DNA of 64,000 nt from Oscillospiraceae bacterium (GTDB lineage Bacteria > Bacillota > Clostridia > Oscillospirales > Acutalibacteraceae): assembly GCA_031269595.1 (NCBI GenBank), contig JAISYX010000066.1:1-64000 (forward strand), written 5' to 3'. Shown here one piece after another: positions 1 to 64,000 of the stretch. Made by a program: the position numbers and the translations under genes. The notes under the pieces are model-generated. The model worked only from the letters and a program-made list of their open reading frames with translations. It was not told where the DNA came from and searched no databases. Within the stretch, counting starts at the first letter, position 1, and the number at the start of each line of letters is the position of its first letter.

Positions 1-600
1 CAGAGCTTTACGGTTGAAGGGGATTGGTCGCAGGCGGCATTTTTTATGGCGGCGGGTGCTCTTGGAGGCAACACCGCTGTTGGTGGGCTAAGGCCGGATT
101 CTGTGCAAGGTGACAGGGCTTGTCTGGAGCTTTTTAAGGCCTTTGGGGCGCAGGTTAGCTTTAAAAACGGAACAGCCTTTACCAGCGGCTCTGCTCTGCA
201 TGGCATTGATATAGATGCCTCTCAGATACCCGATTTAGTGCCTATTCTGGCCGTTACAGCCGCTCTGGCACAGGGTAAAAGCCGCATTTACGGGGCGGAG
301 AGGCTGCGAATAAAAGAAAGCGACAGGCTAAGCGCAATAGCCAATGCACTCAATGCAGCGGGAGGCCGTGTGACAGTTACCGCTGACGGCCTGCTTATAG
401 AGGGCGTTAAAAGCCTTAATTCCTGCAAGGTTGAGGGCTGCAACGACCATAGAATAGTTATGGCAATGTCTGTTGCAGCTATAAAGGCAGATGGCTTTAT
501 AGAGATAACGGACGCTATGTCCATTAATAAATCATATCCTCGTTTTTTTGAGGATTTCAAGCAATTGGGAGGTACAGCAGATGTCATCAATTTGGGGTAA
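1..600 (+). CDS. aroA: 3-phosphoshikimate 1-carboxyvinyltransferase (EPSP synthase), C-terminal part
   Basis: EPSP synthase joins phosphoenolpyruvate to shikimate 3-phosphate, the sixth step of the shikimate pathway. The gene enters from the left edge, so only the last 199 residues are present; the frame is open from base 1. Family signatures are the opening segment GDWSQAAFFMAAGA, RIKESDRL (near residue 103) and NDHRIVMAMSVAA (near residue 147), with the typical C-terminal MSINKSYPRFFEDF. The end overlaps the start of aroC by 20 bases, which indicates translational coupling within one operon (aroA-aroC-pheA). No truncation or frameshift is seen in the visible part. Confidence 0.95.
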   Translation, partial: QSFTVEGDWSQAAFFMAAGALGGNTAVGGLRPDSVQGDRACLELFKAFGAQVSFKNGTAFTSGSALHGIDIDASQIPDLVPILAVTAALAQGKSRIYGAERLRIKESDRLSAIANALNAAGGRVTVTADGLLIEGVKSLNSCKVEGCNDHRIVMAMSVAAIKADGFIEITDAMSINKSYPRFFEDFKQLGGTADVINLG

Positions 601-1669
601 GGATGTAAAAATTTCAATATTCGGTGAGAGCCACGGCATAGCAATAGGTGTGGTAATAGACGGCCTGCCTGCGGGTGAAGAGCTGGACATGGAGGAGATA
701 GCTTTTCAAATGAGCCGCCGTGCTCCCGGCGGGGACAGCACAGCTACTCCTCGAAAGGAGACGGACTTCCCCGAGATTTGCTCGGGCCTGCTAAACGGAG
801 TTACAACGGGCTCGCCCCTTTGCGCCGTGATAGAAAACAACAACACCCGCCCTGTGGACTATGAAAAGCTTGCAAGGCTGCCACGCCCGGGACATGCGGA
901 TTTTACCGGATATATACGCTACGACGGCTACAATGACGTTAGAGGCGGGGGGCACTTTTCGGGCAGGCTAACAGCTCCGCTGACCTTTGCGGGGGCGGTG
1001 TGCCGCCAGATTCTGGCTCGCAGGGGCATAATTATAGGCGGGCATATCTTCTCTGTAGGCACTATATTTGATGAGCCCTTCGACCCTGTAAATGTGAGCG
1101 CAGAGCAGCTTATGCAGCTTGGTGCAAGCCTGTTTGCGCTGAATAATCCCAACATAGAGCAGAATATGAGAGCATATATAGAGGCAATCAAGGCGGAGCA
1201 GGATTCTGTTGGCGGCATAGTTGAAATTGCCGCTGTGGGCATTCCTGCGGGCCTAGGCTCGCCTATGTTTAGAGGGGTAGAGAACGTAATCTCCTCTGTG
1301 GTGTTTGGAGTTCCGGCGGTTAAGGGCATTGAATTCGGCCTAGGCTTTGATGTGAGCACTCTCAAGGGCAGTCAGGCCAACGACGCCTTTGCCATGGAGG
1401 ACGACAGGATAGTCACGCTCTCCAACAACTGCGGAGGCATTCTGGGAGGAATAACCAACGGTATGCCGCTTATCTTCCGTGCGGCAATTAAGCCCACGCC
1501 CTCAATTGCGCAAAAGCAGCAGACTGTGGATTTGCGTGACGGCAGAGATACCGTTTTAACCATAAACGGCAGGCATGACCCCTGCATAGTACCCCGCGCA
1601 CTCCCTGCAATAGAGGCGGCGGCGTCTATTGCTATATTAAACCTGATGGCGGAGGTGAACGCACTGTGA
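581..1669 (+). CDS. aroC: Chorismate synthase
   Basis: This FMN-dependent enzyme converts EPSP to chorismate, the branch point for Phe, Tyr, Trp and folate. The 362-residue product has the usual length. Motifs are GESHGIAIGVVIDG at the N-terminus, RRAPGGDSTATPRKETD, the FMN-binding DVRGGGHFSGRLTAP, GILGGITNGMPL and GRHDPCIVPRALPA. The ATG at 581 is preferred over the in-frame ATG at 548 because GGGAGGT lies about 8 bases upstream and the protein then begins MSSIWGKDVKIS, as in family members. The start lies inside the end of aroA, and the stop overlaps the pheA start by 4 bases. Confidence 0.96.
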   Translation: MSSIWGKDVKISIFGESHGIAIGVVIDGLPAGEELDMEEIAFQMSRRAPGGDSTATPRKETDFPEICSGLLNGVTTGSPLCAVIENNNTRPVDYEKLARLPRPGHADFTGYIRYDGYNDVRGGGHFSGRLTAPLTFAGAVCRQILARRGIIIGGHIFSVGTIFDEPFDPVNVSAEQLMQLGASLFALNNPNIEQNMRAYIEAIKAEQDSVGGIVEIAAVGIPAGLGSPMFRGVENVISSVVFGVPAVKGIEFGLGFDVSTLKGSQANDAFAMEDDRIVTLSNNCGGILGGITNGMPLIFRAAIKPTPSIAQKQQTVDLRDGRDTVLTINGRHDPCIVPRALPAIEAAASIAILNLMAEVNAL

Positions 1670-2790
1670 AGCTAAGCGATGCAAGAGCAAGGATAGACGA
1701 GATAGACGAGGAGCTTGTAAAGCTGTTCCTAAGCAGGATGGAAATTTCACGCAATGTAGCAGAGATTAAGATTAATCAAGGCCTTCCTGTGCTTAACCAA
1801 AAGCGTGAGGAGGAGATTTTAAGCAGTGTTAACGAAAAGGCAGGGGAGCACGGCAGTGCCGCAAGGCTGTTCTTTTCAGCTATTATGGACATAAGCCGTG
1901 CCTATCAGCATGAGCTTATGACGGCCTCAAATTGCCCCTTAAAGGGGATTTTGGAAGGGGCAGAATCCAGCTTTAAGGCAGATTCTGTTTTGGCCTGTCA
2001 GGGCACAGAGGGGGCCTACTCCCATGCGGCGGCTCGCACCTTTTTTAAGGCTGCAAAGCCCTGCTTTTACAGCAGCTTTGAGGAGGTCTTCAAGGCGGTT
2101 GAGGAGGGGCGTGCAGATTATGGCGTTCTGCCTGTAGAAAACAATCTGGCTGGTTCTGTGACAGAGGTCTATGACCTTATTCTAAAATATAAGTTTTTTA
2201 TAACAGGTACGGCAGAGGTGGAGGTTCACCACTGTCTTTTGGGGGTTAAGGGTGCAAGCAAAGAGGGTTTGAGGAAGGTGTATTCGCACCCGCAGGCACT
2301 TGCGCAGTGCTCGGAGTTCATCAAGGCGCAGAAGCTGGAGGCCGCACCGGACAGCAACACCGCAGTAGCGGCAGAGAGAATAAGCAAGCTAAATGACACT
2401 CAAATTGGAGTTATAGCCTCCCGTGAGGCGGCTGAGACGCACGGCCTTGAGGTTCTGGAATGTGACATTCAAAACGTGAGGGATAACCGCACAAGGTTCA
2501 TCCTCATTTCAAAAAATCTGATTATACCCACAAATGCAGATATAATCAGCCTTTCATTTTCGCTGCCTCATACTACAGGCTCGCTTTATAAAATTTTAGG
2601 CCGCTTTGCGATACACGGCCTTAATTTGACCAAGATAGAATCCCGCCCATTATATGGAAGCAGCTTTGAGTATCAGTTTTATCTTGATTTTGCGGGAACG
2701 GCCAAGGATAAGGACATAGTGCAGTTGCTGTGCTCGCTGGAGGAGGAGCTGCCGTTTTTCAGCTTTTTGGGTAACTACAGCGAGGTTTAA
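1666..2790 (+). CDS. pheA: Bifunctional chorismate mutase / prephenate dehydratase (P-protein)
   Basis: The protein converts chorismate to prephenate and then phenylpyruvate, the committed steps to phenylalanine. The 374 residues divide into an AroQ-type chorismate mutase helix bundle (about 1-90, with ARIDEIDEELVKLFLSRM), a prephenate dehydratase domain (about 105-280, with QGTEGAYSHAAA, LPVENNLAGSVTEVYDL and the catalytic-type NRTRF) and a C-terminal ACT regulatory domain (about 290-374, with the Phe-binding-type IESRP). A GTG start overlaps the aroC stop, with GGCGGAGGTG just upstream. Feedback inhibition by phenylalanine through ACT is expected from the family. It is the last gene of the visible aro operon. 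Confidence 0.95.
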   Translation: MKLSDARARIDEIDEELVKLFLSRMEISRNVAEIKINQGLPVLNQKREEEILSSVNEKAGEHGSAARLFFSAIMDISRAYQHELMTASNCPLKGILEGAESSFKADSVLACQGTEGAYSHAAARTFFKAAKPCFYSSFEEVFKAVEEGRADYGVLPVENNLAGSVTEVYDLILKYKFFITGTAEVEVHHCLLGVKGASKEGLRKVYSHPQALAQCSEFIKAQKLEAAPDSNTAVAAERISKLNDTQIGVIASREAAETHGLEVLECDIQNVRDNRTRFILISKNLIIPTNADIISLSFSLPHTTGSLYKILGRFAIHGLNLTKIESRPLYGSSFEYQFYLDFAGTAKDKDIVQLLCSLEEELPFFSFLGNYSEV

Positions 2791-2932
2791 GGGGTTGAAA
2801 GCAATACGAAATGTGTGGACGCATTTTTATATAATATTGGTGTTCGGGTCTCTAACACATGGTGTTAGAAAATTAGCGTTTCCTATTGACAAATCCTTGA
2901 AATTACTGTATTATACATAATGCAGAGTATCG
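2791..2932 (+). other. Intergenic spacer with orphan hairpin element and tRNA promoter
   Basis: After the pheA stop there is no T-tailed terminator. The segment around 2840-2875 carries TCTAACAC-ATG-GTGTTAGA, an 8-bp stem with a 3-nt loop. With its upstream GGTGTTCGGG it closely resembles the leader elements found before several minus-strand genes in this window (for example upstream of 48431). Here the included ATG meets a stop after five codons, so no gene follows it directly. The tRNA promoter occupies the 3' part. Confidence 0.6.
2886..2914 (+). promoter_or_regulatory. Sigma-A type promoter for tRNA-Arg
   Basis: A perfect -35 TTGACA (2886-2891) is followed after 17 bases by TATTAT (2909-2914). 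The tRNA begins 18 bases further on. This is a strong housekeeping-type promoter. Confidence 0.75.
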
Positions 2933-3007
2933 GCCCCCGTAGTTAAATGGATATAACAAGGTCCTCCTAAGACTTAGTTGTCAGTTCGATTCTGGCCGGG
3001 GGTGCCA
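2933..3007 (+). tRNA. tRNA-Arg (anticodon CCU)
   Basis: A complete cloverleaf can be folded by hand. The acceptor GCCCCCG pairs with CGGGGGT (one G-T at the end), the D-stem GTTA pairs with TAAC, and the anticodon stem AGGTC/GACTT encloses the loop CTCCTAA, giving anticodon CCU. The T-arm is GTCAG-TTCGATT-CTGGC, the discriminator base is G, and CCA is encoded (3005-3007). This isoacceptor reads AGG arginine codons. Confidence 0.95.
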
Positions 3008-3118
3008 AACCGGCGATAAATCGCCGAAGTGAAAAGTGAAGAGTGAAAAGTGAAAGATAAAAACGGGTTCGCCGGTTTGTACTTTTCTCTTTTCACTCTT
3101 CTTTTTTCTCTTTTCTCT
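3007..3118 (+). repeat. Palindrome plus 7-nt-periodic purine array, probable tRNA terminator region
   Basis: AAACCGGCGA (3007-3016) is inversely repeated at 3069-3078, and inside it CGGCGA-TAAA-TCGCCG forms a small hairpin (3011-3026). Between the arms lies an array of GTGAAAA/GTGAAGA units with 7-nt spacing (about 3029-3056). Its pyrimidine complement follows downstream (3080-3118), giving a large imperfect foldback and a T-rich tail that could stop transcription of the tRNA. Similar array-beside-palindrome structures occur near 23947 and 26644. Confidence 0.6.
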
Positions 3119-3188
3119 TCTTCCCGCCTTCTACTCAGCCCTCTTTCTTCTCCTCTTGAAAAATGGGAAGCTCAAAGGAATATTATAA

Positions 3189-3217
3189 TTGACATTATTC
3201 CGAATGTGTAGTATACT
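3189..3217 (+). promoter_or_regulatory. Strong promoter of the HipA-like gene
   Basis: TTGACA (3189-3194), a 17-base spacer and TATACT (3212-3217). The predicted transcript start is about 3224, which coincides with the first in-frame ATG. This bears on which start codon is used. Confidence 0.7.
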
Positions 3218-3244
3218 ATTTATATGCGAGAGGAAGTGCTCTTT

Positions 3245-4498
3245 TTGAACGATGAATATATAACGGCGCAGCAAGTGGCTGAAAAATGGAATATTTCTGA
3301 TAGGCGAGTGCGTGTACTTTGCCATGAAGGCAAAATTTCCGGTGCTGTGAAGGATGGAAAATTCTATAAAATCCCCGCCGATGCCGCAAAACCCTCTGAT
3401 GGAAGAAAAGCAGCAACAAGCGGCACTCGCTTTTTCAAGTGGGATAGTGCTGTTATTGGCACTATTGATAGTGCCAACGCAGTCAATTTTATTCAACCGG
3501 ATTACAATGAAGCTGTTTCTCTCTATACTCGCAGTACGAAGGTATGGACTCCGGAACAATTCACCGAATTTTTGTCTGAGCGTGTCGTCAGCCGTGACAG
3601 ACGTGACATCGAGCGGATATTGTTCCGCTGCGGCCTGTCTCACTATGATGTGCTGCGCATTGCTGAAATTACAAGAGGCATACATCCTAAGGATTTGCTT
3701 TGGGTTTCCCACTCAGAAGATGAACAGCTGGACACAGTAATAACCGATGTTTTTGATTCCGTTTTCCATCAAAAAATCGATCTGACTGGAGACAGCATTG
3801 ATACGCCGGAAGGTTATAATATTAAACGCTACGGTGTTTATAATGGTCAATACGGTATTTATAAGCAGCGTATTAGTCCGTTGACAACTGATGTGGAATC
3901 GGAAGTGGCAGTATATCTATTGGCACAAAAGCTGGGAGTTCCTTGCTGTCCTGCTTATCGTATTGATAAGGATACGGTGTTCTCCGCTTTCTTATACGAC
4001 TTTTCTAAAGAGTATATTGTGCATTTTCGCCGATTGTTCGATGGTGTGCGCTCTGATAATGAATATCAAAATTTGATTTCAGTCCGTCCGCAGTATAAAG
4101 ACGATATTGCTCGAATGATTTTACTGGATTTTATCACCAGACAGGATGACAGGCATCTTTCTAATATCGCTATTAAAATGAGCGGCACAAATGAGTCTTT
4201 TTATCCGCTTTATGATAACGGGCGCAGCCTATTTTATGAAGACACAGAAGAAATGGTAACTCAAGCGGTTGCAGATCCGGCAAACTATGCTACCGGCTTT
4301 GGTTACTCCGGCACTTATCTTGACTATGTGCGGGAGATTGCAAAAGAACGCAGCGGATTAAAAGGGCTTATCAATGCGGATATATCCAAAGATGAGGTTG
4401 CCGGTATTTTAAATGAAGCAGGGTTTAATGGATACCGTTTTGACGGAGCACTGGAATGGATAATGAAAACAATACAAATAATCAGTGAGCTTGCTTAA
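3245..4498 (+). CDS. HipA-like kinase with N-terminal excisionase/MerR-type DNA-binding domain
   Basis: The C-terminal two thirds resemble HipA-family protein kinases. The catalytic-loop pattern DFITRQDDRHLSNIAI, with Asp-Arg-His and Asn, is followed by the metal-binding-type YDNGRSLF. Residues 1-50 form a helix-turn-helix of the excisionase type (ITAQQVAEKWNISDRRVRVL, then a GKFYKIP wing), so one polypeptide may combine the DNA-binding role usually held by HipB with the kinase. No separate hipB is adjacent. The start is uncertain: an ATG at 3224 would sit on the predicted transcript start with no ribosome site, whereas TTG at 3245 has AGAGGAAG 8 bases upstream and gives 417 residues. Substrate and toxicity are unknown. 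Confidence 0.75.
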   Translation: MNDEYITAQQVAEKWNISDRRVRVLCHEGKISGAVKDGKFYKIPADAAKPSDGRKAATSGTRFFKWDSAVIGTIDSANAVNFIQPDYNEAVSLYTRSTKVWTPEQFTEFLSERVVSRDRRDIERILFRCGLSHYDVLRIAEITRGIHPKDLLWVSHSEDEQLDTVITDVFDSVFHQKIDLTGDSIDTPEGYNIKRYGVYNGQYGIYKQRISPLTTDVESEVAVYLLAQKLGVPCCPAYRIDKDTVFSAFLYDFSKEYIVHFRRLFDGVRSDNEYQNLISVRPQYKDDIARMILLDFITRQDDRHLSNIAIKMSGTNESFYPLYDNGRSLFYEDTEEMVTQAVADPANYATGFGYSGTYLDYVREIAKERSGLKGLINADISKDEVAGILNEAGFNGYRFDGALEWIMKTIQIISELA

Positions 4499-4582
4499 TA
4501 ATATCGAAAAGCGGAAAAATATCGATTGTGTGCCGGCTAATATCCGGCTAATAGGATACTAAAAGAAAGGTGAGGTATAAGC

Positions 4583-5308
4583 TTGAGGTTAAGTACGTTG
4601 CTTTTAGCAACAATTTTATTAAATGCATTTGCATATATTACAATTAGATTGCGGCCTATACTGTTTAAAGTTAAAATTTTTAGACCAATGTTGAAAAATT
4701 TCAAATTATCTCTTTTTCCATTGGTTATTTTATTAATTAATTTAACAGTTACTTTTATATTGTTCTGGGTAAGTGCAAATTTTAACATTATTTTTATTAG
4801 AGCCATTGCTTTAGTTTTATTCTTAATTGGATTATTAATATGGTTTTTATTTTTACCTAATTCAGGATACTTAATAACAGAGCTTAATTTAACCCACCGA
4901 GATGACGACGAAAAAGAAGTGCCGATTTGGTACGATATTGTATCAACCTTTTCTTTTGCTCTGTCAGGGGTTATCAATACCTTAGCTAACATCGTAATAC
5001 TTCAATATGTTTTTTTGATGATAATGGTTGACCCTTTAAAGCTTAATGTATCAGATTATCTTATATTATTTATAAGTGGATTTATTATTATATTTTTTGT
5101 AGTGCTGGGAATATATCTGGGACGTGCTATAAGATTTAACTCTTGGGATATTTTACACCCTAAATCTTTTTTTAAAAAGCTAAAGAGCCATTTTGCTAAA
5201 AAAGGAGTATTTAAAGAATTAGCTTTATATGTAACCTTTAATACTATTTTTTTCTTGATAATGTATATATCATTTGGAATACCTTTTTATTTTATAGGTT
5301 TGGTTTAA
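4583..5308 (+). CDS. DUF1361-type integral membrane protein
   Basis: The protein has 241 residues and about six predicted hydrophobic spans, with the family-like LPNSGYLITELNLTH following the third span. Its function is unknown; DUF1361 members are small polytopic membrane proteins. The TTG start at 4583 is chosen for the preceding GAAAGGTGAGG. The gene is strikingly AT-rich with A/T-ending codons compared with the aro and translation genes, suggesting separate origin together with the HipA-like gene upstream. A strong terminator follows. Confidence 0.65.
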   Translation: MRLSTLLLATILLNAFAYITIRLRPILFKVKIFRPMLKNFKLSLFPLVILLINLTVTFILFWVSANFNIIFIRAIALVLFLIGLLIWFLFLPNSGYLITELNLTHRDDDEKEVPIWYDIVSTFSFALSGVINTLANIVILQYVFLMIMVDPLKLNVSDYLILFISGFIIIFFVVLGIYLGRAIRFNSWDILHPKSFFKKLKSHFAKKGVFKELALYVTFNTIFFLIMYISFGIPFYFIGLV

Positions 5309-5347
5309 AGAGGATTTGTTGTTTAAGCTTGCGCCACAACCTTCAAA

Positions 5348-5385
5348 AACTGTAAAGCAAATTTTAATTGCTTTGCAGTTTTTTT
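5348..5385 (+). terminator. Rho-independent terminator
   Basis: AACTGTAAAGCAA (5348-5360) pairs with TTGCTTTGCAGTT (5368-5380), with one wobble pair, a 7-nt loop and a run of T directly after. It ends the DUF1361 transcript. Confidence 0.85.
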
Positions 5386-5422
5386 ACTGCTTGCGGGGTA
5401 TTATTAGTGAAAGGGGAAAGAG

Positions 5423-5926
5423 ATGAAAAACAAAGCTTTATGCACCAATTCCAAAATAGAGCAGGCCATGGAAGCATACTCAGATATGGTGTTTCGTCTT
5501 GCTCTTGCGCAGCTTAAGCACAGAGCCAATGCAGAGGATGTGTTCCAAGAGGTGTTCTTCCGCTTTGCTAAAGCAGATACTGTATTTGAAAGTGAAGAGC
5601 ATCAAAAGGCATGGTTTATAAGAGTTACACTAAACTGCTGCCGTAAGTTGCAAAGCTCCGCTTGGTTTAGACATATTTATCCTGAGGATGAAAATGCAGC
5701 TGAGCCTATTGCGACCCAAGAGGACGAGCACAGCGAGGTGCGGGAGGCGGTGCAAGGTCTCCCCGCAAAATACAGGAGTGTGATACATCTGTTCTATTTT
5801 GAGGACATGAGTGCGGCGCAAATTGCAACATCACTGGGATTGAAGGAATCCACAATAACATCACAGCTGTGCAGGGCAAGGAAGCTGCTGCAAGAAAAAT
5901 TGAAAGGGGACTATGATTATGACTGA
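5423..5926 (+). CDS. ECF-type RNA polymerase sigma factor
   Basis: A sigma-70 factor of the extracytoplasmic-function class, 167 residues. Region 2 is seen in YSDMVFRLALAQLKHRANAE and DVFQEVFFRF. Region 4 is LPAKYRSVIHLFYFEDMSAA followed by the helix-turn-helix ESTITSQLCRARKLLQ. GTGAAAGGGGAAAGAG precedes the ATG. The next gene starts within its last codons, the usual arrangement of an ECF factor with a membrane-bound regulator, so the pair probably answers an envelope signal. No autoregulated promoter could be identified confidently. Confidence 0.9.
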   Translation: MKNKALCTNSKIEQAMEAYSDMVFRLALAQLKHRANAEDVFQEVFFRFAKADTVFESEEHQKAWFIRVTLNCCRKLQSSAWFRHIYPEDENAAEPIATQEDEHSEVREAVQGLPAKYRSVIHLFYFEDMSAAQIATSLGLKESTITSQLCRARKLLQEKLKGDYDYD

Positions 5927-7397
5927 TTTTAAAAAAACCTATAGAGCAGCATTGTCAAAGGAGAGCTTAAGCGAGGAATTCAAGAAGGAGACCTTGCGCA
6001 TGATAGGGGCAGAGGACACAGATACCCGCAATAAGATACATTTTAAAAAGCTTGCAGTTATACCCGTGGCGGCAGTTTTGGTTATAGCTGCGTGCGTAAC
6101 TGCTCTTGGGCTTTACAAGGGATACCCATTTGCAGTTGGGGGAGCTTCAGGCCATGTGTATGTTGATGGCGTAAAGCTTGTATCTGATACCGTTTTTGAA
6201 CAGATAGGTACAAATATCAATCAAAAAATAACCAATGGCAATATGGAAATCCTTGTTAAGGACATAATTTGCGATGACGTGAGCTTCTACATCAATTTTG
6301 ACCTTCAAACACTGGACGGCTCACCCTTGCAGGAGAACAGCGAATTTCGTAAATCTCTGCTCTCTGCCCAAAGCTTGGAGGCTTATATTGAATGTGAGGG
6401 CACAAAGTATCCCCTGCACACCAACAGGCTGGATAAAGCCGCCGTGCCAAATCAAGCCAGCTTTGAGGCCGCTTATAATGGAGTTAAGACGAATTCTGCA
6501 CAAAATCCCGCTCTTAAGCCGGAGGGTAAGCAGCTTAAGCTGATTCTTGGCAATTTTGTGGATACCGTTTTAACCCACCAGAGCATAGGCTTTAAATTTA
6601 ATAATCTGGCTGAGGTATACAACAGCGTGGAGCATATACCTGATTCTGCATACACCAAGGTGCAGGCAGGCACTCTTCAAAATGATACAGGTGATGATGT
6701 CTACACCTTCCCGCTTGGCACACAAGGGCTGAGTTTCTCTGATAAATATCCCAACTCATATATTGATAGCATAGGTATACACAGCCTTGGTTATGATGAA
6801 AGAAAGGTGCTGTATATAGGCATTGTCACCGATAAAAATCAGCCAACGCCGGACTTTGCGTTTAAGAATATCAGCACGGGTGATGTTTTTGAAGCTACAA
6901 GCGTGTACTCCCTTGAGCAGGAGGGCAGAATCACACTGGCACTGAGCTTAAATGCAGATATATCCTTTGGCTTTAACCGCACAGACATAAAACCGGAGGA
7001 TTTGAAAAATTATATTATTGTTTGCAATAGAAGCAGAGAGAAAATATCTCGCACCAAAGGGCTATGCAATGCAGTATTTACTGTGGATAAGGTTGGTTTA
7101 GGCAAGGTTTTCACTCTGAATAAAAAAATAACAGTGATGAATGAGGAATGGCAAATAGCAAGCATACGCCTTACGCCTCTAAACCTGTATATTGAGGGTA
7201 AGGGCAGCGACATCAAGCTGGAATATGAGCATGATAAGGCCTATTTTATAATGAATAATGGCGAAAAGCTTTATATCAATAGTGATATTGATGGCCTGCT
7301 AGGCGAAACCATTGATTTAAGGCTTGCTCTGGGCACAGTCGTAAACCCTAACGAGGTGTCAAGCCTGCATATTTGGGGCAACGATATAGAGCTATAA
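5919..7397 (+). CDS. Membrane-anchored anti-sigma-like protein (DUF4179-type)
   Basis: The 492-residue product has a short cytoplasmic N-terminus with KESLSEEFKKETLRMI, one transmembrane helix (about residues 46-66, LAVIPVAAVLVIAACVTALG) and a large extracytoplasmic domain. This layout and the overlap with the ECF sigma gene match DUF4179 partners of ECF factors, so it probably restrains the sigma factor until a signal is sensed. An ATG at 5913 is possible, but the ATG at 5919 has AAGGGGA at the right distance. The extracellular domain contains no enzymatic motif that I recognise. Confidence 0.75.
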   Translation: MTDFKKTYRAALSKESLSEEFKKETLRMIGAEDTDTRNKIHFKKLAVIPVAAVLVIAACVTALGLYKGYPFAVGGASGHVYVDGVKLVSDTVFEQIGTNINQKITNGNMEILVKDIICDDVSFYINFDLQTLDGSPLQENSEFRKSLLSAQSLEAYIECEGTKYPLHTNRLDKAAVPNQASFEAAYNGVKTNSAQNPALKPEGKQLKLILGNFVDTVLTHQSIGFKFNNLAEVYNSVEHIPDSAYTKVQAGTLQNDTGDDVYTFPLGTQGLSFSDKYPNSYIDSIGIHSLGYDERKVLYIGIVTDKNQPTPDFAFKNISTGDVFEATSVYSLEQEGRITLALSLNADISFGFNRTDIKPEDLKNYIIVCNRSREKISRTKGLCNAVFTVDKVGLGKVFTLNKKITVMNEEWQIASIRLTPLNLYIEGKGSDIKLEYEHDKAYFIMNNGEKLYINSDIDGLLGETIDLRLALGTVVNPNEVSSLHIWGNDIEL

Positions 7398-7409
7398 CAA
7401 CACAAGCAA

Positions 7410-7455
7410 ATCCCCTGCATTATGCTTATTGCAACATAATGCAGGGGATGTTTTT
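7410..7455. terminator. Bidirectional terminator hairpin
   Basis: A perfect 15-bp stem: ATCCCCTGCATTATG (7410-7424) and its complement (7435-7449), with a 10-nt loop and GTTTTTA following on the plus strand. It separates the convergent sigma/anti-sigma operon and mnmA. Confidence 0.85.
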
Positions 7456-7460
7456 ATATT

Positions 7461-8528
7461 TCAGTTTACAATACTCCCCCCACCAAGCACCTCATCACCG
7501 TCATAAATCACCACAGCCTGCCCGGGGGTTATTGAACGCTGAGGCTCATCAAAGCACAGGCTAAAGCCTCCGCTCTTCGTGTGATTTATCACGGCAGCGG
7601 CTGGCTTTGCGGAATACCGTATTTTTGCCTGTATTCTTGCGCCCTCCTCGGGCTTTTGCGTTATCCAATTTGCATCATCGGCAATTAGGGTTTGACTGTA
7701 TTGCTCGCCCTCCTCGCCCAGTGTGACTGTTTGCGCCTTAGCATCAATATTAGTGACATACATAGGCTTGCCAAAGCTGATTCCCAAGCCCTTGCGCTGG
7801 CCTATGGTGTAGTGCGCTATGCCCTTGTGTCTGCCTAAGATATGGCCGTTTCTATCGACAAAATTGCCCTCTTTAAAGCTAAAATTGCCGTATTTTTGCA
7901 GGAATGCGGCGTAATCATTATTTTCAACAAAGCAGATTTCCTGACTATCCGGCTTAAAGGCCACGGGGAGCTTGTGCTCCTGAGCAAGGCGGCGGGTGAG
8001 TGCCTTATCCTCAATGTCTCCAAGGGGGAAGAGGGTGTGGGCGAGCTGCTGCTGATTAATGCTGAAAAGAGCATAGCTCTGATCCTTTGGAGAGGGAGCT
8101 TTGTACAGCCTGCGCAGGCCGTCTGCGCTCTGCTTGATGCGGGCATAGTGCCCTGTGGCCACATAATCCATGCCCATGGCGAGGGCACGGCTCAGCAGCT
8201 CCTCAAATTTGATATAGCGGTTGCAGGCTATGCAGGGGTTGGGAGTTCTGCCTATTATGTATTCATTTGCAAAGTAGTCGATTACCTTTTTGCTGAATAG
8301 ATCCACAAAGTTAAAAACATAGTGTGGAATATCCAGCGCAGCGCAGACACGGCGTGCGTCCTCAATATCATCAAGGGAGCAGCAGCCACCTGCAAGACTT
8401 CCCTGCATGTACTCGTCAGGCCTTAGCTTGAGGGTTACGCCGTACACATCAAAGCCATGCTGTTTAAGAAGAAGTGCCGCAACGGAGGAATCCACACCGC
8501 CGCTCATACCTACTAGTACTTTTTTCAT
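7461..8528 (-). CDS. mnmA: tRNA-specific 2-thiouridylase MnmA
   Basis: MnmA thiolates U34 of tRNA-Lys, -Glu and -Gln, receiving sulfur by a relay from a cysteine desulfurase. The 355-residue protein has the PP-loop SGGVDSS (residues 9-15), the first catalytic cysteine region NPCIACN, the second in SQEICFVENNDY, and the QRKGLGI segment of the C-terminal beta domain. The start has GGTGAG upstream. Only 25 bases separate it from the membrane-protein gene upstream, so it may be the last gene of the long minus-strand translation operon. Confidence 0.95.
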   Translation of the reverse strand: MKKVLVGMSGGVDSSVAALLLKQHGFDVYGVTLKLRPDEYMQGSLAGGCCSLDDIEDARRVCAALDIPHYVFNFVDLFSKKVIDYFANEYIIGRTPNPCIACNRYIKFEELLSRALAMGMDYVATGHYARIKQSADGLRRLYKAPSPKDQSYALFSINQQQLAHTLFPLGDIEDKALTRRLAQEHKLPVAFKPDSQEICFVENNDYAAFLQKYGNFSFKEGNFVDRNGHILGRHKGIAHYTIGQRKGLGISFGKPMYVTNIDAKAQTVTLGEEGEQYSQTLIADDANWITQKPEEGARIQAKIRYSAKPAAAVINHTKSGGFSLCFDEPQRSITPGQAVVIYDGDEVLGGGSIVN

Positions 8529-8553
8529 ATGCTCACCATCGTTAATTTTTTTA

Positions 8554-9078
8554 CTACACTGCGTGGGGAGTCAGCGGAATTATAAGCTTTAAAACTATTG
8601 ATAAAACAATAGGAAGGGAAATTGTTGAGAAAAAGAAAGGCGCAAATTTTACCTTGAGGGTTTCAATTGGCGGGAGTGTCTTCTGGTAGTCATCTATTAA
8701 GTCCTTGGGCAGAGAGTCTACATAAGTGTACCAATCACGCACCCAATATCCATTTGAATCAATGTTGAATTCTTTGGGGAAGCCTAAGTAGCCCTTAAAG
8801 CCCCAGCGCAAAACCTCTTTGTTGTGCATAAAGAAAAATGCTATGGAAATCCCAATTATAAGCGGTATTGCAAAAAGCGGCAGCAACATGGTAGCTATTA
8901 AAAGATTGAGTGAAATTGCATTCAGGTATGACTGCGCCTTAATAGATTTATCCCATGTAGCTTTTGAGACAGCACTATAAATTACCAAGCCGACAAACCA
9001 TAGAACAAAGAACGCAATATAGCAGCCTAAAACTATATCCACAATAGGGCTGTTTATCTGAGAATAAGAAAAATACAT
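8554..9078 (-). CDS. Uncharacterised small membrane protein
   Basis: I do not recognise the family. The 174-residue product has hydrophobic spans at about residues 14-36 (VDIVLGCYIAFFVLWFVGLV), 52-80 and 148-170, with a hydrophilic loop containing GYWVRDWYTYVDSLPKD. The ATG at 9078 is chosen because GGTGAGG precedes it in the 16-base gap after ribF. A longer reading from 9150 would run back into ribF without support. Its position between ribF and mnmA is consistent with co-transcription but gives no clear functional hint. Confidence 0.65.
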   Translation of the reverse strand: MYFSYSQINSPIVDIVLGCYIAFFVLWFVGLVIYSAVSKATWDKSIKAQSYLNAISLNLLIATMLLPLFAIPLIIGISIAFFFMHNKEVLRWGFKGYLGFPKEFNIDSNGYWVRDWYTYVDSLPKDLIDDYQKTLPPIETLKVKFAPFFFSTISLPIVLSIVLKLIIPLTPHAV

Positions 9079-9094
9079 AATCCTCACCGGCCTC

Positions 9095-9997
9095 TCATAG
9101 CAAAGCCTTAGGGCTCGCAGCATTAAAAATCTCCAACGCACGCTCCGCATCCTTTAAAATGGCCTCCCGCAGCAAATCAATACCCGAGAACCTTGCTTCA
9201 TCCCGCAAAAACTCCTGCAAAAATACCTCAACCCTTTTGCCGTATAAATCGGCGTTAAAGTTGGGTATCCAGGTTTCAGAAAGAGGAAAGGCAGAGCCTA
9301 CAGTCGGCTTGATGCCTATGTTTGTCACAGCTGAATAGAGTGCGCCCTCGTAGCGGACTATGGAGGCATACACGCCAAATTTTGGTATGCAAAAATCAGG
9401 CTCAAAATGCTGATTAAAGGTAGGAGTGCCCATTAGCCGCCCCACCTGATTGCCGTACTGCACCTCATAATCATAGCAGAAGGGTCGGCCAAGAAGGCGG
9501 TTCGCCGCCTTAACATCTCCATTTTGCAGCAGTGCTATAATGCGGGAGGAGCTCACCGCCGCACCGTCCTCCTCCACAGGAGGGAGCACATGGGCTGTTA
9601 TTCCCTGTTTAGCGCAGAGCTCACAGAGCAGCTCTGGCGTGCCCTGAGCACCTTTGCCAAAGAGGTAGTTAAAGCCGCAGACTACATTTTGGGCGTTAAG
9701 GGTAGCTTTGAGTATATCGCTGACAAACTCAGAGGGGGAGAGGCTGCGCAGCTGTTCAAAATCAGGCTCAAGCAGGGTGTTTACGCCCATGCGCTCTAAT
9801 ATATTTGTGCGCATGGATTGTGTTAGCAGCTTGCCGCCCTTTTTGTTTGAGTTTTTTAAGCTGAATACAACAATATCACCGCCGCATTTTACGGCAGTGC
9901 TTATAATTTTAGTATGTCCCCTGTGAATGCCGTTAAATATGCCAAGGGCAATGGCTGTGGAGTTGGGGATAAATGTAATTTCATTGGTTTGAAGCAT
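9095..9997 (-). CDS. ribF: Bifunctional riboflavin kinase / FAD synthetase
   Basis: RibF phosphorylates riboflavin to FMN and adenylylates FMN to FAD. The 300-residue protein has the nucleotidyltransferase motif GIFNGIHRGHTKI near the N-terminus, VCGFNYLFGKGAQG, SSRIIALLQNGDV and the flavokinase segment GRLMGTPTFNQ. Two positions differ from the common consensus: FNG for FDG in the first motif and GTPTFN for GFPTAN in the second. Both still keep the His-x-Gly-His and Thr/Asn residues. The start at 9997 (MLQTNEITF) gives the normal length. It sits just after truB, as in many Firmicutes. Confidence 0.92.
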   Translation of the reverse strand: MLQTNEITFIPNSTAIALGIFNGIHRGHTKIISTAVKCGGDIVVFSLKNSNKKGGKLLTQSMRTNILERMGVNTLLEPDFEQLRSLSPSEFVSDILKATLNAQNVVCGFNYLFGKGAQGTPELLCELCAKQGITAHVLPPVEEDGAAVSSSRIIALLQNGDVKAANRLLGRPFCYDYEVQYGNQVGRLMGTPTFNQHFEPDFCIPKFGVYASIVRYEGALYSAVTNIGIKPTVGSAFPLSETWIPNFNADLYGKRVEVFLQEFLRDEARFSGIDLLREAILKDAERALEIFNAASPKALL

Positions 9998-10111
9998 TTT
10001 ATACAAATCCTTAAGATTAAAAACGCAGGCATGAAGCTGCGAAATGCACAAATAAAAGTGTGCGGGCTGATTTTCTTTTGATTCTTTTCTTTTATTCCAA
10101 AAAGAAAAGAA

Positions 10112-11011
10112 TTAAGGCCGGCCAAATAGCTTGTAAACCTTCATCTCGACCTTTTCAATGTCGGCCTCGCCTAAGCCTAAAAATGCGCCCTGGGGGTCGT
10201 ATAGCCTGTGAAAGGCTGCATCACTCTCAAAGCTTATATAATCCAAGCTCAATGCACCGCCGTTTAAAAATCTGATTGCTTGCTTTTGGCTGACCTCTAC
10301 GGCAGGATAAACCTTAAATGCAATGTCTATTGGCTGTATAAAGCTGTGCAGAGTGCCCTCGTCTGTTTTATCCTGCGCCTCCTTAAGAGTTAGAGCACCC
10401 TCAAGGCTAAAGCCTGCTGAGAGCGTCCGCCGCAAAGAGGTTAAGGCCGCACCGCAGCCCAGCCTTTCGCCTATATCCGCAATAATGGTGCGCACATAAG
10501 TCCCCCTTGAACACAGGAGCTTTAATGTGCCGCTTGCCTGTTCCTCGTTAAAATCCAGCAGCTCCAGGCTGTGTATAGTGCAGGCTCTTGCCTTGCGCTC
10601 AACCTCTACACCCTGCCTTGCTAAATCGTAAAGGCGCACCCCGTTAACCTGCACCGCCGAATACATGGGCGGCGTTTGCATTATATCCCCTGTAAAGTCG
10701 GAGAGTAGAGGCAAAAACTCAGATTGTTTCACATGAAACAATTGTTCTGAGAGCACCCTGCCCGTTATATCCTGAGTATCTGTGCGCAAGCCCAGCTTAA
10801 AGCCGGCTATGTATTCTTTTTCGCCAATGGGGAGTATGTCCATGGCCTTGGTAGCCGTGCCCGCTAGGATAGGCAGAACTCCCGTTGCCATTGGGTCAAG
10901 AGTGCCGCCGTGACCCAGCTTGCGTATTTTAAGCATACCCCTTAGCTTTGCTATAACGTCAAAGGAGGTAAACTCCGCAGGCTTGTCTATTATTAAAATA
11001 CCGTTACTCAT
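10112..11011 (-). CDS. truB: tRNA pseudouridine-55 synthase TruB
   Basis: TruB isomerises U55 in the T-loop of tRNAs. The 299-residue product starts MSNGILIIDKPAEFTSFDV. It carries the catalytic-Asp motif GHGGTLDPMATGVLPI, YIAGFKLGLRTDTQD and the CSRGTYVRTIIADIG segment. The ATG at 11011 overlaps the nrnA stop by 4 bases. The longer frame to 11119 lies entirely inside nrnA and is not used. Confidence 0.95.
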   Translation of the reverse strand: MSNGILIIDKPAEFTSFDVIAKLRGMLKIRKLGHGGTLDPMATGVLPILAGTATKAMDILPIGEKEYIAGFKLGLRTDTQDITGRVLSEQLFHVKQSEFLPLLSDFTGDIMQTPPMYSAVQVNGVRLYDLARQGVEVERKARACTIHSLELLDFNEEQASGTLKLLCSRGTYVRTIIADIGERLGCGAALTSLRRTLSAGFSLEGALTLKEAQDKTDEGTLHSFIQPIDIAFKVYPAVEVSQKQAIRFLNGGALSLDYISFESDAAFHRLYDPQGAFLGLGEADIEKVEMKVYKLFGRP

Positions 11012-11961
11012 AAAAACTTCTTCACCGCCGCAATAACCTGTTGATAGGCCGCCTCTAAAGGAGAATCCGCTCGGCAGCCCGCCGCTGCGGGGTGTCCGCC
11101 GCCGCCCAGTGAGCGGCAAATCTCGCAGGCGTTAAGAGCAGAGGTAGTGCGCACAGAAATTTTAAAGCCGTCGTCAGATTCTCTAAAGGTAATGCCGCAG
11201 TCCACGCCCTCTATGGTGCGGGGCAGGGAGGAGAAGCCCTCGATTTCATCGTCTGTTGCGCCTGTGCGTTCAAGCATCTCCTTGGTTATGAATATAGAGG
11301 CACAGCGGCCGTTTAAATCATAGCGCAGGGAGTCCAGTATCATAACCTGCAGCGCAAGTCTGGCCTTGGAATTAAGGTCAAACATCAAGCGGTTAATGCC
11401 CTCCACATTAACGCCAAGCTCCATAAGCTCAGCAGAAATGCGCAGGGTTTTGGGGGTGGTGTTGCTGTATTTAAAGCAGCCTGTATCGGTTGCTATAGCT
11501 GTGTACAGAGCCTCAGCCGCAGGCTTGTCCAGCGGCACGCCTATGTCCCTGTATATTTCAAAGATCATCTCGCCTACAGCTCCTGCATTGGCATCCAGCA
11601 AAAGCTTTTCGGCATACTCCAAATTAGAGCCGTGATGGTCTATGCACAGCTGGATTTTATCGCCGTAAAGCTTATTAAGCCTTGAACCCAAAAGTTTGGT
11701 GTCTGCCACGTCAACAGCAGTTACGCACTCCGGTTCAAAGCTTTGTTTTGGTAAATCTGCATGTAAGTAAGAGAATCTGGGGGGGATAGGGTCATTGCAT
11801 TCCACGTTGGCCTTCTTGCCCAGCCGCCTTAAAAGGCGGCAGAGCGCAAAAGCAGAGCCCAAGGTATCACCATCGGGATATTGATGCGATAAAATAAGGT
11901 AATTATCGTGCTCTTTAAGAAAGGCTATGGCTTCACTTCGGATTATCTTCAATGGCTTCAC
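11008..11961 (-). CDS. nrnA: DHH-family oligoribonuclease / pAp phosphatase NrnA
   Basis: NrnA degrades nano-RNAs to mononucleotides and removes the 3' phosphate of pAp. DHH-family metal-binding motifs are present in order: SHQYPDGDTLGSA, VDVADT, CIDHHGSN and ATDTGCFKYSNT. The DHHA1 glycine-rich GGGGHPAAAG lies near the C-terminus. The length is 317 residues with the GTG at 11961. A TTG at 11952 has GGAGAG 8 bases upstream and may be the true start. The gene begins inside rbfA and overlaps truB, consistent with coupled translation. Confidence 0.93.
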   Translation of the reverse strand: MKPLKIIRSEAIAFLKEHDNYLILSHQYPDGDTLGSAFALCRLLRRLGKKANVECNDPIPPRFSYLHADLPKQSFEPECVTAVDVADTKLLGSRLNKLYGDKIQLCIDHHGSNLEYAEKLLLDANAGAVGEMIFEIYRDIGVPLDKPAAEALYTAIATDTGCFKYSNTTPKTLRISAELMELGVNVEGINRLMFDLNSKARLALQVMILDSLRYDLNGRCASIFITKEMLERTGATDDEIEGFSSLPRTIEGVDCGITFRESDDGFKISVRTTSALNACEICRSLGGGGHPAAAGCRADSPLEAAYQQVIAAVKKFL

Positions 11962-12298
11962 TCTCCATAATCTCTTTTAGCTTTTTGCTTATTTCGGCAC
12001 TTTTGCTAAGGGAATCATCTGCAACAAAGCGCAGCTCAGGCACATGCCTAAGACTAAGACGATGTCCCAGCTCTGTGCGGATATAGCCTGCTGCGCCCTT
12101 AAGAGCCTTAACAGAGGCCTGAGCTGTCTCCATACCCTCTATTGCAGAGATATAAACGGTTGCATAGGATAAATCGTTGGTTACATCTACATTTACAATA
12201 GAGAGAAAGCCGCTTACACGGGGGTCCTTGACTGTGCGGAGAATGTCGCAAAGCTCACGCTTGACATCCTCGTTTATTCTGCCCATTTTATGATTCAT
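11933..12298 (-). CDS. rbfA: 30S ribosome-binding factor A
   Basis: RbfA helps 16S rRNA 5' end processing and late 30S maturation. The 121-residue protein has the KH-like fold signatures RINEDVKRELCDILRTVKDP and SYATVYISAIEG, and RHVPELRFVADDS near the C-terminus. The only good ribosome site, GGAGG (12338-12334), is separated from the ATG by a hairpin at 12311-12329. It is separated from infB by a 527-base gap full of repeats, unusual for these normally adjacent genes. Confidence 0.94.
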   Translation of the reverse strand: MNHKMGRINEDVKRELCDILRTVKDPRVSGFLSIVNVDVTNDLSYATVYISAIEGMETAQASVKALKGAAGYIRTELGHRLSLRHVPELRFVADDSLSKSAEISKKLKEIMESEAIEDNPK

Positions 12299-12340
12299 GA
12301 AATATCAGATGTTGAGTTAAACCCAACACTTTCCTCCATT
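12299..12340 (-). promoter_or_regulatory. rbfA leader: ribosome site and start separated by a hairpin
   Basis: Reading towards rbfA: GGAGGAAAG, then the stem TGTTGGG/CTCAACA with a 5-nt loop (12311-12329), then 11 bases and the ATG. In linear sequence the ribosome site is over 30 bases from the start; folding the hairpin brings it to about 15. Confidence 0.55.
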
Positions 12341-12825
12341 TTTGATGATTGAGAAGCTTTAAAAAACTAATTTATACTGCTCCGTAAGGCCTGTTTCGTA
12401 GGGGCGAATTGCATTCGCCCGCATACTAAGCAGGAGGTGTGAGAGCGGGAGGGCTGTTAATTTTTTATCGCCCCGTTGACGTGCGTCATTGCGAGCACCG
12501 CTAAGCTTGAATTTACCATGCGGTTACGAGTGCGAAGCAATCCAGTGCGCTAAAACCTTATGCTGCTGTTGAACATCTGGCCTTGTTCCACTGGATTGCT
12601 TCGCACACCATACTTTACTGTTATTGCAGCTTGGTTGCGTGCTCGCAATGACGCAGCTTTTCTTGTTTTAGGCTTATTTGGTGCACCACTGTAACTTTTC
12701 GGGCAGACACATAGGTCTGCCCCTACGGGAGCTAATAAGGGCTAATAAAGCTACTCAATTCCGGTACGGGAAAGCAAAGCCTGCCCGTATAACTTTCAAC
12801 TTTCAATTTTCAACTGTCAATTGAA
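12341..12825. repeat. Repeat-dense gap inside the infB-rbfA operon
   Basis: No gene is seen. The gap holds, in order, a small palindrome GGGCGAAT-TGC-ATTCGCCC (12402-12420) on a cap GTAAGGCCTGTTTCGTAGGG, a MITE-like element (12482-12655), a half copy of the family A repeat (12701-12728) and a 7-nt-periodic array of CAACTTT-type units (12790-12823) that touches the infB stop. Confidence 0.8.
12482..12655. mobile_element. MITE-like element with 17-bp terminal inverted repeats
   Basis: TGCGTCATTGCGAGCAC (12482-12498) and its exact complement at 12639-12655 bound a 174-bp element. A second inverted pair, GTGCGAAGCAATCCAGTG, lies at 12530-12547 and 12589-12606. There is no coding capacity, so it would be a non-autonomous element. 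No clear target duplication could be decided by eye. Confidence 0.75.
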
Positions 12826-15276
12826 CTAGTCTCTGTATTCCTCAATAATAAAGGCCTCCAGAATGTCGCCCTCTTTAATGTCGTTGAATTTTTCAAGACC
12901 TATGCCGCATTCGTAGCCCTCTTTAACCTCTTTCATGTCGTCCTTGAAGCGGCGCAGAGATATGAGCTTATCCTCAGCTATAACTATGCCGTCACGCACA
13001 ACACGGATGTTTGAAGAACGCTGAATCTTGCCGCTGGTTATATAGCTGCCTGCAATTGTGCCAAAGGAGGAGATTTTCATAACCTGCCTAACCTCTGCAC
13101 GGCCAAGCTCAACATCACGGAACTTAGGCGCAAGCATACCCTTCATTGCGCTTTCAATCTCCTCTATGCATTCATAAATAATACGGTAGAGGCGGATTTC
13201 TACTCCCGCAGTAACAGCATTTGTGGCGGCCACAGGGTCGGGGCGCACGTTAAAGCCAACTATTATAGCGTTGGAGGCATTGGCGAGCATAACGTCAGAT
13301 TCGCTTACAGCACCTACGCCGCCGTGAATAACATTAACTCTAACCTCTTCATTTGAAAGCTTTTCAAGGGACTGCCTAACGGCCTCTACAGAGCCGTTAA
13401 CATCTGCCTTGACTATTATTTTAAGCTCCTTAACCTCACCAAGCTGCATCTGGTCAAACAGATTATCCAGAGTAACCTTGGTTTGCTGGCTGAACAGCTC
13501 TTCCTTTTGGCTGTGTCTGCGCTGCTCAACAAGCTCACGGGCAAGACGTTCGTCTGAAACGGAGTTTACAATGTCTCCGCCGGAGGGCACCTCGTCTAGG
13601 CCTATAATCTCAACGGGAACAGAAGGGCCTGCGGCCTCTACACGCTCGCCACGCTCGTTTGTCATAGCTCTTACACGGCCAACGGTTGTGCCTGCAACCA
13701 CAATATCACCTGCGTTAAGAGTGCCGTTTTGCACAAGCACTGTTGCAATTGGGCCGCGGCCTTTATCCAGTCTGGCCTCAATAACTGTGCCCTTTGCGGC
13801 TCTTGTGGGGTTGGCCTTAAGCTCCTTAACCTCAGAGATAAGCAGGATGTTCTCCAACAGCTCCTCTATCCCCATGCCTGTCTTAGCTGAAACAGGCACA
13901 CAGATAACATCGCCGCCCCACTCCTCGGGAACAAGGCCGTGCTCTGTTAGCTGCTGCTTGATAACCTCAGGCTTTGCGCCCTCTTTATCCATTTTGTTTA
14001 TGGCCACAATTATAGAAACCTCTGCTGCCTTGGCATGGTTGATGGATTCTATGGTTTGGGGCATGATGCCGTCGTCTGCGGCAACAACCAACACTGCTAT
14101 ATCTGTGATGTTTGCGCCTCTGGCACGCATGGTTGTAAATGCGGCGTGACCAGGGGTATCAAGGAAGGTGATTTTTTGGCCGCTAACCTCAACCCTGTAA
14201 GCACCTATGTGCTGAGTAATGCCGCCTGCCTCGCCGGCAGCAACATCAGAGGAACGGATAGCATCCAAAATTGAGGTTTTGCCGTGGTCAACGTGACCCA
14301 TAACAACCACAACAGGAGAACGGGAGACAAGGGTGCCCTCGTCGTCCTCAGAATCGTCTATAATTCTCTCCTCTATGGTTATAACAACCTCACGCTCCGC
14401 CTTAATGTGGAACTCACTTGCAATAAGATAGGCAGTGTCAAAGTCTATTACGTCATTGATAGTTACAAAAGTGCCCATGAGCATGAGCTTTTTAATAATC
14501 TCTGTGGCTGTAACCTTGGCACGCAGGGCAAATTCAGAAACAGTAATGCTCTCGGGTATTTGAATGATAAGCTGCTTCTTCTGCCTTTCCTTTTCAATAC
14601 GCTGCAAACGCTGCTGCTCAGATTCCCTTTGCTTGCGCATACCCCTCGGCTTGCGGTATTGCTGGGATTTTTGAGTTAGCTTCTGTTTAGATACAGTGTT
14701 TTCTGTAGTGATTTTTTGAGAGGCAAGAACGTCGTACTTCTCGTTGTACTTATCGGCGTTAAAGTGAGAGGCACGGGTATCAACTGTGCGCTTGCCCGCC
14801 TCAGAAGCAGATGTTTGTGCATTTTGTGTAACCTTGGGTATATTGCTTACAGCGTTTTGCTGTAGGCGGTTAAGCTGAGGCTTGGGCTGCGCTTGAGGTT
14901 TTTTAGACTTATCGTGCTGCTTTGCTCCCTGCTTAGCTTGCTCATTTTGCGGCTTTTGATTCACCGGCTTTGCCTTAGGAGCAGGTTTTACCTCCTCAGG
15001 CACTTCAATTATAACTATATTTTCCGGCGGAATAACAGGCTCTTCCTTTGAAGGTGCAATAGGTGCGGCCTGAGCAAAAAATTCGTCCAGACTTTCAACT
15101 GCTGCCTGTGTGGTTAAAGCTGTAAATATGCCGTCCAGCTCCGCCTCCGCCATAGATGATGTGCTTGAGAGCTTGCGTGCAGGCGCAACCACCTTTGCCA
15201 CCTCAAGTAAATCCTTGTTTGTCATGTTAAGGTCTTTTGCTATATCGCTTACTTTAAATTTAATTTCATTTAGCAT
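12826..15276 (-). CDS. infB: Translation initiation factor IF-2
   Basis: IF-2 is the GTPase that delivers initiator tRNA to the 30S subunit and promotes subunit joining. It has an IF2_N domain at residues 1-50, a Gln/Lys/Pro-rich linker, a second IF2_N domain ([20 protein letters not shown]) and then the GTPase with G1 GHVDHGKT, G3 DTPGHAAF and G4 NKMDK. Beta-barrel and C2 domains follow, ending in [19 protein letters not shown]. The ATG at 15276 (MLNEIKF) has GGAG 8 bases upstream; an ATG at 15282 overlapping the ylxQ stop is too close to it. Length is 816 residues. Confidence 0.96.
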
Positions 15277-15281
15277 AGACA

Positions 15282-15602
15282 TTACTCCTTTCCTGATGCT
15301 TCATTAAGCAGTGCGAGTGCCTTTTTTGCAAAGCCGGAATCTGTTAAGGATATGATTTTAACAGATTTTCCAATAGCTCCGTATAGGTCTTCCTCTGTAT
15401 ATTCGGTTTTAAATACCGTTGTTGTTCCATTTTCGCTTGCGAAAAAGTTAATGTTCTTTTCGGTATTGGGTGATATATCGGAGGCCAGAACCAACAGGCG
15501 ACTCTTGTTTTTTATTATGGATTCCTTTGCTGCATCAAAGCCCAGCTCACATTTGCCTGCACGGCGTGCCAGCCCCAGCAATGATAAGAACCTGTCATTC
15601 AT
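15282..15602 (-). CDS. L7Ae/L30e-family ribosomal protein YlxQ
   Basis: A 106-residue member of the L7Ae/L30e/S12e family, starting [21 protein letters not shown] with [15 protein letters not shown] following. Homologues sit in the nusA-infB operon of many Firmicutes and are thought to bind kink-turn RNA. Start and stop overlap the neighbours (4 bases with rnpM; the stop lies just before the infB start), indicating tight coupling. The exact RNA target is not deducible here. Confidence 0.9.
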
Positions 15603-15880
15603 GTCGATAACTCCTCCTCCATGCGCTCAAATACCTCATCAGGAATTTGAACTTTAATTTTTTCCGTTGAAAGAGCCCGCTCAAAGGCCTTTATCTTCCT
15701 TGCCCTTTTAAAGCATTCGGGGTTTTTGCAAAGATATGCGCCTCGCCCCGGGGCTTTGCCTTTTAAATCAAGGGAAATTTCGCCGCTTGGGCTGCGCACA
15801 ATGCGCACAAGCTCACGCTTTGGCTTCATTTCTCTGCACCCCGAGCACATGCGCAGGGGGAGCTTTTTGGGTTTGAGCAT
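15599..15880 (-). CDS. rnpM: YlxR / RnpM family nucleic-acid-binding protein
   Basis: The 93-residue protein has the family motifs RMCSGCREMKPKRELVRIVR and the strongly conserved GRGAYLC. The family is small and basic, found between nusA and infB, and has been linked to RNase P modulation in Bacillus. The MLKPKKLPLR start is standard. Between nusA and this gene a family A palindromic repeat (15929-16005) has entered the operon, giving an atypically long spacer of about 160 bases. Confidence 0.92.
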   Translation of the reverse strand: MLKPKKLPLRMCSGCREMKPKRELVRIVRSPSGEISLDLKGKAPGRGAYLCKNPECFKRARKIKAFERALSTEKIKVQIPDEVFERMEEELST

Positions 15881-15928
15881 TGCCTCTTCCTCCGTTGTTA
15901 CGCTAAATTGGGTATCTCTAAAAAATCG

Positions 15929-16005
15929 GTAGGGGCAGACCTATGTGTCTGCCCAAAAACGGGCATTCTACGGTACTCTGGGCAGACACATAGGTCTGCC
16001 CCTAC
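15929..16005. repeat. Family A palindromic repeat
   Basis: GTAGGGGCAGACCTATGTGT starts an arm of about 27 bases whose inverted copy ends at 16005, with a 23-base centre. The left flank GGTATCTCTAAAAAATCG and right flank GAGTAAATAGGGG recur at other copies, so the full element is somewhat longer than the palindrome. Confidence 0.85.
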
Positions 16006-16042
16006 GGAACGGGTGAGTAAATAGGGGTCTAATTTATAAAAA

Positions 16043-17107
16043 TCACTCTTCGCCAAAAAATCCGCTCTCCGGCCTTATATCTATCTTCCAACCGGTAAGC
16101 TTTGCGGCAAGGCGGGCGTTTTGACCCTTGTTGCCGATTGCGAGTGAAATTTGTCCGTCGGGAACTGTTACCCTGCATGATTTTTGTGCCTCAGGGTCTA
16201 TCTCTGCACTGATAACCTTGGCGGGAGAGAGCGCACCGCTTATAAACTCAATTGGGTCTTCGCTGAATTGGATTATGTCTATTTTTTCTCCGCCAAGCTC
16301 GCTTACTATCTTGTTAACACGTGCGCCCCTTGCGCCTATACATGCGCCTACAGGGTCAACGTTGGGGTCCTCGCTATAAACGGCAAGCTTTGTTCTTGAG
16401 CCTGCCTCTCTTGAAATTGATTTTATTTGAACTGTGCCGTCGAATATCTCAGGCACCTCATTTTCAAACAGCCTTTTTACAAGCCCGGGATGTGAGCGGC
16501 TGATTATGGCCTTAGGGCCCTTCTCTGTCTCTTTAACATCCACAATAAACACCTTGATTTGGTCGCCCTCACGAAGGATTTCATCGCCTACCTGCTCGTT
16601 TTTGGTAAGTACAGCCTCGGCCTTGCCTATCCTTATTGTGGCAGCACCTGTGCGCTCGTCCACACGCTCAACTGTGGCAGAGACAAGCTCCTGATTTTTA
16701 GACTGGAACTCCTGCAAAACCTGCCCTCTTTCAACCTCTCTTATGCCCTGACGTATAACATGCTTGGCGGTTTGAGCGGCTATGCGGCCAAACTCCTTTG
16801 TCTCCAGCTTAATGGAGACCTTTTCGCCTATAACAGCACGCTTATCATAGCGTATAGCGTCCTCAGGAAGAATCTCCCTGTCGGGGTCAAGCACGTCGTC
16901 TGTAACTGTTTTGCGTATAAGCACATCAAAGGTATTTGTAATAGGGTCTATGTTGATTATGATGTCGTCGTTGCCCCCGTGCCCCTTTTTAACGGCAACC
17001 TGAATAGCTCCCGCTATTTTTTCTATCATATATTCAATAGGAATGCCCCTCTCTTTTTCAAATAGGGCAAGTGCCTCGAATATTTCAACATTTGCATTTT
17101 TTGCCAT
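16043..17107 (-). CDS. nusA: Transcription termination/antitermination factor NusA
   Basis: NusA binds RNA polymerase and nascent RNA and modulates pausing and termination. The 354-residue protein has the N-terminal RNAP-binding domain (FEALALFEKERGIPIEYMIE), an S1 domain (about 135-200) and two KH domains with VGACIGARGARVNKIVSELGG and LAIGNKGQNARLAAKLTGWK. It lacks the acidic C-terminal repeats of gamma-proteobacteria, as is normal in Firmicutes. It starts 7 bases after rimP. Confidence 0.96.
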   Translation of the reverse strand: MAKNANVEIFEALALFEKERGIPIEYMIEKIAGAIQVAVKKGHGGNDDIIINIDPITNTFDVLIRKTVTDDVLDPDREILPEDAIRYDKRAVIGEKVSIKLETKEFGRIAAQTAKHVIRQGIREVERGQVLQEFQSKNQELVSATVERVDERTGAATIRIGKAEAVLTKNEQVGDEILREGDQIKVFIVDVKETEKGPKAIISRSHPGLVKRLFENEVPEIFDGTVQIKSISREAGSRTKLAVYSEDPNVDPVGACIGARGARVNKIVSELGGEKIDIIQFSEDPIEFISGALSPAKVISAEIDPEAQKSCRVTVPDGQISLAIGNKGQNARLAAKLTGWKIDIRPESGFFGEE

Positions 17108-17114
17108 AGCTGTT

Positions 17115-17615
17115 TTACTCCTTCGTTATATTATTTTCTTCAAAATTTTCATAAAGCCTAACAGATGAGGCCTCTTTTTTAGGAATTTCAAAAGCTGTGC
17201 CGTCTAAATCCTTAAACAGGATATTACTGCCCTCTAAGCCAACAAGCTCTGCAACAAAATCCCTTTGGCCGCTCTCGTCAGGCCTAAATAGCTTAACCAG
17301 AACCTCCTTGCCTCTCATAAGCTCAAAGTGATCGGGGCGGGAGAGCTCCCGCTCTATACCCGGGGAGGAGACCTCTAAAATATAGCTCTGATCTATGGGG
17401 TCAAGCTCGTCAAGTGGGGAGTCCACAGCACGGCTCATACGCTCGCAATCCTCAATGTTAACCCCCTGAGGTTTGTCTATGAAGATACGCAAATATTTAA
17501 GCGTGCCCTCTTTAACAAAACGGACATCCCAGATTGTAAGCCCCAGCTCCTGTGCAATGGGCTGTGCCAGCTTCCACACAGCTCCTACGGTTATACCGCC
17601 TTTTTGTTTACTCAA
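17115..17615 (-). CDS. rimP: Ribosome maturation factor RimP
   Basis: RimP assists early 30S assembly around S12/S19. The 166-residue protein has the YlxS-type N-terminal domain with LGLTIWDVRFVKEGTLKYLR, the motif VNIEDCERMSRAVDSPLDE and YILEVSSPGIEREL, and a C-terminal SH3-like domain. A TTG start at 17615 is preceded by GGAG. It is the first gene of the rimP-nusA-infB-truB operon, with a promoter just upstream. Confidence 0.94.
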   Translation of the reverse strand: MSKQKGGITVGAVWKLAQPIAQELGLTIWDVRFVKEGTLKYLRIFIDKPQGVNIEDCERMSRAVDSPLDELDPIDQSYILEVSSPGIERELSRPDHFELMRGKEVLVKLFRPDESGQRDFVAELVGLEGSNILFKDLDGTAFEIPKKEASSVRLYENFEENNITKE

Positions 17616-17690
17616 TACACTCCAGCCTCCAACAAATCAAAAGAGCGGGTTGCCCCACTCCTTCATTACACTTTATTCTTCTTATATAAA

Positions 17691-17719
17691 ATAATAACAC
17701 AAAAAGATAAAAAAAGCAA
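17691..17719 (-). promoter_or_regulatory. Promoter of the rimP-nusA-infB operon
   Basis: On the minus strand TTGCTT (17719-17714), a 17-base spacer and TATTAT (17696-17691) lie about 75 bases upstream of rimP. Confidence 0.6.
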
Positions 17720-17832
17720 GTAAAAATGCAAAATTAAAACAATTTGTTAATGAGACACAAATAATTCTTTAAGCATAAGGGGAATTTTGGTTGGTTTTCA
17801 GGGGTTTTACAGCAGATTATCTATAAAAATCG

Positions 17833-17910
17833 GTAGGGGCAGACCTATGTGGTCTGCCCAAAGATGTACACTTTACGGCAATCTGGGCAGACACATAGGT
17901 CTGCCCCTAC
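17833..17910. repeat. Family A palindromic repeat supplying a stop codon
   Basis: Inverted arms of about 27 bases around a short centre. The right end overlaps the 3' end of the glycosyltransferase gene: the minus-strand reading of the repeat end, GTAGGGGCAG, contributes its TAG stop (17909-17907). The rest of the rimP-side gap (17720-17832) shows nothing definite. Confidence 0.85.
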
Positions 17911-18854
17911 TCCTTGTTCAAAAAGGTCTCAATCAAAAACCTTGGCCTGCCTTTAATCTCTGAATATATCTTGCCTATATACTCCCCGCAAACACCAAGA
18001 CAGAATAGCTGTATGCCTCCCAGCAGCCAGATTGAGGCCACAATGGCTGTCCAGCCGGGCACGGTGCTGCCAAAAAGCTTTGAAATAATAGCATACAGCA
18101 GCCCCAAAACGCTTAGCATGGATATTACCACCCCTAAGGTGGAAATAATTCTTAAGGGCTTAACGCTAAAGGAGGTTATGCCCTCTAAGGCAAAGGCCAG
18201 CATCTTTTTAAAGGGGTACTTGCTCTCGCCTGCAAAACGCTCATTTCTGTAATAGTAGACATAATCACTGCGAAAGCCTATAAGGGGCACTATGCCTCTT
18301 AAAAACAGGTTAACCTCTTTATATTCAGACAGAGCATCCAGCGCACGCTTGCTCATAAGTCTGTAATCAGCATGATTATAAACGCATTCTACACCCAGCA
18401 CCTTCATCAGCTTGTAAAAGCCCAGAGCTGTGCTGCGCTTGAAAAAGCTGTCTTTCTCACGGCTGTTGCGCACGCCGTAAACAACATCGCAGCCCTCATG
18501 ATATTTTTTGACAAACTCATCAATTGCATTAATGTCGTCCTGTAAATCGGCGTCAAGAGAGATAGCGCAGTCGCAGTGCTCTCTGACTGTCATTAAACCC
18601 GCAAGCAGAGCGTTTTGATGCCCCCTGTTATGTGCAAGCTTTATGCCGGAGATTTCATCATGCTCTTTGCTTAGCTGTGTTATCATCTCCCACGTTTTGT
18701 CCTTTGAGCCGTCGTTTACAAACACAATGCGGCTTTTGGAGCTTATAAGACCCTCTTTAATCAAAGAGCCTATTTTTTCAAGCAAACGCTTGGAGGTTTC
18801 GGGCAAAACCTCCTCCTCGTTGTAGCAGGGTATGATAAGATAAACAATTGACAT
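17907..18854 (-). CDS. Family 2 glycosyltransferase, polyprenyl-phosphate type, membrane anchored
   Basis: A GT2 enzyme of the DPM1/GtrB/ArnC kind, predicted to transfer a sugar from a nucleotide donor to a polyprenyl phosphate on the inner membrane face. The 315 residues start with VYLIIPCYNEEEVLPETSKR, followed by VFVNDGSKDKTWEM, HNRGHQNALLAG and the metal-binding-type SLDADLQDD. Two C-terminal transmembrane helices (about 235-260 and 270-292) end in the family-like GEYIGKIYSEIKGRPRFLIE. AGAGGTGG precedes the ATG. It stands alone. Its stop codon belongs to a palindromic repeat, so the last residues could have been altered by insertion. The sugar is not predictable. Confidence 0.88.
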   Translation of the reverse strand: MSIVYLIIPCYNEEEVLPETSKRLLEKIGSLIKEGLISSKSRIVFVNDGSKDKTWEMITQLSKEHDEISGIKLAHNRGHQNALLAGLMTVREHCDCAISLDADLQDDINAIDEFVKKYHEGCDVVYGVRNSREKDSFFKRSTALGFYKLMKVLGVECVYNHADYRLMSKRALDALSEYKEVNLFLRGIVPLIGFRSDYVYYYRNERFAGESKYPFKKMLAFALEGITSFSVKPLRIISTLGVVISMLSVLGLLYAIISKLFGSTVPGWTAIVASIWLLGGIQLFCLGVCGEYIGKIYSEIKGRPRFLIETFLNKE

Positions 18855-19117
18855 ATGGCCACCTCTGTAGTAAAATAGAATAATTGCAGCATAAGGACCA
18901 AATTTGTATACTTTTGTCTAAAGTGCAGAAAAACACAAAAAACGGCAAATGAACGGAATCTTCACCATAAATTTCTTAATACGGTTAAAATATATTCACA
19001 AATAAGATATGCTTGTTAGGATAAGCTGTAACGTTTTGCAAAATTATTACCACATAATTAATTTTACCACATTTAAAATTAATTGCAATATAAAGTTCTT
19101 ACAAGGAGGACATTTTT

Positions 19118-19369
19118 ATGCATATTCTTGAGCCGGAGGATAGAAAAAATATCTGCGGTGTTAGAGTTCGAGAATCGCGCAAGGCAAGGATGCCGATTTT
19201 AACCCAAAAAGATTTAGCGGCAAAGCTGGAGCTTGACGGCATTATGCTTGACCGCATGGCCATTAACAGGATAGAATCCGGTAATCGCTTTGTTTCTGAC
19301 ATAGAGCTGGTTGCGCTGGCTAAAGCTCTTGGAGTTAGTATAAACTGGCTTGTATTTGGTAAAAATTAA
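19118..19369 (+). CDS. Small XRE-family helix-turn-helix regulator
   Basis: An 83-residue DNA-binding protein made of one Cro/C1-type domain: VRESRKARMPILTQKDLAAK, MAINRIESGNRFVSDIELV and ALGVSINWLVFGKN. AAGGAGGA is perfectly placed before the ATG. It is a single gene with about 260 bases of AT-rich DNA upstream and a palindromic repeat downstream. Targets are unknown; no partner toxin or phage gene is adjacent. Confidence 0.85.
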   Translation: MHILEPEDRKNICGVRVRESRKARMPILTQKDLAAKLELDGIMLDRMAINRIESGNRFVSDIELVALAKALGVSINWLVFGKN

Positions 19370-19384
19370 GACCCTCACTCGTTT

Positions 19385-19461
19385 GTAGGGGCAGACCTAA
19401 GTGTCTGCCCTGATTGCCGCATAATCCCGGTCTTTGGGCAGACACGTAGGTCTGCCCCTAC
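19385..19461. repeat. Family A palindromic repeat
   Basis: Inverted arms (GTAGGGGCAGACCTAAGTGT at the left, its near-complement ending at 19461) with one base change in each arm relative to other copies. The right flank TTTTTAGATATACCC is the inverted form of the left cap seen at other copies. No gene is supported in the rest of the 19370-19641 gap. Confidence 0.8.
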
Positions 19462-19641
19462 AGGTTAGGTTTTTAGATATACCCAATTAATTAACCGCTC
19501 CGCCAAGGCTTATCCTTTGGCGGGGCAGGTTTGTATAGTTGAACCGCTTGAAAACGATGCAGGATTTGCGAGAATATTTTGTGTCCGGCAAGGAGGAAGA
19601 CGCAGACGGGCGCAAAATAGGCCGCAAAGACAATTCACTTT

Positions 19642-20124
19642 TTAAGTGGTTAAACTATATATGCCGCTTGTATCAAGCGAGTTAAGAGCCGCAGAGTAGT
19701 CAAAGCCAAATACATTAAGGGCGGGGAATAGCTCCCTTAAGGGCAGCAGCACAAATGCCCGCTCTGCAATGCGGGGGTGGGGCAGCGTAAGCTCATTTGA
19801 TTGCCTCTCTTCACCCTCATACAGCAGCAAATCTAGGTCGATGATACGGGGGTCTACAAGGCCCTCTGTGCGTGTTCTGCCCATGGCGGCCTCTATACCC
19901 AAGCAGGCACCAAGCAGAGCCTCAGGGCTTAAATTAGAGGCAATAAGGGCACAGCAATTGTAAAAATCCTGCTGCTCACCGCTTACCTTAAATGGCGGGG
20001 TTTGGTATATTCCCGAAGCCCTCACCTCTGCAACCAGAGGCAGCCTCTCTAATGCGTTTAATGCGGAGGCAAGATTGGCTCTTCTGTCCCCTTGATTGCT
20101 TCCAAGGCCTATTACTGCTTGCAT
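19642..20124 (-). CDS. folK: 2-amino-4-hydroxy-6-hydroxymethyldihydropteridine pyrophosphokinase (HPPK)
   Basis: HPPK pyrophosphorylates 6-hydroxymethyl-dihydropterin before its condensation with pABA. The 160-residue enzyme has GLGSNQGDRRANL at the N-terminus, SGIYQTPPFKV, and the Mg-binding DPRIIDLDLLLYE followed by LPHPRIAERAFVLLPL. GGAGGGACCCGT precedes the ATG, and the gene starts inside the end of folB. It is the next step after FolB in the folate pathway. Confidence 0.95.
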   Translation of the reverse strand: MQAVIGLGSNQGDRRANLASALNALERLPLVAEVRASGIYQTPPFKVSGEQQDFYNCCALIASNLSPEALLGACLGIEAAMGRTRTEGLVDPRIIDLDLLLYEGEERQSNELTLPHPRIAERAFVLLPLRELFPALNVFGFDYSAALNSLDTSGIYSLTT

Positions 20125-20501
20125 ACGGGTCCCTCCAAGCCTTCCCTTGAACGGGTAATGCTGACTGCAACATAGTCAAATTCTGCGCTGATAGGTGCGT
20201 CCGGCTTTTTGAGCAGCAGCTCCACTGTCTGCACTGCATTAAACTCCTCAAGTATGGCGTCCGCCACGGCTTGAGCCGCACGCTCTATTAAATTATAGCT
20301 TGTTTTAAGCATAGCTTTTGCCGCAGCTTGTACAACTGCGGCATAATCTACGGTGTCGTTTAAAGCATCGCTTGTGCAGGCCTTTTTTAATGACATATAC
20401 AGTGTTATGTCAAGAATAAAGCTCTGCCCGCTTACCTTTTCCTCAGGCATAGCCCCGTGAAAGGCAAAAATTTTAAGTCCCTTAATTAAAATCTTATCCA
20501 T
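20112..20501 (-). CDS. folB: Dihydroneopterin aldolase
   Basis: FolB cleaves 7,8-dihydroneopterin to 6-hydroxymethyl-dihydropterin and glycolaldehyde. The 129-residue product has IKGLKIFAFHGAMPEEKVSG, the DTVDYAAVV segment and SYNLIERAAQAVADAIL with the conserved Glu, then VELLLKKPDAPI. It overlaps folK by 13 bases and the upstream transporter by 8 bases, so translation is probably coupled. Confidence 0.94.
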   Translation of the reverse strand: MDKILIKGLKIFAFHGAMPEEKVSGQSFILDITLYMSLKKACTSDALNDTVDYAAVVQAAAKAMLKTSYNLIERAAQAVADAILEEFNAVQTVELLLKKPDAPISAEFDYVAVSITRSREGLEGPVCKQ

Positions 20502-21420
20502 TGGAGGCGGTAGCCTCCTTTTTTCTTGCAGGTATTTGCGAAAGAATGATTCCGCAGAATATCAGGGCAGAGCCTATATAACCGTTTAGACTCATGCGCT
20601 CATGCAGAATCAAAGCCGCACCCAGAGCCGCAAACAGGGATTCCAGCGAGAAGATTATAGAGGCCTTGGCAGGCTCTACATGCCGCTGCCCCACAACCTG
20701 TAAGGTGTAGGCCACTCCAACGGAGAGCAAGCCGCCGTAAAGCAGAGGCAGCCAGCCCGCAAGAATGCCTGACATATCCAGTCTGCCGGATTTGCCGGAT
20801 TCTAATATCAATGCGAATACAAAGCTTATTGCGGCACACACTCCAAACTGCACAGATGAAAATTGCAGCGGGTTTAACTTAGCAGAAAACCTGTCCAACA
20901 GCAGGATATGCGCCGCCCAGAAGAACGCACCGCAAAACAGCAGCACATCTCCTATGCCAATGCTTCCCAAGCCCTTGGGTACACTCAGCAGGTAAAGGCC
21001 ACTAAGGGCAAGCACGGCGGCTATCCAGGTTAAAACGGAGGTCTTGCGCCCTAGGAAAATGCCCACAATAGGAACAATAACCGTGTAAAGGCCTGTTATA
21101 AAGCCGGCCTTGCCCGCAGAGCCTGTGTACTCCACACCCAACTGCTGAAGGGAGCTTGCAATAAACAGTATCACGCCGCAGATAAGTCCGTAGCCCGCAG
21201 TTTTTAAAAATCCGCTTTTTCTCTCCAGTATGAATATCAAGGGGAGTAAAGAGACTGCGCCCAAGGCAAATCTTACCGCATTGTAGGTGAATGAGCCCAT
21301 GTAGTCAATGCCGCTGCGCTGTGCTACAAATGCTAAGCCCCAAATAATAGCTGTTATAAATAGACAGATAGTTGAAATTAAGGTTTTATGTTTAGTTGAA
21401 AGCAAGGTTTTACGTCTCAT
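20494..21420 (-). CDS. DMT-superfamily (EamA) transporter
   Basis: A 308-residue polytopic membrane protein with about ten transmembrane segments in two EamA repeats; the first contains IIWGLAFVAQRSGIDYMGSF and the second ends EPAKASIIFSLESLFAALGA. Members export or import small metabolites; the substrate is not predictable. The ATG at 21420 lies immediately after a structured leader with a distant ribosome site. A TTG at 21450 would extend the protein but lies inside the hairpins. It is translationally linked to folB, which is unusual company for such a transporter. Confidence 0.82.
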   Translation of the reverse strand: MRRKTLLSTKHKTLISTICLFITAIIWGLAFVAQRSGIDYMGSFTYNAVRFALGAVSLLPLIFILERKSGFLKTAGYGLICGVILFIASSLQQLGVEYTGSAGKAGFITGLYTVIVPIVGIFLGRKTSVLTWIAAVLALSGLYLLSVPKGLGSIGIGDVLLFCGAFFWAAHILLLDRFSAKLNPLQFSSVQFGVCAAISFVFALILESGKSGRLDMSGILAGWLPLLYGGLLSVGVAYTLQVVGQRHVEPAKASIIFSLESLFAALGAALILHERMSLNGYIGSALIFCGIILSQIPARKKEATASNG

Positions 21421-21497
21421 GACACCACGTGTCAGGGAGTCCGCACACAAAACGCTGTGAAGAGTGTTTTGCTGGGATTCCTGCGTCCTTTCTCGTA
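21420..21497 (-). promoter_or_regulatory. Structured leader of the DMT gene (SD, long hairpin, TGACAC hairpin, ATG)
   Basis: Reading on the minus strand: AAAGGA (21491-21486), CGCA, a long hairpin closed by GGAATCC/GGACTCC (21481-21436) whose inner stem is GCAAAAC/GTTTTGT, then TGACAC-GTG-GTGTCA (21434-21420) whose last base is the A of the ATG. Removing both hairpins leaves about 5 bases between ribosome site and start. Confidence 0.6.
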
Positions 21498-21504
21498 CTT
21501 TAAC

Positions 21505-22263
21505 TTAAAGTATAACGTTGAGGAATTGCTTGGTTCTTGGGTTTTGGGGATTGCTAAAAATCTCATCAGGCGAGCCCTCTTCGGCTATTATGCCGTCGCA
21601 CATAAACAGAACTCTGTCGGCAACCCCTTTGGCAAAGCCCATCTCATGGCTTACAACCAGCATGGTCATGCCGTCCTCGGCCAGCTCCTGCATAACCTTT
21701 AAAACATCGCCAACCAGCTCAGGGTCAAGGGCAGAGGTAGGCTCGTCAAAGAGCATGATTTTAGGCTCCATAGCAAGTGCTCTTGCTATGGCTACACGCT
21801 GCTGCTGCCCGCCGGAGAGCTTTGAGGGGTACTCGTCAAACTTATCCTCCAAGCCAACCTTTGTAAGCAGAGCCTCAGCTCTTGCCCGCGCCTCCTCCTT
21901 GGTGACGTTTTTGACGTTAATGGGAGCAAGCATTACGTTCTCTGCCGCTGTCTTGTGGGGGAAGAGGTTGAAACGCTGGAATACCATGCCCATTTCAAGC
22001 AGATAGGCGGCCTTTTCCTTGGGCGGAAGGGTAAACACTACATGTCCGTGCTTGCGCTCCTCTACAAGCTGCTCATCAATAAAGATTTTGCCGCCTGTTA
22101 TTGTCTCCAGCTCGTTAAGTGAGCGCAGGAAGGTGGATTTACCCGCACCGCTTGGCCCGATTATAACAATAACCTCGCCCTGCTCCACGCTTAGGTTTAT
22201 ATCCTTTAACACTTGAAGAGAGCCAAAGGATTTTGAGAGATGCTCAGTTCTTATAATAGACAT
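21505..22263 (-). CDS. Polar amino-acid ABC transporter, ATP-binding protein
   Basis: A GlnQ-type ATPase that energises the adjacent permease. The 252 residues contain Walker [10 protein letters not shown], the Q-loop [13 protein letters not shown], the signature [16 protein letters not shown], Walker [15 protein letters not shown] and the switch VVSHEMG. The ATG at 22263 has GGAGG 9 bases upstream; the longer frame from 22284 overlaps the permease stop and is not preferred. It is the third gene of a binding protein - permease - ATPase operon. Confidence 0.95.
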
Positions 22264-22276
22264 TTCCTTAGGCCTC

Positions 22277-22936
22277 CTATTCATAAACAGAGAATTTCTT
22301 CTCTAAACGGTTAAATACAGTTGTAAATATGCCTGTTAAGATAAGGTAGATTATCATAACTGGTATGTAAACCAGCGTGCTGGCCTTGTTAGAGGCTATA
22401 ATTCTGGCTTGGAAGGTTAAGTCTGTTACAGCTATGATAGCAACCAAGGAGGTATCCTTAAGCACCATAACAAACTCGTTGCAAATAGGCGGTATCATTC
22501 TGCGATAGGCCTGTGGAATGATAACCAGCCGCATGGACTGTGCATAGGTTAAGCCCAACGACTTAGAGGCCTCAAGCTGGCCTTTGTCAACAGATTGAAT
22601 GGCCGCACGGATAATCTCGGCCAAATAGGCCGCCACGTTAAGTGAGAAAGCTATCCATGCCGAAACAAAGCGGCTTTGTATGGTTAATGCGGGTACCATC
22701 ATTGGAATTGAATAATAGATAAAAAACAGCTGTAAAAGCAGCGGTGTGCCTCTAAAGAAGAATATGTAAGCAGAGGAAAGCCATTTAATGGGCTTGTTTT
22801 TTGAGATTTTGCCCAGAGCAAGGAATATCCCCAAAACCAAGGCTGTTAAAACAGAGGCGACAGTAAGCTCTAAGGTGACTCCGGAGGCCTTTAACAGAGC
22901 GGGCATCCAGTTCCATATTTTTGTTAAACTCTCCAT
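22277..22936 (-). CDS. Polar amino-acid ABC transporter, permease
   Basis: A 219-residue HisM/GlnP-type inner-membrane subunit with about five transmembrane helices. [20 protein letters not shown] begins the domain, followed by [16 protein letters not shown] and the cytoplasmic EAA loop [20 protein letters not shown] that contacts the ATPase. It probably works as a homodimer because no second permease gene is present. It lies 58 bases after the binding-protein gene and 13 bases before the ATPase. Confidence 0.95.
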
Positions 22937-22994
22937 ATAGAAAACCCTTTCAAATACTAATAAGGGGCGATATAATCGCCCCTTTGTGTGGTTT

Positions 22995-23813
22995 TTACTT
23001 CTTTGTTACTATGCAAAGGGCGTTTGCGACATAGGGTTTTGTTAAAATATACTTTGCTTGACGGGATTCTGTAATGCTTATGGCAGAGATAATGCAGTCA
23101 TACTGTCCTTTTTCAAGACCTGCAAAAATGCCGTCGAAGGAGGTGTTAACAAACTCAACCTTTAAACCGCCCAAAAGCTTGCCTATCTCATTGGCTACAT
23201 CAATATCAAAGCCCTGATTGGTCAAACCGTCGTCTGTTGTGTACTCCATGGGAGGGTAGCCAATCTCTGAGCCTATTGTCAAAGTGCCCGCCTTCTTAAG
23301 GCCTTCAAATTCAGGAATAACCGGAGCTTCTTTAACTTCACGCAAACCCTTGGTAAAGTCATCGCCAAAGTGCTTGGTTGCCAGCTCGGCAATCTTGCCG
23401 TTGTAATATAGGGTATCGATTGCTGCCTCAACGGCAGCAGCAAGGCTTGTTGCATCCTTGCGCAGGCATATGCCCATAGGCTCTGCTTCGTTGCTTAACC
23501 ATACACGGTTGTAGGTATCGTCGTCCTTGGTGTAATAGGCGGCAACAACGCTGTCTACATACACTGCGTCAACACGGCCGAGTTTTAGGTCAGAGAAGCA
23601 CTCGGTTACCTTCTCATAGCGCATAATGCTAATCTTTTTGCCTGCTGCAACCATTTCATCAACGCTGTCTGAAGCTGTGGTAGCAGACTGCACTGCAATT
23701 CTTGCACCGACGAAATCATCGGGAGAGCTTACCTTTTTGCTCTTTTGTGCGCAGGAGGTAAGAGCCAGTGCTGTAAGTGAGATTGCCAGAACTAAAGCAA
23801 CTATTTTTTTCAT
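22995..23813 (-). CDS. Amino-acid ABC transporter substrate-binding lipoprotein, apparently circularly permuted
   Basis: A 272-residue secreted lipoprotein with lipobox LALTSC and GAGGAGGAA before the ATG. In ordinary family-3 binding proteins the mature chain begins with the lobe-1 segment (GTLTIGSEIGYPPMEY, GFDIDVANEIGKLL, then ITESRQAKYILTKPY) and continues into lobe 2. Here residues about 28-150 hold what is normally the second half (PDDFVGARIAVQSATTASDS, LKLGRVDAVYVDSVVAAYY and the final helix DTLYYNGKIAELATKHFG). The normal first half follows at about 178-272, and the protein ends at VTKK, the usual lobe crossover. Substrate-contact residues of both halves remain, so it is probably functional. 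Confidence 0.9.
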   Translation of the reverse strand: MKKIVALVLAISLTALALTSCAQKSKKVSSPDDFVGARIAVQSATTASDSVDEMVAAGKKISIMRYEKVTECFSDLKLGRVDAVYVDSVVAAYYTKDDDTYNRVWLSNEAEPMGICLRKDATSLAAAVEAAIDTLYYNGKIAELATKHFGDDFTKGLREVKEAPVIPEFEGLKKAGTLTIGSEIGYPPMEYTTDDGLTNQGFDIDVANEIGKLLGGLKVEFVNTSFDGIFAGLEKGQYDCIISAISITESRQAKYILTKPYVANALCIVTKK

Positions 23814-23849
23814 TTTTAAAATTCCTCCTCAAGAATTTGATTTACCTAC

Positions 23850-23878
23850 ATTTTACAAGAATTTTAACAAATAGTCAA
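23850..23878 (-). promoter_or_regulatory. Promoter of the amino-acid ABC operon
   Basis: Minus strand TTGACT (23878-23873), a 17-base spacer and TAAAAT (23855-23850), about 37 bases before the binding-protein start. This is a good housekeeping-type match. Confidence 0.7.
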
Positions 23879-23946
23879 GGTCTTTCAAAAAATAACAATA
23901 AAGGATTAAAAATATTGGTACAGAACAGCGGACACAGTGTTAATGC

Positions 23947-24017
23947 CGATTTTGCTGAGGTCAGCAAAATCGTAGAGGCAGGCAATTTTCAACTTTCAAT
24001 TTTCCATTTTCAACTTA
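23947..24017. repeat. Palindrome plus 7-nt-periodic array, supplying the folP stop
   Basis: CGATTTTGCTGA, a GG centre and the complementary arm form a 26-bp inverted repeat (23947-23972). It is followed by an array of CAACTTT/CAATTTT units (23984-24017). The array overlaps the folP 3' end, and the minus-strand AAGTTGAAAA contains the folP TGA. No run of T typical of a terminator is present. Confidence 0.65.
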
Positions 24018-24804
24018 AAAGTGCGTCAATAACCCTTGCGGCCTGCACGGCCTCCTTAACGTCATGGGCACGTATAACCCTTGCACCGCCAATTTGTGCC
24101 GCAGTGTGTGCGGCAAGTGTGCCGGCCAGCCGCTCATTAAAGGGAGGGTTGCCGCAGGGGATGCCCACAACTCTTTTTCGGGAGGCCGCTGCCATTGTAA
24201 TGCAGCCGAATTCTGCAAAATCGGCATAGCTTTTTAGCACCAGCAGGTTTTGTTCCTGAGTTTTGCCAAAGCCCACTCCCGGGTCAAGGCAGACGCTTGC
24301 TCTGTCTACCCCCGCATTTATAAGCTCCTTAAGCCTTAGGGCAAAAAAGGCCTTAATATCAGCGATAATATCGGGTGAAGCTTCGCTTGGCTCAGAGTGC
24401 ATTACAACGCAGCCTGCGTCGGTTTTTGCCGCTAGCGTTATCATGCGCTCGTCGGCAAAGCCTGTAATGTCGTTGATTATATGCACGCCGTGCTCTATGG
24501 CTGCCTGAGCCACCTCAGGGTAGAAGGTATCCACAGAGAGAGGGGGGAGGCTATGCTCTTTAAACGCAAGCAGGATAGGCAGAAGGCGGTCAAGCTCCTC
24601 TTGAGGGCCTATTTTACTGTATCCCGGGCGGGTGGATTGCCCGCCTATATCAATAATATCTGCGCCGTCCTCTGCCATCTGCAGGGCATGAGAAACAGCG
24701 GCTTCAATGCTGTTCCACCTGCCGCCGTCTGAGAAGGAGTCGGGGGTTACGTTTAAAATGCCCATGACTAGGGTTTTATCACTTGGAAACATATATTTTG
24801 TCAT
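24010..24804 (-). CDS. folP: Dihydropteroate synthase
   Basis: FolP condenses hydroxymethyl-dihydropterin pyrophosphate with p-aminobenzoate and is the sulfonamide target. The 264-residue TIM barrel has GILNVTPDSFSDGGRW, DIIDIGGQSTRPGY, HIINDITGFADE, LDPGVGFGKT and SRKRVVG. It follows folE by 17 bases. The stop codon lies within a 7-nt-periodic repeat array. Confidence 0.96.
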   Translation of the reverse strand: MTKYMFPSDKTLVMGILNVTPDSFSDGGRWNSIEAAVSHALQMAEDGADIIDIGGQSTRPGYSKIGPQEELDRLLPILLAFKEHSLPPLSVDTFYPEVAQAAIEHGVHIINDITGFADERMITLAAKTDAGCVVMHSEPSEASPDIIADIKAFFALRLKELINAGVDRASVCLDPGVGFGKTQEQNLLVLKSYADFAEFGCITMAAASRKRVVGIPCGNPPFNERLAGTLAAHTAAQIGGARVIRAHDVKEAVQAARVIDALLS

Positions 24805-24821
24805 CTATTAATTACCCTTAT

Positions 24822-25397
24822 TTAGTTACCCTTAAGCAAAGACATCACCTCAGAACGGGTTTTGGCGTCCTTGCGCATAGTGCCTCTAAGTGCGGAGGTT
24901 GTTGTAAAAGAGCCCGCCGCCCTTGCGCCTCTCATGTTCATGCAGAGATGCTCTGCCTCAATTAGGACAGCCACCCCCTGCGGGTTTAGCGAATCGTAAA
25001 TAAAGTCGGCAATTTGTGCGGTTAGCCGCTCTTGAACCTGCGGCCTGCGTGCAAAGGTATCGGTTATTCTTGCAAGCTTTGAAAGCCCGATTATATTGCT
25101 GTTGCCGGGGATATAGGCTATGTGTGCTTTGCCTATAAAGGGCAGCAGATGGTGCTCGCAGACGGAATACAGCGGGATGTCCCGCACTATAATTAAATCA
25201 TCATGGCCGCTGCTCTCGTTAAAGATTTTAAGGTGCTGTGAGGGGTCGTCCTGCAAGCCCTTGAAGATTTCGGCGTACATCTTAGCCACACGGGAGGGGG
25301 TTTCACGCAAGCCCTCACGCTCGGGATTTTCGCCTATAGCCAACAGAATTTCACGCACTGCGGCTTCTATTCTGGGTATATCCATATAATGCTCCAT
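24822..25397 (-). CDS. folE: GTP cyclohydrolase I
   Basis: FolE opens GTP to 7,8-dihydroneopterin triphosphate, the first step to folate. Zinc and catalytic residues are visible in [20 protein letters not shown] and [13 protein letters not shown] (Cys, His, His, Cys). [15 protein letters not shown] is also family typical. The start is uncertain: ATG 25397 or 25385 gives about 190 residues. An upstream ATG at 25430 overlaps the ribosome site itself. A perfect 8-bp hairpin lies between the ribosome site and 25397. It forms a pair with folP. Confidence 0.93.
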
Positions 25398-25435
25398 GTA
25401 ACAAAGAATCCGCATTACGGATTCTTGCATCCTTT
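25398..25435 (-). promoter_or_regulatory. folE leader: ribosome site and start separated by a hairpin
   Basis: Minus strand: AAAGGA (25435-25430), TGCA, the perfect stem AGAATCCG/CGGATTCT (25425-25405) with a 5-nt loop, TTGTTAC, then ATG (25397). Omitting the hairpin leaves about 11 bases, near the normal spacing. Confidence 0.55.
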
Positions 25436-25447
25436 CGTGTTTCTTTA

Positions 25448-26158
25448 TTATTTATCAGCCAAGTTTTTTGCAAACCATTCTATTGCAAGGGTTTGCTTGG
25501 TTTTGAAATCCTTCATTTTACTAAAAAGCTTTAAAGAAAAGCCTGTCAGTGCAGCTGTGCATAATATAGCACAGACAATAATAACCCAAAGCACACCTGA
25601 TTTAACGGCAATTAACATGCACAAAGCAAACAGTAAAAACAGGAGTGACAGCCAAAAATAACAGGATATTTTCTCATATTTAAAACCGCTTGTGTCTAAT
25701 ATGAATTGCTGTGTGATGTTGCTTGGGGATACTCTTTTAACCTCGATTACAGGCTTTGTCCAGTTATTTATGGCTCGCTGGTATTCGCAAGGATAAATTT
25801 TTATGCTTATTTTTCTATCGTTATTTACCTGTATTTTAATTTTGCTTTTTAAAGAATATGGCCGTATTCTTGAAGCCCAAGAATCCCCATCGCTCTTAAA
25901 TAATTCACCGAGAGGAAGCTGCTCAGATAGAAATAATGCTATTACAAGAATCAACATAATTACAGGGTAGCCTATTGCTGATATTAACGACACAAGGGGA
26001 GTTTTTGCCTTTTCTTCTATGTCAATTTCATACCAGCCGCAGGTGTCAATATCCAAGCTTAGCTTATGCTTCCCGCTGCCGCATATAAAGTTTTGGTTAG
26101 CGCAGGAGATTTTCCATTTAGATGAGGTTGTTACTTCACAATTTAAAATCAGTTTCAC
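25448..26158 (-). CDS. Uncharacterised membrane protein
   Basis: I do not recognise the family. The 236-residue product has a soluble N-terminal beta-rich part (residues 1-52, with [20 protein letters not shown]), one hydrophobic span at about 56-80, a soluble middle domain (about 85-160) and a long hydrophobic hairpin at about 166-212. A GTG start is preceded by AAGGAG. It is AT-rich relative to folE, 18 bases upstream of it on the same strand, and could be co-transcribed. Confidence 0.6.
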
Positions 26159-26202
26159 AACTGGTGCTCCTTAAGCTATCAATAGGGTATCTCTAAAAAT
26201 CT

Positions 26203-26279
26203 GTAGGGGCAGACCTATGTGTCTGCCCGGATTATCGTAAAATACCCGTATTTGGGCAGACACATAGGTCTGCCCCTAC
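26203..26279. repeat. Family A palindromic repeat
   Basis: Same arms as the copies at 15929 and 48681, with the left cap GGGTATCTCTAAAAATC directly adjacent. Confidence 0.85.
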
Positions 26280-26285
26280 TATCTC

Positions 26286-26376
26286 TTGTCAACTAAAACT
26301 TGACATTTCAATATGTGAATTTCACCTTAAATAAGCATATTATGTCGTTTAATGTTTGTCAAGTTTTAGATGACAA
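26286..26376. repeat. 91-bp inverted-repeat element
   Basis: TTGTCAACTAAAACTTGACA (26286-26305) is repeated inversely at 26357-26376 with 19 of 20 positions conserved. The centre is AT-rich and non-coding. Confidence 0.7.
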
Positions 26377-26403
26377 GCCCTACTACGGCCTTGTAAGGCT
26401 GTT

Positions 26404-26479
26404 TCGTAGGGGGTCACGGCTTGCCTGACCCTATGGTGTGTGCAAGGATAAAATGGGACGGGCAAGCCCGTCTCCTACG
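26404..26479. repeat. Family B palindromic repeat, copy 1
   Basis: TTCGTAGGGGGTCACGGCTT opens an element that ends with AGCCCGTCTCCTACG. The outer arms are inversely repeated, and the right end is followed by TTTTTTAGAGATGCC, the same cap as family A copies. Confidence 0.75.
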
Positions 26480-26770
26480 TTTTTTAGAGATGCCAAATTC
26501 AGATTTATATTATAGCATATTTCCGGATAAAAGTCAAATTTTGCGTGATTTCAAGCGGTTTTTTACGGGCTGAAAATGGCTAAGGTATGGGATTTGCGGA
26601 GGGGGGATATGTTAATAAGAAATTTACATATTGGGTTTTTTAAATTGAAAATTGAAAGTTGAAAGTTGAAAGTTGAAAGTTGTGGTGATTTGCTGCGGCA
26701 AATTTAATTAAATATTTAATTGAAAAAATGCGCAGCATTTACGCATTAAATTATTATCTAACCCTTACGG

Positions 26771-26847
26771 TTCGTAGGGGACGGGCTTGCCCATCCCGTT
26801 TTATCTCAGCACGCACCACGGGTCAGGCAAGCCGTGCCCCCTACGAA
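26771..26847. repeat. Family B palindromic repeat, copy 2 (inverted)
   Basis: Reading the complement strand gives the same sequence as copy 1 with a few changes (CACGGCTTGCCTGACCC at one arm and GGGCAAGCCCGTCCCCTAC at the other). Confidence 0.75.
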
Positions 26848-26902
26848 GCACAAAGTTTTAGACTTTACAGAGTACTACAAATGATGCAGTAAATAGCGTT
26901 AC

Positions 26903-27844
26903 TCAATCAACCTTAAAATAAGTTTTAAGCTCGGTTAGCGTAGCCTTATCACAGACAAAGCTGCCGTCCTCTGCAAATGTGCCGTTAACGGGTATGATTT
27001 TGCACACGCCGCTCTGGTTAAGTGTGGATATAAACAATATGCCCTCCTTGGCACGTTCAAAGGTGACGCTGGAAATATCGGTTTGGCCTCTTAGCACATT
27101 GTGTATCTGATTAAAATATTTGGTGTAGCGGTCGCCGTCGCCGCCGGAGAGATTCTCGTTTATCAATGCGGCGTGAATTTTAGAAACAGTGGTGTAACGC
27201 TCAAGCTTTTCACTCCAGCCGGTGTATTTTATTACATCTAAGGTCTGGCTGCCTATAAGATTGCGCACGCCCTTTGCGTAAAGGATATTCCCGTTTGCGG
27301 GGGCGATTAAATCCTCGGGAATAGATAGAGTAATCCCGTTGAATAGGTCTATTAGGTTTTGTATGGTAATATCATCTGCAATTGCATAGCCGTTTAAATT
27401 ATAATTAAGATATTCGCTAAGGCACTCTACCGCAAAGGCAGCATCCTTTTGCTGCATTGCGGAGGCCAGAGTTCCGTGCCAGTTGCCGTTTTGTACGGCT
27501 GTCTCCTTAGGCAGGGTAGCAATAACCACACCCTTGTAACGGGGGGTGAATTTTACCAGTGTGAAGGTATCTGCAAGGGTTTTATCCTCAGATGAAACCG
27601 TAATGAACACATAGGCAAGGGCGTGTTCTTCTGTAAAGTTCCTTGCGTTGCCTGTCACTGCAGGCTCGTCCTCTGTGTGGGAGACACGCATTATATCAAG
27701 CACAACTATACCTGTGCCTATTAAAATCATGCTTACTACAGAGACAGCAATAAGCCCTAAGGCGAGATATTTTGCCCTTTGCTGTGTTCGGTAGGTTTGC
27801 GGATTCATGCGCTTTATGCGCATTACTTTCATTGGCTTCGACAT
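26903..27844 (-). CDS. LytR-CpsA-Psr (LCP)-like membrane protein, diverged
   Basis: A 313-residue protein with a basic cytoplasmic N-terminus, one transmembrane helix (about 24-48) and an extracytoplasmic domain resembling LCP proteins, which attach wall polymers to peptidoglycan. Similar stretches are DTFTLVKFTPRYKGVVIATL, LPKETAV in place of the usual PRDT, and YNLNGYAIADDITIQNLIDL. Several usual LCP arginines are not obvious, so catalytic activity is doubtful. The ATG at 27844 is preceded by a chain of hairpins rather than a ribosome site. Confidence 0.7.
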   Translation of the reverse strand: MSKPMKVMRIKRMNPQTYRTQQRAKYLALGLIAVSVVSMILIGTGIVVLDIMRVSHTEDEPAVTGNARNFTEEHALAYVFITVSSEDKTLADTFTLVKFTPRYKGVVIATLPKETAVQNGNWHGTLASAMQQKDAAFAVECLSEYLNYNLNGYAIADDITIQNLIDLFNGITLSIPEDLIAPANGNILYAKGVRNLIGSQTLDVIKYTGWSEKLERYTTVSKIHAALINENLSGGDGDRYTKYFNQIHNVLRGQTDISSVTFERAKEGILFISTLNQSGVCKIIPVNGTFAEDGSFVCDKATLTELKTYFKVD

Positions 27845-28003
27845 ATATGACACCATGTGTCAGAGGCAGTGGTTGCCGACTAAATCGGAGATTTGGGGCA
27901 ACTGTGCATGGGTGTCATTAACCCAAATCAGAGATTTGGATGACACCGCAATCCCGCACACAAAATATTGTGAAAATATTTTGCTGGGCCTCCTGCGTCC
28001 TTT
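27845..28003 (-). promoter_or_regulatory. Leader with four hairpins between ribosome site and start
   Basis: Minus strand order: AAAGGA (28003-27998); stem CAAAATATT/AATATTTTG with loop TTCAC (27983-27961); stem GGTGTCAT/ATGACACC enclosing CCAAATC/GATTTGG (27947-27911); stem GTTGCC/GGCAAC enclosing AAATC/GATTT (27902-27872); stem TGACAC/GTGTCA with loop ATG (27862-27848); start ATG 27844. The ribosome site is about 154 bases from the start in linear sequence, and no closer one is visible. Confidence 0.65.
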
Positions 28004-28034
28004 CGTGTTTGTTGTTTAAAACTTGTAAAACCTT

Positions 28035-28742
28035 TCAGATGGAATTTTTAAGCTTTAATGCTGCTTCTGCAAAGAGCAAATCCTCAGGTGTGGTAATTTT
28101 GATGTTAAAGCGGCTGCTGTTAACTATAAAGATATTAGCCTTTACAGCCTCGATTAGCTGGCAATCGTCTGTGTAGAATGCGTTTGCCTGCTCTGCTGCC
28201 TTGAGTGCTCTTAAATAAAGCTCTTTTTCAAAAATCTGGGGTGTGTGAACAGCCCAGAGAGAGTTACGTGACTGTGTGCCCAGAATTTTGCCTGAGGTGT
28301 CGGCGAGCTTAAGGGTGTCCACAATAGGAGTGCCCAAGGCGGCTGCGCCGTGCTCTATTGCGGCGTTTATGCACAGAGTAATGTCTGAGCAAGTCACAAG
28401 AGGCCGTGCGCCGTCATGCACGGCTAAGTAAAGGCATTTGCCTGAGACAGCGGCAATCCCGTTTTTAACGGATTGCTGCCGTGTCTCTCCGCCGCTTACA
28501 AGCTTGCTCACTTTATCAAAATGATATTCAGAGGCAATTGCGCTAATTGGCTCAAAATCGCATTCTCTTGCGCTAATTATAATCTCGTCAATTGCAGTGC
28601 ATTCTTGAAATGCCTTGATTGTATGGTAGATAACGGGCATTTCGCCTATGGTTAAAAGCTGCTTGCTCAGGCCGCCGCCCATGCGGGTGGAGCTGCCTGC
28701 GGCCACTATAATTGCAGAGACAAAGGGTGAAGGTACATTCAT
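28035..28742 (-). CDS. ispD: 2-C-methyl-D-erythritol 4-phosphate cytidylyltransferase
   Basis: IspD activates MEP with CTP in the non-mevalonate isoprenoid pathway. The 235-residue enzyme starts with AIIVAAGSSTRMGGGLSKQLL, the glycine-rich CTP-binding segment. It continues with VHDGARPLVT, GTPIVDTLK, RNSLWAVHTPQIFE and FYTDDCQLIEA. The ATG at 28742 gives the usual start position; an extension to 28784 lacks support. ispF lies 3 kb away on the opposite strand, so the pathway genes are near but not in one operon. Confidence 0.94.
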   Translation of the reverse strand: MNVPSPFVSAIIVAAGSSTRMGGGLSKQLLTIGEMPVIYHTIKAFQECTAIDEIIISARECDFEPISAIASEYHFDKVSKLVSGGETRQQSVKNGIAAVSGKCLYLAVHDGARPLVTCSDITLCINAAIEHGAAALGTPIVDTLKLADTSGKILGTQSRNSLWAVHTPQIFEKELYLRALKAAEQANAFYTDDCQLIEAVKANIFIVNSSRFNIKITTPEDLLFAEAALKLKNSI

Positions 28743-28913
28743 ATGACTATCAACCATCCTTTTTACAGCACCATGATAGCACAACTTGAAATATTATTCA
28801 ACCGATTCACGCCTTAAATCTCCTAGTGCACAATTATTTAACAAAATTGTCAATATAATTCAGCTTCTATATTCCAACTTTTTTTGTTACATATACAAAA
28901 TATCAGAAATTAC

Positions 28914-28942
28914 TTGAATATTTTGCCCAAAAGCAGTATTAT
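28914..28942 (+). promoter_or_regulatory. Promoter of pyk
   Basis: TTGAAT (28914-28919), a 17-base spacer and TATTAT (28937-28942), with about 70 bases of leader before pyk. Confidence 0.65.
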
Positions 28943-29016
28943 AAATATGTGCAATTAAGCAGGGAATAAAAACCCTTTATATAACTAAGATATTTACATT
29001 CGGAGGTATACAGCAT

Positions 29017-30765
29017 ATGAGAAAAACCAAGATAGTTTGCACCTTAGGTCCTGCTACCGATGACCCCGAGGTTTTGCGTCAGCTTATAGAAAATGGCATG
29101 GACGTTGCCCGCCTTAACTTTTCCCATTCAGACCATGAATCCCATTTGCAAAGGATTACCGACCTAAGGGAGATGTGCAAAAGAACAGGCAGAGATGTTG
29201 CAATACTCCTTGACACCAAAGGTCCAGAGATTAGAACAGGCAGCTTTGAGGCTCCCATTACCTTGCAGGAGGGGCAGAGCTTTACACTTACCACCCGTGA
29301 CGTTGCAGGTGATAATTTTATTTCATCTATTACCTATGCGGGGCTTCCCAATGATATTAACAAAGGCCAAATTATATTGCTTGATGACGGCTTAATAGCC
29401 CTTAAGACAGAGGAAATTACCGAAACCGACATATCCTGTACAGTTTTAAACGGGGGCGTGCTCTCCTCTCATAAGGGAATAAACGTGCCAGGTGTGCATC
29501 TCTCTATGCCTTATTTAAGTGAAAAGGACAGGAGTGACATACTGTTTGGTATAGAGAACGGCTTTGATTTTATTGCCGCTTCCTTTACTCAAACGGCACA
29601 GGATATATTTGAAATAAGAGGGCTTTTAGAGAGCAATAATAGCCCTAATATAAGAATTATAGCTAAGATAGAGAATTCTGAGGGCGTTGAGAATATAGAT
29701 GAGATTATAGGCGCATCAGACGGCATTATGGTTGCCAGAGGCGACTTAGGTGTTGAGATTCCCCTACAGGATATACCTGTAATACAAAAAGAGATTATCA
29801 AAAAGGTATATAATGCGGGCAGAATAGTAATAACCGCAACACAAATGCTGGATTCAATGATGAAGAACCCCCGTCCAACCCGTGCAGAGACAACAGACGT
29901 TGCCAATGCAATTTATGACGGTACAAGCGCAATCATGCTCTCCGGCGAGACAGCTGCGGGTAAATATCCTGTAGAGGCCTTAAGGGTTATGGCAACCATA
30001 GCTGCAAGAACAGAGGATGACATAGACTATAAAAAGCGTTTTCATCAAAGAGATGAGGAGAGCCAGCCCAATGTTACCAATGCTATTTCTCACGCAACTG
30101 TTACCACAGCCCACGATTTAGGCGCAACCGCCATTATCACAGTTACAAAATCCGGTAAAACCGCAAGGATGATTTCAAAATTCCGCCCCGATTGCCCTAT
30201 AATTGCATGTACAACAGAGGAGCAGGTTAAACGCCAGCTAAAGCTCTCTTGGGGCATTGTGCCTGTTATTATAGGCGAGCAGAGCTCTACAGACGCCCTG
30301 TTTGACCACGCTGTTAAAAAGGCACAGGAGCAGGGTTTAATAAGCAATTCTGATTTGGTTGTTATAACAGCGGGTGTCCCTGTTGGAATTTCCGGCACTA
30401 CTAATCTGCTAAAGGTGCATTTAGTTGGAGATGTGCTGGTTTCAGGTCACGGCACCTCCAGAAGCACCATCAGCGGTAATATTTGCGTGTGCAAGGATTA
30501 TGCAGAGGCAGAGGCTCAGTTTAAGGACGGAGATATTCTGGTTATACAGCAGACCAACAACAGCATAGTTAACATTATGAGAAAGGCCTCGGCTATAATT
30601 ACAGAGGTAGACGGCCTTGATTCACATGCCGCTATAGTTGGCCTTGCCTTAGAAAAGCCCGTTATAGTGGGCGCAGAGAGTGCCTGTAAGCTGCTTAAAA
30701 GCGGCACAACAGTTACTGTTGATGCAATGCTGGGCATTGTTTATTCCGGCGAGATAAAAAAGTAA
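29017..30765 (+). CDS. pyk: Pyruvate kinase with C-terminal PEP-utiliser-type domain
   Basis: Pyruvate kinase makes ATP and pyruvate from PEP at the end of glycolysis. The 582 residues comprise the barrel with MRKTKIVCTLGPATDDPEVL, the K/Mg site LLDTKGPEIRTG, IIAKIENSEGVENIDEII, MVARGDLGVEIPL and the signature TATQMLDSMMKNPRPTRAE. The allosteric C-domain follows. After about residue 480 there is an extra domain resembling the phosphohistidine domain of PEP-utilising enzymes (ITEVDGLDSHAAIVGLALEKP), as in Bacillus and clostridial enzymes. GGAGGT precedes the ATG. Confidence 0.96.
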   Translation: MRKTKIVCTLGPATDDPEVLRQLIENGMDVARLNFSHSDHESHLQRITDLREMCKRTGRDVAILLDTKGPEIRTGSFEAPITLQEGQSFTLTTRDVAGDNFISSITYAGLPNDINKGQIILLDDGLIALKTEEITETDISCTVLNGGVLSSHKGINVPGVHLSMPYLSEKDRSDILFGIENGFDFIAASFTQTAQDIFEIRGLLESNNSPNIRIIAKIENSEGVENIDEIIGASDGIMVARGDLGVEIPLQDIPVIQKEIIKKVYNAGRIVITATQMLDSMMKNPRPTRAETTDVANAIYDGTSAIMLSGETAAGKYPVEALRVMATIAARTEDDIDYKKRFHQRDEESQPNVTNAISHATVTTAHDLGATAIITVTKSGKTARMISKFRPDCPIIACTTEEQVKRQLKLSWGIVPVIIGEQSSTDALFDHAVKKAQEQGLISNSDLVVITAGVPVGISGTTNLLKVHLVGDVLVSGHGTSRSTISGNICVCKDYAEAEAQFKDGDILVIQQTNNSIVNIMRKASAIITEVDGLDSHAAIVGLALEKPVIVGAESACKLLKSGTTVTVDAMLGIVYSGEIKK

Positions 30766-30799
30766 AAGCATCAAATGTTAAATCATGAATTTTTTTGTG

Positions 30800-30828
30800 T
30801 TGTATTATGGGTGATTTTGTTGTATAAT
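30800..30828 (+). promoter_or_regulatory. Promoter upstream of the Thr-rich surface protein gene
   Basis: TTGTAT (30800-30805), 17 bases, and a consensus TATAAT (30823-30828), with an 85-base leader to the gene at 30914. Confidence 0.55.
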
Positions 30829-30913
30829 ATCGTTATATGTACAAATTCGAGTTAAGCCTTATCGCTTTACAGCTAAATAGAAGGATGCACACAAAGAGGA
30901 GAGTTCAAAAAAC

Positions 30914-31810
30914 ATGCGAACAAAAATTTTATCTGCCGCTATTGCTTTTTGCATAGTTCTTGCAGCATATATAAGCCTGCCTGTGTTTGCCGAGGAGGTT
31001 GACCCTACAACCCCGCCGCCAACCACCACAACAACAAAAAAGGCAACAACTACAGCCAAGCCAACAACAACTACCAAAAAGCCGACTACTACAGCCAAGC
31101 CTACAACAACAACTAAAAAAGCTACAACAACAACTAAAAAATCCACCACGGTAACAACTCCTAAGCCTACAACGCCAAAGCCCACCACTACGGCACGCCG
31201 CTCGGTTAAGTTTAAGGATGGCAACCCAAGCTCTGTTATTAAGCAAAAGTCAATCACGCTTACAATTGAGACCAGCGGTATAAGCTCACTTAACACCAAG
31301 TTTAAAAGTGCCGACACCACCATTGCATCTGTTGAAAAGGTTAACAACACCAATGTAAAGGTATATGGCTTGCGTGAGGGCACGGTTGATATAGTTGCCA
31401 CCTGCGGTGATATTACAGCAAAGTTTAAAATAACCGTTAAGGCCGAGGGCGAAGCCACAGGCTCAGAGGAGCTTGATGTTAGCTCTGTGCCGGATAATGC
31501 TCTGGGCGTAGCCTCAGAAGCTCCTGTGATAACAAAGGCAGAATTTCAAGGCGAGCTTGTAGTTAAAGAAGATGTGCTGGCAGCTGTTTCCCGCAAGCAA
31601 AGCACAGATGTCTTTTCAAATATTTTAGGCATAATTGGTTGGGGCTTGCTTATTGTTTTGATTATGATAGTCTTTACCACTATAATGAGGAATCGCAACC
31701 CACGCTCCAGCCGCTTCCCGGGCGGCGCAAGGAGCCGCTACGGCAAGCATTACAGGCGCAGCAGACACTTGCTTCCTGACCATTATTACAGAGGCTTGAA
31801 GAAGTGGTAA
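30914..31810 (+). CDS. Secreted Thr/Lys-rich stalk protein with Big2-like domain and C-terminal membrane anchor
   Basis: A 298-residue surface protein. It has a signal peptide (1-26, ending VFAEE) and a low-complexity stalk (about 30-95) built of TTTTKKPTTTAKP-type repeats, likely extended and possibly glycosylated. A Big2-like domain follows (about 97-178, with ADTTIASVEKVNNTNVKVYG and LREGTVDIVATCGDITA), then a transmembrane helix (about 236-258) and a basic cytoplasmic tail. AGAGGAGAG precedes the ATG by 10 or more bases. The stalk DNA is an imperfect ACA-rich tandem repeat (31015-31200). Function is probably structural. Confidence 0.75.
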   Translation: MRTKILSAAIAFCIVLAAYISLPVFAEEVDPTTPPPTTTTTKKATTTAKPTTTTKKPTTTAKPTTTTKKATTTTKKSTTVTTPKPTTPKPTTTARRSVKFKDGNPSSVIKQKSITLTIETSGISSLNTKFKSADTTIASVEKVNNTNVKVYGLREGTVDIVATCGDITAKFKITVKAEGEATGSEELDVSSVPDNALGVASEAPVITKAEFQGELVVKEDVLAAVSRKQSTDVFSNILGIIGWGLLIVLIMIVFTTIMRNRNPRSSRFPGGARSRYGKHYRRSRHLLPDHYYRGLKKW

Positions 31811-31832
31811 GCACCCATTAAAACACAAAATC

Positions 31833-31862
31833 GCCGAAATCCTCAGGGGTTTCGGCTTTTTC
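31833..31862 (+). terminator. Rho-independent terminator
   Basis: GCCGAAA (31833-31839) pairs with the TTTCGGC that precedes TTTTT, ending the surface-protein transcript. It lies just before the ispF leader. Confidence 0.7.
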
Positions 31863-31864
31863 AT

Positions 31865-31900
31865 GGAAGGAAGAGCACACCGTGCTCTAAGTGTGAGTTT
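31865..31900 (+). promoter_or_regulatory. ispF leader: ribosome site and start separated by a hairpin
   Basis: GGAAGGA (31865-31871) is followed by the perfect stem AGAGCAC-ACC-GTGCTCT (31872-31888), then 12 bases and the ATG. The linear spacing would be 29 bases; hairpin folding reduces it to about 12. Confidence 0.5.
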
Positions 31901-32377
31901 ATGAATATAAGAGTAGGGAACGGTTATGACGTTCACAGGTTAGTTGAAGGGCGCAGGCTGATTTTGGGCGGGGTAGATATACCCTTTGAAAAGGGCTTGC
32001 TGGGGCATTCTGATGCAGATGTTGCGCTGCACGCAGTTATTGATTCTATCCTTGGGGCGGCAGGAATGGGGGATATAGGCGGCATGTTCCCTGATACCTC
32101 GGCAGAGTTTAAGGATGCGGACAGTCTGATATTACTTAAGACCGCAGTTGATTCAGTGGCAAATAAGGGTTATAAAATTGGTAACATAGATGTAATAATT
32201 ACAGCTCAACAACCTAAGCTAAAACCCTATATAAATGAGATGAAAGTGAAAATTGCCGACGCTTGCGGCATATCAGAGGAGGATGTGAATGTAAAAGCCA
32301 CAACAGAGGAGGGCTTGGGTTTTACAGGAAAAGGTGAAGGAATTTCGTCATATTCCACAGTGTTATTATATAAATAA
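31901..32377 (+). CDS. ispF: 2-C-methyl-D-erythritol 2,4-cyclodiphosphate synthase
   Basis: IspF cyclises CDP-ME-2-phosphate in the MEP isoprenoid pathway. The 158-residue enzyme has the zinc-ligand start [34 protein letters not shown] with the second His and Asp, [20 protein letters not shown] and the C-terminal [17 protein letters not shown]. It is a separate transcription unit from ispD. It has an unusual leader in which a hairpin stands between ribosome site and start. Confidence 0.95.
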
Positions 32378-32492
32378 ATCGTGAACAGGGATAAAATTAC
32401 CAGAAATTCTGTGCGTTTTTCCGTGTAAGCCTAAAATATACTCCACATTAATTGGTTAGATTGACAAAGTTTTAACATTTCTCCTTTAATTG

Positions 32493-32521
32493 TTGCTTTT
32501 TTGTAATATTTTGACTATAAT
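32493..32521 (+). promoter_or_regulatory. Promoter of the giant deacetylase/Big2 gene
   Basis: TTGCTT (32493-32498), 17 bases, TATAAT (32516-32521), about 90 bases upstream of the start. Confidence 0.55.
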
Positions 32522-32609
32522 ATAAGAAAGTGCAAATTTTCCTTTTTTACGTATTAATGGGAAACGTTTAACTGGGAAATATAAGGTAACATGAAAGGGA
32601 GAACTCCAT

Positions 32610-35600
32610 ATGTGCATATCATTAAAAAAGAGGTTTAAAAATTCCAAAGCTTTTTTATCCCTGCTGCTGGCAATTGCAGTACTTTTTTCGGCAGTTGCCG
32701 TAGATGCTCCTGTTATTACCGCCCAAGGCGTCAGCTTTGGCGCAGATGAGTACATTGCAGCTATCCTTTTAGATAAGGAGCATGTAATAGTAGATACGCA
32801 AACAACACCTACAGACCCAAGGTTTGCTTCTAACCAATTCTCCTTTGCTTATACCTTACTTACAAACACAGGCAATCAAATTACTCCCGCAACAGACGCA
32901 GAGGCTCAGTCTCTGCTTGATGTTACCGCCTCTGCACTGCCTAGCAGCCAGAGCTTCCTCAATAGCCTTTCTATTACCAAGAACGCCATAACAGGCAGTG
33001 TAAATACAAATCAGGGCGTTGGCACGCTGATACTCAACATTAAACAAAAGGGCAGCACAAGCGGTGTTGAAAAGAATGCCTTTGTAAAGCTCTATAATCT
33101 TAATAAAAAGCTTTTTGCCCTAACCTTTGATGACGGCCCAACAGACGTTACAGCCGATTTACTGGATGTTTTAGCTGCAAAGGGTGTTTCGGCAACCTTC
33201 TTTCTTGTGGGCGACGCTATACAGGACATGCGTGCTATAAGGGTAGGCTCACTTCTGTATCCTGAATTGGTAAAGCGTGAGGTTAACGAGGGGCACGACA
33301 TAGGCAACCACACCTACAGCCATCCTTGGCAGAATGCACAGGCCTGGAGTGAGATAAAGGGCAAAAACAGCTTGGCTGTGCAAAGCGATTTTGACTTGGT
33401 AGGAGGCAACTACTTCCCTAAAGGGCAGTCTACGATTTGGTATGCATACTCTGCCGACGAGGTAAGCGATCAGATTAACAGGCAGGACAGGCTTCTTCAA
33501 AGCATAGTAGGCTTTACTCCTAATATATACCGCCCAATATATGGCTATATTAATCCGCCTACATATACAACAGATAAACAGGCTATATTTTGGGGTGTTT
33601 GGCCGGGCTTTGCAACACTAAACGGTCAAGACAGAGACACAAACGACTGGAGACCGGACAGCACGGCAAGCAGCATTTCAAATACACTTGCAGAAATTGC
33701 CTCCAGAACTGACCCAGGCGATGTTCTTATGCATGATGCATACACCCACACCGTGCAGGGAGTTGAGCTGTTCTTAAATTCAACGGCTGCACAAAATTTG
33801 CAGTTTGTAACTGTTAGTGAGTTCTTTGAAATTAAAAATACACTCTCTCTTCCGGCGGCTAAGTCTGTAACGGGCATAAGCCTAACACCTAACACCCTTA
33901 CCATTGACACAGGAGATTCCGCAAAGCTTGAGGCTGAGGTTTTGCCTGTAGATGCAACAAATGCAATAGTGCTGTGGTATTCAGAGAATCCTGCGATTGC
34001 CTCTGTTGATAAAAACGGCCTTGTTACAGGCCTAAGCAAGGGCGTAACCAAGGTTTATGCATTAAGTGCAGATGGCAAAAAAACAGAGTTTTCTACTGTT
34101 ACAGTAAATTCTAATGCTGTTGAAGGCGTGAGCTTTACTCTTAATTCTGATACAGCATATATTGCAACAGGAGCTGCGATTACAATTTCTCCTTTGGCAA
34201 ATGATGTATTTGATGACAGAATAGATGCTTATAACTTCGGCCTGTATGACGGCAGTGCAATAACAGCTGCACAGCAGGGCGCATACGGCAACGCCGCTGT
34301 TTCAGGGGATAATATAATCTACACTCCCCGCAGAATACTTGACGATGCAGAGACACTCACCTATGCCTATCAGGCCACCTCAGCAGCGGGCGTGGCGGCT
34401 GATTACGGCACAGATACAGCCAGCATTTTGGTATATCCCGCATCATGTGTTTATTATGATGACAGCTTTGCAAATTCCAGCAAATTAGACGATGTTTCAA
34501 ACGGCAATCTGGTTTATACAATTGACGACAGTGTATATGCACTTGCATGGTCTGTGCAGGAGAACAGCGAAGCCTCCTTTGGTGGTGCTCATGTTATTGG
34601 CAATAGCCTTTCTAATCCCGATGGACTTAACGGAATGCGCCACGGAGTTGCCGGCTTCTCATTTAAATTCAAGGGCACAGGCTTTGATGTTATAAGCCGT
34701 ATTTCTGGCCTTGAGGGCATATTAAGCTATAATGTTTACCATGCAATAGATAATGGTGACGGCACATTTGCAAAGGGTGCGCAATATCAGCCAAGCATTA
34801 AAATGTCACTTTTAAACCTACAAGCAAATTACTATCAAGTGCCTGTAGCATCCTGCTACAATATGCCTCACGGCGATTACATTGTAGAGGTAACCGTTGA
34901 CTGGCTTAGAACCTTGGGCTCAACGGGCAACTATGTTTACATTGACGGTGTGCGTATCTACAGCACAATAAAGGATGATACTCAGAAAATTTACGAGCTG
35001 CGTGACTTAGTTTTAAACGGAGCAAAGCTTGCACCGGATAGCACTGTTATAGGCGAGAATTCTGTAGCTATGAAGTCCGGTGAGGTTACGGTAGGTTCAG
35101 ATGGCTACACAAGCCTTATAACCGCTAATGTTAAGCAGGCGGCACTAAACGAGCTTGAGTTAAAGTCAGGCGAGAGCGTTAGCTTTTACTATTACACAGA
35201 AAATCCGCAGTTATTCAGCCTTGAGGCAAAAAAGGTATTTGCTGCAGGCTCAGAGCTTACAGTCAGCAATGGCAAGAATGAAAAATCTGTTGCAGTAACA
35301 GAGCTTGCGCAAACTATCTATAATTTTAACAGCATTATTTCAGATAAGGGCTTGCAATTAATTACTATAACCAACACAGGTGCAGGAGCGGTTACACTTA
35401 CCAAGCTTCTTCTGCCTGAGGATGCAGTTCTTAGAGCTGAGCCTGTGGCGGCAACCAGTATTGCAATCAAGCCCTCTCAGGCGGAGCTTGAGGCAGGCGA
35501 GACCTTGCAGCTTAGCACAGTGCTTACTCCTGTTTATGCAGTCTATCCCACAGTTAATTGGAGCGTTGTAAGCGGCAGTGCTGTCTCTGTTGATAATAAT

Positions 35601-37748
35601 GGCCTTGTAACAGCACTTGCAAAGGGCGTTGCAAGAGTTAAGGTAAGCACCAATGACGGCAGCTTATCAGATGAGATTGAAATTAACGTTACACAGCGCA
35701 TACATCCCTCAGGTGTTACGGCTGCACCAAAAACCTTGCAGCTGGAGGTAGGGGAGGCATATGACCTAACAGCAACGGTTGCTCCTGCTGACGCAGATAA
35801 CAAGGCGGTAACTTGGAGCTCCAACAACACAGGTGTTGTTACGGTGGATAATAACGGCCACATTATTGCCGCAGGAGTGGGCGGTGCTACAGTTACCGTT
35901 ACTACAGTGGACGGAGGCAAAACAGACACAGTCTCTATTGATGTTGTCAAGCGTACTCTTACGGTGTTAATTAACGGCGGTGCGGCCTCTGTCTCTGTAG
36001 AGGACGGCAGCACAACAAGCTTGACGGCGGCGGTTACGCCCTCAACCTACGGCACAGGACTTACATGGACTAGCAGCGATTTAACCATAGCAGAGGTTAA
36101 CAGCAGCGGCCTTGTAACCGCAAAGAAGCCCGGCACTGTTACTATCACAGCAACCAGCACATACAACAACTCTTGCAGTGATACTATAGAGGTAACTGTC
36201 ACCAAGCGAGCCGTGACAGTTAGCATTACAAGCGGAGCAGAGGTCAATGTGAGTGAAAAGCTCACTCTTACCGCAACAGTTACACCCGCCGTTTATGATA
36301 CAACTGTAACGTGGACTGTGACAAACGGCACAGGCGCAGCTACCCTTGCGGGGAATGTTCTTACAGGCACAGCGGTTGGCACTGTTACGGTTAAGGCAAC
36401 TAGCGTTTATGATAATACGAAGTATGCGGAGAAGGTTGTTGAGATTACAGAAATAACTGTTCCTACGAATTTAACGGTTATCCTTGAAGGCACTTCTACC
36501 AATAAATATGCATATGCCGGAAGTTGGTCTAACGCCGTAGGTTGGATATATAAGACAGATATGACCTCGAATAGCTATAAGCTAACAGAATCTATAGCAA
36601 AGCCAACAACAGGCACAACGTCTAAAATGTATGTCATTAGTGCTATTGATTTTTACTGCAATCAGGCATATAGTGGCAGCGCAGATAATGCAATAAGAAT
36701 TGACTACAGCTCTACAGGATTTATCTCATTTCAAGGATATAAGTATGTTGGTGGTGCTGAATCTCCAAATAACTTTGCAACAGGGTACAATACCAGTTAT
36801 GCGGTAAATGGATATACCGTAAAGTATACAAATGCGACGAATACTATTACAATAACTCCTAACGGAACAGATGTTAATGGAAGCTTTACAACGGTTCCGC
36901 AGGTTTCAGCAACTGGCGTAACATTAAGCGGTGTAAACACTGTTTACACCTATAACCTGCCCGGTCAATCTAAAACCACAACCCTTACAGCAGCAGTTGT
37001 GCCAAGCAATGCCACTGAAAAGGGCGTTACTTGGAGCAGTAGCAACTCAAACATTGCAAGCGTTGCAAATGGCGTTGTAACAGGTGTTGCAGCAGGAAGC
37101 GCAACTATCACAGCAACCACAGTAGACGGCGGCTTTACTGCCACTATAGTGATGACTGTTATAAATAACACGCCAATATTAGTTTATCCTAATGTTACAA
37201 GTCTGACACCCTCGAGTGCGCAATTAGACCTTAACGGAACAAAGGATATAATATTGATAGCCAATTTAAATTCACCCACACCTGGTTCAGGCGAAGTATT
37301 GGATGCCAGCCTGACTTGGACATCAAGCGACCCAACAGTTGCTTCTGTGGCAAATGATGGAAAGGTAACAGCCCTAAAGGTTGGCACTGCAACCATAACA
37401 GCAAAGAGCGGCAACAATTCTACTGCTACTGCTGCTATCACGGTTGTTAACACTTCAAGCGCAAATACTGGCACACCACCAAGCAATAAGATTGGTAGCT
37501 CGCTTACAGTTGGAAGTCAAGCAGGTACTTATAGAGGTGCATATGGAGGTAATCTAACAGCCAATGGACCAAATCATATTACAGGTGCAAATCCTGTAGT
37601 AGGTGACATCATTGTATGGCCAGTTTCATTGCCAAGCGGCGAACTTCACTTCTGGTATTGCAAGCAAAGTAGTAATGGATGGTCACCCATTGGTTATGCT
37701 GCATATTATACAGACCTCGGCCCTGTCTCATCAACCTCATGGAGTTAA
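32610..37748 (+). CDS. Giant secreted polysaccharide deacetylase with seven Big2-type domains
   Basis: A 1712-residue exported protein (signal peptide about 1-40). A NodB-type deacetylase domain (about 167-400) has catalytic/metal motifs LTFDDGPTD, HDIGNHTYSHP, RPIYGYINPP and DVLMHDAYTH. It should remove acetyl groups from wall or environmental polysaccharide. Big2-type Ig domains are seen near 420, 947, 1032, 1113, 1198, 1432 and 1525. A beta-rich region near 610-790 and another near 1290-1430 are unrecognised, as is the tail after about 1610. AAAGGGAG precedes the ATG. There is no clear LPXTG or membrane anchor, so surface attachment would be non-covalent or absent. Confidence 0.85.
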   Translation: MCISLKKRFKNSKAFLSLLLAIAVLFSAVAVDAPVITAQGVSFGADEYIAAILLDKEHVIVDTQTTPTDPRFASNQFSFAYTLLTNTGNQITPATDAEAQSLLDVTASALPSSQSFLNSLSITKNAITGSVNTNQGVGTLILNIKQKGSTSGVEKNAFVKLYNLNKKLFALTFDDGPTDVTADLLDVLAAKGVSATFFLVGDAIQDMRAIRVGSLLYPELVKREVNEGHDIGNHTYSHPWQNAQAWSEIKGKNSLAVQSDFDLVGGNYFPKGQSTIWYAYSADEVSDQINRQDRLLQSIVGFTPNIYRPIYGYINPPTYTTDKQAIFWGVWPGFATLNGQDRDTNDWRPDSTASSISNTLAEIASRTDPGDVLMHDAYTHTVQGVELFLNSTAAQNLQFVTVSEFFEIKNTLSLPAAKSVTGISLTPNTLTIDTGDSAKLEAEVLPVDATNAIVLWYSENPAIASVDKNGLVTGLSKGVTKVYALSADGKKTEFSTVTVNSNAVEGVSFTLNSDTAYIATGAAITISPLANDVFDDRIDAYNFGLYDGSAITAAQQGAYGNAAVSGDNIIYTPRRILDDAETLTYAYQATSAAGVAADYGTDTASILVYPASCVYYDDSFANSSKLDDVSNGNLVYTIDDSVYALAWSVQENSEASFGGAHVIGNSLSNPDGLNGMRHGVAGFSFKFKGTGFDVISRISGLEGILSYNVYHAIDNGDGTFAKGAQYQPSIKMSLLNLQANYYQVPVASCYNMPHGDYIVEVTVDWLRTLGSTGNYVYIDGVRIYSTIKDDTQKIYELRDLVLNGAKLAPDSTVIGENSVAMKSGEVTVGSDGYTSLITANVKQAALNELELKSGESVSFYYYTENPQLFSLEAKKVFAAGSELTVSNGKNEKSVAVTELAQTIYNFNSIISDKGLQLITITNTGAGAVTLTKLLLPEDAVLRAEPVAATSIAIKPSQAELEAGETLQLSTVLTPVYAVYPTVNWSVVSGSAVSVDNNGLVTALAKGVARVKVSTNDGSLSDEIEINVTQRIHPSGVTAAPKTLQLEVGEAYDLTATVAPADADNKAVTWSSNNTGVVTVDNNGHIIAAGVGGATVTVTTVDGGKTDTVSIDVVKRTLTVLINGGAASVSVEDGSTTSLTAAVTPSTYGTGLTWTSSDLTIAEVNSSGLVTAKKPGTVTITATSTYNNSCSDTIEVTVTKRAVTVSITSGAEVNVSEKLTLTATVTPAVYDTTVTWTVTNGTGAATLAGNVLTGTAVGTVTVKATSVYDNTKYAEKVVEITEITVPTNLTVILEGTSTNKYAYAGSWSNAVGWIYKTDMTSNSYKLTESIAKPTTGTTSKMYVISAIDFYCNQAYSGSADNAIRIDYSSTGFISFQGYKYVGGAESPNNFATGYNTSYAVNGYTVKYTNATNTITITPNGTDVNGSFTTVPQVSATGVTLSGVNTVYTYNLPGQSKTTTLTAAVVPSNATEKGVTWSSSNSNIASVANGVVTGVAAGSATITATTVDGGFTATIVMTVINNTPILVYPNVTSLTPSSAQLDLNGTKDIILIANLNSPTPGSGEVLDASLTWTSSDPTVASVANDGKVTALKVGTATITAKSGNNSTATAAITVVNTSSANTGTPPSNKIGSSLTVGSQAGTYRGAYGGNLTANGPNHITGANPVVGDIIVWPVSLPSGELHFWYCKQSSNGWSPIGYAAYYTDLGPVSSTSWS

Positions 37749-37775
37749 GCAACTAACGATATTTCAATACAAACC

Positions 37776-37820
37776 ACCCCCGCCAGCACCATCTTAATCG
37801 GTGCCGGCGGGGGTTCTTTT
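37776..37820. terminator. Bidirectional terminator
   Basis: ACCCCCGCCAGCACC (37776-37790) pairs with GGTGCCGGCGGGGGT (37800-37814), followed by TCTTTTT. It lies between the convergent giant gene and spoVAD and probably serves both. Confidence 0.85.
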
Positions 37821-38833
37821 TACGCATTTGCAATCAATTCAACAGCATGTGCAATGCCGGGTATACTCTCCTTTTGGGCGGAGGAGGTTGGGCTCATCAA
37901 TGCGCCTGTGCCCACAAACAGTAGCCGCTTTATCTCGCCCTGACTCAGCCGCTTCAATATATAGGAGCACAGCACAGCAGCTGAACATCCGCAGCCAGAG
38001 CCTCCCGCATGGACATCCTGCGCCTCTCTGTCAAATATCATCATTCCCGCATCGTTGTGAACTCCGCTTATATCAATGCCCTCACGTTTAAGCAGCTTAT
38101 CCAGCAATTCAGAGCCTACAAAGCCTAAATCACCCGTTAAAATCATGTCAAAATCACTTGGCTTAGCCCCTGTATCCTGCAAAAAGCACTGGATAGTCTC
38201 GGCGGCGGCGGGAGCCATAGCAGCACCCATATTGTTCACATCTGTGATTTGAAGGTCGATAATCCGGCCGATTTCCGCTGCGCTGATATACGGGCTGCCC
38301 TTTGCGCTGCCAACGATTACAGCTCCTGCGCCTGTTACAGTGCGCTGATTGGTGGGGCTGCGCTGGCCGCCGTACTCCAGTGGAGTTCTGTACTGACGCT
38401 CGGCGGCGCAAAAGTGAGAGGAACTCACGGCTGCGGCGTTTCCGGCTGCACCGCTCTCCACAAAAATTCCTGCTGAGAGAAGAGCCTGCGCCATGGTTGA
38501 ACAAGCTCCATATTGCCCCATAAAGGGGATTCCAAGGCTGCGCAAGCCAAAGATTGAGGCTATGCACTGGTTGAGCAAATCCCCTGAAAAGATAACATCT
38601 ATATCCTTTGCCTCCAGCTCGCATTTTTTAAGGGCGAGATTGACGCAGTCCGTTTGTAGCTTGCTTTCGGCCTTTTCCCAGGAATCCTCACCTGCAAAGG
38701 AATCGGCGTAGCATTGGTTGAGATGCTTGCCTATAGGGCCTTCTTGTTCCATTTTTCCGCCCACGGCGGCAAAGCCCAGAATCCCGGGCAGGCTCTCGAA
38801 TTTGATTGTATAGCGGCCTAATCTTTTCACCAT
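37820..38833 (-). CDS. spoVAD: Stage V sporulation protein AD
   Basis: SpoVAD is a thiolase-fold protein of the inner spore membrane that binds dipicolinic acid and helps its uptake and release through the SpoVA channel. The 337-residue protein shows GKHLNQCYADSFAGEDSWEKAE, SGDLLNQCIAS, FMGQYGACSTMAQ and the glycine-rich AGGSGCGCSAAV near the C-terminus. GGAGGTAA precedes the ATG. It follows spoVAC by 8 bases. No spoVAE follows; the terminator comes immediately. Confidence 0.95.
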   Translation of the reverse strand: MVKRLGRYTIKFESLPGILGFAAVGGKMEQEGPIGKHLNQCYADSFAGEDSWEKAESKLQTDCVNLALKKCELEAKDIDVIFSGDLLNQCIASIFGLRSLGIPFMGQYGACSTMAQALLSAGIFVESGAAGNAAAVSSSHFCAAERQYRTPLEYGGQRSPTNQRTVTGAGAVIVGSAKGSPYISAAEIGRIIDLQITDVNNMGAAMAPAAAETIQCFLQDTGAKPSDFDMILTGDLGFVGSELLDKLLKREGIDISGVHNDAGMMIFDREAQDVHAGGSGCGCSAAVLCSYILKRLSQGEIKRLLFVGTGALMSPTSSAQKESIPGIAHAVELIANA

Positions 38834-38841
38834 TTACCTCC

Positions 38842-39288
38842 TTATGACACACGCTCTATTATCCACAGTATTATGCCATAGATAACAGAGGCGGATATGC
38901 CAAAAACCAGCACAGGGCCTGCGATTGCGAACATCTTAGCTCCAACGCCCATTACAAAGCCCTCGGCTTTAAATTCCATTGCGGGAGATACCATTGCATT
39001 AGCAAAGCCTGTTATAGGAATAAGTGTGCCTGCTCCGGCAAGCTTTGCAAGCTTGCTAAACAGCCTAAATGCGGTTAACAAAGCCGTTAGCACCACCAAA
39101 GAGATGGAGCAGGCGGCACGAGCGTGCTCTAAATCCAAGCCCATACTTAGATAGATATTTACCAAAAATTGGCCGAGAGTGCAGATGAGCCCGCCAATCA
39201 AAAAGGCAAAAAAGCAATTTTTAAGGCTGGGGGAGGGCGGCGAAGCATAGTTCGCCATTTTTTTATATTCATTAGTATTTATTTTCAC
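38842..39288 (-). CDS. spoVAC: Stage V sporulation protein AC
   Basis: SpoVAC is a small integral membrane subunit of the SpoVA dipicolinate channel, a mechanosensitive pore in germination. The 148 residues include FLIGGLICTLGQFLVNIYL, GAGTLIPITGFANAMVSPAM and FKAEGFVMGVGAKMF, with about four membrane spans. A GTG start has AGGAG about 10 bases upstream. Together with spoVAD it shows that the host forms endospores. Expression under SigG is expected from the family, though I could not place a SigG promoter by eye. Confidence 0.94.
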   Translation of the reverse strand: MKINTNEYKKMANYASPPSPSLKNCFFAFLIGGLICTLGQFLVNIYLSMGLDLEHARAACSISLVVLTALLTAFRLFSKLAKLAGAGTLIPITGFANAMVSPAMEFKAEGFVMGVGAKMFAIAGPVLVFGISASVIYGIILWIIERVS

Positions 39289-39599
39289 AGTTAAAGTTCT
39301 CCTAAAATTTTTACTTAGTTTGCTACAGTATGGGAATTATTATGTAAATGAGAAATAATTTTATTATTAATTCACAAAATATCATGGTGAAATTTATATG
39401 TAGTGACAAAAATAAATATTTTGTGCGAATTACGCTTGTTGGCTCTTGATTTTTGGATAAATGTGGGTTATAATATTTGTAAATAAGTGTTGAGGTGCGT
39501 TCCGATGGGATTTGTTAAATTGTGGGTTAGAAAGTTTGTTAGTTTAATTAAATAAGCACAGCAGATAATACTCTTTTAAAAATTTAAGGAGGGTTTACT
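39289..39599 (+). other. Divergent AT-rich promoter region
   Basis: The 311 bases between spoVAC and the helical-repeat gene hold no gene. They contain the promoter at 39446-39474, an unexplained 110-base leader after it, and a strong ribosome site AAGGAGGG right before the start at 39600. Confidence 0.6.
39446..39474 (+). promoter_or_regulatory. Promoter of helical-repeat paralogue 1
   Basis: TTGATT (39446-39451), a 17-base spacer and TATAAT (39469-39474). The same hexamers and spacing precede the second paralogue. Confidence 0.75.
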
Positions 39600-40877
39600 A
39601 TGGCAAAGAAAAAGGAGCTCACAGAGCCAAATTATGTCATAAGAACGATGTTTCACTGTAAGCCTTGGAAAAAGTGGTTTACCAAAGACCCTGATGAACG
39701 ATGGATAGCTACAAAAGAGCATAATAAATTTTGTACTACCAGATTACCCAGAGGAAGAATACATTATTTAAAAACTCTATATTATGGCGCAAAGGTTCTT
39801 AAAAAATTAGCAGGCGAAACATATATGTTTAAAGTCCGCGATTTTTATATGGAGGTTGCAAAAAATGACCCTGACGGCGAGGTAAAAGAATGGGCTATTT
39901 ATTGCTTAAGGAAAAGATGGGGAATTAAAGAGTTAGCGGAAATTGCTAATACTCATACTGATGAAGAGTTCAAATTACTGGCAATTGAAACCATACCTGA
40001 TTTTCCAGAATATCAACTCTTGTTGCTTGATATTATCCAATACCCTGGCCAAAAAACTGCGGTTCGAATGGCGGCTTTTGAAAAGTTGAATCATCCTGCC
40101 GCATTATATGATTTGACTACAATTTCAGCGGATGCATTCTATGACGATTTGCGTATAAGATCTATTGACAAAATCGGAGAAGTTTATCCACGAAAGCCTG
40201 TAAAAGATGTTGATGATATTTATAAGCATATTAATGAGTTAAACTATGACAATGGCAGTAAGTGGACAGGTGAACTTTACAAAGTATTCTTGGCTCAAAG
40301 ACACTTGGCGATGATAGTTTTAGGTCTGCAAAATGAGGAGTTCCAAAAACGAGCGATTGGTAAAATATATTTGTTTGAGGCATTAAAGAGGATTACCTTC
40401 CAAGTTGTAAACTTGAATGTTGCAAAGGCTGCGGTTGATAAGCTATTGACCTTTGGTGCTGACGGTGAGAAGGAGCTTAGAAGGCTACTTGAGGATTCGA
40501 ATTTCAAGCAAAGCCCTCACGCAAAGGAAATAGGTAAGCACATAGGACATCAGCTTGAGGATGCGCAAATAACGCATTTATCAGTTTTGAGGGATAGAAA
40601 TTCAACTACGGCAGAAAGAATCGACGCAGTTAAAGGTTTATCTAAGGATAAAAAGGAAGTAAGAGAACTCTTCCAAGAAATCCTTGAGAAGGAAACTGAG
40701 GATGTATCTGTCCGCCGTGAGATTTGTCTCAGATTGCATGGTGAGCACAAGTACGAAGATTCAGCAGAAAATCGTGATGTTCAAGTTTGTCGCATTTGCG
40801 GCGATCAAAAGGTAATCAGAGGCGCACTGGTCACACCTGGAGGAGTAGTTACTGTTGATTATCCAAACAAAAAATAA
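39600..40877 (+). CDS. Helical-repeat protein with C-terminal zinc-ribbon-like motif, paralogue 1
   Basis: I cannot name the family. The 425-residue protein is mostly alpha-helical with HEAT-like helix pairs (VAKNDPDGEVKEWAIYCLRK, LLDIIQYPGQKTAVRMAAFE, RAIGKIYLFEALKRIT), suggesting a protein- or nucleic-acid-binding scaffold. Near the C-terminus HGEHKY is followed by VCRICGD, a possible half zinc site. It is homologous to the next gene over its whole length: both contain SKW followed by a Gln-His segment, and the PGQ and W..(E)L.EIA patterns. No signal peptide or membrane span is seen. AAGGAGGG precedes the ATG. Codons are more A/T-ending than in neighbours. Confidence 0.6.
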   Translation: MAKKKELTEPNYVIRTMFHCKPWKKWFTKDPDERWIATKEHNKFCTTRLPRGRIHYLKTLYYGAKVLKKLAGETYMFKVRDFYMEVAKNDPDGEVKEWAIYCLRKRWGIKELAEIANTHTDEEFKLLAIETIPDFPEYQLLLLDIIQYPGQKTAVRMAAFEKLNHPAALYDLTTISADAFYDDLRIRSIDKIGEVYPRKPVKDVDDIYKHINELNYDNGSKWTGELYKVFLAQRHLAMIVLGLQNEEFQKRAIGKIYLFEALKRITFQVVNLNVAKAAVDKLLTFGADGEKELRRLLEDSNFKQSPHAKEIGKHIGHQLEDAQITHLSVLRDRNSTTAERIDAVKGLSKDKKEVRELFQEILEKETEDVSVRREICLRLHGEHKYEDSAENRDVQVCRICGDQKVIRGALVTPGGVVTVDYPNKK

Positions 40878-40898
40878 ATTTGCACACTATCAAGCATT

Positions 40899-40932
40899 CC
40901 ACCAAAACCCCTGTGGTTTTGGTGGTTTCTTT
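40899..40932 (+). terminator. Rho-independent terminator
   Basis: CCACCAAAACC (40899-40909), loop CCTGT, complement (40915-40925), then TTTCTTT. It separates the two paralogues into independent transcripts. Confidence 0.8.
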
Positions 40933-40982
40933 GTCAAAACGGCCATTTTTTACCTCCATTGCAAACAAATATTTAATAAGCC

Positions 40983-41011
40983 TTGATTTTTTTGTTAATA
41001 AGGATTATAAT
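40983..41011 (+). promoter_or_regulatory. Promoter of helical-repeat paralogue 2
   Basis: TTGATT (40983-40988), a 17-base spacer and TATAAT (41006-41011): the same -35, spacing and -10 as at 39446. Confidence 0.75.
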
Positions 41012-41057
41012 AAACTTGGAAAATTTTATAATGTAATGCTTGGGAGGGTTAATCCAT

Positions 41058-42524
41058 ATGGGCAAAAATAAAAACGGAAAAGAAGAAAATGATGACCGCC
41101 TTAGAGTAAAAGCGGCGTATCGTGTGTTTACTCATCCTTGGTTTACACATGACACCAACGCAGAATCATGGTGTCACGCAGAAACTAAGCCTGGAACAGC
41201 GGGTCAAACAAAGACCAAGGAACCCGCTTATGCAGACAAAAATTGGGAAAAATGGATAAAATACGATAAAGAGAGAAAGAAGAAATATCTCAGACTTTTA
41301 TATTCTGTTTTCAGAAACAATGCCGATTTTGAGGATGAATACGGCCCTAAAGCCATAAACTTCTTTTACACTGTTGCTCAAAATGACAATGATAATAAAG
41401 TAAGGACTAAAAGCATAAGCTACCTTGGAAGAATATGGGCGGCATGGGAATTAACCGAAATAGCCAAAAATGACCCCAGCATTGAGATTAAAAAAGCCGC
41501 TATCTATGCCCTTTGCAACGGTAAGAGCTTGAAGGAGTTCGAGGGGGAGAAGAACAAGCTAAAGCCTCGTAAATACGAAAATCACCAGCTGCAGCTATAT
41601 GATATTATGCAGTGGCCGGGTCAGTTTGATGAGATTAAAAAGCTGGCGTTCAGCTTTATTCAGCATCCTGTTTGTGAATTTTCATTAACAGCCAATCTGC
41701 CTCCGGAGAAGGATTTTGACCTTCGTGAGCAGACAATAGACAAGCTTGCCGAGTTGACAGCGGAAGAGCGAAAAAACGCAGACAAGCTGGACAAGGCGGA
41801 CAGGTATATCTATGACGAGGAGAGCAAGTGGAAGGGCAACGAAAAGTTCTTCCAGAATCAGCATTACTTAACGCAGGTTGTTATCACGTTGCAAAAGCGT
41901 GAGCTGCGCTTTAGAGCTCTTGCTAAGATTGAATTCCTTATTCCCTTGCTTCGCATAATAACACAGGCCAATGATGTAGAGGTCTCAAAGGCGGCTATTG
42001 CACAAACTGCTGAGCGGTTTGGTGCTGAGGCTGATTTGGGCTTTGACGAGATATTGGCAACGCCGTTTATCCGGCCTGAGGTATATAAGGTTCTGGGCGA
42101 TTTGCGCAGAGAAACTGCTTTAACACAATACGGAATCGCCAAGAACACGGCTCTGAGCGTGGGCGTTAGAGTTGAGGCTATAAGCAAAATACATGTAAAT
42201 GATATTGAAAGCCCTATAGTAGCAAACCTGGTTAATGAATTTTATGAGCAGGTTTCCGCTGACAAGTCTGAGGAGAACAAGCTGCTCCGTCAAGCTGTTT
42301 GCAGCGACAGAACAGGCGGCAAACATCACATGAATCAGTGCATATGTCAGGTTTGCGGCTTTGAAAGCCACGCGGCAGGCTACTACAAAACCGGCGTGTG
42401 CCGAGTTTGCGGAAAAAACAGCAACGCCCAGGAGAGTGATAACGACGCTGTTGTAGTTGAGATAGACGGTAAGTCTGCTGCGGTTGCAGCTGATAATCAG
42501 TATAAATTCTATATTAAAAAGTAG
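41058..42524 (+). CDS. Helical-repeat protein with C-terminal zinc ribbon, paralogue 2
   Basis: The family is not recognised. The 488-residue product is a diverged homologue of the preceding gene: VAQNDNDNKVRTKSISYLGR, ELTEIAKNDPS, LYDIMQWPGQFDEIKKLAF and SKWKGNEKFFQNQHYL align with it. The C-terminus carries a fuller zinc-ribbon pattern, KHHMNQCICQVCGFESH and CRVCGK, so four cysteines plus histidines could bind metal. The start at 41058 has GGGAGGG about 10 bases upstream; a TTG at 41040 lies before that site. The 3' half has more G/C-ending codons than the 5' half. Its stop touches the stop of the convergent next gene. Confidence 0.6.
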   Translation: MGKNKNGKEENDDRLRVKAAYRVFTHPWFTHDTNAESWCHAETKPGTAGQTKTKEPAYADKNWEKWIKYDKERKKKYLRLLYSVFRNNADFEDEYGPKAINFFYTVAQNDNDNKVRTKSISYLGRIWAAWELTEIAKNDPSIEIKKAAIYALCNGKSLKEFEGEKNKLKPRKYENHQLQLYDIMQWPGQFDEIKKLAFSFIQHPVCEFSLTANLPPEKDFDLREQTIDKLAELTAEERKNADKLDKADRYIYDEESKWKGNEKFFQNQHYLTQVVITLQKRELRFRALAKIEFLIPLLRIITQANDVEVSKAAIAQTAERFGAEADLGFDEILATPFIRPEVYKVLGDLRRETALTQYGIAKNTALSVGVRVEAISKIHVNDIESPIVANLVNEFYEQVSADKSEENKLLRQAVCSDRTGGKHHMNQCICQVCGFESHAAGYYKTGVCRVCGKNSNAQESDNDAVVVEIDGKSAAVAADNQYKFYIKK

Positions 42525-43862
42525 TTAAAAGCTCATCTCATCAACATAGGCCTCTTCAAAAAAGCCGCATTCGGCAAGCTCTAAATAGCTAATGCGCTTA
42601 GCCAAGGCCTCGCATTTCAGCCTGTTTTCAGGCTTTAGCAGCAGGGCTGCGCCCTCGCCGGCACAGTCAGGAATAACAGTTATTTTACCGCCAAAATCAC
42701 GGGGAAGCAAACCTGTGATTTTGGCGTTTTCTTTGTCCAAATACAGGCCAAAACCGCCTGTGAGCACTATTCTTTTTAGCGCAGCTTGAGCCATGCCCAT
42801 CTCTTTGAGCAGCACACGAATCCCCGCCGCTATGGCTGCCTTGCCCAGCAGGAATTCTATCACGTCCTGCTGAATAAGCTGCACGTTTTCGCTCAAGCTA
42901 AAGCTGCGGCCATCCAAATGGCCGTTTTCGTCTATCTTGCCCCTGCTTAAAAGGATTGCTATAATGTCCAAAAGGCCTGAACCGCAAAGACTTTTTGCCT
43001 TGCCGCCTCCAATTACACTGTATTTGATTTGGCCGTCAGCCTCAATTTGGGCACGGCTTATGCCTCCCTCAATGCCGCCTGAGCCGCAGGAGATATGCGC
43101 ACCCTCAAACACAGGCCCCGCCGCCGTGGAACAGGCCAGAAAATCATGGCCGTCAAACAGCACCATTTCGCCGTTTGTACCTAAATCTATGAACAGAGCG
43201 GGGGAGGCCTCCTCCAAAATGCCTGAGGCCAGCAGTCCGGCGGTTATGTCTCCGCCCACAAAGCCGGAGACGCAGGGGGCAAAATAGGCCTTTGAATTGC
43301 CGATAAAATTGGCAACTTTGCCCAGCTTATCCACAGGGAGATAGGGGGCACTGCCTATAGAACAGGGGCTTTGCCCTGAGGCGATAAGCTCCATTACGGT
43401 GTTGCCTGCTATGGCTATATTGCGTGCATCCAGACCCTCAAATTGGCTTAACAAGGCCGTTTTAAGCATATCAAGCTCATTTTTGCCCTGAGAGGCAAAC
43501 CGTATACGTGAAATTACATCAGCACCAAAGCTGCGCTGCGCATTAAGCCGTGAAGCCGTTTGAGCCTTGCCCTCTGCGTCTTTATATCGGATTGAAATGG
43601 TAGTTGTACCTATATCTATTGCCACATCCTCGCAGCCCTTAAGGCTTGGAAACTGCGTTTCAGAGGAGTCAAAAAGCACCGTTAAAGCTTGCTTTAACGG
43701 CGTTTGACAGGCCAAAACATCGCCCAGCTCCGCAGTTTTAACCCTGCATTTGCCGCAGCTGCCCTTACCTGAGCAGGGCGCAGGGATGCTCAAATTACGC
43801 TCACGCATTGCATCAAGCAGAGTTTTGCCTGTATCCTTTGCAAAATAATAGCTGTTATACAA
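42525..43862 (-). CDS. 2Fe-2S/ASKHA-domain protein (DUF4445, RACo-like reductive activator family)
   Basis: A 445-residue protein with an N-terminal plant-type [2Fe-2S] ferredoxin segment (APCSGKGSCGKCRV and ACQT) and an ASKHA nucleotide-binding domain (VAIDIGTTTISIRY, FIDLGTNGEMVLFD, LTGGFGLYLD). Relatives such as RACo/AcsV reductively reactivate corrinoid proteins using ATP. Here no corrinoid protein is adjacent, so the partner is unknown, and this member is shorter than typical ones. A TTG start overlaps the upstream DUF2344 gene by 8 bases, implying co-translation. It ends exactly at the convergent gene's stop with no terminator between. Confidence 0.82.
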   Translation of the reverse strand: MYNSYYFAKDTGKTLLDAMRERNLSIPAPCSGKGSCGKCRVKTAELGDVLACQTPLKQALTVLFDSSETQFPSLKGCEDVAIDIGTTTISIRYKDAEGKAQTASRLNAQRSFGADVISRIRFASQGKNELDMLKTALLSQFEGLDARNIAIAGNTVMELIASGQSPCSIGSAPYLPVDKLGKVANFIGNSKAYFAPCVSGFVGGDITAGLLASGILEEASPALFIDLGTNGEMVLFDGHDFLACSTAAGPVFEGAHISCGSGGIEGGISRAQIEADGQIKYSVIGGGKAKSLCGSGLLDIIAILLSRGKIDENGHLDGRSFSLSENVQLIQQDVIEFLLGKAAIAAGIRVLLKEMGMAQAALKRIVLTGGFGLYLDKENAKITGLLPRDFGGKITVIPDCAGEGAALLLKPENRLKCEALAKRISYLELAECGFFEEAYVDEMSF

Positions 43863-44517
43863 AATCTTCCAGCTCCTTTGTAAGCAGGCGGGTGCGGGTT
43901 ATGCTAAATTCAAGTGCCTCGTCCAGCTCTGTTTCCAGCCACTCCATTAGCATGGCGGGGTTGATGTTCTCGGCGCAGCCCGCAGGCAGGGTAAGCTGCA
44001 AATTAAGCACATCTTGGCTGATTTTTAGCTTGAAATCCTTTAGCTTTTCCTTTAAGTCCAGCTCGTTTAGCTTGCCTGATTTACTTTTCTTTTTTACTAT
44101 AATTTTATCGCTGTTCAGCAAATTTTTAATCTTTTTAAATAGAGCCTCAGCATCCTCTGCACCGATTTGCATGTCTATGCTAAACCTGGCAAAGGCAATT
44201 TCTGTGTGCTTCATTTTTGCAGGATAGGCATCCAGTATGTGCAAATCATGGGGGAAGGCCTCGCTGAGCCTTGCCTTAACCTCGTCCATTGTATAGCTTT
44301 CATCAACAAGCCTAACGTCCATAGTTTCACAAAGGCTCTCCATACCTAAGGAAAGAGGCAAGGCAAAGGTGAGGAAGAGGTGGGGGTGAAAGCCCTCTGT
44401 ATACCAAAGGGGAATGCGGGATTTGCGCAGTATTCTGCCCATGCAGCGGTTTAAATCAAGGTGAGAGATATACTTTGCAGAGCCTGTCTTTTTGAATAAA
44501 ATCCTAATTACTTCCAT
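43855..44517 (-). CDS. DUF2344 / radical-SAM-linked protein (TIGR03936 family)
   Basis: The 220-residue protein has the family features VIRILFKKTGSAKYISHLDL, RILRKSRIPLWYTEGFHPH and LSLGMESLCETMDV. It is almost always next to or fused with the radical SAM protein encoded just upstream, whose end it overlaps by 14 bases. The ATG at 44517 (MEVIRILF) is chosen because the longer frame to 44733 lies wholly in the upstream gene. Function is unknown; an RNA-modification role has been suggested by context in other genomes, but nothing here proves it. Confidence 0.88.
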   Translation of the reverse strand: MEVIRILFKKTGSAKYISHLDLNRCMGRILRKSRIPLWYTEGFHPHLFLTFALPLSLGMESLCETMDVRLVDESYTMDEVKARLSEAFPHDLHILDAYPAKMKHTEIAFARFSIDMQIGAEDAEALFKKIKNLLNSDKIIVKKKSKSGKLNELDLKEKLKDFKLKISQDVLNLQLTLPAGCAENINPAMLMEWLETELDEALEFSITRTRLLTKELEDFV

Positions 44518-46354
44518 TGCAGACACCTCCGACAAAAACATTTGCTCCGCAAGCGGCGCACTTTTCACGGCAATTGGCTGTAGTTTGATTTTTATATGTG
44601 CGCTCCAGCTCACGAACAAGAAAGCTCTTGGAAATGCCGTAATCCAAGTGCTCCCAGGGCAAAATTTCATCCACACTGCGCCTGCGATTGGCGTAAAATT
44701 CGGGGGAGATTCCGGCCTCATTAAAGGCCTCAAGCCATAAACTCAGCTTGAAATAATCCGACCAGCCGTCAAATTTAGCACCCTTTTGGTGTGCCAGAAG
44801 CAAAATCCTGCCTAAACGCCTGTCTCCACGTGCAAAAACAGCCTCTAAAAAGCTTGTCTTTGAATCGTGATAGTTAACGTTAATCTTTTTTGTACGCACA
44901 GATTCGATAAGCAAACGCTGCTTGGCCTCAAGCTGCTCCATTGTGTCCTGCGGTTCCCACTGAAAGGGCGTAAATGGCTTTGGCACAAAGGATGAGGCAC
45001 TCAGTGTGACCGTTACACCCCTGCCCTTAGCCTTGCTAGGATTAGCATAGTATAAATTGACAATCTTCTGCCCAAGCTCGGCAATGCCCGCAACATCCTC
45101 GGTGGTTTCGGTGGGCAGACCTATCATAAAATAGAGCTTTACGCCCTGCCATCCGCCCGAAAAGGCCGTTGTGCAGGTTTTAACCAGCTCTTCCTCGCTA
45201 ACGTTTTTGTTAATCGCATCCCGCAGACGCTGAGTTCCTGCCTCGGGAGCAAAGGTAAGGCCGCTTTTGCGCACCTTTTTAAGCTTCTCCATAAGTTCCT
45301 CAGAAAAGCCGTCAACTCGCAGAGAGGGCAGGGAGATGCTCACTTTTTCCGTCTCACTCCACTCCAGCATGGAGTTAAGCAGGGGCTGAATTTGCGTGTA
45401 ATCGCTGGTGCTGAGTGAGGCCAGAGAGACCTCGTCATAGCCTGTGCTGTCGCACAGCGACTTGCTCTGGGCATTGACAACCTCAGGGGATTTTTCACGC
45501 ACAGGCCTATAGATAAAGCCCGCCTGACAGAAGCGGCAGCCTCTGCTGCACCCTCGAAAAACCTCGGCGACGGCTCTGTCGTGAACTATATCCAAAAAGG
45601 GTACAACAAATTCATCGGGGTAATAGGCTTTGTTTAAGTCCTTAACAATGCGCTTTGAAGGCCTCTCGGGTGCGCCTGAATGCGCCGTGACAGCCTTGAT
45701 TGTGCAGTCTTCGTTATACTCTACATTATATAATGATGGCACATAGATGCCATTAATTTGCGCTGCCATTTTAAGGAACTCCGCTTTGTTAAAGCCTGAA
45801 TTCTTGTGTGTGCGGTAAAGGTCAAACAGCTCAAGGCTAACCTCTTCCGCCTCACCAAGAACAAAGAGGTCGATAAAATCGGCCAGAGGCTCGGGGTTGC
45901 AGGTGCATGGGCCGCCGCATATCACTATAGGTGCTGTATCGCCTCGTTCTGCGGCAAGCAGGGGCAAGCCCGCCAGCTCCAGCATATTAAGCACGTTGGA
46001 GTAGCTAAGCTCATATTGCAGAGTGAAGCCTATAAAGTCAAAATCCTTAACAGGCTCGCCGCTCTCCAGACCATACAGAGGAATGCCCCTGCTGCGCATT
46101 TCCTGTTCCATGTCCGCCCAAGGGGCAAAGCAGCGTTCGCACCAAACATCGGGGATGCTGTTGTACAGGCCGTAGAGTATCTTCATGCCCAAATGGGACA
46201 TGCCAATCTCGTATGTATCAGGGAAGCAAAAGGCAAAGCGTATGTTTACCGCTTCCTTGTTTTTAACTATGCTTCCCGATTCTCCGCCAACGTAACGCCC
46301 GGGCTTTTGAATTTGAAGCTTGCGCATAACAGGCTCATAGATTTTATTTTTCAT
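44504..46354 (-). CDS. B12-binding-type radical SAM protein (TIGR03960 family)
   Basis: A 616-residue radical SAM enzyme. The N-terminal region has FAFCFPDTYEIGMSHLGMKI and IVICGGPCTCNPEPLADFID, as in cobalamin-binding-type radical SAM proteins. The cluster motif RGCSRGCRFCQAGFIYRP supplies CxxxCxxC, followed by PSLRVDGFSEELMEKL and GLTFAPEAGTQRLRDAINK. The C-terminus has a CREKCAACG zinc-like motif. It forms a coupled pair with the DUF2344 protein. The start has no close ribosome site; a structured leader element lies upstream. Confidence 0.9.
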   Translation of the reverse strand: MKNKIYEPVMRKLQIQKPGRYVGGESGSIVKNKEAVNIRFAFCFPDTYEIGMSHLGMKILYGLYNSIPDVWCERCFAPWADMEQEMRSRGIPLYGLESGEPVKDFDFIGFTLQYELSYSNVLNMLELAGLPLLAAERGDTAPIVICGGPCTCNPEPLADFIDLFVLGEAEEVSLELFDLYRTHKNSGFNKAEFLKMAAQINGIYVPSLYNVEYNEDCTIKAVTAHSGAPERPSKRIVKDLNKAYYPDEFVVPFLDIVHDRAVAEVFRGCSRGCRFCQAGFIYRPVREKSPEVVNAQSKSLCDSTGYDEVSLASLSTSDYTQIQPLLNSMLEWSETEKVSISLPSLRVDGFSEELMEKLKKVRKSGLTFAPEAGTQRLRDAINKNVSEEELVKTCTTAFSGGWQGVKLYFMIGLPTETTEDVAGIAELGQKIVNLYYANPSKAKGRGVTVTLSASSFVPKPFTPFQWEPQDTMEQLEAKQRLLIESVRTKKINVNYHDSKTSFLEAVFARGDRRLGRILLLAHQKGAKFDGWSDYFKLSLWLEAFNEAGISPEFYANRRRSVDEILPWEHLDYGISKSFLVRELERTYKNQTTANCREKCAACGANVFVGGVCNGSN

Positions 46355-46410
46355 TATAAACCATGTGTCAGGGTCACAAACCGTAGAGTATGCGCCTGCA
46401 CTTTTCCTTT
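46355..46410 (-). promoter_or_regulatory. Leader element before the radical SAM gene
   Basis: Minus strand: AAAGGA (46410-46405), AAAGTGCAGGCGC, then CCTGACACATGGTTTATA before the ATG at 46354. It shares the CTGACACATGGT block with the leaders at 27848 and 48436, but the last hairpin arm is degraded. Confidence 0.5.
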
Positions 46411-46428
46411 ATTGTTAACTTTATATGC

Positions 46429-46457
46429 TTGAATTATCGGCCGATTTATGCTATACT
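46429..46457 (+). promoter_or_regulatory. Promoter of the DUF2148 gene
   Basis: TTGAAT (46429-46434), 17 bases, TATACT (46452-46457), 40 bases before the start codon. Confidence 0.65.
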
Positions 46458-46496
46458 TATACCATAGAATTTTATAAGAACAGGGAGGCAAAAGCT

Positions 46497-47033
46497 ATGT
46501 TAATTAACTCAATCCAAGCCGAGGAACAGGCTATACTTAACCTTGCGTATTCTGTGTGTGCAGCGGCTCGTACAGCCCCTAAGGCCTGCGGAATAGACCA
46601 CATGGAAACCGCCATAATCACAGGGGATGAGAAGGACAGAGTGGCTGCTGAAATGCGCAAAATAGGCGAGAGCTTTGGTGCCTCAGGCCAGTTTTTTATT
46701 AGGGACGCAGGCAATGTTGATGCCAGCGGTGCGGTGGTTCTAATTGGTGTAAAATACCAGCCCAGAGGCCTTAACAAAAAGTGCTCACTCTGCGGCTTTG
46801 AAAATTGTGCGGCCTGCACTCATGCGGGAGCAGTGTGCGTGTTTACGCCACTGGATTTAGGCATTGCGCTGGGCTCGGCTGTCTCCCTTGTGACAGACAA
46901 CAGGGTGGATAACCGCATTATGTTCACTATAGGCAAAGCTGCCGCCGCCCTTGGCTTGCTTGATGAATACAAGCTGATTATGGGCATTCCACTTTCAGTT
47001 TCAGGCAAATCCCCGTTTTTTGACAGGCCTTAG
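46497..47033 (+). CDS. DUF2148 ferredoxin-domain protein
   Basis: A 178-residue cytosolic protein of the DUF2148 family, recognised by the cysteine-rich CSLCGFENCAACTHAG and the surrounding VLIGVKYQPRGL and LGSAVSLVTDNRVDNRIM. The cysteines suggest an iron-sulfur cluster; the role is unknown. GGGAGG precedes the ATG at 46497; an upstream start at 46425 would lie within the promoter. It has its own promoter, and its stop codon shares bases with that of the convergent pseudouridine synthase gene. Confidence 0.8.
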   Translation: MLINSIQAEEQAILNLAYSVCAAARTAPKACGIDHMETAIITGDEKDRVAAEMRKIGESFGASGQFFIRDAGNVDASGAVVLIGVKYQPRGLNKKCSLCGFENCAACTHAGAVCVFTPLDLGIALGSAVSLVTDNRVDNRIMFTIGKAAAALGLLDEYKLIMGIPLSVSGKSPFFDRP

Positions 47034-47917
47034 GGCTGTTTAAACACACGCTTAAAGGCCGAGGGGGTTTTTGCTGAAAAGCTTAGCAGCGCACCCGTTA
47101 CAGGGTGCTCCAGTTCCAGCAGATGTGCGTGCAGAGCCAGCCGACGCAAGGGATTAGTTGCTGCACCGTATTTTTTATCGCCTGCAACAGGGTGCCCTAA
47201 GGAGGAGAGCTGCACACGAATTTGATTCTTGCGCCCCGTTTGCAGCCGTATATCCAGCAGGGAGTAGACCGCCGATTCACGCATCACTTGGTAATCTGTT
47301 ATGGCCTCCAAGCCCTTGCCCGGGCTTGTGCTCTCATACACAAGGTGCGTTTGAGTTTCGCACAGCCAGGAGTGCAGCGTGCCCTCCTGCTCCTTGAGTT
47401 TGCCCTCTACAATGGCTCTGTAGCCACGTGTTTTTACTATATTTGCCCAATTATCCTGTAAAAGATATTTCACCCTCTCGTTTTTTGCAGCCAGCAGCAC
47501 CCCTGAGGTATCCCTGTCTAATCTATGTACAATAAAGATTCTGTTATGTGCATTTATCTGCTTTACATGCTCGTTTAGCAAATGATATGCCGTGTTGGTG
47601 TTCTCTTTCTCTGTTGCTATAGAGAGCAGGCCTTCCGGCTTGTTAAATACGATGATTTCATCATCCTCGTACAAAATGCCCTCTAATATGTCCCCCTGCA
47701 TAGGCGGCAAAACTGTAACCCTTTGCCCCCGCCTCAGCTTGTGATTAAACTGCGTTACCACACGGCCGTCTACCAGCACGGCACGGTATTTTAATATTGC
47801 TTTTGCGTTGCGCCGTGTGCCTGCGGGCAAAACTGAGAGCAGAAAGGCCAGCAGCTCGCCCTCTTCTTTAACGGGATATTCGGCTATTTTATCGTTTTTG
47901 ATTGCTTTCACTTCCAT
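47030..47917 (-). CDS. RluA-family RNA pseudouridine synthase
   Basis: The 295-residue enzyme has an N-terminal S4-like region (RNAKAILKYRAVLVDGRVV) and the RluA catalytic motif IVHRLDRDTSGVLL with the active Asp, followed by LQTGRKNQIRVQLSSLGHPV and GDKKYGA. It isomerises uridine in rRNA or tRNA; which position cannot be told from sequence alone. It overlaps the convergent DUF2148 gene by 4 bases at the stop codons. Confidence 0.9.
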   Translation of the reverse strand: MEVKAIKNDKIAEYPVKEEGELLAFLLSVLPAGTRRNAKAILKYRAVLVDGRVVTQFNHKLRRGQRVTVLPPMQGDILEGILYEDDEIIVFNKPEGLLSIATEKENTNTAYHLLNEHVKQINAHNRIFIVHRLDRDTSGVLLAAKNERVKYLLQDNWANIVKTRGYRAIVEGKLKEQEGTLHSWLCETQTHLVYESTSPGKGLEAITDYQVMRESAVYSLLDIRLQTGRKNQIRVQLSSLGHPVAGDKKYGAATNPLRRLALHAHLLELEHPVTGALLSFSAKTPSAFKRVFKQP

Positions 47918-47929
47918 ATTCCTAAATAT

Positions 47930-47968
47930 GTCCCACTATCAAACCTTTTAAAGGCCTGATAGTGGGAC
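47930..47968. repeat. 12-bp perfect hairpin between lipoprotein and RluA genes
   Basis: GTCCCACTATCA (47930-47941) and its exact complement (47957-47968) flank a centre that itself contains CCTTTTAAAGG. No T-run is present, so it may be an RNA stability or attenuation structure rather than a terminator. Confidence 0.6.
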
Positions 47969-47987
47969 TGCATGGGCTAGCATCTTC

Positions 47988-48431
47988 TTAAGTATCTGTA
48001 GTGCTGTCTTGATTTAAATAATCCTGTGCAGTTCCGAAATATATAAGCTCTTGCGTGTCTAAGGTTATGCCTGTCTCTGCTAATATTGCTATAGTATAGG
48101 TTTTACTCTCATCTATTGCACCTGTATCGTCGCTGGTGTAGTGTATGCTTAGCTGGTCGCCTTTAACAGACCAATTGCCTACCTTATTGGTTTTGCCAAA
48201 ATAATAAAGGGTTTTATCCTCATCACTCATAAAGACATAGGCCTCTAGGCTGCCGTCGCTATCATTTCCTGAGGTAAAGGCACTGTTGTTAACCAGATTC
48301 TCAGGAGTCATGGTATCTAATATCTCGGCCGGATCAACATAGGATTCAACCTCAAGGTTGTCCTTCTTTTTACAGGAGGGCATTGCAAATAAAAAACTTA
48401 CGCACATTAAAATTACTAAAAGCCTTTTCAT
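47988..48431 (-). CDS. Small secreted lipoprotein of unknown function
   Basis: The 147-residue protein begins MKRLLVILMCVSFLFAMPSC, a lipoprotein signal with the lipidated cysteine at residue 20, followed by KKKDNLEVESYVDPAEILDT. The rest is acidic and beta-rich, with TLYYFGKTNKVGNWSVKGDQ resembling small lipocalin-like proteins. I recognise no named family. The start at 48431 lies after a hairpin leader; the upstream ATG at 48443 is part of that leader's TAACACATGG block. Confidence 0.65.
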   Translation of the reverse strand: MKRLLVILMCVSFLFAMPSCKKKDNLEVESYVDPAEILDTMTPENLVNNSAFTSGNDSDGSLEAYVFMSDEDKTLYYFGKTNKVGNWSVKGDQLSIHYTSDDTGAIDESKTYTIAILAETGITLDTQELIYFGTAQDYLNQDSTTDT

Positions 48432-48509
48432 TGTAAACACCATGTGTTAGAGAGCCCGCACACCAACATCTTATTAAAAAGTGCTTGTTGTGCCTGCGCT
48501 CTACCTTTC
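48432..48509 (-). promoter_or_regulatory. Structured leader of the lipoprotein gene
   Basis: Minus strand: GAAAGG (48509-48504), then an imperfect long hairpin with outer arms GAGC/GCTC and inner ACAACA/TGTTGG, then AACAC-ATG-GTGTT (48448-48436), TACA and the ATG. The arrangement is the same as in the leaders at 21420 and 27845. Confidence 0.6.
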
Positions 48510-48680
48510 TTATTTTTTCAAACTATTTCGTCCTTTTTTAAAATTTCTATATTTATTATACCACATATATATGAACATTTCAAATATATGAAAAGAATTT
48601 AACCTATTTAGCTTGCCAAATCTATGTCGAAAGTGGTATGATATTAGGGCATATTGATAGTTGAGGCTATCTAAAAGCCC

Positions 48681-48756
48681 GTAGGGGCAGACCTATGTGT
48701 CTGCCCAGATTGAAGTACCACCCCGTCTTTGGGCAGACACATAGGTCTGCCCCTAC
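48681..48756. repeat. Family A palindromic repeat
   Basis: GTAGGGGCAGACCTATGTGT and its inverted copy flank a short centre. The right flank ATGAGTAAATAGAGGG matches that of the copy at 15929. The remaining 48510-48680 stretch is AT-rich with nothing else that I can support. Confidence 0.85.
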
Positions 48757-48790
48757 AGAGCAAATGAGTAAATAGAGGGAATAAGTTGAG

Positions 48791-49807
48791 GTGAAACACT
48801 TGCAGTACAATATAAATCTGGGAGCTTGGAACAGCATTTTTGCCGTGCCCTGCGCACTTGTAGACGAGCACATAAGAATGGCCGGCTCTGCTCAATTAAA
48901 GGTGCTGCTTTATCTGCTTAGATATTCAGGGCAGCCGCTGGAGCTCTCGCAAATTTCAAGCAGTATTGGTTTGCCTGAGGCGGATATTTTTGACGCATTA
49001 AATTACTGGATAGACACAGAGCTCCTCAGCAAAAAGGATGGCGTCCTTAGCCCAAGCGGGGCAGAGGCACCGCCTGCCACCGAGGCGGTACCCGCCTCAA
49101 AGCCTGTTAAGGCTGCAAGCTTTACCCCTTCTCAGCCCACCAGACCAACACATGAGGAGTGCTCAAAAATGCTTGAGACAAGGGAGGATATACGCCACCT
49201 GCTCCGTGAGGCTCAAAATATCTTAGGCGCAGTGATTAAGCGGGGAGACGTGGACATTCTAGTCTCAATTCCCGATTGGACAGGCATTCCTGCCGATGTT
49301 TTGCTTATGATTATAAGCTATTGCGTATCTATAGGCAAAAAAAATATATCGTACATAGAAAAGGTTGCTATCTCTTGGGCTGAGGCTGAGATAGATACTG
49401 TTGAAAAGGCCGATAAAAAGCTATTTGAGCTTAGCACAAGGCAAAACGCTTGGCGCAGGGTGCGCAGTATATTCGGCATAGCCGAAAGGCGTGCGCTGGA
49501 TAAAGAGGCCGAGCTGTGCAACATCTGGCTTAACGAGTGGAGGTTCACAGACGATATGCTAAAGCTGGCATATGAACGCTGCATTACCTCTGCGGGGAAG
49601 CTCAGCTTTGCCTATATTAACAAAATTTTGGATAGGTGGCAGAGCGAGGGCATCTTCACACCTAAGGATGCAGAGCTTGAAAACCCGCGCAAGATCTCCC
49701 AAAAAGAGGGCGCAAAGGGTAAGGGCAAGCGCAAGGCCTCCTATGATATATCTGAGATTGAAAAGCTCTCGTTAAGAGATACACTTGAGGATTGGGGTGA
49801 TGAGTAG
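48791..49807 (+). CDS. DnaD-domain primosomal protein
   Basis: The 338-residue protein has an N-terminal winged-helix region (LKVLLYLLRYSGQPLELSQI, LPEADIFDALNYW) and DnaD/DnaB-C-type domains in the second half, with YIEKVAISWAEAEIDTVEKA and AYINKILDRWQSEGI. Such proteins load the replicative helicase in Firmicutes. The GTG at 48791 is the longest start; a TTG at 48800 has GAGGTG at better spacing. It overlaps the DnaC-type gene by one base, forming a replication-initiation pair. Confidence 0.88.
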   Translation: MKHLQYNINLGAWNSIFAVPCALVDEHIRMAGSAQLKVLLYLLRYSGQPLELSQISSSIGLPEADIFDALNYWIDTELLSKKDGVLSPSGAEAPPATEAVPASKPVKAASFTPSQPTRPTHEECSKMLETREDIRHLLREAQNILGAVIKRGDVDILVSIPDWTGIPADVLLMIISYCVSIGKKNISYIEKVAISWAEAEIDTVEKADKKLFELSTRQNAWRRVRSIFGIAERRALDKEAELCNIWLNEWRFTDDMLKLAYERCITSAGKLSFAYINKILDRWQSEGIFTPKDAELENPRKISQKEGAKGKGKRKASYDISEIEKLSLRDTLEDWGDE

Positions 49808-50781
49808 TGGCTGTTTCAAAGGAACATTACAACTCCGCACTGGCGGATATAGCAAAGCGCAAGCAGTCTGCTGAGGCGGAGCTTGAGCTGCGCCGGCAAG
49901 CCTTTGGCCAAACAGAGCCAAGGTTTAATGTGGTTGATAGCCTAATGCGGGAATCCGGCTGGGAGGCTGTGCGTATAATAATAGAAAAGCCGGAGGACGC
50001 CAAGGCTCAAATAGAACTCCTTAAAACCCGCAATCTTGCCCTGCAAACAGAGCTTGCGTCATTGCTGGCCAAGCACAGGCTGCCGGAGGATTACCTAACT
50101 CCGCCCTACACCTGCCCAGCCTGCTCTGACACAGGCTTTAGCGAGGGCTTTATGTGCGAATGCCTTAAAAGCCTAATGAGACAAAAGGCCTTTGAGGCCT
50201 TAAATGCAGGCACTCCCCTTGAACTCTCCGGCTTTGAGCAGTTTAAAACCTCATATTACCCTGAGGAGGGGGATTTTGGAATCTCCCCACGCACGGCCAT
50301 GGCTCAGGTGCTCAAGAACTGCAAAAGCTATGCAAAGGGCTTTAGTCTTAGCTCGCCCAGCATGATATTTCTGGGCGAAACGGGCTTGGGCAAGACACAT
50401 CTCTCACTTGCGATTGCAAAGGCTGTTATTGAAAAGAGCTACGGCGTAGTTTACGGCTCTGTTCAGGATTTCATGTACAGGGTAGAGGGTGAGCGGTTTG
50501 GCAAAATAATCGGCAGCGACACAACCAAGCTGCTAATGGACTGCGATTTGCTCATTCTGGACGACTTGGGCGCAGAGTTTGTAACTCAATTTACCGTTTC
50601 GGTTTTGCACCAAATTATAAATTTTAGGCTTCTTTCAAGAAAGCCCACTATAATAAGCACCAACCTGAGCTTGGATGAAATGGAAGCCAAGTACGGCGAA
50701 CGCATTGTCTCCCGCATAAGCGGCAACTACAAGGTGGTAAAATTCTTTGGCAGCGATATTAGAGTTATTCGCAGGAAGTAG
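49807..50781 (+). CDS. dnaC: DnaC/DnaI-type helicase loader ATPase
   Basis: A AAA+ ATPase that loads the replicative helicase. The 324 residues have a helical N-terminus, a zinc-binding segment (TCPACSDTGFSEGFMCEC), Walker A GETGLGKTH, Walker B LLILDDLGAEF, sensor 1 PTIISTNLSLDEM and the arginine-finger region YGERIVSRI. A GTG start overlaps the DnaD stop (TAGTG). Naming follows its DnaC-like annotation in clostridia; the equivalent in Bacillus is DnaI. Confidence 0.92.
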   Translation: MAVSKEHYNSALADIAKRKQSAEAELELRRQAFGQTEPRFNVVDSLMRESGWEAVRIIIEKPEDAKAQIELLKTRNLALQTELASLLAKHRLPEDYLTPPYTCPACSDTGFSEGFMCECLKSLMRQKAFEALNAGTPLELSGFEQFKTSYYPEEGDFGISPRTAMAQVLKNCKSYAKGFSLSSPSMIFLGETGLGKTHLSLAIAKAVIEKSYGVVYGSVQDFMYRVEGERFGKIIGSDTTKLLMDCDLLILDDLGAEFVTQFTVSVLHQIINFRLLSRKPTIISTNLSLDEMEAKYGERIVSRISGNYKVVKFFGSDIRVIRRK

Positions 50782-50784
50782 CGG

Positions 50785-51027
50785 CTAATCCCTTAAAAAC
50801 AGGGTTGTTATTCCAGGGTTAACAACAGAAATCATCTTATCGCTTATTCTTGAGTGCCGCAGCTCGCCTCGCACCATTTCCAAAAGAGCTGTGCCTGAGT
50901 TATAGCCGTGCACAACCACAATTTCGCCTACATCCTTAGGTGCTGTTCTTATAAGATTTTCCAGCTTGTGTTTGGCCGCTTGCCTTTCCATGCCGTGTAT
51001 GTCAATTTTTAATACTTTCTTGTTCAA
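50785..51027 (-). CDS. Small Smr-domain-like protein
   Basis: An 80-residue protein consisting of little more than a Smr-type fold: LKIDIHGMERQAAKHKLENL at the start and GEIVVVHGYNSGTALLEMVR, with the two histidine motifs of Smr endonuclease domains (DxH and HGxxxG). A TTG start has GGAGGCG upstream. It is convergent with dnaC, with a 3-base gap. Free-standing Smr domains may bind or cut nucleic acids; activity is not established. Confidence 0.75.
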   Translation of the reverse strand: MNKKVLKIDIHGMERQAAKHKLENLIRTAPKDVGEIVVVHGYNSGTALLEMVRGELRHSRISDKMISVVNPGITTLFLRD

Positions 51028-51104
51028 ACTTTACGCCTCCAGTCATATTGTCCCTCCGCTTTACATAAGCTTGAGTGAAGTAAAAACGGAGGTGTTTATT
51101 CAAA

Positions 51105-51668
51105 ATGTTTGTATGGTCAATTAAGACATCCAAAAAGGAAGTTGCAATCCTTATTATAGGAATCATAGCCTTTGTGGCGGCTCTTGTTTATGTTCTGTGG
51201 CCAACAGGCTCTGCGGAGACCTCTGCCTTAGTAAGTCAGGGATACTCGGTAAAGGGCTCAACAGAGGCTGAGCGTACGCAGTTCCTTAAGCAGTTTGGCT
51301 GGGATTTAAAAAAGGACAGTGCAGCAGAAAGTCAGGAAGTAACAATACCAATTGAGTTTACCAATGTTTATGTGCAGTATAACCAACTGCAAAAACAGCA
51401 GGGCTTCGATTTGGAAAAATATAAGGGCAAAAAAGCAACACGATGGATATATAAAGTTAGCAATTACCCGGGAGAAAAGCAGAATGTCTATGCAAACCTG
51501 CTTATTTGTGACGGCGATGTTATAGGCGGAGACATATCCTCTACAGAGTTTGACGGCTTTATGCACGGCTTTTCGCTGGATAAGGCGGGTGCGTCTGAAA
51601 CTCCCGCCACCACTCAAGCTGTTAGCGAGGCAAGCACTCCCGAAACCACGGCTGCGCCCTCTAACTGA
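51105..51668 (+). CDS. DUF4830 membrane-anchored protein
   Basis: The 187-residue protein has one N-terminal transmembrane helix (about 11-31, EVAILIIGIIAFVAALVYVL) and an extracytoplasmic domain with the DUF4830 features VTIPIEFTNVYVQYNQLQKQ, GFDLEKYKGKKATRWIYKVS and VIGGDISSTEFDGFMHGF. An Ala/Thr-rich tail follows. GGAGGT precedes the ATG. Its function is unknown; members are common in sporulating clostridia. Confidence 0.8.
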   Translation: MFVWSIKTSKKEVAILIIGIIAFVAALVYVLWPTGSAETSALVSQGYSVKGSTEAERTQFLKQFGWDLKKDSAAESQEVTIPIEFTNVYVQYNQLQKQQGFDLEKYKGKKATRWIYKVSNYPGEKQNVYANLLICDGDVIGGDISSTEFDGFMHGFSLDKAGASETPATTQAVSEASTPETTAAPSN

Positions 51669-51699
51669 AGGCCTGCTGGCTTAGATGTGGTTTGGGTGC

Positions 51700-52584
51700 T
51701 TATAAGCCGCTAAGGTCAAAGGCGGGGATAAATCCCTCGTCTGCGGCGGTTAGCTCCTGCACAAAGCCCTCTAAGCCAAGCTCAAACAAAACACCGCATA
51801 GCTTATCATATTCACGCCGTGTTATTTTGCGCTTAAGCTCACGAAAGGCGGAGATATTCCCGTGTGGGGTATACTGCGCCATAAGGCTGAAAAGGGCTCG
51901 GCCTTTATATCTTTTATTGACAATATTAAGAACCTCTATAGAATTAAGGGTGTTTTCAGGCAGAATCAAATGTCTGATTATAACGCCCTTTTTCATTATG
52001 TCATTTTCAATAATAGGAGTAGGCGAGAGCTCCAGCATGGCATCTATGGCGGCTTGCGCAATTTTAGGGTAGTCCTCTGCGCCGGAATACTTCATTGCAG
52101 CAGGAGAAAGGGCATATTTAAAATCGGGGAGCCAGATGTCAACATAATCAGCCAAGGCATTGATTGTCTGGGACTTTTCGTAGCCGCTGCTGTTCCAAAC
52201 AATGGGGATTTGCGGCCTGTAAAGCTCAAGAGCTTTAATGATCCTAGGCACAAAATGTGTGCCGCTAACCAAGTTGATATTGTGCACGCCCTGCGCCTCA
52301 AGGCCTTTGAACACCTGCGCAAGCTCGGTGCAGCTCAAAGCCTTGCCAAAGCCCTGTGTAGAAATTTCGTGATTTTGGCAGAAGACACAGCCCAGAGTAC
52401 ACCCGCTAAAAAACACAGCACCAGAGCCATTTGTGCCGCTTATAACAGGCTCTTCCCAGTGGTGGGGCGCAGCTCTGGCTACAACAGGCTTCAGCCCCAT
52501 GCCGCAAAAGCCCTTGCCGCTGTTTTGTGTGCGTAGGGCATTGCAATTTTTGGGGCAGAGGTTGCAGTTTAATTTATAACTCAT
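51700..52584 (-). CDS. PflX-type radical SAM protein
   Basis: The 294-residue protein resembles pyruvate formate-lyase-activating-enzyme-like PflX proteins. An N-terminal cysteine cluster (CNLCPKNCNA and FCGMGLKP) is followed by the radical SAM motif SGCTLGCVFCQNHEIS, INLVSGTHFVPRI and DIWLPDFKYA. No glycyl-radical enzyme is adjacent, so the substrate is unknown. It is divergent from the pentapeptide-repeat gene. Confidence 0.87.
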   Translation of the reverse strand: MSYKLNCNLCPKNCNALRTQNSGKGFCGMGLKPVVARAAPHHWEEPVISGTNGSGAVFFSGCTLGCVFCQNHEISTQGFGKALSCTELAQVFKGLEAQGVHNINLVSGTHFVPRIIKALELYRPQIPIVWNSSGYEKSQTINALADYVDIWLPDFKYALSPAAMKYSGAEDYPKIAQAAIDAMLELSPTPIIENDIMKKGVIIRHLILPENTLNSIEVLNIVNKRYKGRALFSLMAQYTPHGNISAFRELKRKITRREYDKLCGVLFELGLEGFVQELTAADEGFIPAFDLSGL

Positions 52585-52628
52585 AATGTCTAATTTTATC
52601 AGAATATCGTAATTTTGTCAAAGGGAGC

Positions 52629-52657
52629 TTGCAATTTGTGTTAAAATAAGCTATAAT
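52629..52657 (+). promoter_or_regulatory. Promoter of the pentapeptide-repeat gene
   Basis: TTGCAA (52629-52634), 17 bases, TATAAT (52652-52657). The transcript should start near 52664, which rules out the GTG at 52658 as translation start. Confidence 0.7.
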
Positions 52658-52684
52658 GTGACCGTAAACTCTGTTGAAGGTGTG

Positions 52685-53698
52685 ATGTCAAAAATGAAAG
52701 TAATGCATAAAACTATCCTCATTATTGTTCTTACGGCGGTAACGCTTGCAAGTACGGCGTTTTTGGTTATAAATTACTACAACCCTGTTAGCAATGCACA
52801 GGATGTTCTCCACACTGTGCAGTCAATAACCTTTGGACTGGCTATTTTGACAGGTGCAGGCACAGCCGCCGTTGGCTACCGTGCCCACAGCATTAAAGAG
52901 ACAGACGCAACCAACAGGCGTTTTAAAGAGGCGGTGGATTCTATGACCACAGGCGGTGATGAAGCAGAGGATGTTTTTAAGCGCATTCAGGGCATACTTG
53001 CCTTAGAGAGGCTGGCATTTAATGCACCTGACAACAAGGAACGCCAAAGAGTTATGGACGTGCTGTGCGGCTGGCTGCAAGAGGTGAGGAAGGCAGAACC
53101 CGATGAGGAGACAGACTACACTGGTGTTAATAATATAGGCAAGGACCACGAGCACGCTATAAAGGTGATTATAAGGCTAAGGGCAAAATATAAAAAGTTG
53201 GAGGTTGATTTGTCAAAGACAAATTTGTGTTGGGCAGATTTTCAGGGAGCTAATTTAAACGAGGCAAATTTTCGGGAAGCTAATTTAAGCTGGGCAAATT
53301 TTGAGGAAGCTAATTTAAACGGAGCGAATTTTCAGGAAGTTAACTTAGACTGGGCAAATTTTATGCAAACTCATTTAAGCGGGGCAGATTTTTTTAAAGC
53401 CAACTGCGAATATGTGCGTTTTAATTTTGCCCACTGCGAAGATGTGAAATTTTTGTTTGCCTACTGCGAAGGGGCGAGTTTTGAGTGCACCCACTGCGAA
53501 GAGGCAAGTTTTGAGCGTGCCCACTGTGAATATGCAGATTTTAGTGATGCTAATTGCGAGGGCGCAGACTTTACTGATGCAAGTGGTGTAAATTTGAGAC
53601 GAGCATTTACAAACGAAAAAACAAAAATGCCAGAAGAAATCACCAAAGTACCACTCGAAGCCATCATCACCGAAGACACCCCAGAAAAAATAACATAA
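52685..53698 (+). CDS. Membrane-anchored pentapeptide-repeat protein with a cysteine ladder
   Basis: The 337-residue protein has two N-terminal hydrophobic segments (about 8-29 and 45-64), a helical soluble part, and a right-handed beta-helix of pentapeptide repeats (about 178-305). The first half is of the usual ANLxxANF type. The second half has six repeats spaced 10 residues in which the central Leu is Cys (ANCEY, AHCED, AYCEG, THCEE, AHCEY, ANCEG). The ATG at 52685 follows GAAGGTG and lies downstream of the promoter. Function is unknown. The last 25 codons switch to C-ending codons, unlike the rest. Confidence 0.8.
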   Translation: MSKMKVMHKTILIIVLTAVTLASTAFLVINYYNPVSNAQDVLHTVQSITFGLAILTGAGTAAVGYRAHSIKETDATNRRFKEAVDSMTTGGDEAEDVFKRIQGILALERLAFNAPDNKERQRVMDVLCGWLQEVRKAEPDEETDYTGVNNIGKDHEHAIKVIIRLRAKYKKLEVDLSKTNLCWADFQGANLNEANFREANLSWANFEEANLNGANFQEVNLDWANFMQTHLSGADFFKANCEYVRFNFAHCEDVKFLFAYCEGASFECTHCEEASFERAHCEYADFSDANCEGADFTDASGVNLRRAFTNEKTKMPEEITKVPLEAIITEDTPEKIT

Positions 53699-53699
53699 C

Positions 53700-53730
53700 A
53701 AAGGCGGGAACAAAACGTTCCCGCCTTTTA
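53700..53730. terminator. Bidirectional terminator
   Basis: AAGGCGGGAAC (53701-53711), loop AAAAC, complement (53717-53727), T-rich on the plus side and A-rich before it. It lies between the convergent pentapeptide gene and hydA. Confidence 0.85.
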
Positions 53731-53738
53731 TTAATGCA

Positions 53739-55481
53739 TCAATACTTTGGCTTTGCAGAATAATGTGTGTGCAAAATCTCGTGTGCTTTGTGGCTTCCAG
53801 GCTCTCCAAAATACTCGTCATAGAGCATCTTCATAACAGGGCTCTGGTGCGACTTTCTTAGCTTCATGCCGCTGTCCTCATTATATAGAGCGGAGGCACG
53901 CAGGGTTTTAATATCCACAGTGTTGCGCACCTTTGCAGACTTAATTGGCTGACCGCCGCCGTTTACACAGCCGCCCGGGCAGCACATAACCTCAATAAAG
54001 TGATAATCTGCCTCACCTGCGTTAATCTTGTTAAGCAGAGCATCTGCATTTGCAAGGCCGGAGACAACCGCAACGTTTACGGTTAAGCCTGCTATTTCAT
54101 AGCTGGCCTCCTTAACGCCGTCTATACCACGCACTGCATGATAATCAAGCTGAGACAAATCCTTGCCCTCAAGCACGTCAGCAGCCGTACGCAGAGCAGC
54201 CTCCATAACGCCGCCTGTTGCGCCGAATATAACGCCTGCGCCTGAAAATACGCCCAGAGCAGGGTCAAAGTCCTCGTCAGGCAGATTGACAAAATCTACG
54301 CCCGCACGCTTAATCATGCGTGAGAACTCACGGGTTGTAAGCACATAATCTGTGTCGGGAACACCTGCGGCAGACTGGCCGTCACGCAGACGCTCACCCT
54401 TTTTGGCTGTACAGGGCATGGCCGAAACCACAACAACATTCTTGGGGTCAAGATTGTTCTTCTCTGCAAACCATGTTTTAATAACAGAACCCGCCATTTG
54501 CTGTGGGCTCTTGCAGGAGGAGAGATTATCAAGGAACTCAGGGTGGAAGTGCTCGGCATAGTTAATCCAGCCCGGAGAGCAGGAGGTTATCATTGGCAGC
54601 TTGCCGCCATTTTTAACCCTTTGCAAAAACTCCGTTGCCTCCTCCATGATAGTTAAATCGGCAGCAAAGTTGGTGTCAAACACTTGGTCAAAGCCAAGAC
54701 GCTTTGCAGCAGCAGCCATTCTGCCCTCAACATTTGTGCCTATAGGCAGGCCGAATTCCTCACCCAAGCCCGCACGCACAGAGGGGGCGGCATGGAACAC
54801 AACATACTTATCGGGGTTTGAAATCTCTTTAAACACAGCGTCTACATCGTCACGCTCACGCAGTGCGCCTGTGGGACAGGCGACTATGCACTGTCCGCAG
54901 CCAACGCAGGCTGTCTCGGCAAGAGTCTTCTCAAAGGCGCAGCCTATGTGGGTGTCAAAGCCTCTGGCGTTTGCACCTATAACCTCCACATGCTGGGCAC
55001 GGCAGGCGGCCTCGCAACGGCGGCAGAGTATGCACTTGTTGTTATCTCTTACAAGGTGCTCACCGCTTATTTCTAGGGGGAAGTCCTGCATAAGCCCCTT
55101 AAAGCGGTCTACATCCTCCACTCCGTACTCATAGCAAAGAGCCTGTAGCTCGCAGCTGCCTGAGCGTATGCAAGAAAGGCACTTCTTATCATGGTTAGAG
55201 AGAAGAAGCTCCAGTGTTGTTTTGCGGGATTCACGTATCTTGGGAGTGTTTGTTTGAATCTCCATGCCCTCATTAACAGGATACACACAGGACGCAACCA
55301 AAGAGCGTGCGCCCTTAACCTCTACCACACAAATGCGGCAGGCGGCTATCTCGTTTAAATCCTTGAGGAAGCACAGGGTGGGAATATCAATTTTAGCATA
55401 ACGGGCGGCTTCAAGTATAGTGGAGCCTGCCGGTACGGCATATTCTTTACCGTTTATCTTTACATTAACAATATTTTCCAT
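53739..55481 (-). CDS. hydA: [FeFe] hydrogenase, catalytic subunit HydA
   Basis: The 580-residue enzyme reversibly makes H2. Domains in order: N-terminal [2Fe-2S] (GSTILEAARYAKIDIPTLCF, CRICVVEV), a His-Cys3 cluster region (HDKKCLSCIRSGSCELQALC), two [4Fe-4S] clusters (CILCRRCEAAC and CVGCGQCIVACP), then the H-cluster motifs TSCSPGWINY, MPCTAKKGE and EVMCCPGGCVNGGGQ. The ATG at 55481 has AAGGAG about 10 bases upstream and lies 15 bases after hydB. With HydB and HydC it should form an NAD(H)- and ferredoxin-linked, possibly electron-bifurcating hydrogenase. Confidence 0.96.
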   Translation of the reverse strand: MENIVNVKINGKEYAVPAGSTILEAARYAKIDIPTLCFLKDLNEIAACRICVVEVKGARSLVASCVYPVNEGMEIQTNTPKIRESRKTTLELLLSNHDKKCLSCIRSGSCELQALCYEYGVEDVDRFKGLMQDFPLEISGEHLVRDNNKCILCRRCEAACRAQHVEVIGANARGFDTHIGCAFEKTLAETACVGCGQCIVACPTGALRERDDVDAVFKEISNPDKYVVFHAAPSVRAGLGEEFGLPIGTNVEGRMAAAAKRLGFDQVFDTNFAADLTIMEEATEFLQRVKNGGKLPMITSCSPGWINYAEHFHPEFLDNLSSCKSPQQMAGSVIKTWFAEKNNLDPKNVVVVSAMPCTAKKGERLRDGQSAAGVPDTDYVLTTREFSRMIKRAGVDFVNLPDEDFDPALGVFSGAGVIFGATGGVMEAALRTAADVLEGKDLSQLDYHAVRGIDGVKEASYEIAGLTVNVAVVSGLANADALLNKINAGEADYHFIEVMCCPGGCVNGGGQPIKSAKVRNTVDIKTLRASALYNEDSGMKLRKSHQSPVMKMLYDEYFGEPGSHKAHEILHTHYSAKPKY

Positions 55482-55495
55482 TCCGGTATTACTCC

Positions 55496-57283
55496 TTACT
55501 TCTTTATGATTGCGCCGAACTTGCACTTTTCAATACAAGCACCGCACTTAATGCACTTGTTTAGGTCTATAACATGGGGCTCTTTAACTGTGCCGGAGAT
55601 TGCGCCAACAGGGCAAACTCTTGCGCAGAGTGTGCAGCCCTTGCACTTTTCGGCTATAATAAAGTAGCTCAGCAAGCTCTTGCAAACCCCTGCGGGGCAC
55701 TTTTTATTAACAACATGAGCCTCATACTCATCACGGAAATATTTAAGAGTAGAGAGCACAGGGTTAGGAGCAGTTTGTCCCAAGCCGCAAAGTGCGTTTT
55801 CTTTAATATAGTAGCACAGAGCTTCCAGCTTATCTAAATCCTCAAGCTCGCCCTGTCCGGCGGTAATGCGCTCAAGAATTTCATGCAGCCTCTTTGTGCC
55901 GACACGGCAGGGGGTGCACTTTCCGCAGGATTCATCAACGGTGAACTCAAGGAAGAACTTGGCTATATCAACCATGCAGGAGTCCTCATCCATAACGATA
56001 AGGCCGCCTGAACCCATCATAGAGCCTATGGAGATAAGATTATCGTAATCAATTTCTATATCCATGTGCTCAGGGGGGATGCATCCGCCGGAGGGGCCGC
56101 CTGTCTGGGCCGCCTTAAACTTTTTGCCGTCGGGAATGCCGCCGCCTATCTCCTCAACAATCTCACGCAGTGTAGTTCCCATGGGAACCTCTACAAGGCC
56201 TGTGTTGTTGATTTTGCCGCCAAGAGCAAAAACCTTGGTGCCCTTTGACTTCTCTGTGCCCATGGCTGCGAACCACTCAGCACCGTTAAGTATAATTTGG
56301 GGAATATTTGCATAGGTTTCAACGTTGTTAAGCACCGTTGGCTTGCCGTAAAGACCCTTAACTGCGGGGAAGGGTGGGCGGTTTCTCGGTTCGCCTCTCT
56401 TGCCCTCAATTGAGTTGAGCAGAGCCGTCTCCTCGCCGCAGACAAATGCGCCTGCACCAAGACGGATTTCAACGTCAAAATCAAAGCCTGTTTCAAAGAT
56501 ATTCTTGCCCAAAAGGCCGTATTCTCTGGCCTGAGCAATAGCTATATTCAAGCGGTAAACTGCTATTGGATACTCTGCACGTACATAGATATAGCCCTTG
56601 TTAGCACCTATTGCATAGCCTGCAATGGCCATAGCCTCAAGCACTGCGTGGGGGTCGCCCTCAAGCACGGACCTGTCCATAAATGCGCCCGGGTCGCCCT
56701 CGTCGGCGTTACAGGCTACATATTTTTGGTCGGCCTGATTGGCGGCAGCAAAGCTCCATTTAAGGCCTGTGGGGAAGCCTCCGCCGCCTCTGCCCCTAAG
56801 GCCGGAGGCCTTAACGGTGTCTATAACCTGCTGCGGTGTAAGCTCTGTAAGAGCCTTGCCAAGGGCGGCATAGCCGTCTACAGCAATGTATTCATCTATC
56901 TTTTCGGGGTCGATAACGCCGCAGTTACGCAGCGCAACTCGCTTTTGCTTTGCATAGAATGAGGTTTGGTTAAGTGATTTAATGGTATCCTCTGCAACAG
57001 TCTCGGAATAGAGCAAACGCTGGACTATGCGCCCCTTGAGCAAGTGCTCCTCGACTATTTCGGTTATGTCATCCTCCTTAACCATGGAGTAGAAAGCACC
57101 CTCGGGGTATACAACCACGATAGGGCCCAGAGCGCAAAGGCCGAAACAGCCCGTTTTAATAACATTAACCTCTTTTTCAAGGCCAAGCCTAACAAGCTCC
57201 GCCTGCATTAAGGTTATAAGCTTTTCGCTGTTTGAGGAGGTACATCCGGTACCGCCGCAAATCAGCACGGTAGAACGAAACAT
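55496..57283 (-). CDS. hydB: Hydrogenase NADH-binding flavoprotein subunit HydB (NuoF-like)
   Basis: A 595-residue subunit. An N-terminal thioredoxin-like [2Fe-2S] domain (CGGTGCTSSNS and TGCFGLCALGP) precedes the NuoF core, with the NADH/FMN motifs GRGGGGFPTGLKW, ACNADEGDPGAF and GAGAFVCGEETALLNSIEG. The [4Fe-4S] site is ESCGKCTPCRVGTKR. Two C-terminal [4Fe-4S] clusters follow (CKGCTLCARVCP and CIKCGACIEKC). It passes electrons between NADH and HydA/ferredoxin. It lies 12 bases after the small ferredoxin gene in the same operon. Confidence 0.96.
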   Translation of the reverse strand: MFRSTVLICGGTGCTSSNSEKLITLMQAELVRLGLEKEVNVIKTGCFGLCALGPIVVVYPEGAFYSMVKEDDITEIVEEHLLKGRIVQRLLYSETVAEDTIKSLNQTSFYAKQKRVALRNCGVIDPEKIDEYIAVDGYAALGKALTELTPQQVIDTVKASGLRGRGGGGFPTGLKWSFAAANQADQKYVACNADEGDPGAFMDRSVLEGDPHAVLEAMAIAGYAIGANKGYIYVRAEYPIAVYRLNIAIAQAREYGLLGKNIFETGFDFDVEIRLGAGAFVCGEETALLNSIEGKRGEPRNRPPFPAVKGLYGKPTVLNNVETYANIPQIILNGAEWFAAMGTEKSKGTKVFALGGKINNTGLVEVPMGTTLREIVEEIGGGIPDGKKFKAAQTGGPSGGCIPPEHMDIEIDYDNLISIGSMMGSGGLIVMDEDSCMVDIAKFFLEFTVDESCGKCTPCRVGTKRLHEILERITAGQGELEDLDKLEALCYYIKENALCGLGQTAPNPVLSTLKYFRDEYEAHVVNKKCPAGVCKSLLSYFIIAEKCKGCTLCARVCPVGAISGTVKEPHVIDLNKCIKCGACIEKCKFGAIIKK

Positions 57284-57295
57284 GCATTTACCTCC

Positions 57296-57667
57296 TTATT
57301 TTGCAACACTGCCTATTGTGTATTCTGTAACGACATTGCCGTTTACTATGTGGTCATTAATGATGCGCACAGCCTTTTCGGCAGTAACCTTAACATAGGT
57401 TACCTTTTCTTCATTGGGGGCTACAACCTCAATTACGGGCTCATATTGGCAAACGCCTATACATCCTGTTTGAGAAACGCTTACATTGTGCAGGTTACGC
57501 TTTTCAACCTCTTCAACAAGTGCGGCCAGAACAGGCCTTGCACCGGCAGCTATGCCGCAGGTTGCCATGCCCACCAGAATGCGGATTTTATCCTCGTTAT
57601 CCTGCCTCATTCCAACAGCGGCTTGGGTCTTTTCTTTAATTGCCTTTAATTCAGCTAAAGATTTCAT
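57296..57667 (-). CDS. Thioredoxin-like [2Fe-2S] ferredoxin
   Basis: The 123-residue protein has the thioredoxin-like ferredoxin pattern: MATCGIAAGA with one cysteine, then SQTGCIGVCQYEP with two cysteines; the spacing matches the N-terminal domain of HydB. It probably carries one [2Fe-2S] cluster and shuttles electrons in the hydrogenase. It lies between the ATPase-domain gene and hydB, 3 and 12 bases from its neighbours. Confidence 0.88.
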   Translation of the reverse strand: MKSLAELKAIKEKTQAAVGMRQDNEDKIRILVGMATCGIAAGARPVLAALVEEVEKRNLHNVSVSQTGCIGVCQYEPVIEVVAPNEEKVTYVKVTAEKAVRIINDHIVNGNVVTEYTIGSVAK

Positions 57668-57670
57668 CTA

Positions 57671-58219
57671 TCAAGCACCTCCGATTAATTCTTTATCGTT
57701 TTCCTCTAAAAATTCTGTAATCCACGCCATAACGTCGGGAGTATCCAAGGGTACGCCCTCCAGTATTTGACGCAGCTCACGGGTATCCAGTGTAAAGCTC
57801 TGCTCATCTAAGCTGCGCTCGAACACAAAGTCTATATTTGGGTTCATTCTAATGAGCATTGCCACAGTTTGGTTAATATCACCCAGGGGGGTCATATCAA
57901 TATGCTCTGAGTAAAACTCTGCCTTAACTCCTGTTCCGCTGCCAAGCTGTGAATTTATGTTAAAGCTGCCGCCTGTCATTTCGGCCGCCATTTTAAACAG
58001 CGGCACGCCCATGCCAACCTTGCGGGTGGTGCGGGTGGTAAAGAAAGGGTCGGTAACGCTTAAAACCTGCTCGGCGGACATTCCCCGCCCTTCGTCAAGA
58101 ATTTCGATAAGCATACTTTTCTTTGGAGTAGACTCATGAACCTTGATTGTAATAATGGGAGAGCCGGCGGAAATGGAATTTTGAACTATGTCCAGTATGT
58201 TCAGTGAAAGCTCACGCAT
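57671..58219 (-). CDS. Histidine-kinase-type ATPase-domain protein of the hyd operon
   Basis: A 182-residue protein with a GHKL ATPase fold: N box LNILDIVQNSISAGS, G1 LDEGRGMS, FTTRTTRKVGMGVPLFKM and GSGTGVKAEF. It lacks a dimerisation/phosphoacceptor domain, so it is not a complete sensor kinase. Genes of this type are commonly found between NuoE- and NuoF-like genes of clostridial hydrogenases; the role may be regulatory or in assembly but is unproven. It starts 3 bases after hydC. Confidence 0.85.
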   Translation of the reverse strand: MRELSLNILDIVQNSISAGSPIITIKVHESTPKKSMLIEILDEGRGMSAEQVLSVTDPFFTTRTTRKVGMGVPLFKMAAEMTGGSFNINSQLGSGTGVKAEFYSEHIDMTPLGDINQTVAMLIRMNPNIDFVFERSLDEQSFTLDTRELRQILEGVPLDTPDVMAWITEFLEENDKELIGGA

Positions 58220-58222
58220 GGC

Positions 58223-58720
58223 TTAACTTTGATATTTGGCGAGGATGGTGTCCACATCGTCCACCGTAAGGCGTCCGTAAACCTCGTCGTTAACAGTTAA
58301 GACAGGAGCCAAACCGCAAGCACCTATGCAGCGGCAAGCAGTTAGCGAGAACCTTCCGTCCTCTGTGCATTCCTCGGCAGCTATGCCCAGCCTTTGGCTG
58401 ATTTTGTCAATAATGTCTCCTGCGCCCTTAACATAGCAGGCTGTGCCCAAGCAAACGGAGATGTGATTTTCGCCCTTTGGAGTGAGTGTGAACATTGAAT
58501 AAAAGGTTGCAACACCATAGACCTCCTGCATAGAGATGTTCAGCCCTTCTGCAACTATTTGCTGAACCTCCTCCGGCAGGTATCCATAGATTTCCTGTGC
58601 CTCTTGAAGAACGGGCATAACCGCACCCGGGTCGGCTCTGTGCGCCTCAATGGCCGCCAGAAGCCTGGCCTCTTGTTCGGGTGTACCCTTAAAAGGCAAT
58701 GTGCTTATGCGTTTCTGCAT
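58223..58720 (-). CDS. hydC: Hydrogenase NuoE-like subunit HydC
   Basis: The 165-residue NuoE-like subunit binds a [2Fe-2S] cluster through CLGTACYVKGA and ACRCIGACGLAP, after a helical N-domain with EIYGYLPEEVQQIVAEGLNI and EVYGVATFYSMF. It hands electrons between the NADH-binding subunit and the hydrogenase core. It is the first gene of the operon hydC-ATPase-ferredoxin-hydB-hydA, with a probable Rex operator just upstream. Confidence 0.95.
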   Translation of the reverse strand: MQKRISTLPFKGTPEQEARLLAAIEAHRADPGAVMPVLQEAQEIYGYLPEEVQQIVAEGLNISMQEVYGVATFYSMFTLTPKGENHISVCLGTACYVKGAGDIIDKISQRLGIAAEECTEDGRFSLTACRCIGACGLAPVLTVNDEVYGRLTVDDVDTILAKYQS

Positions 58721-58764
58721 TATTTTTCCTCCTTAGCAGGTTTGGTAATTCACGATAACTGGGC

Positions 58765-58782
58765 TTGATATAAAATTAACAA
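58765..58782 (-). promoter_or_regulatory. Probable Rex (NADH/NAD+ sensor) operator of the hyd operon
   Basis: TTGATATAAAATTAACAA matches the Rex consensus TTGTTAANNNNTTAACAA in 12 of 14 specified positions; one half site is perfect. It lies 45-62 bases before hydC, just downstream of the likely transcript start, a position suited to repression. Rex control of hydrogenase genes is known in clostridia. Confidence 0.6.
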
Positions 58783-58807
58783 TCCACGTTATCGCATTAA
58801 CGCTATA

Positions 58808-58813
58808 ATTATA
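58808..58813 (-). promoter_or_regulatory. Possible -10 of the hyd operon promoter
   Basis: A consensus TATAAT reads on the minus strand at 58813-58808. The matching -35 (TGGATT at 17 bases) is weak, so the promoter is tentative. Confidence 0.35.
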
Positions 58814-59160
58814 ACAGCTTTTATAAAGAAAATCCAGAGGTAAAATCAAGAATTCACCTTCAATTGATAAACTTTGTACGTACTATTATGTTTTTAGGAC
58901 AAAATGCGACTTATTTGGTCAAATTGCAAAAATGGAGAGTAAAAAAGTATAGTTTAACTTGTGGGTTTTGTGCTTGAAAAAGTACTGAGAAGTTATGGGG
59001 CGAAAGTCCAAATGACAAAGTTTAACACACATCTCGTGAAAAAGCCTGTATATATTTGCTGAATTTTCTCAAATTTTGTCAAAATAGCTTTTACATATTG
59101 TGAAGTTTGAGAATGTGGGGTATAATTGTGGTGAAATTTTAGGAATGGTGGTTGATGTAG

Positions 59161-60426
59161 ATGAGTGTATTCACAAGCGTTATATTAGAGATTCTTAAAG
59201 TGTTAGGAGTAGACATTACACATAGCGCAGTAAAGAGTTTAGCAGGTTGGATTAAAAAAATATTCAGTAAAAATGAAAACCGTTCATTTTTTAAATCTAG
59301 TGTAAGAGAATGGAAAAATCTGATTAGAAAAATCAAAATTAGTAAAAAATGTGACTTAGCAAATTTTTTGAGATATGAGCCATTGTTTTTATGCGCACAT
59401 AAACCGGTTTCAAAACAGGAAGTTTGCGAGCAAGCAATCTTGTTATTGGATAAAATATCATCAAAATGGAAAACGGACAGAATTGAATTTACAAAAGTTG
59501 CAATTATTGAATATGTAAATAAATTCTATTCAGAGTATGAGAAGCAGTTAAGAGGCAATATTACTCCTAACGAGCAAAAAGAATTAACTCACTTTGTAAT
59601 ATCAATAAGTTATGACGATCATTCCACACATAACGACAATTCTGTAAATACTACCAATGTGTACAATATAGAAAAAGTTGTAATGAGTGGTAAAAATATT
59701 TCAGAAAGTCCTACTCTTGAAGAGGAATTTAAACAAGATGAGGAAATTATAAATAAGCTAGATAATATTTATGATATTGTATATTCATGTTATGAAAATA
59801 ATGGGTGTCAAAGTGCATTGTCAGAACTTGAGAAGCAGGATATTCACATTCAAAATTTAATTGATAGGTTAGGTAATGAGCGACTAAAAGCACGAGAACG
59901 GTCGGCACTACAAAAACATTATGGAGATTATTTATATGAATTAGGATCATATAAGACGTCGCTAAAGGCTTATAAAGATGCACTGAATTTTATTGAAGGA
60001 AAAATATCTTCAAATGACTCCAGATTTGGATATTTATATTATTCTATAGCATTTTGCTATAGAGATTTAAGCACTAATAAATCTTCTGAAAAGGAAAATG
60101 ATAAAGCAATTGAGTTTTTTGCTAAAGCATTACATATATATAAGAAATCAATTGGTAACAATACAGAAGAAGTAGAGGCTAACCTTAACACAATATGTAG
60201 CAACTTACAATATTTGTCGGATTTAGTTAAAGATGAAATTAAAGAAATAATAGAAAAATGGAATTCCTTGCCACACAAGGTAGATGAGTACATTCATTCT
60301 AATAGCCTACAAGAACAGCAAGAACTAAAATCCGAAATCGAAGCCGCTTACCAATACACCAACCACACCGAACCCTTCGAAATCTGGTTTGAAAATCAGA
60401 TTAAAAGCAGAAGTGCAGCCGTTTAA
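59161..60426 (+). CDS. AT-rich TPR-like helical protein of unknown function
   Basis: I cannot assign a family. The 421-residue protein has a hydrophobic N-terminus (VFTSVILEILKVLGVDITHS), a helical middle, a short low-complexity hinge (SYDDHSTHNDNSVNTTNVYN) and then TPR-like repeats (YGDYLYELGSYKTSLKAYKD, LYYSIAFCYRDL, IEFFAKALHIYKKSIG), suggesting a protein-interaction role. TTG/TATAAT-type promoter sequence lies about 30 bases upstream. Base composition is far more AT-rich than the flanking hyd genes except in the last 35 codons, which use C-ending codons. Acquisition by transfer is likely. Confidence 0.65.
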   Translation: MSVFTSVILEILKVLGVDITHSAVKSLAGWIKKIFSKNENRSFFKSSVREWKNLIRKIKISKKCDLANFLRYEPLFLCAHKPVSKQEVCEQAILLLDKISSKWKTDRIEFTKVAIIEYVNKFYSEYEKQLRGNITPNEQKELTHFVISISYDDHSTHNDNSVNTTNVYNIEKVVMSGKNISESPTLEEEFKQDEEIINKLDNIYDIVYSCYENNGCQSALSELEKQDIHIQNLIDRLGNERLKARERSALQKHYGDYLYELGSYKTSLKAYKDALNFIEGKISSNDSRFGYLYYSIAFCYRDLSTNKSSEKENDKAIEFFAKALHIYKKSIGNNTEEVEANLNTICSNLQYLSDLVKDEIKEIIEKWNSLPHKVDEYIHSNSLQEQQELKSEIEAAYQYTNHTEPFEIWFENQIKSRSAAV

Positions 60427-60440
60427 ACTATAAAAAAACT

Positions 60441-60478
60441 CTCAACCCCGCCTGCAAAACAAGCGGGGTTGAGTTTTT
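60441..60478. terminator. Bidirectional terminator
   Basis: CTCAACCCCGC (60441-60451) pairs with GCGGGGTTGAG (60463-60473). T-runs follow on both strands (TTTTTTA on plus, GTTTTTTTA on minus), so it ends both convergent genes. Confidence 0.9.
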
Positions 60479-60494
60479 TATATGCATTAAACTA

Positions 60495-62579
60495 TTAGGG
60501 CAAATGGTTAATTACGCACTTGTTAGAGAGCGAGCTTGAGCCGCCGAAAATATAAAAGCTGCTTGCGCCCATTTCTGTCAAGGCTTCTCTAACTCCCGGG
60601 ACGAGTACTGAATTGCTGTGGTTAAGCAGCACCAGCGGAGCACGATTCTTTGCTGCAAAGGAGCTTCCTGCAAGTGCATCGGGGAAGTTTTGGCCTGTTG
60701 CAAAGGTTACAATGTTACCTGTGAACAGCTCACGGTTTGCATCTAGTATTTTAAGAGAGGTATCGTAGCGGTTTCCGCCTGCAATACGGTTTGCAGCCTC
60801 TGTACCCAGCGTAGCTGCTGCGGCCTCGCTTATTGAGCTTGTGCCGCCAATAAGGGTGATTTTTGCTTCTGTTAATCCGTCCGCATAACTCTTGGTTGCA
60901 GCATGGATTTCGTTGCCTAGTGTACTTTTTGCATTGTAGGTGAATAAGATAGGAGCACTGCGCAGTGCCGCAACAGGAGAGACCGCAAGTGCATCGGGGA
61001 AATTTGAACCGTCTGCAATATAAACCTCTGTGGCAGGAGTGCCTCTGAGCTCATCCAGCTTTTGGGCAATGGCTGCTGCAGTTTCATAACGGCTGCCGCC
61101 CGAGAGCCTTTCGGGTTGATACGAGCTAAGGCTGCGCTCAATAAAATCGCTTACAGAGCTGCTTCCGCCTAAAATATAAACCTTTTTGGCCGAAAGCCTT
61201 ACAAGCTCCTCTAAAACCTCATGCTCTAATGTGTTGCCGCCTGCTGTAAGAAGTATAGGTGCGTCAAGCGCATAGGCCAATGAGCCGCCGGCAAGAGCGT
61301 CTGCAAAGCTTCTACTGTTTGTTAACACAACATTTTCGGAAGAAGTCCAGCCCTTTTTGCTAATCTCTATTGCCGTTGTAATTCTGCCGCCGCCGCTTAT
61401 TCTTATTGCATTTGAGGGCAGGGGAGTTTCAATAACGGTTATAGTTGCGCTGGCCTCATATTTACGGGCAACTGTGGTTGCCACTATTTGAGTTGTTCCA
61501 AGCCCCACGCCTGTTACATTACCTGAGGCATCCACAGTAGCAATAGAGGTGTTAAGTGACTTCCAGGTAACGGCTTTGTTTTTAGCGGTTGATGGCGTGA
61601 CTGTTGCAGTTGCCTTTATTATATCACGTATTTCAATTACATTGCTTGGCAGACTTACAGAGACGCCTGTTGGATTCCCAGCAACCTCTTTAACGGTAAC
61701 ATTAAAGTTAACCCCTGATTCAAGACCGTTATTTACACCGGCTCTAACTACCACAGTTCCAGGGCGAACACCGTAAATTTTGCCGCCGCTGCCGTATGCA
61801 ATAACTTCGTTAGCTGAATAATATTCAAAGCTGCTGTTTTCTAAAATGGCTGTCCAGCCTACCGCCACATTCCTGTTATACACGGTGGGGTGGACAACTC
61901 CTGCTCCTTCATTTACTGTAACAGATGTTGTTGTGCCGTATACATCTAAAAATTTATCAAGTACAGGAATAGTGTGTGTAACCGTTGGACTTGAAGTACT
62001 TTTAGCAGCAGACGAGGATGAACCGCCGTCAAAGAACTGTGCCCAATAGTAAGTTCCATTGTGATAAACTGCACCTATACCAATAGAACTAAACTTTGCA
62101 TTAAGTATGTTTGCCTTGTGCCCAGAAGAGTTCATCCATGACTTCATAACCTCAGCGGCATTCCTCTGTCCTGCGGCAATGTTCTCACCGGCAGCGGAGC
62201 TCCATGATGTTATGTTAAAGCACGAGCTTCCGTCCGGCCTTGTGTGGCTAAAATATATAGTTGTTTCGGCGGCTCTTTGCATAGCAGCTGTTAAAAGCCT
62301 GCTGTTCATGGTAAGCTTGGGAGCACCAACCTTGGCTCTTTCGGTGTTAACTAAATCAAGCACCTTCCATGCCTCAGCATATGCCTCTGTAACCTTTACA
62401 TTAACTGAGCCGTAAATGCCCCTGTTAAATAAGGGCTGAGAGCCCTCCTGCTCAACAGCAGAAGCGGATTCGCCTATGTATGTATCCTTGGCTGCAACAC
62501 CAAAAGCGGGAACAGAAGCCAAGCTTAATATAATGCATAGAATTAGTGCAATGCTGAATGTTGATAATATCTTTTTCAT
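60495..62579 (-). CDS. Secreted CAP-domain protein with Big2 domains and three cell-wall-binding (CWB2) repeats
   Basis: A 694-residue surface protein. It has a signal peptide (1-29) and a CAP/SCP domain (about 70-190), with FSHTRPDGSSCF, GENIAAGQRNAAEVMKSWM and NSSGHKANILNAKFSSIGIG. Ig-like segments lie at about 200-300 and 302-385 (KAVTWKSLNTSIATVDASGN). Three CWB2 repeats follow at about 395-694 (RISGGGRITTAIEISKKGW, RLSGGSRYETAAAIAQ, RIAGGNRYDTSLKIL, with NFPDALAVSP-like segments). CWB2 repeats anchor proteins to anionic wall polymers, so it is a wall-bound protein of the clostridial S-layer-associated type. Confidence 0.9.
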   Translation of the reverse strand: MKKILSTFSIALILCIILSLASVPAFGVAAKDTYIGESASAVEQEGSQPLFNRGIYGSVNVKVTEAYAEAWKVLDLVNTERAKVGAPKLTMNSRLLTAAMQRAAETTIYFSHTRPDGSSCFNITSWSSAAGENIAAGQRNAAEVMKSWMNSSGHKANILNAKFSSIGIGAVYHNGTYYWAQFFDGGSSSSAAKSTSSPTVTHTIPVLDKFLDVYGTTTSVTVNEGAGVVHPTVYNRNVAVGWTAILENSSFEYYSANEVIAYGSGGKIYGVRPGTVVVRAGVNNGLESGVNFNVTVKEVAGNPTGVSVSLPSNVIEIRDIIKATATVTPSTAKNKAVTWKSLNTSIATVDASGNVTGVGLGTTQIVATTVARKYEASATITVIETPLPSNAIRISGGGRITTAIEISKKGWTSSENVVLTNSRSFADALAGGSLAYALDAPILLTAGGNTLEHEVLEELVRLSAKKVYILGGSSSVSDFIERSLSSYQPERLSGGSRYETAAAIAQKLDELRGTPATEVYIADGSNFPDALAVSPVAALRSAPILFTYNAKSTLGNEIHAATKSYADGLTEAKITLIGGTSSISEAAAATLGTEAANRIAGGNRYDTSLKILDANRELFTGNIVTFATGQNFPDALAGSSFAAKNRAPLVLLNHSNSVLVPGVREALTEMGASSFYIFGGSSSLSNKCVINHLP

Positions 62580-62672
62580 TAATAGTACATCCTCTCATTT
62601 TCAAGTAAAGATTAATTATAAAATACAATATTAAAAAACCATTGGAATCACCTCATTTTCAATCTGTTTTAA

Positions 62673-62701
62673 ATTTTATCACAATTTCTTCATAAATTCA
62701 A
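62673..62701 (-). promoter_or_regulatory. Promoter of the CAP/CWB2 gene
   Basis: Minus strand TTGAAT (62701-62696), a 17-base spacer, TAAAAT (62678-62673), giving a leader of about 85 bases. Confidence 0.65.
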
Positions 62702-62823
62702 GAGCTTTTTGGCAAAAAATTGCAAGAAATCCCATGGATATTCAATATCAACCTTTAGGATATTTCCACAAAAATAGCCAATACTAACTAAAGTTTAGCA
62801 AGCTGAAAGGATTGTGCTAATTT

Positions 62824-64000
62824 ATGCCTAAACCGTTGAATATAACAAGCGAAAAACCCGAGAGGCTCTCTTCACGCACGGCCAAGGAGCTTGAGGCTCT
62901 GCGGCGGGAATACCGCAGGCTGGCAGGGGCGGGGAGCACTCAGGCCGGCTGGCTCAGCGATAACTTTTACATGCTGGAGCGTGAGGGGCGCATGGTTATC
63001 CGTATACTGGATAAGGCTGCGGATGTCCCCTGCAAGGGCGGCGTTCCCTGCCTTTTTACAGCTATATTTGAAAGGGCAGATTTAGAGACAGGCGAGCTAT
63101 TTCAAGAGGATGCCCGCAATATATTAAATGAAGAGAGCCGCAAAAGGCCGCTTTGCACCGCAGAGCTGGATTTGCTGCCCTGGCTGCTGCGTGCCGTGCT
63201 CATCTCCAACGCCTGCAAGGCTTTGCAGGGGAAGAGTGATTCCAACGCACTGGGTAATTCCATACGCTCCTTAAGGGGCTTAAGTGAGTTTGATTTTGAG
63301 AGCATATGCGAGGAATACAACGCAGTTGACACCATCTTCAGGGGCGACCCAGCAGGGGTTTATCCCCTTATGGATAGGCCTTCACGGGCAAAATATAGGG
63401 AAAAGCTTGCAAAGCTTGCCAAAAAACGCAGGTCAACAGAGGAGGCTCTGGCTAAGGAGCTTGTGAAAAGGGCCTCAAAGGCCAAGGCGGAGCGTGAGCG
63501 TCATGTGGGCTTTTACCTGCTGGAGGATGAAGCTGAGCTTAAGTCCTCAAAGGGTAAGGGCGCAGGATTTTTGCTTGCGCAGTGCCTTATTCCGGCTTTA
63601 GCTACCGTGCTGCTGTGCCTCTGGCTGAGGGCTTGGCCGCTGCTTCCTATTATGTGGCTTGCGTTATGGGAGGCTCTGCGGCCATTAATCAGCCTGTTTC
63701 AGCCAAGGGTAGAGCCTCGCATTCTAACACGCATGGAGCTTAATGGCGAGATACCTGAAAACGAACCTACCGCCGTTGTGGTCTCTAACCTTTTACCCTC
63801 TGCACAAAAGGCGGGGGAGCTCTCCTCACGCCTTGAAAACCTCTATATAACCAACGGTAAGGGGAACATCATGTTCGGCATTCTGGCCGATTTTAAGGGC
63901 GCAAAAACCCCCACTGTGCCTGAGGATAGGTCTGCATTAAACGCTGCTGTGCGTGAAATCTCCAAGCTAAATGAAAAGTACGGCAAACGCTTCTTTCTTA
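62824..64000 (+). CDS. Cyclic beta-1,2-glucan synthase-like protein (GT84/GH94 type), N-terminal part
   Basis: The frame is open from the ATG at 62824 to the right edge, giving 392 residues. It has family-like features: LSDNFYMLEREGRMVI, the block MDRPSRAKYREKLAKLAKKR followed by EEALAKELVKRASKAK and HVGFYLLEDEAEL, a pair of membrane helices (about 238-268), and then the GT84-type start TAVVVSNLLPSAQKAGELSS with LENLYITNGKGNIMFGILAD. These match NdvB-like synthases that make cyclic beta-1,2-glucan; typical members are very long (over 2,000 residues), so most lies outside. GAAAGGA is about 12 bases before the ATG. Product specificity is inferred, not proven. Confidence 0.75.
   Translation, partial: MPKPLNITSEKPERLSSRTAKELEALRREYRRLAGAGSTQAGWLSDNFYMLEREGRMVIRILDKAADVPCKGGVPCLFTAIFERADLETGELFQEDARNILNEESRKRPLCTAELDLLPWLLRAVLISNACKALQGKSDSNALGNSIRSLRGLSEFDFESICEEYNAVDTIFRGDPAGVYPLMDRPSRAKYREKLAKLAKKRRSTEEALAKELVKRASKAKAERERHVGFYLLEDEAELKSSKGKGAGFLLAQCLIPALATVLLCLWLRAWPLLPIMWLALWEALRPLISLFQPRVEPRILTRMELNGEIPENEPTAVVVSNLLPSAQKAGELSSRLENLYITNGKGNIMFGILADFKGAKTPTVPEDRSALNAAVREISKLNEKYGKRFFL

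Follow-up and report, generated by a model that had tools for sequence, protein, structure and literature searches.

The window, that is, the whole 64,000-nucleotide stretch of Oscillospiraceae DNA that was analysed, carries at 22995..23813 on the minus strand (ATG at 23813, stop codon at 22995-22997) a gene for a circularly permuted lipoprotein of 272 aa from the SBP_bac_3 family of substrate-binding proteins (SBPs). Its translation begins with a signal peptide (residues 1-20, 23754..23813, minus strand), and the lipobox LTSC, recognized by its pattern, designates Cys21 as the putative lipidation site. The gene is followed on the same strand by its cognate permease gene (22277..22936, HEQRo_perm_3TM, with TcyL and GlnP as best curated relatives) and by a cognate ATPase gene of the GlnQ/TcyN type (21505..22284), both assigned by Pfam and NCBIfam scans. 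The earlier note on this DNA had given the same coordinates and lipobox, and its intact permease/ATPase operon is borne out by the gene order SBP-permease-ATPase. Downstream of the ABC genes lies an ORF (20494..21450, minus strand) which we take, from its sequence and not from a Pfam scan, to encode an EamA-like transporter; a syntenic gene is found downstream of the ABC genes in loci L009, L010, L012-L014 and L016.

In the gap that separates the SBP stop codon from the permease start, pattern matching revealed a GC-rich hairpin of 10 pairs (22962..22984, minus strand), a candidate attenuator or mRNA stabiliser. A hairpin in this position is seen in many operons in which the SBP is produced in excess of the permease. 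Two sigma-70-like promoter matches (23850..23888, minus strand) precede the SBP gene; the promoter that the earlier note ascribed to the gene has a counterpart in these matches to the consensus, which are its whole basis and leave it putative. No Rfam element was found upstream of the SBP gene. The ABC operon and the EamA-like gene sit among folate genes, all on the minus strand (19642-25430), presumably folE and folP upstream and folB and folK downstream (names given from the sequences, not from scans). These surroundings are not common to the related loci that were read.

The order of the two halves of the SBP is the reverse of that of the family. Residues 28-152 (23358..23732, minus strand) correspond to the second half of a canonical SBP_bac_3 protein, as delimited by TIGR01096 and superposition on ArgBP; they contain lobe D2, the C-terminal helices packing on D1, and Thr45/Thr46 and Asp87. 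Residues 173-272 (22998..23297, minus strand), which include Arg251, correspond to the first half and most of lobe D1, as delimited by PF00497 and ArgBP. Between them, residues 153-172 (23298..23357, minus strand) form a linker from the old C-terminus to the old N-terminus, placed by alignment and by a match to the tail of the related protein L016. A linker had been predicted after the second half and is indeed present, with an extent of about 20 residues (around 153-172) instead of residues 151-177.

In a whole-genome profile search, PF00497 positions 1-96 matched 22986-23282 (E 1.7e-27) and positions 97-131 matched 23364-23663 (E 1.9e-4). On the coding strand the later part of the profile thus comes first, and the two matches are complementary, not duplicated. 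A Pfam scan of the protein gave PF00497 at 112.9 bits (cut-off 26.4), again in two stretches, with profile positions 1-91 on residues 178-271. Among the NCBIfam models, TIGR01096 118-250 matched residues 23-149 and PRK11260 34-135 matched residues 169-272, and the PDB sequence AncQR aligned with its positions 9-104 on residues 175-272 and 108-233 on residues 27-151. All four sources agree that the second half stands first and the first half last; together the two segments cover the family once, and nowhere do they match in the normal order. Two incomplete copies of one half, the other arrangement considered in the earlier note, were not seen and are ruled out by the complementary PF00497 and AncQR matches. 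Three normal-order family members of the same genome (L001, L003 and L004), read likewise, served as controls. Since the canonical N-then-C order by which SBP_bac_3 membership is recognized is absent, the window SBP is a permuted variant of the family, and both segments match one canonical homologue, L016, swapped, each once and at 72% identity. None of the curated NCBIfam and Pfam models scanned matched the permuted proteins in their own order.

An AlphaFold2 model built from an alignment of 30 permuted relatives (pLDDT 96.0, pTM 0.90) predicts that the window SBP folds as one two-lobed domain with the fold of its canonical homologue. The segments superpose out of order on ArgBP, model residues 149-244 on domain 1 residues 2-95 (rmsd 1.3) and model residues 3-91 on residues 123-207 (rmsd 2.5). 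The model comparison and the profile boundaries both place the new termini at the lobe crossover, as had been proposed. OpuAC could be aligned over the full length of the model without any reordering (Z 11.6, rmsd 4.3, 211 residues), which was to be expected of a protein already known as a permutant of ProX. In Foldseek and in the PDB profile search alike, the top match was 6h30, across the SBD1-SBD2 junction of GlnPQ. Within the 60 best-scoring of 417 PDB sequence matches, 6h30 alone matched the permuted profile as a single stretch (3-241), because the second half of SBD1 runs into the first half of SBD2. No permuted SBP_bac_3 chain was present among these best 60 of 417 matches or among the matches listed in the structure search, an absence that carries no weight as proof.

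A search for orthologues with the same order, suggested in the earlier note, was productive. The permuted order was found in nine of the ten loci located in genome contigs and in 6 further genes from 5 sampled genomes of the order, giving a total of 15 permuted orthologous genes, 52-69% identical to the window SBP. In G227, two of them are adjacent, in tandem. Because these 15 genes share the order, in one uninterrupted frame, chance and assembly error are excluded as sources of the arrangement. Wherever flanking sequence was available at a permuted locus, the SBP gene was followed by permease and then ATPase genes. None of the 30 aligned permuted proteins departs from Thr45, Asp87 or Arg251 (whole-protein numbering); from knowledge of the family, we take these residues to be the expected backbone ligands, equivalent to Thr118, Asp157 and Arg75 of GlnH, respectively. 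For five pairs of closely related permuted genes other than the window gene, dN/dS was 0.06-0.14, as under purifying selection. The low dN/dS of these pairs and the retained ligand residues argue that the gene works. In the genome G026, a divergent ORF with an N-half match only (L018:2782-3816, plus strand) adjoins a permuted SBP gene.

Since cystine and glutamine systems supply the best curated NCBIfam relatives of the window SBP and permease, albeit below the equivalog cut-offs, a polar amino acid is the probable ligand, perhaps one resembling cystine or glutamine. Taken together, these features allow us to state with confidence that the protein is a working lipid-anchored receptor of a glutamine/cystine-type ABC importer and a genuine product of natural circular permutation within SBP_bac_3. 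Judged by its operon context, the SBP would bind an amino acid and feed the permease. It would act as an ordinary Venus-flytrap SBP, holding a polar amino acid between its lobes, with Arg251 to the alpha-carboxylate and Asp87 to the alpha-amino group, aided by Thr45/46; closure of the lobes would then hand the ligand to the permease. The permutation would only shift the termini, so that the membrane tether moves to the other lobe.

The closest relative of the window SBP is L016 (JAKJBX010000014.1), which has the canonical order and is 72% identical in both halves. Its operon is the same as that of the window (permease 73%, ATPase 69% identical, EamA neighbour shared), and PRK11260 matches it in one stretch, against two on the window SBP. 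With the halves re-ordered, L016 was nested among permuted proteins in the SBP tree; a tree of permease and ATPase, from which the SBP was left out, joined it with the permuted L011 and L015 at 100/100, and the permease alone agreed on this nesting. Outside this group lie the branches of the window and of the permuted L019 and L022. A clade of permuted sequences only was rejected by permease and ATPase (AU p 0.0022) and by all three genes (AU p 0.0019). For single genes or parts, the AU p values were 0.10 (SBP), 0.145 (N half), 0.037 (C half) and 0.11 (permease), and the rejection of permuted monophyly rests on the joined genes only. One gain followed by a reversal amounts to two changes, against at least three for separate gains at the same breakpoint, and reversal is favoured for this reason. 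It is thus suggested, with modest confidence, that the L016 lineage regained the canonical order from a permuted ancestor.

The start of the window linker is homologous to the C-terminal tail of L016; a search with the linker matched the end of L016 with 78% identity over 18 aa. The canonical paralogue L062, which ends in ..FGEDFTAGLRNVT, shares part of this tail, and the tail was therefore dropped as a proof of a permuted ancestor. L062 is a fast-evolving canonical-order SBP without adjoining transporter genes, from a genome that also has the permuted L015. The genus of L016 comprises one genome, and no second canonical relative like L016 was found in the genomes of its order.

Permutation extends to other members of the family. 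The first wide searches brought up two further permuted groups at about 30% identity. In one of them, L044-L047 and L094, the breakpoint lies about eight residues further on, and the proteins end in the stub ..GPEDLK. L087 is permuted, yet groups with the canonical L029 and L030. When 391 genomes of the class were searched by profile and the ORFs were then read, about 60 additional genomes were confirmed to encode permuted proteins, a figure to be taken as a minimum and not as a rate, because the loci were picked for their permuted-looking matches. A third, frequent architecture, C2-N-C1, is cut in the middle of lobe D2. It was read in L106, L107, L110, L111, L113-L118, L121-L131, L133, L134, L137, L139, L141, L145-L147 and L150, while L119 is C-N instead. 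In the AlphaFold2 model of L107 (pLDDT 92.2), residues 75-248 match ArgBP 21-194 (Z 18.1) and the rest of the C-terminal part sits at the N-terminus. The C2-N-C1 lipoproteins, for which no NCBIfam model in their own order was found, are a widespread class, probably of more than one origin. L109 has yet another cut point. L138, of 619 aa, carries an apparent sugar-type binding protein fused before a permuted SBP_bac_3 unit.

A quick tree of 97 re-ordered sequences, with several long branches, gave 15 architecture changes, and its well-supported branches alone force at least four changes per permuted type. On the evidence of these sequences, other SBP_bac_3 lineages of the class acquired the permuted architecture on their own, and at least two more breakpoints were used.

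Tandem arrays of SBP units fused to a permease are also found, in either register. L034 is an array of three N-C units and a permease, L143 one of three C-N units and a permease, and L132 and L136 have two C-N units before the permease; single C-N-permease fusions occur in L095-L097 and L112. L144 is also an array of permuted SBP units fused to a permease (two or three units, as in L143, L132 and L136), and in L142 and L144 the ATPase is in the same reading frame too. Such arrays are plausible intermediates of permutation. They were found in other SBP_bac_3 clades, and none within the window's own clade. A canonical gene would undergo tandem duplication and in-frame fusion, after which the first copy would lose its first half and the last copy its second half. 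The linker would then consist of the former C-terminal tail running on into what had been the mature N-terminus, and a window linker starting with the sequence that ends L016 fits this prediction, although L062 shares part of that tail. As the register within an array would be arbitrary, loss of the outer halves could turn a canonical pair into a permutant, or a permuted pair into a canonical protein. In this way permutation would have occurred repeatedly among the SBP_bac_3 proteins of the class and phylum, and canonical order was probably restored in the L016 lineage.

Other explanations were weighed against this one. The halves of the window SBP might come from two different SBP genes joined by recombination: fusing two neighbouring SBP genes would yield the same order, and the authors of the TpMglB-2 study discuss a permuted part acquired from another gene (PMC4990184). 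Trees of the N-half and the C-half, however, both give one permuted cluster, with L016 and L042 among the near relatives, and one and the same canonical protein, L016, reaches 72% identity with each half. These two observations led to the rejection of a chimera of unrelated halves, and such an origin is considered quite unlikely. That the gene is a degenerate, non-functional remnant of a broken tandem SBP array is scarcely credible: tandem arrays are present in the family, but the frame is intact, with a lipobox, a confident predicted fold and conserved ligand residues, and the order is kept in the 15 other genes. A pseudogene was rejected by the invariant ligand residues and by the dN/dS of the permuted pairs.

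The order of L016 could also stem from faulty assembly or binning of one metagenome-assembled genome, as a single such sequence was found. We hold this to be very unlikely, since L016 is one open frame on a 42-kb contig, in a conserved operon and with its own signal peptide, and half-swapping in single-copy genes is not readily made by assemblers. More weight is given to the possibility, which we still find somewhat doubtful, that L016 has the ancestral order without any reversal and that L011/L015 and the other permuted lineages each descend from canonical ancestors through permutations of their own. The family has clearly undergone permutation more than once, and the partly shared tail of L062 deprives the L016 tail of its value as proof; against this, the position of L022, the window and L019 outside L016, L011 and L015 would require at least three events at the same breakpoint instead of two. 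On balance, we lean towards the view that the SBP_bac_3 proteins of the class are a permutation hotspot, with at least three breakpoints and reusable tandem SBP-permease intermediates, in which permutation is reversible, L016 having passed from canonical to permuted and back to canonical.

With the canonical SBP_bac_3 proteins (GlnH, TcyJ/FliY, ArtJ and TmArgBP), the window SBP shares both halves, the ligand-site residues, the lipoprotein operon and the folds of the segments; it differs from them in the swapped halves and in the termini at the lobe crossover. OpuAC of Bacillus subtilis, a glycine-betaine SBP, is a circular permutant relative to ProX (CPSARST, PMC2395249) and has the same permuted type II topology. 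It belongs, however, to another family with another ligand class; the window SBP is 8% identical to it by structure alignment and falls in Pfam family PF00497 with no OpuAC match, and a shared origin of the two permutations is unsupported. TpMglB-2 (Tp0684) of Treponema pallidum, a 'Type Ic' permuted sugar-binding lipoprotein, binds glucose and changes shape (PMC4990184). Both it and the window SBP are natural circular permutants and lipid-anchored ABC receptors, but TpMglB-2 is unrelated, with a type I sugar fold, a poorly conserved permuted part and another breakpoint, whereas SBP_bac_3 is a type II family. In GlnPQ, tandem SBD1-SBD2 are fused to the permease (6h30; PMC8025302); each SBD is canonical and complete, which makes GlnPQ a model of the intermediate and not a permutant.

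No report of a permuted SBP_bac_3 protein, of a permuted and canonical orthologue pair this close, or of recurrence at such a scale was found in the open-access literature searched, although such an absence is no proof. Natural permutation is known for type II glycine-betaine SBPs and for a type I sugar SBP. Permuted proteins that the scanned curated models do not match in their own order are also relevant to annotation.

How circular permutations come about is a long-standing puzzle in the evolution of proteins, and in nature they mostly set distant relatives apart. In the present case, permuted and canonical orthologues are 72% identical and share the same operon, tandem intermediates are at hand, and the change has been repeated independently several times with different cuts. 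A part of a transporter from a gut-type bacterium thus represents a repeated natural experiment in protein rearrangement, once apparently reversed.
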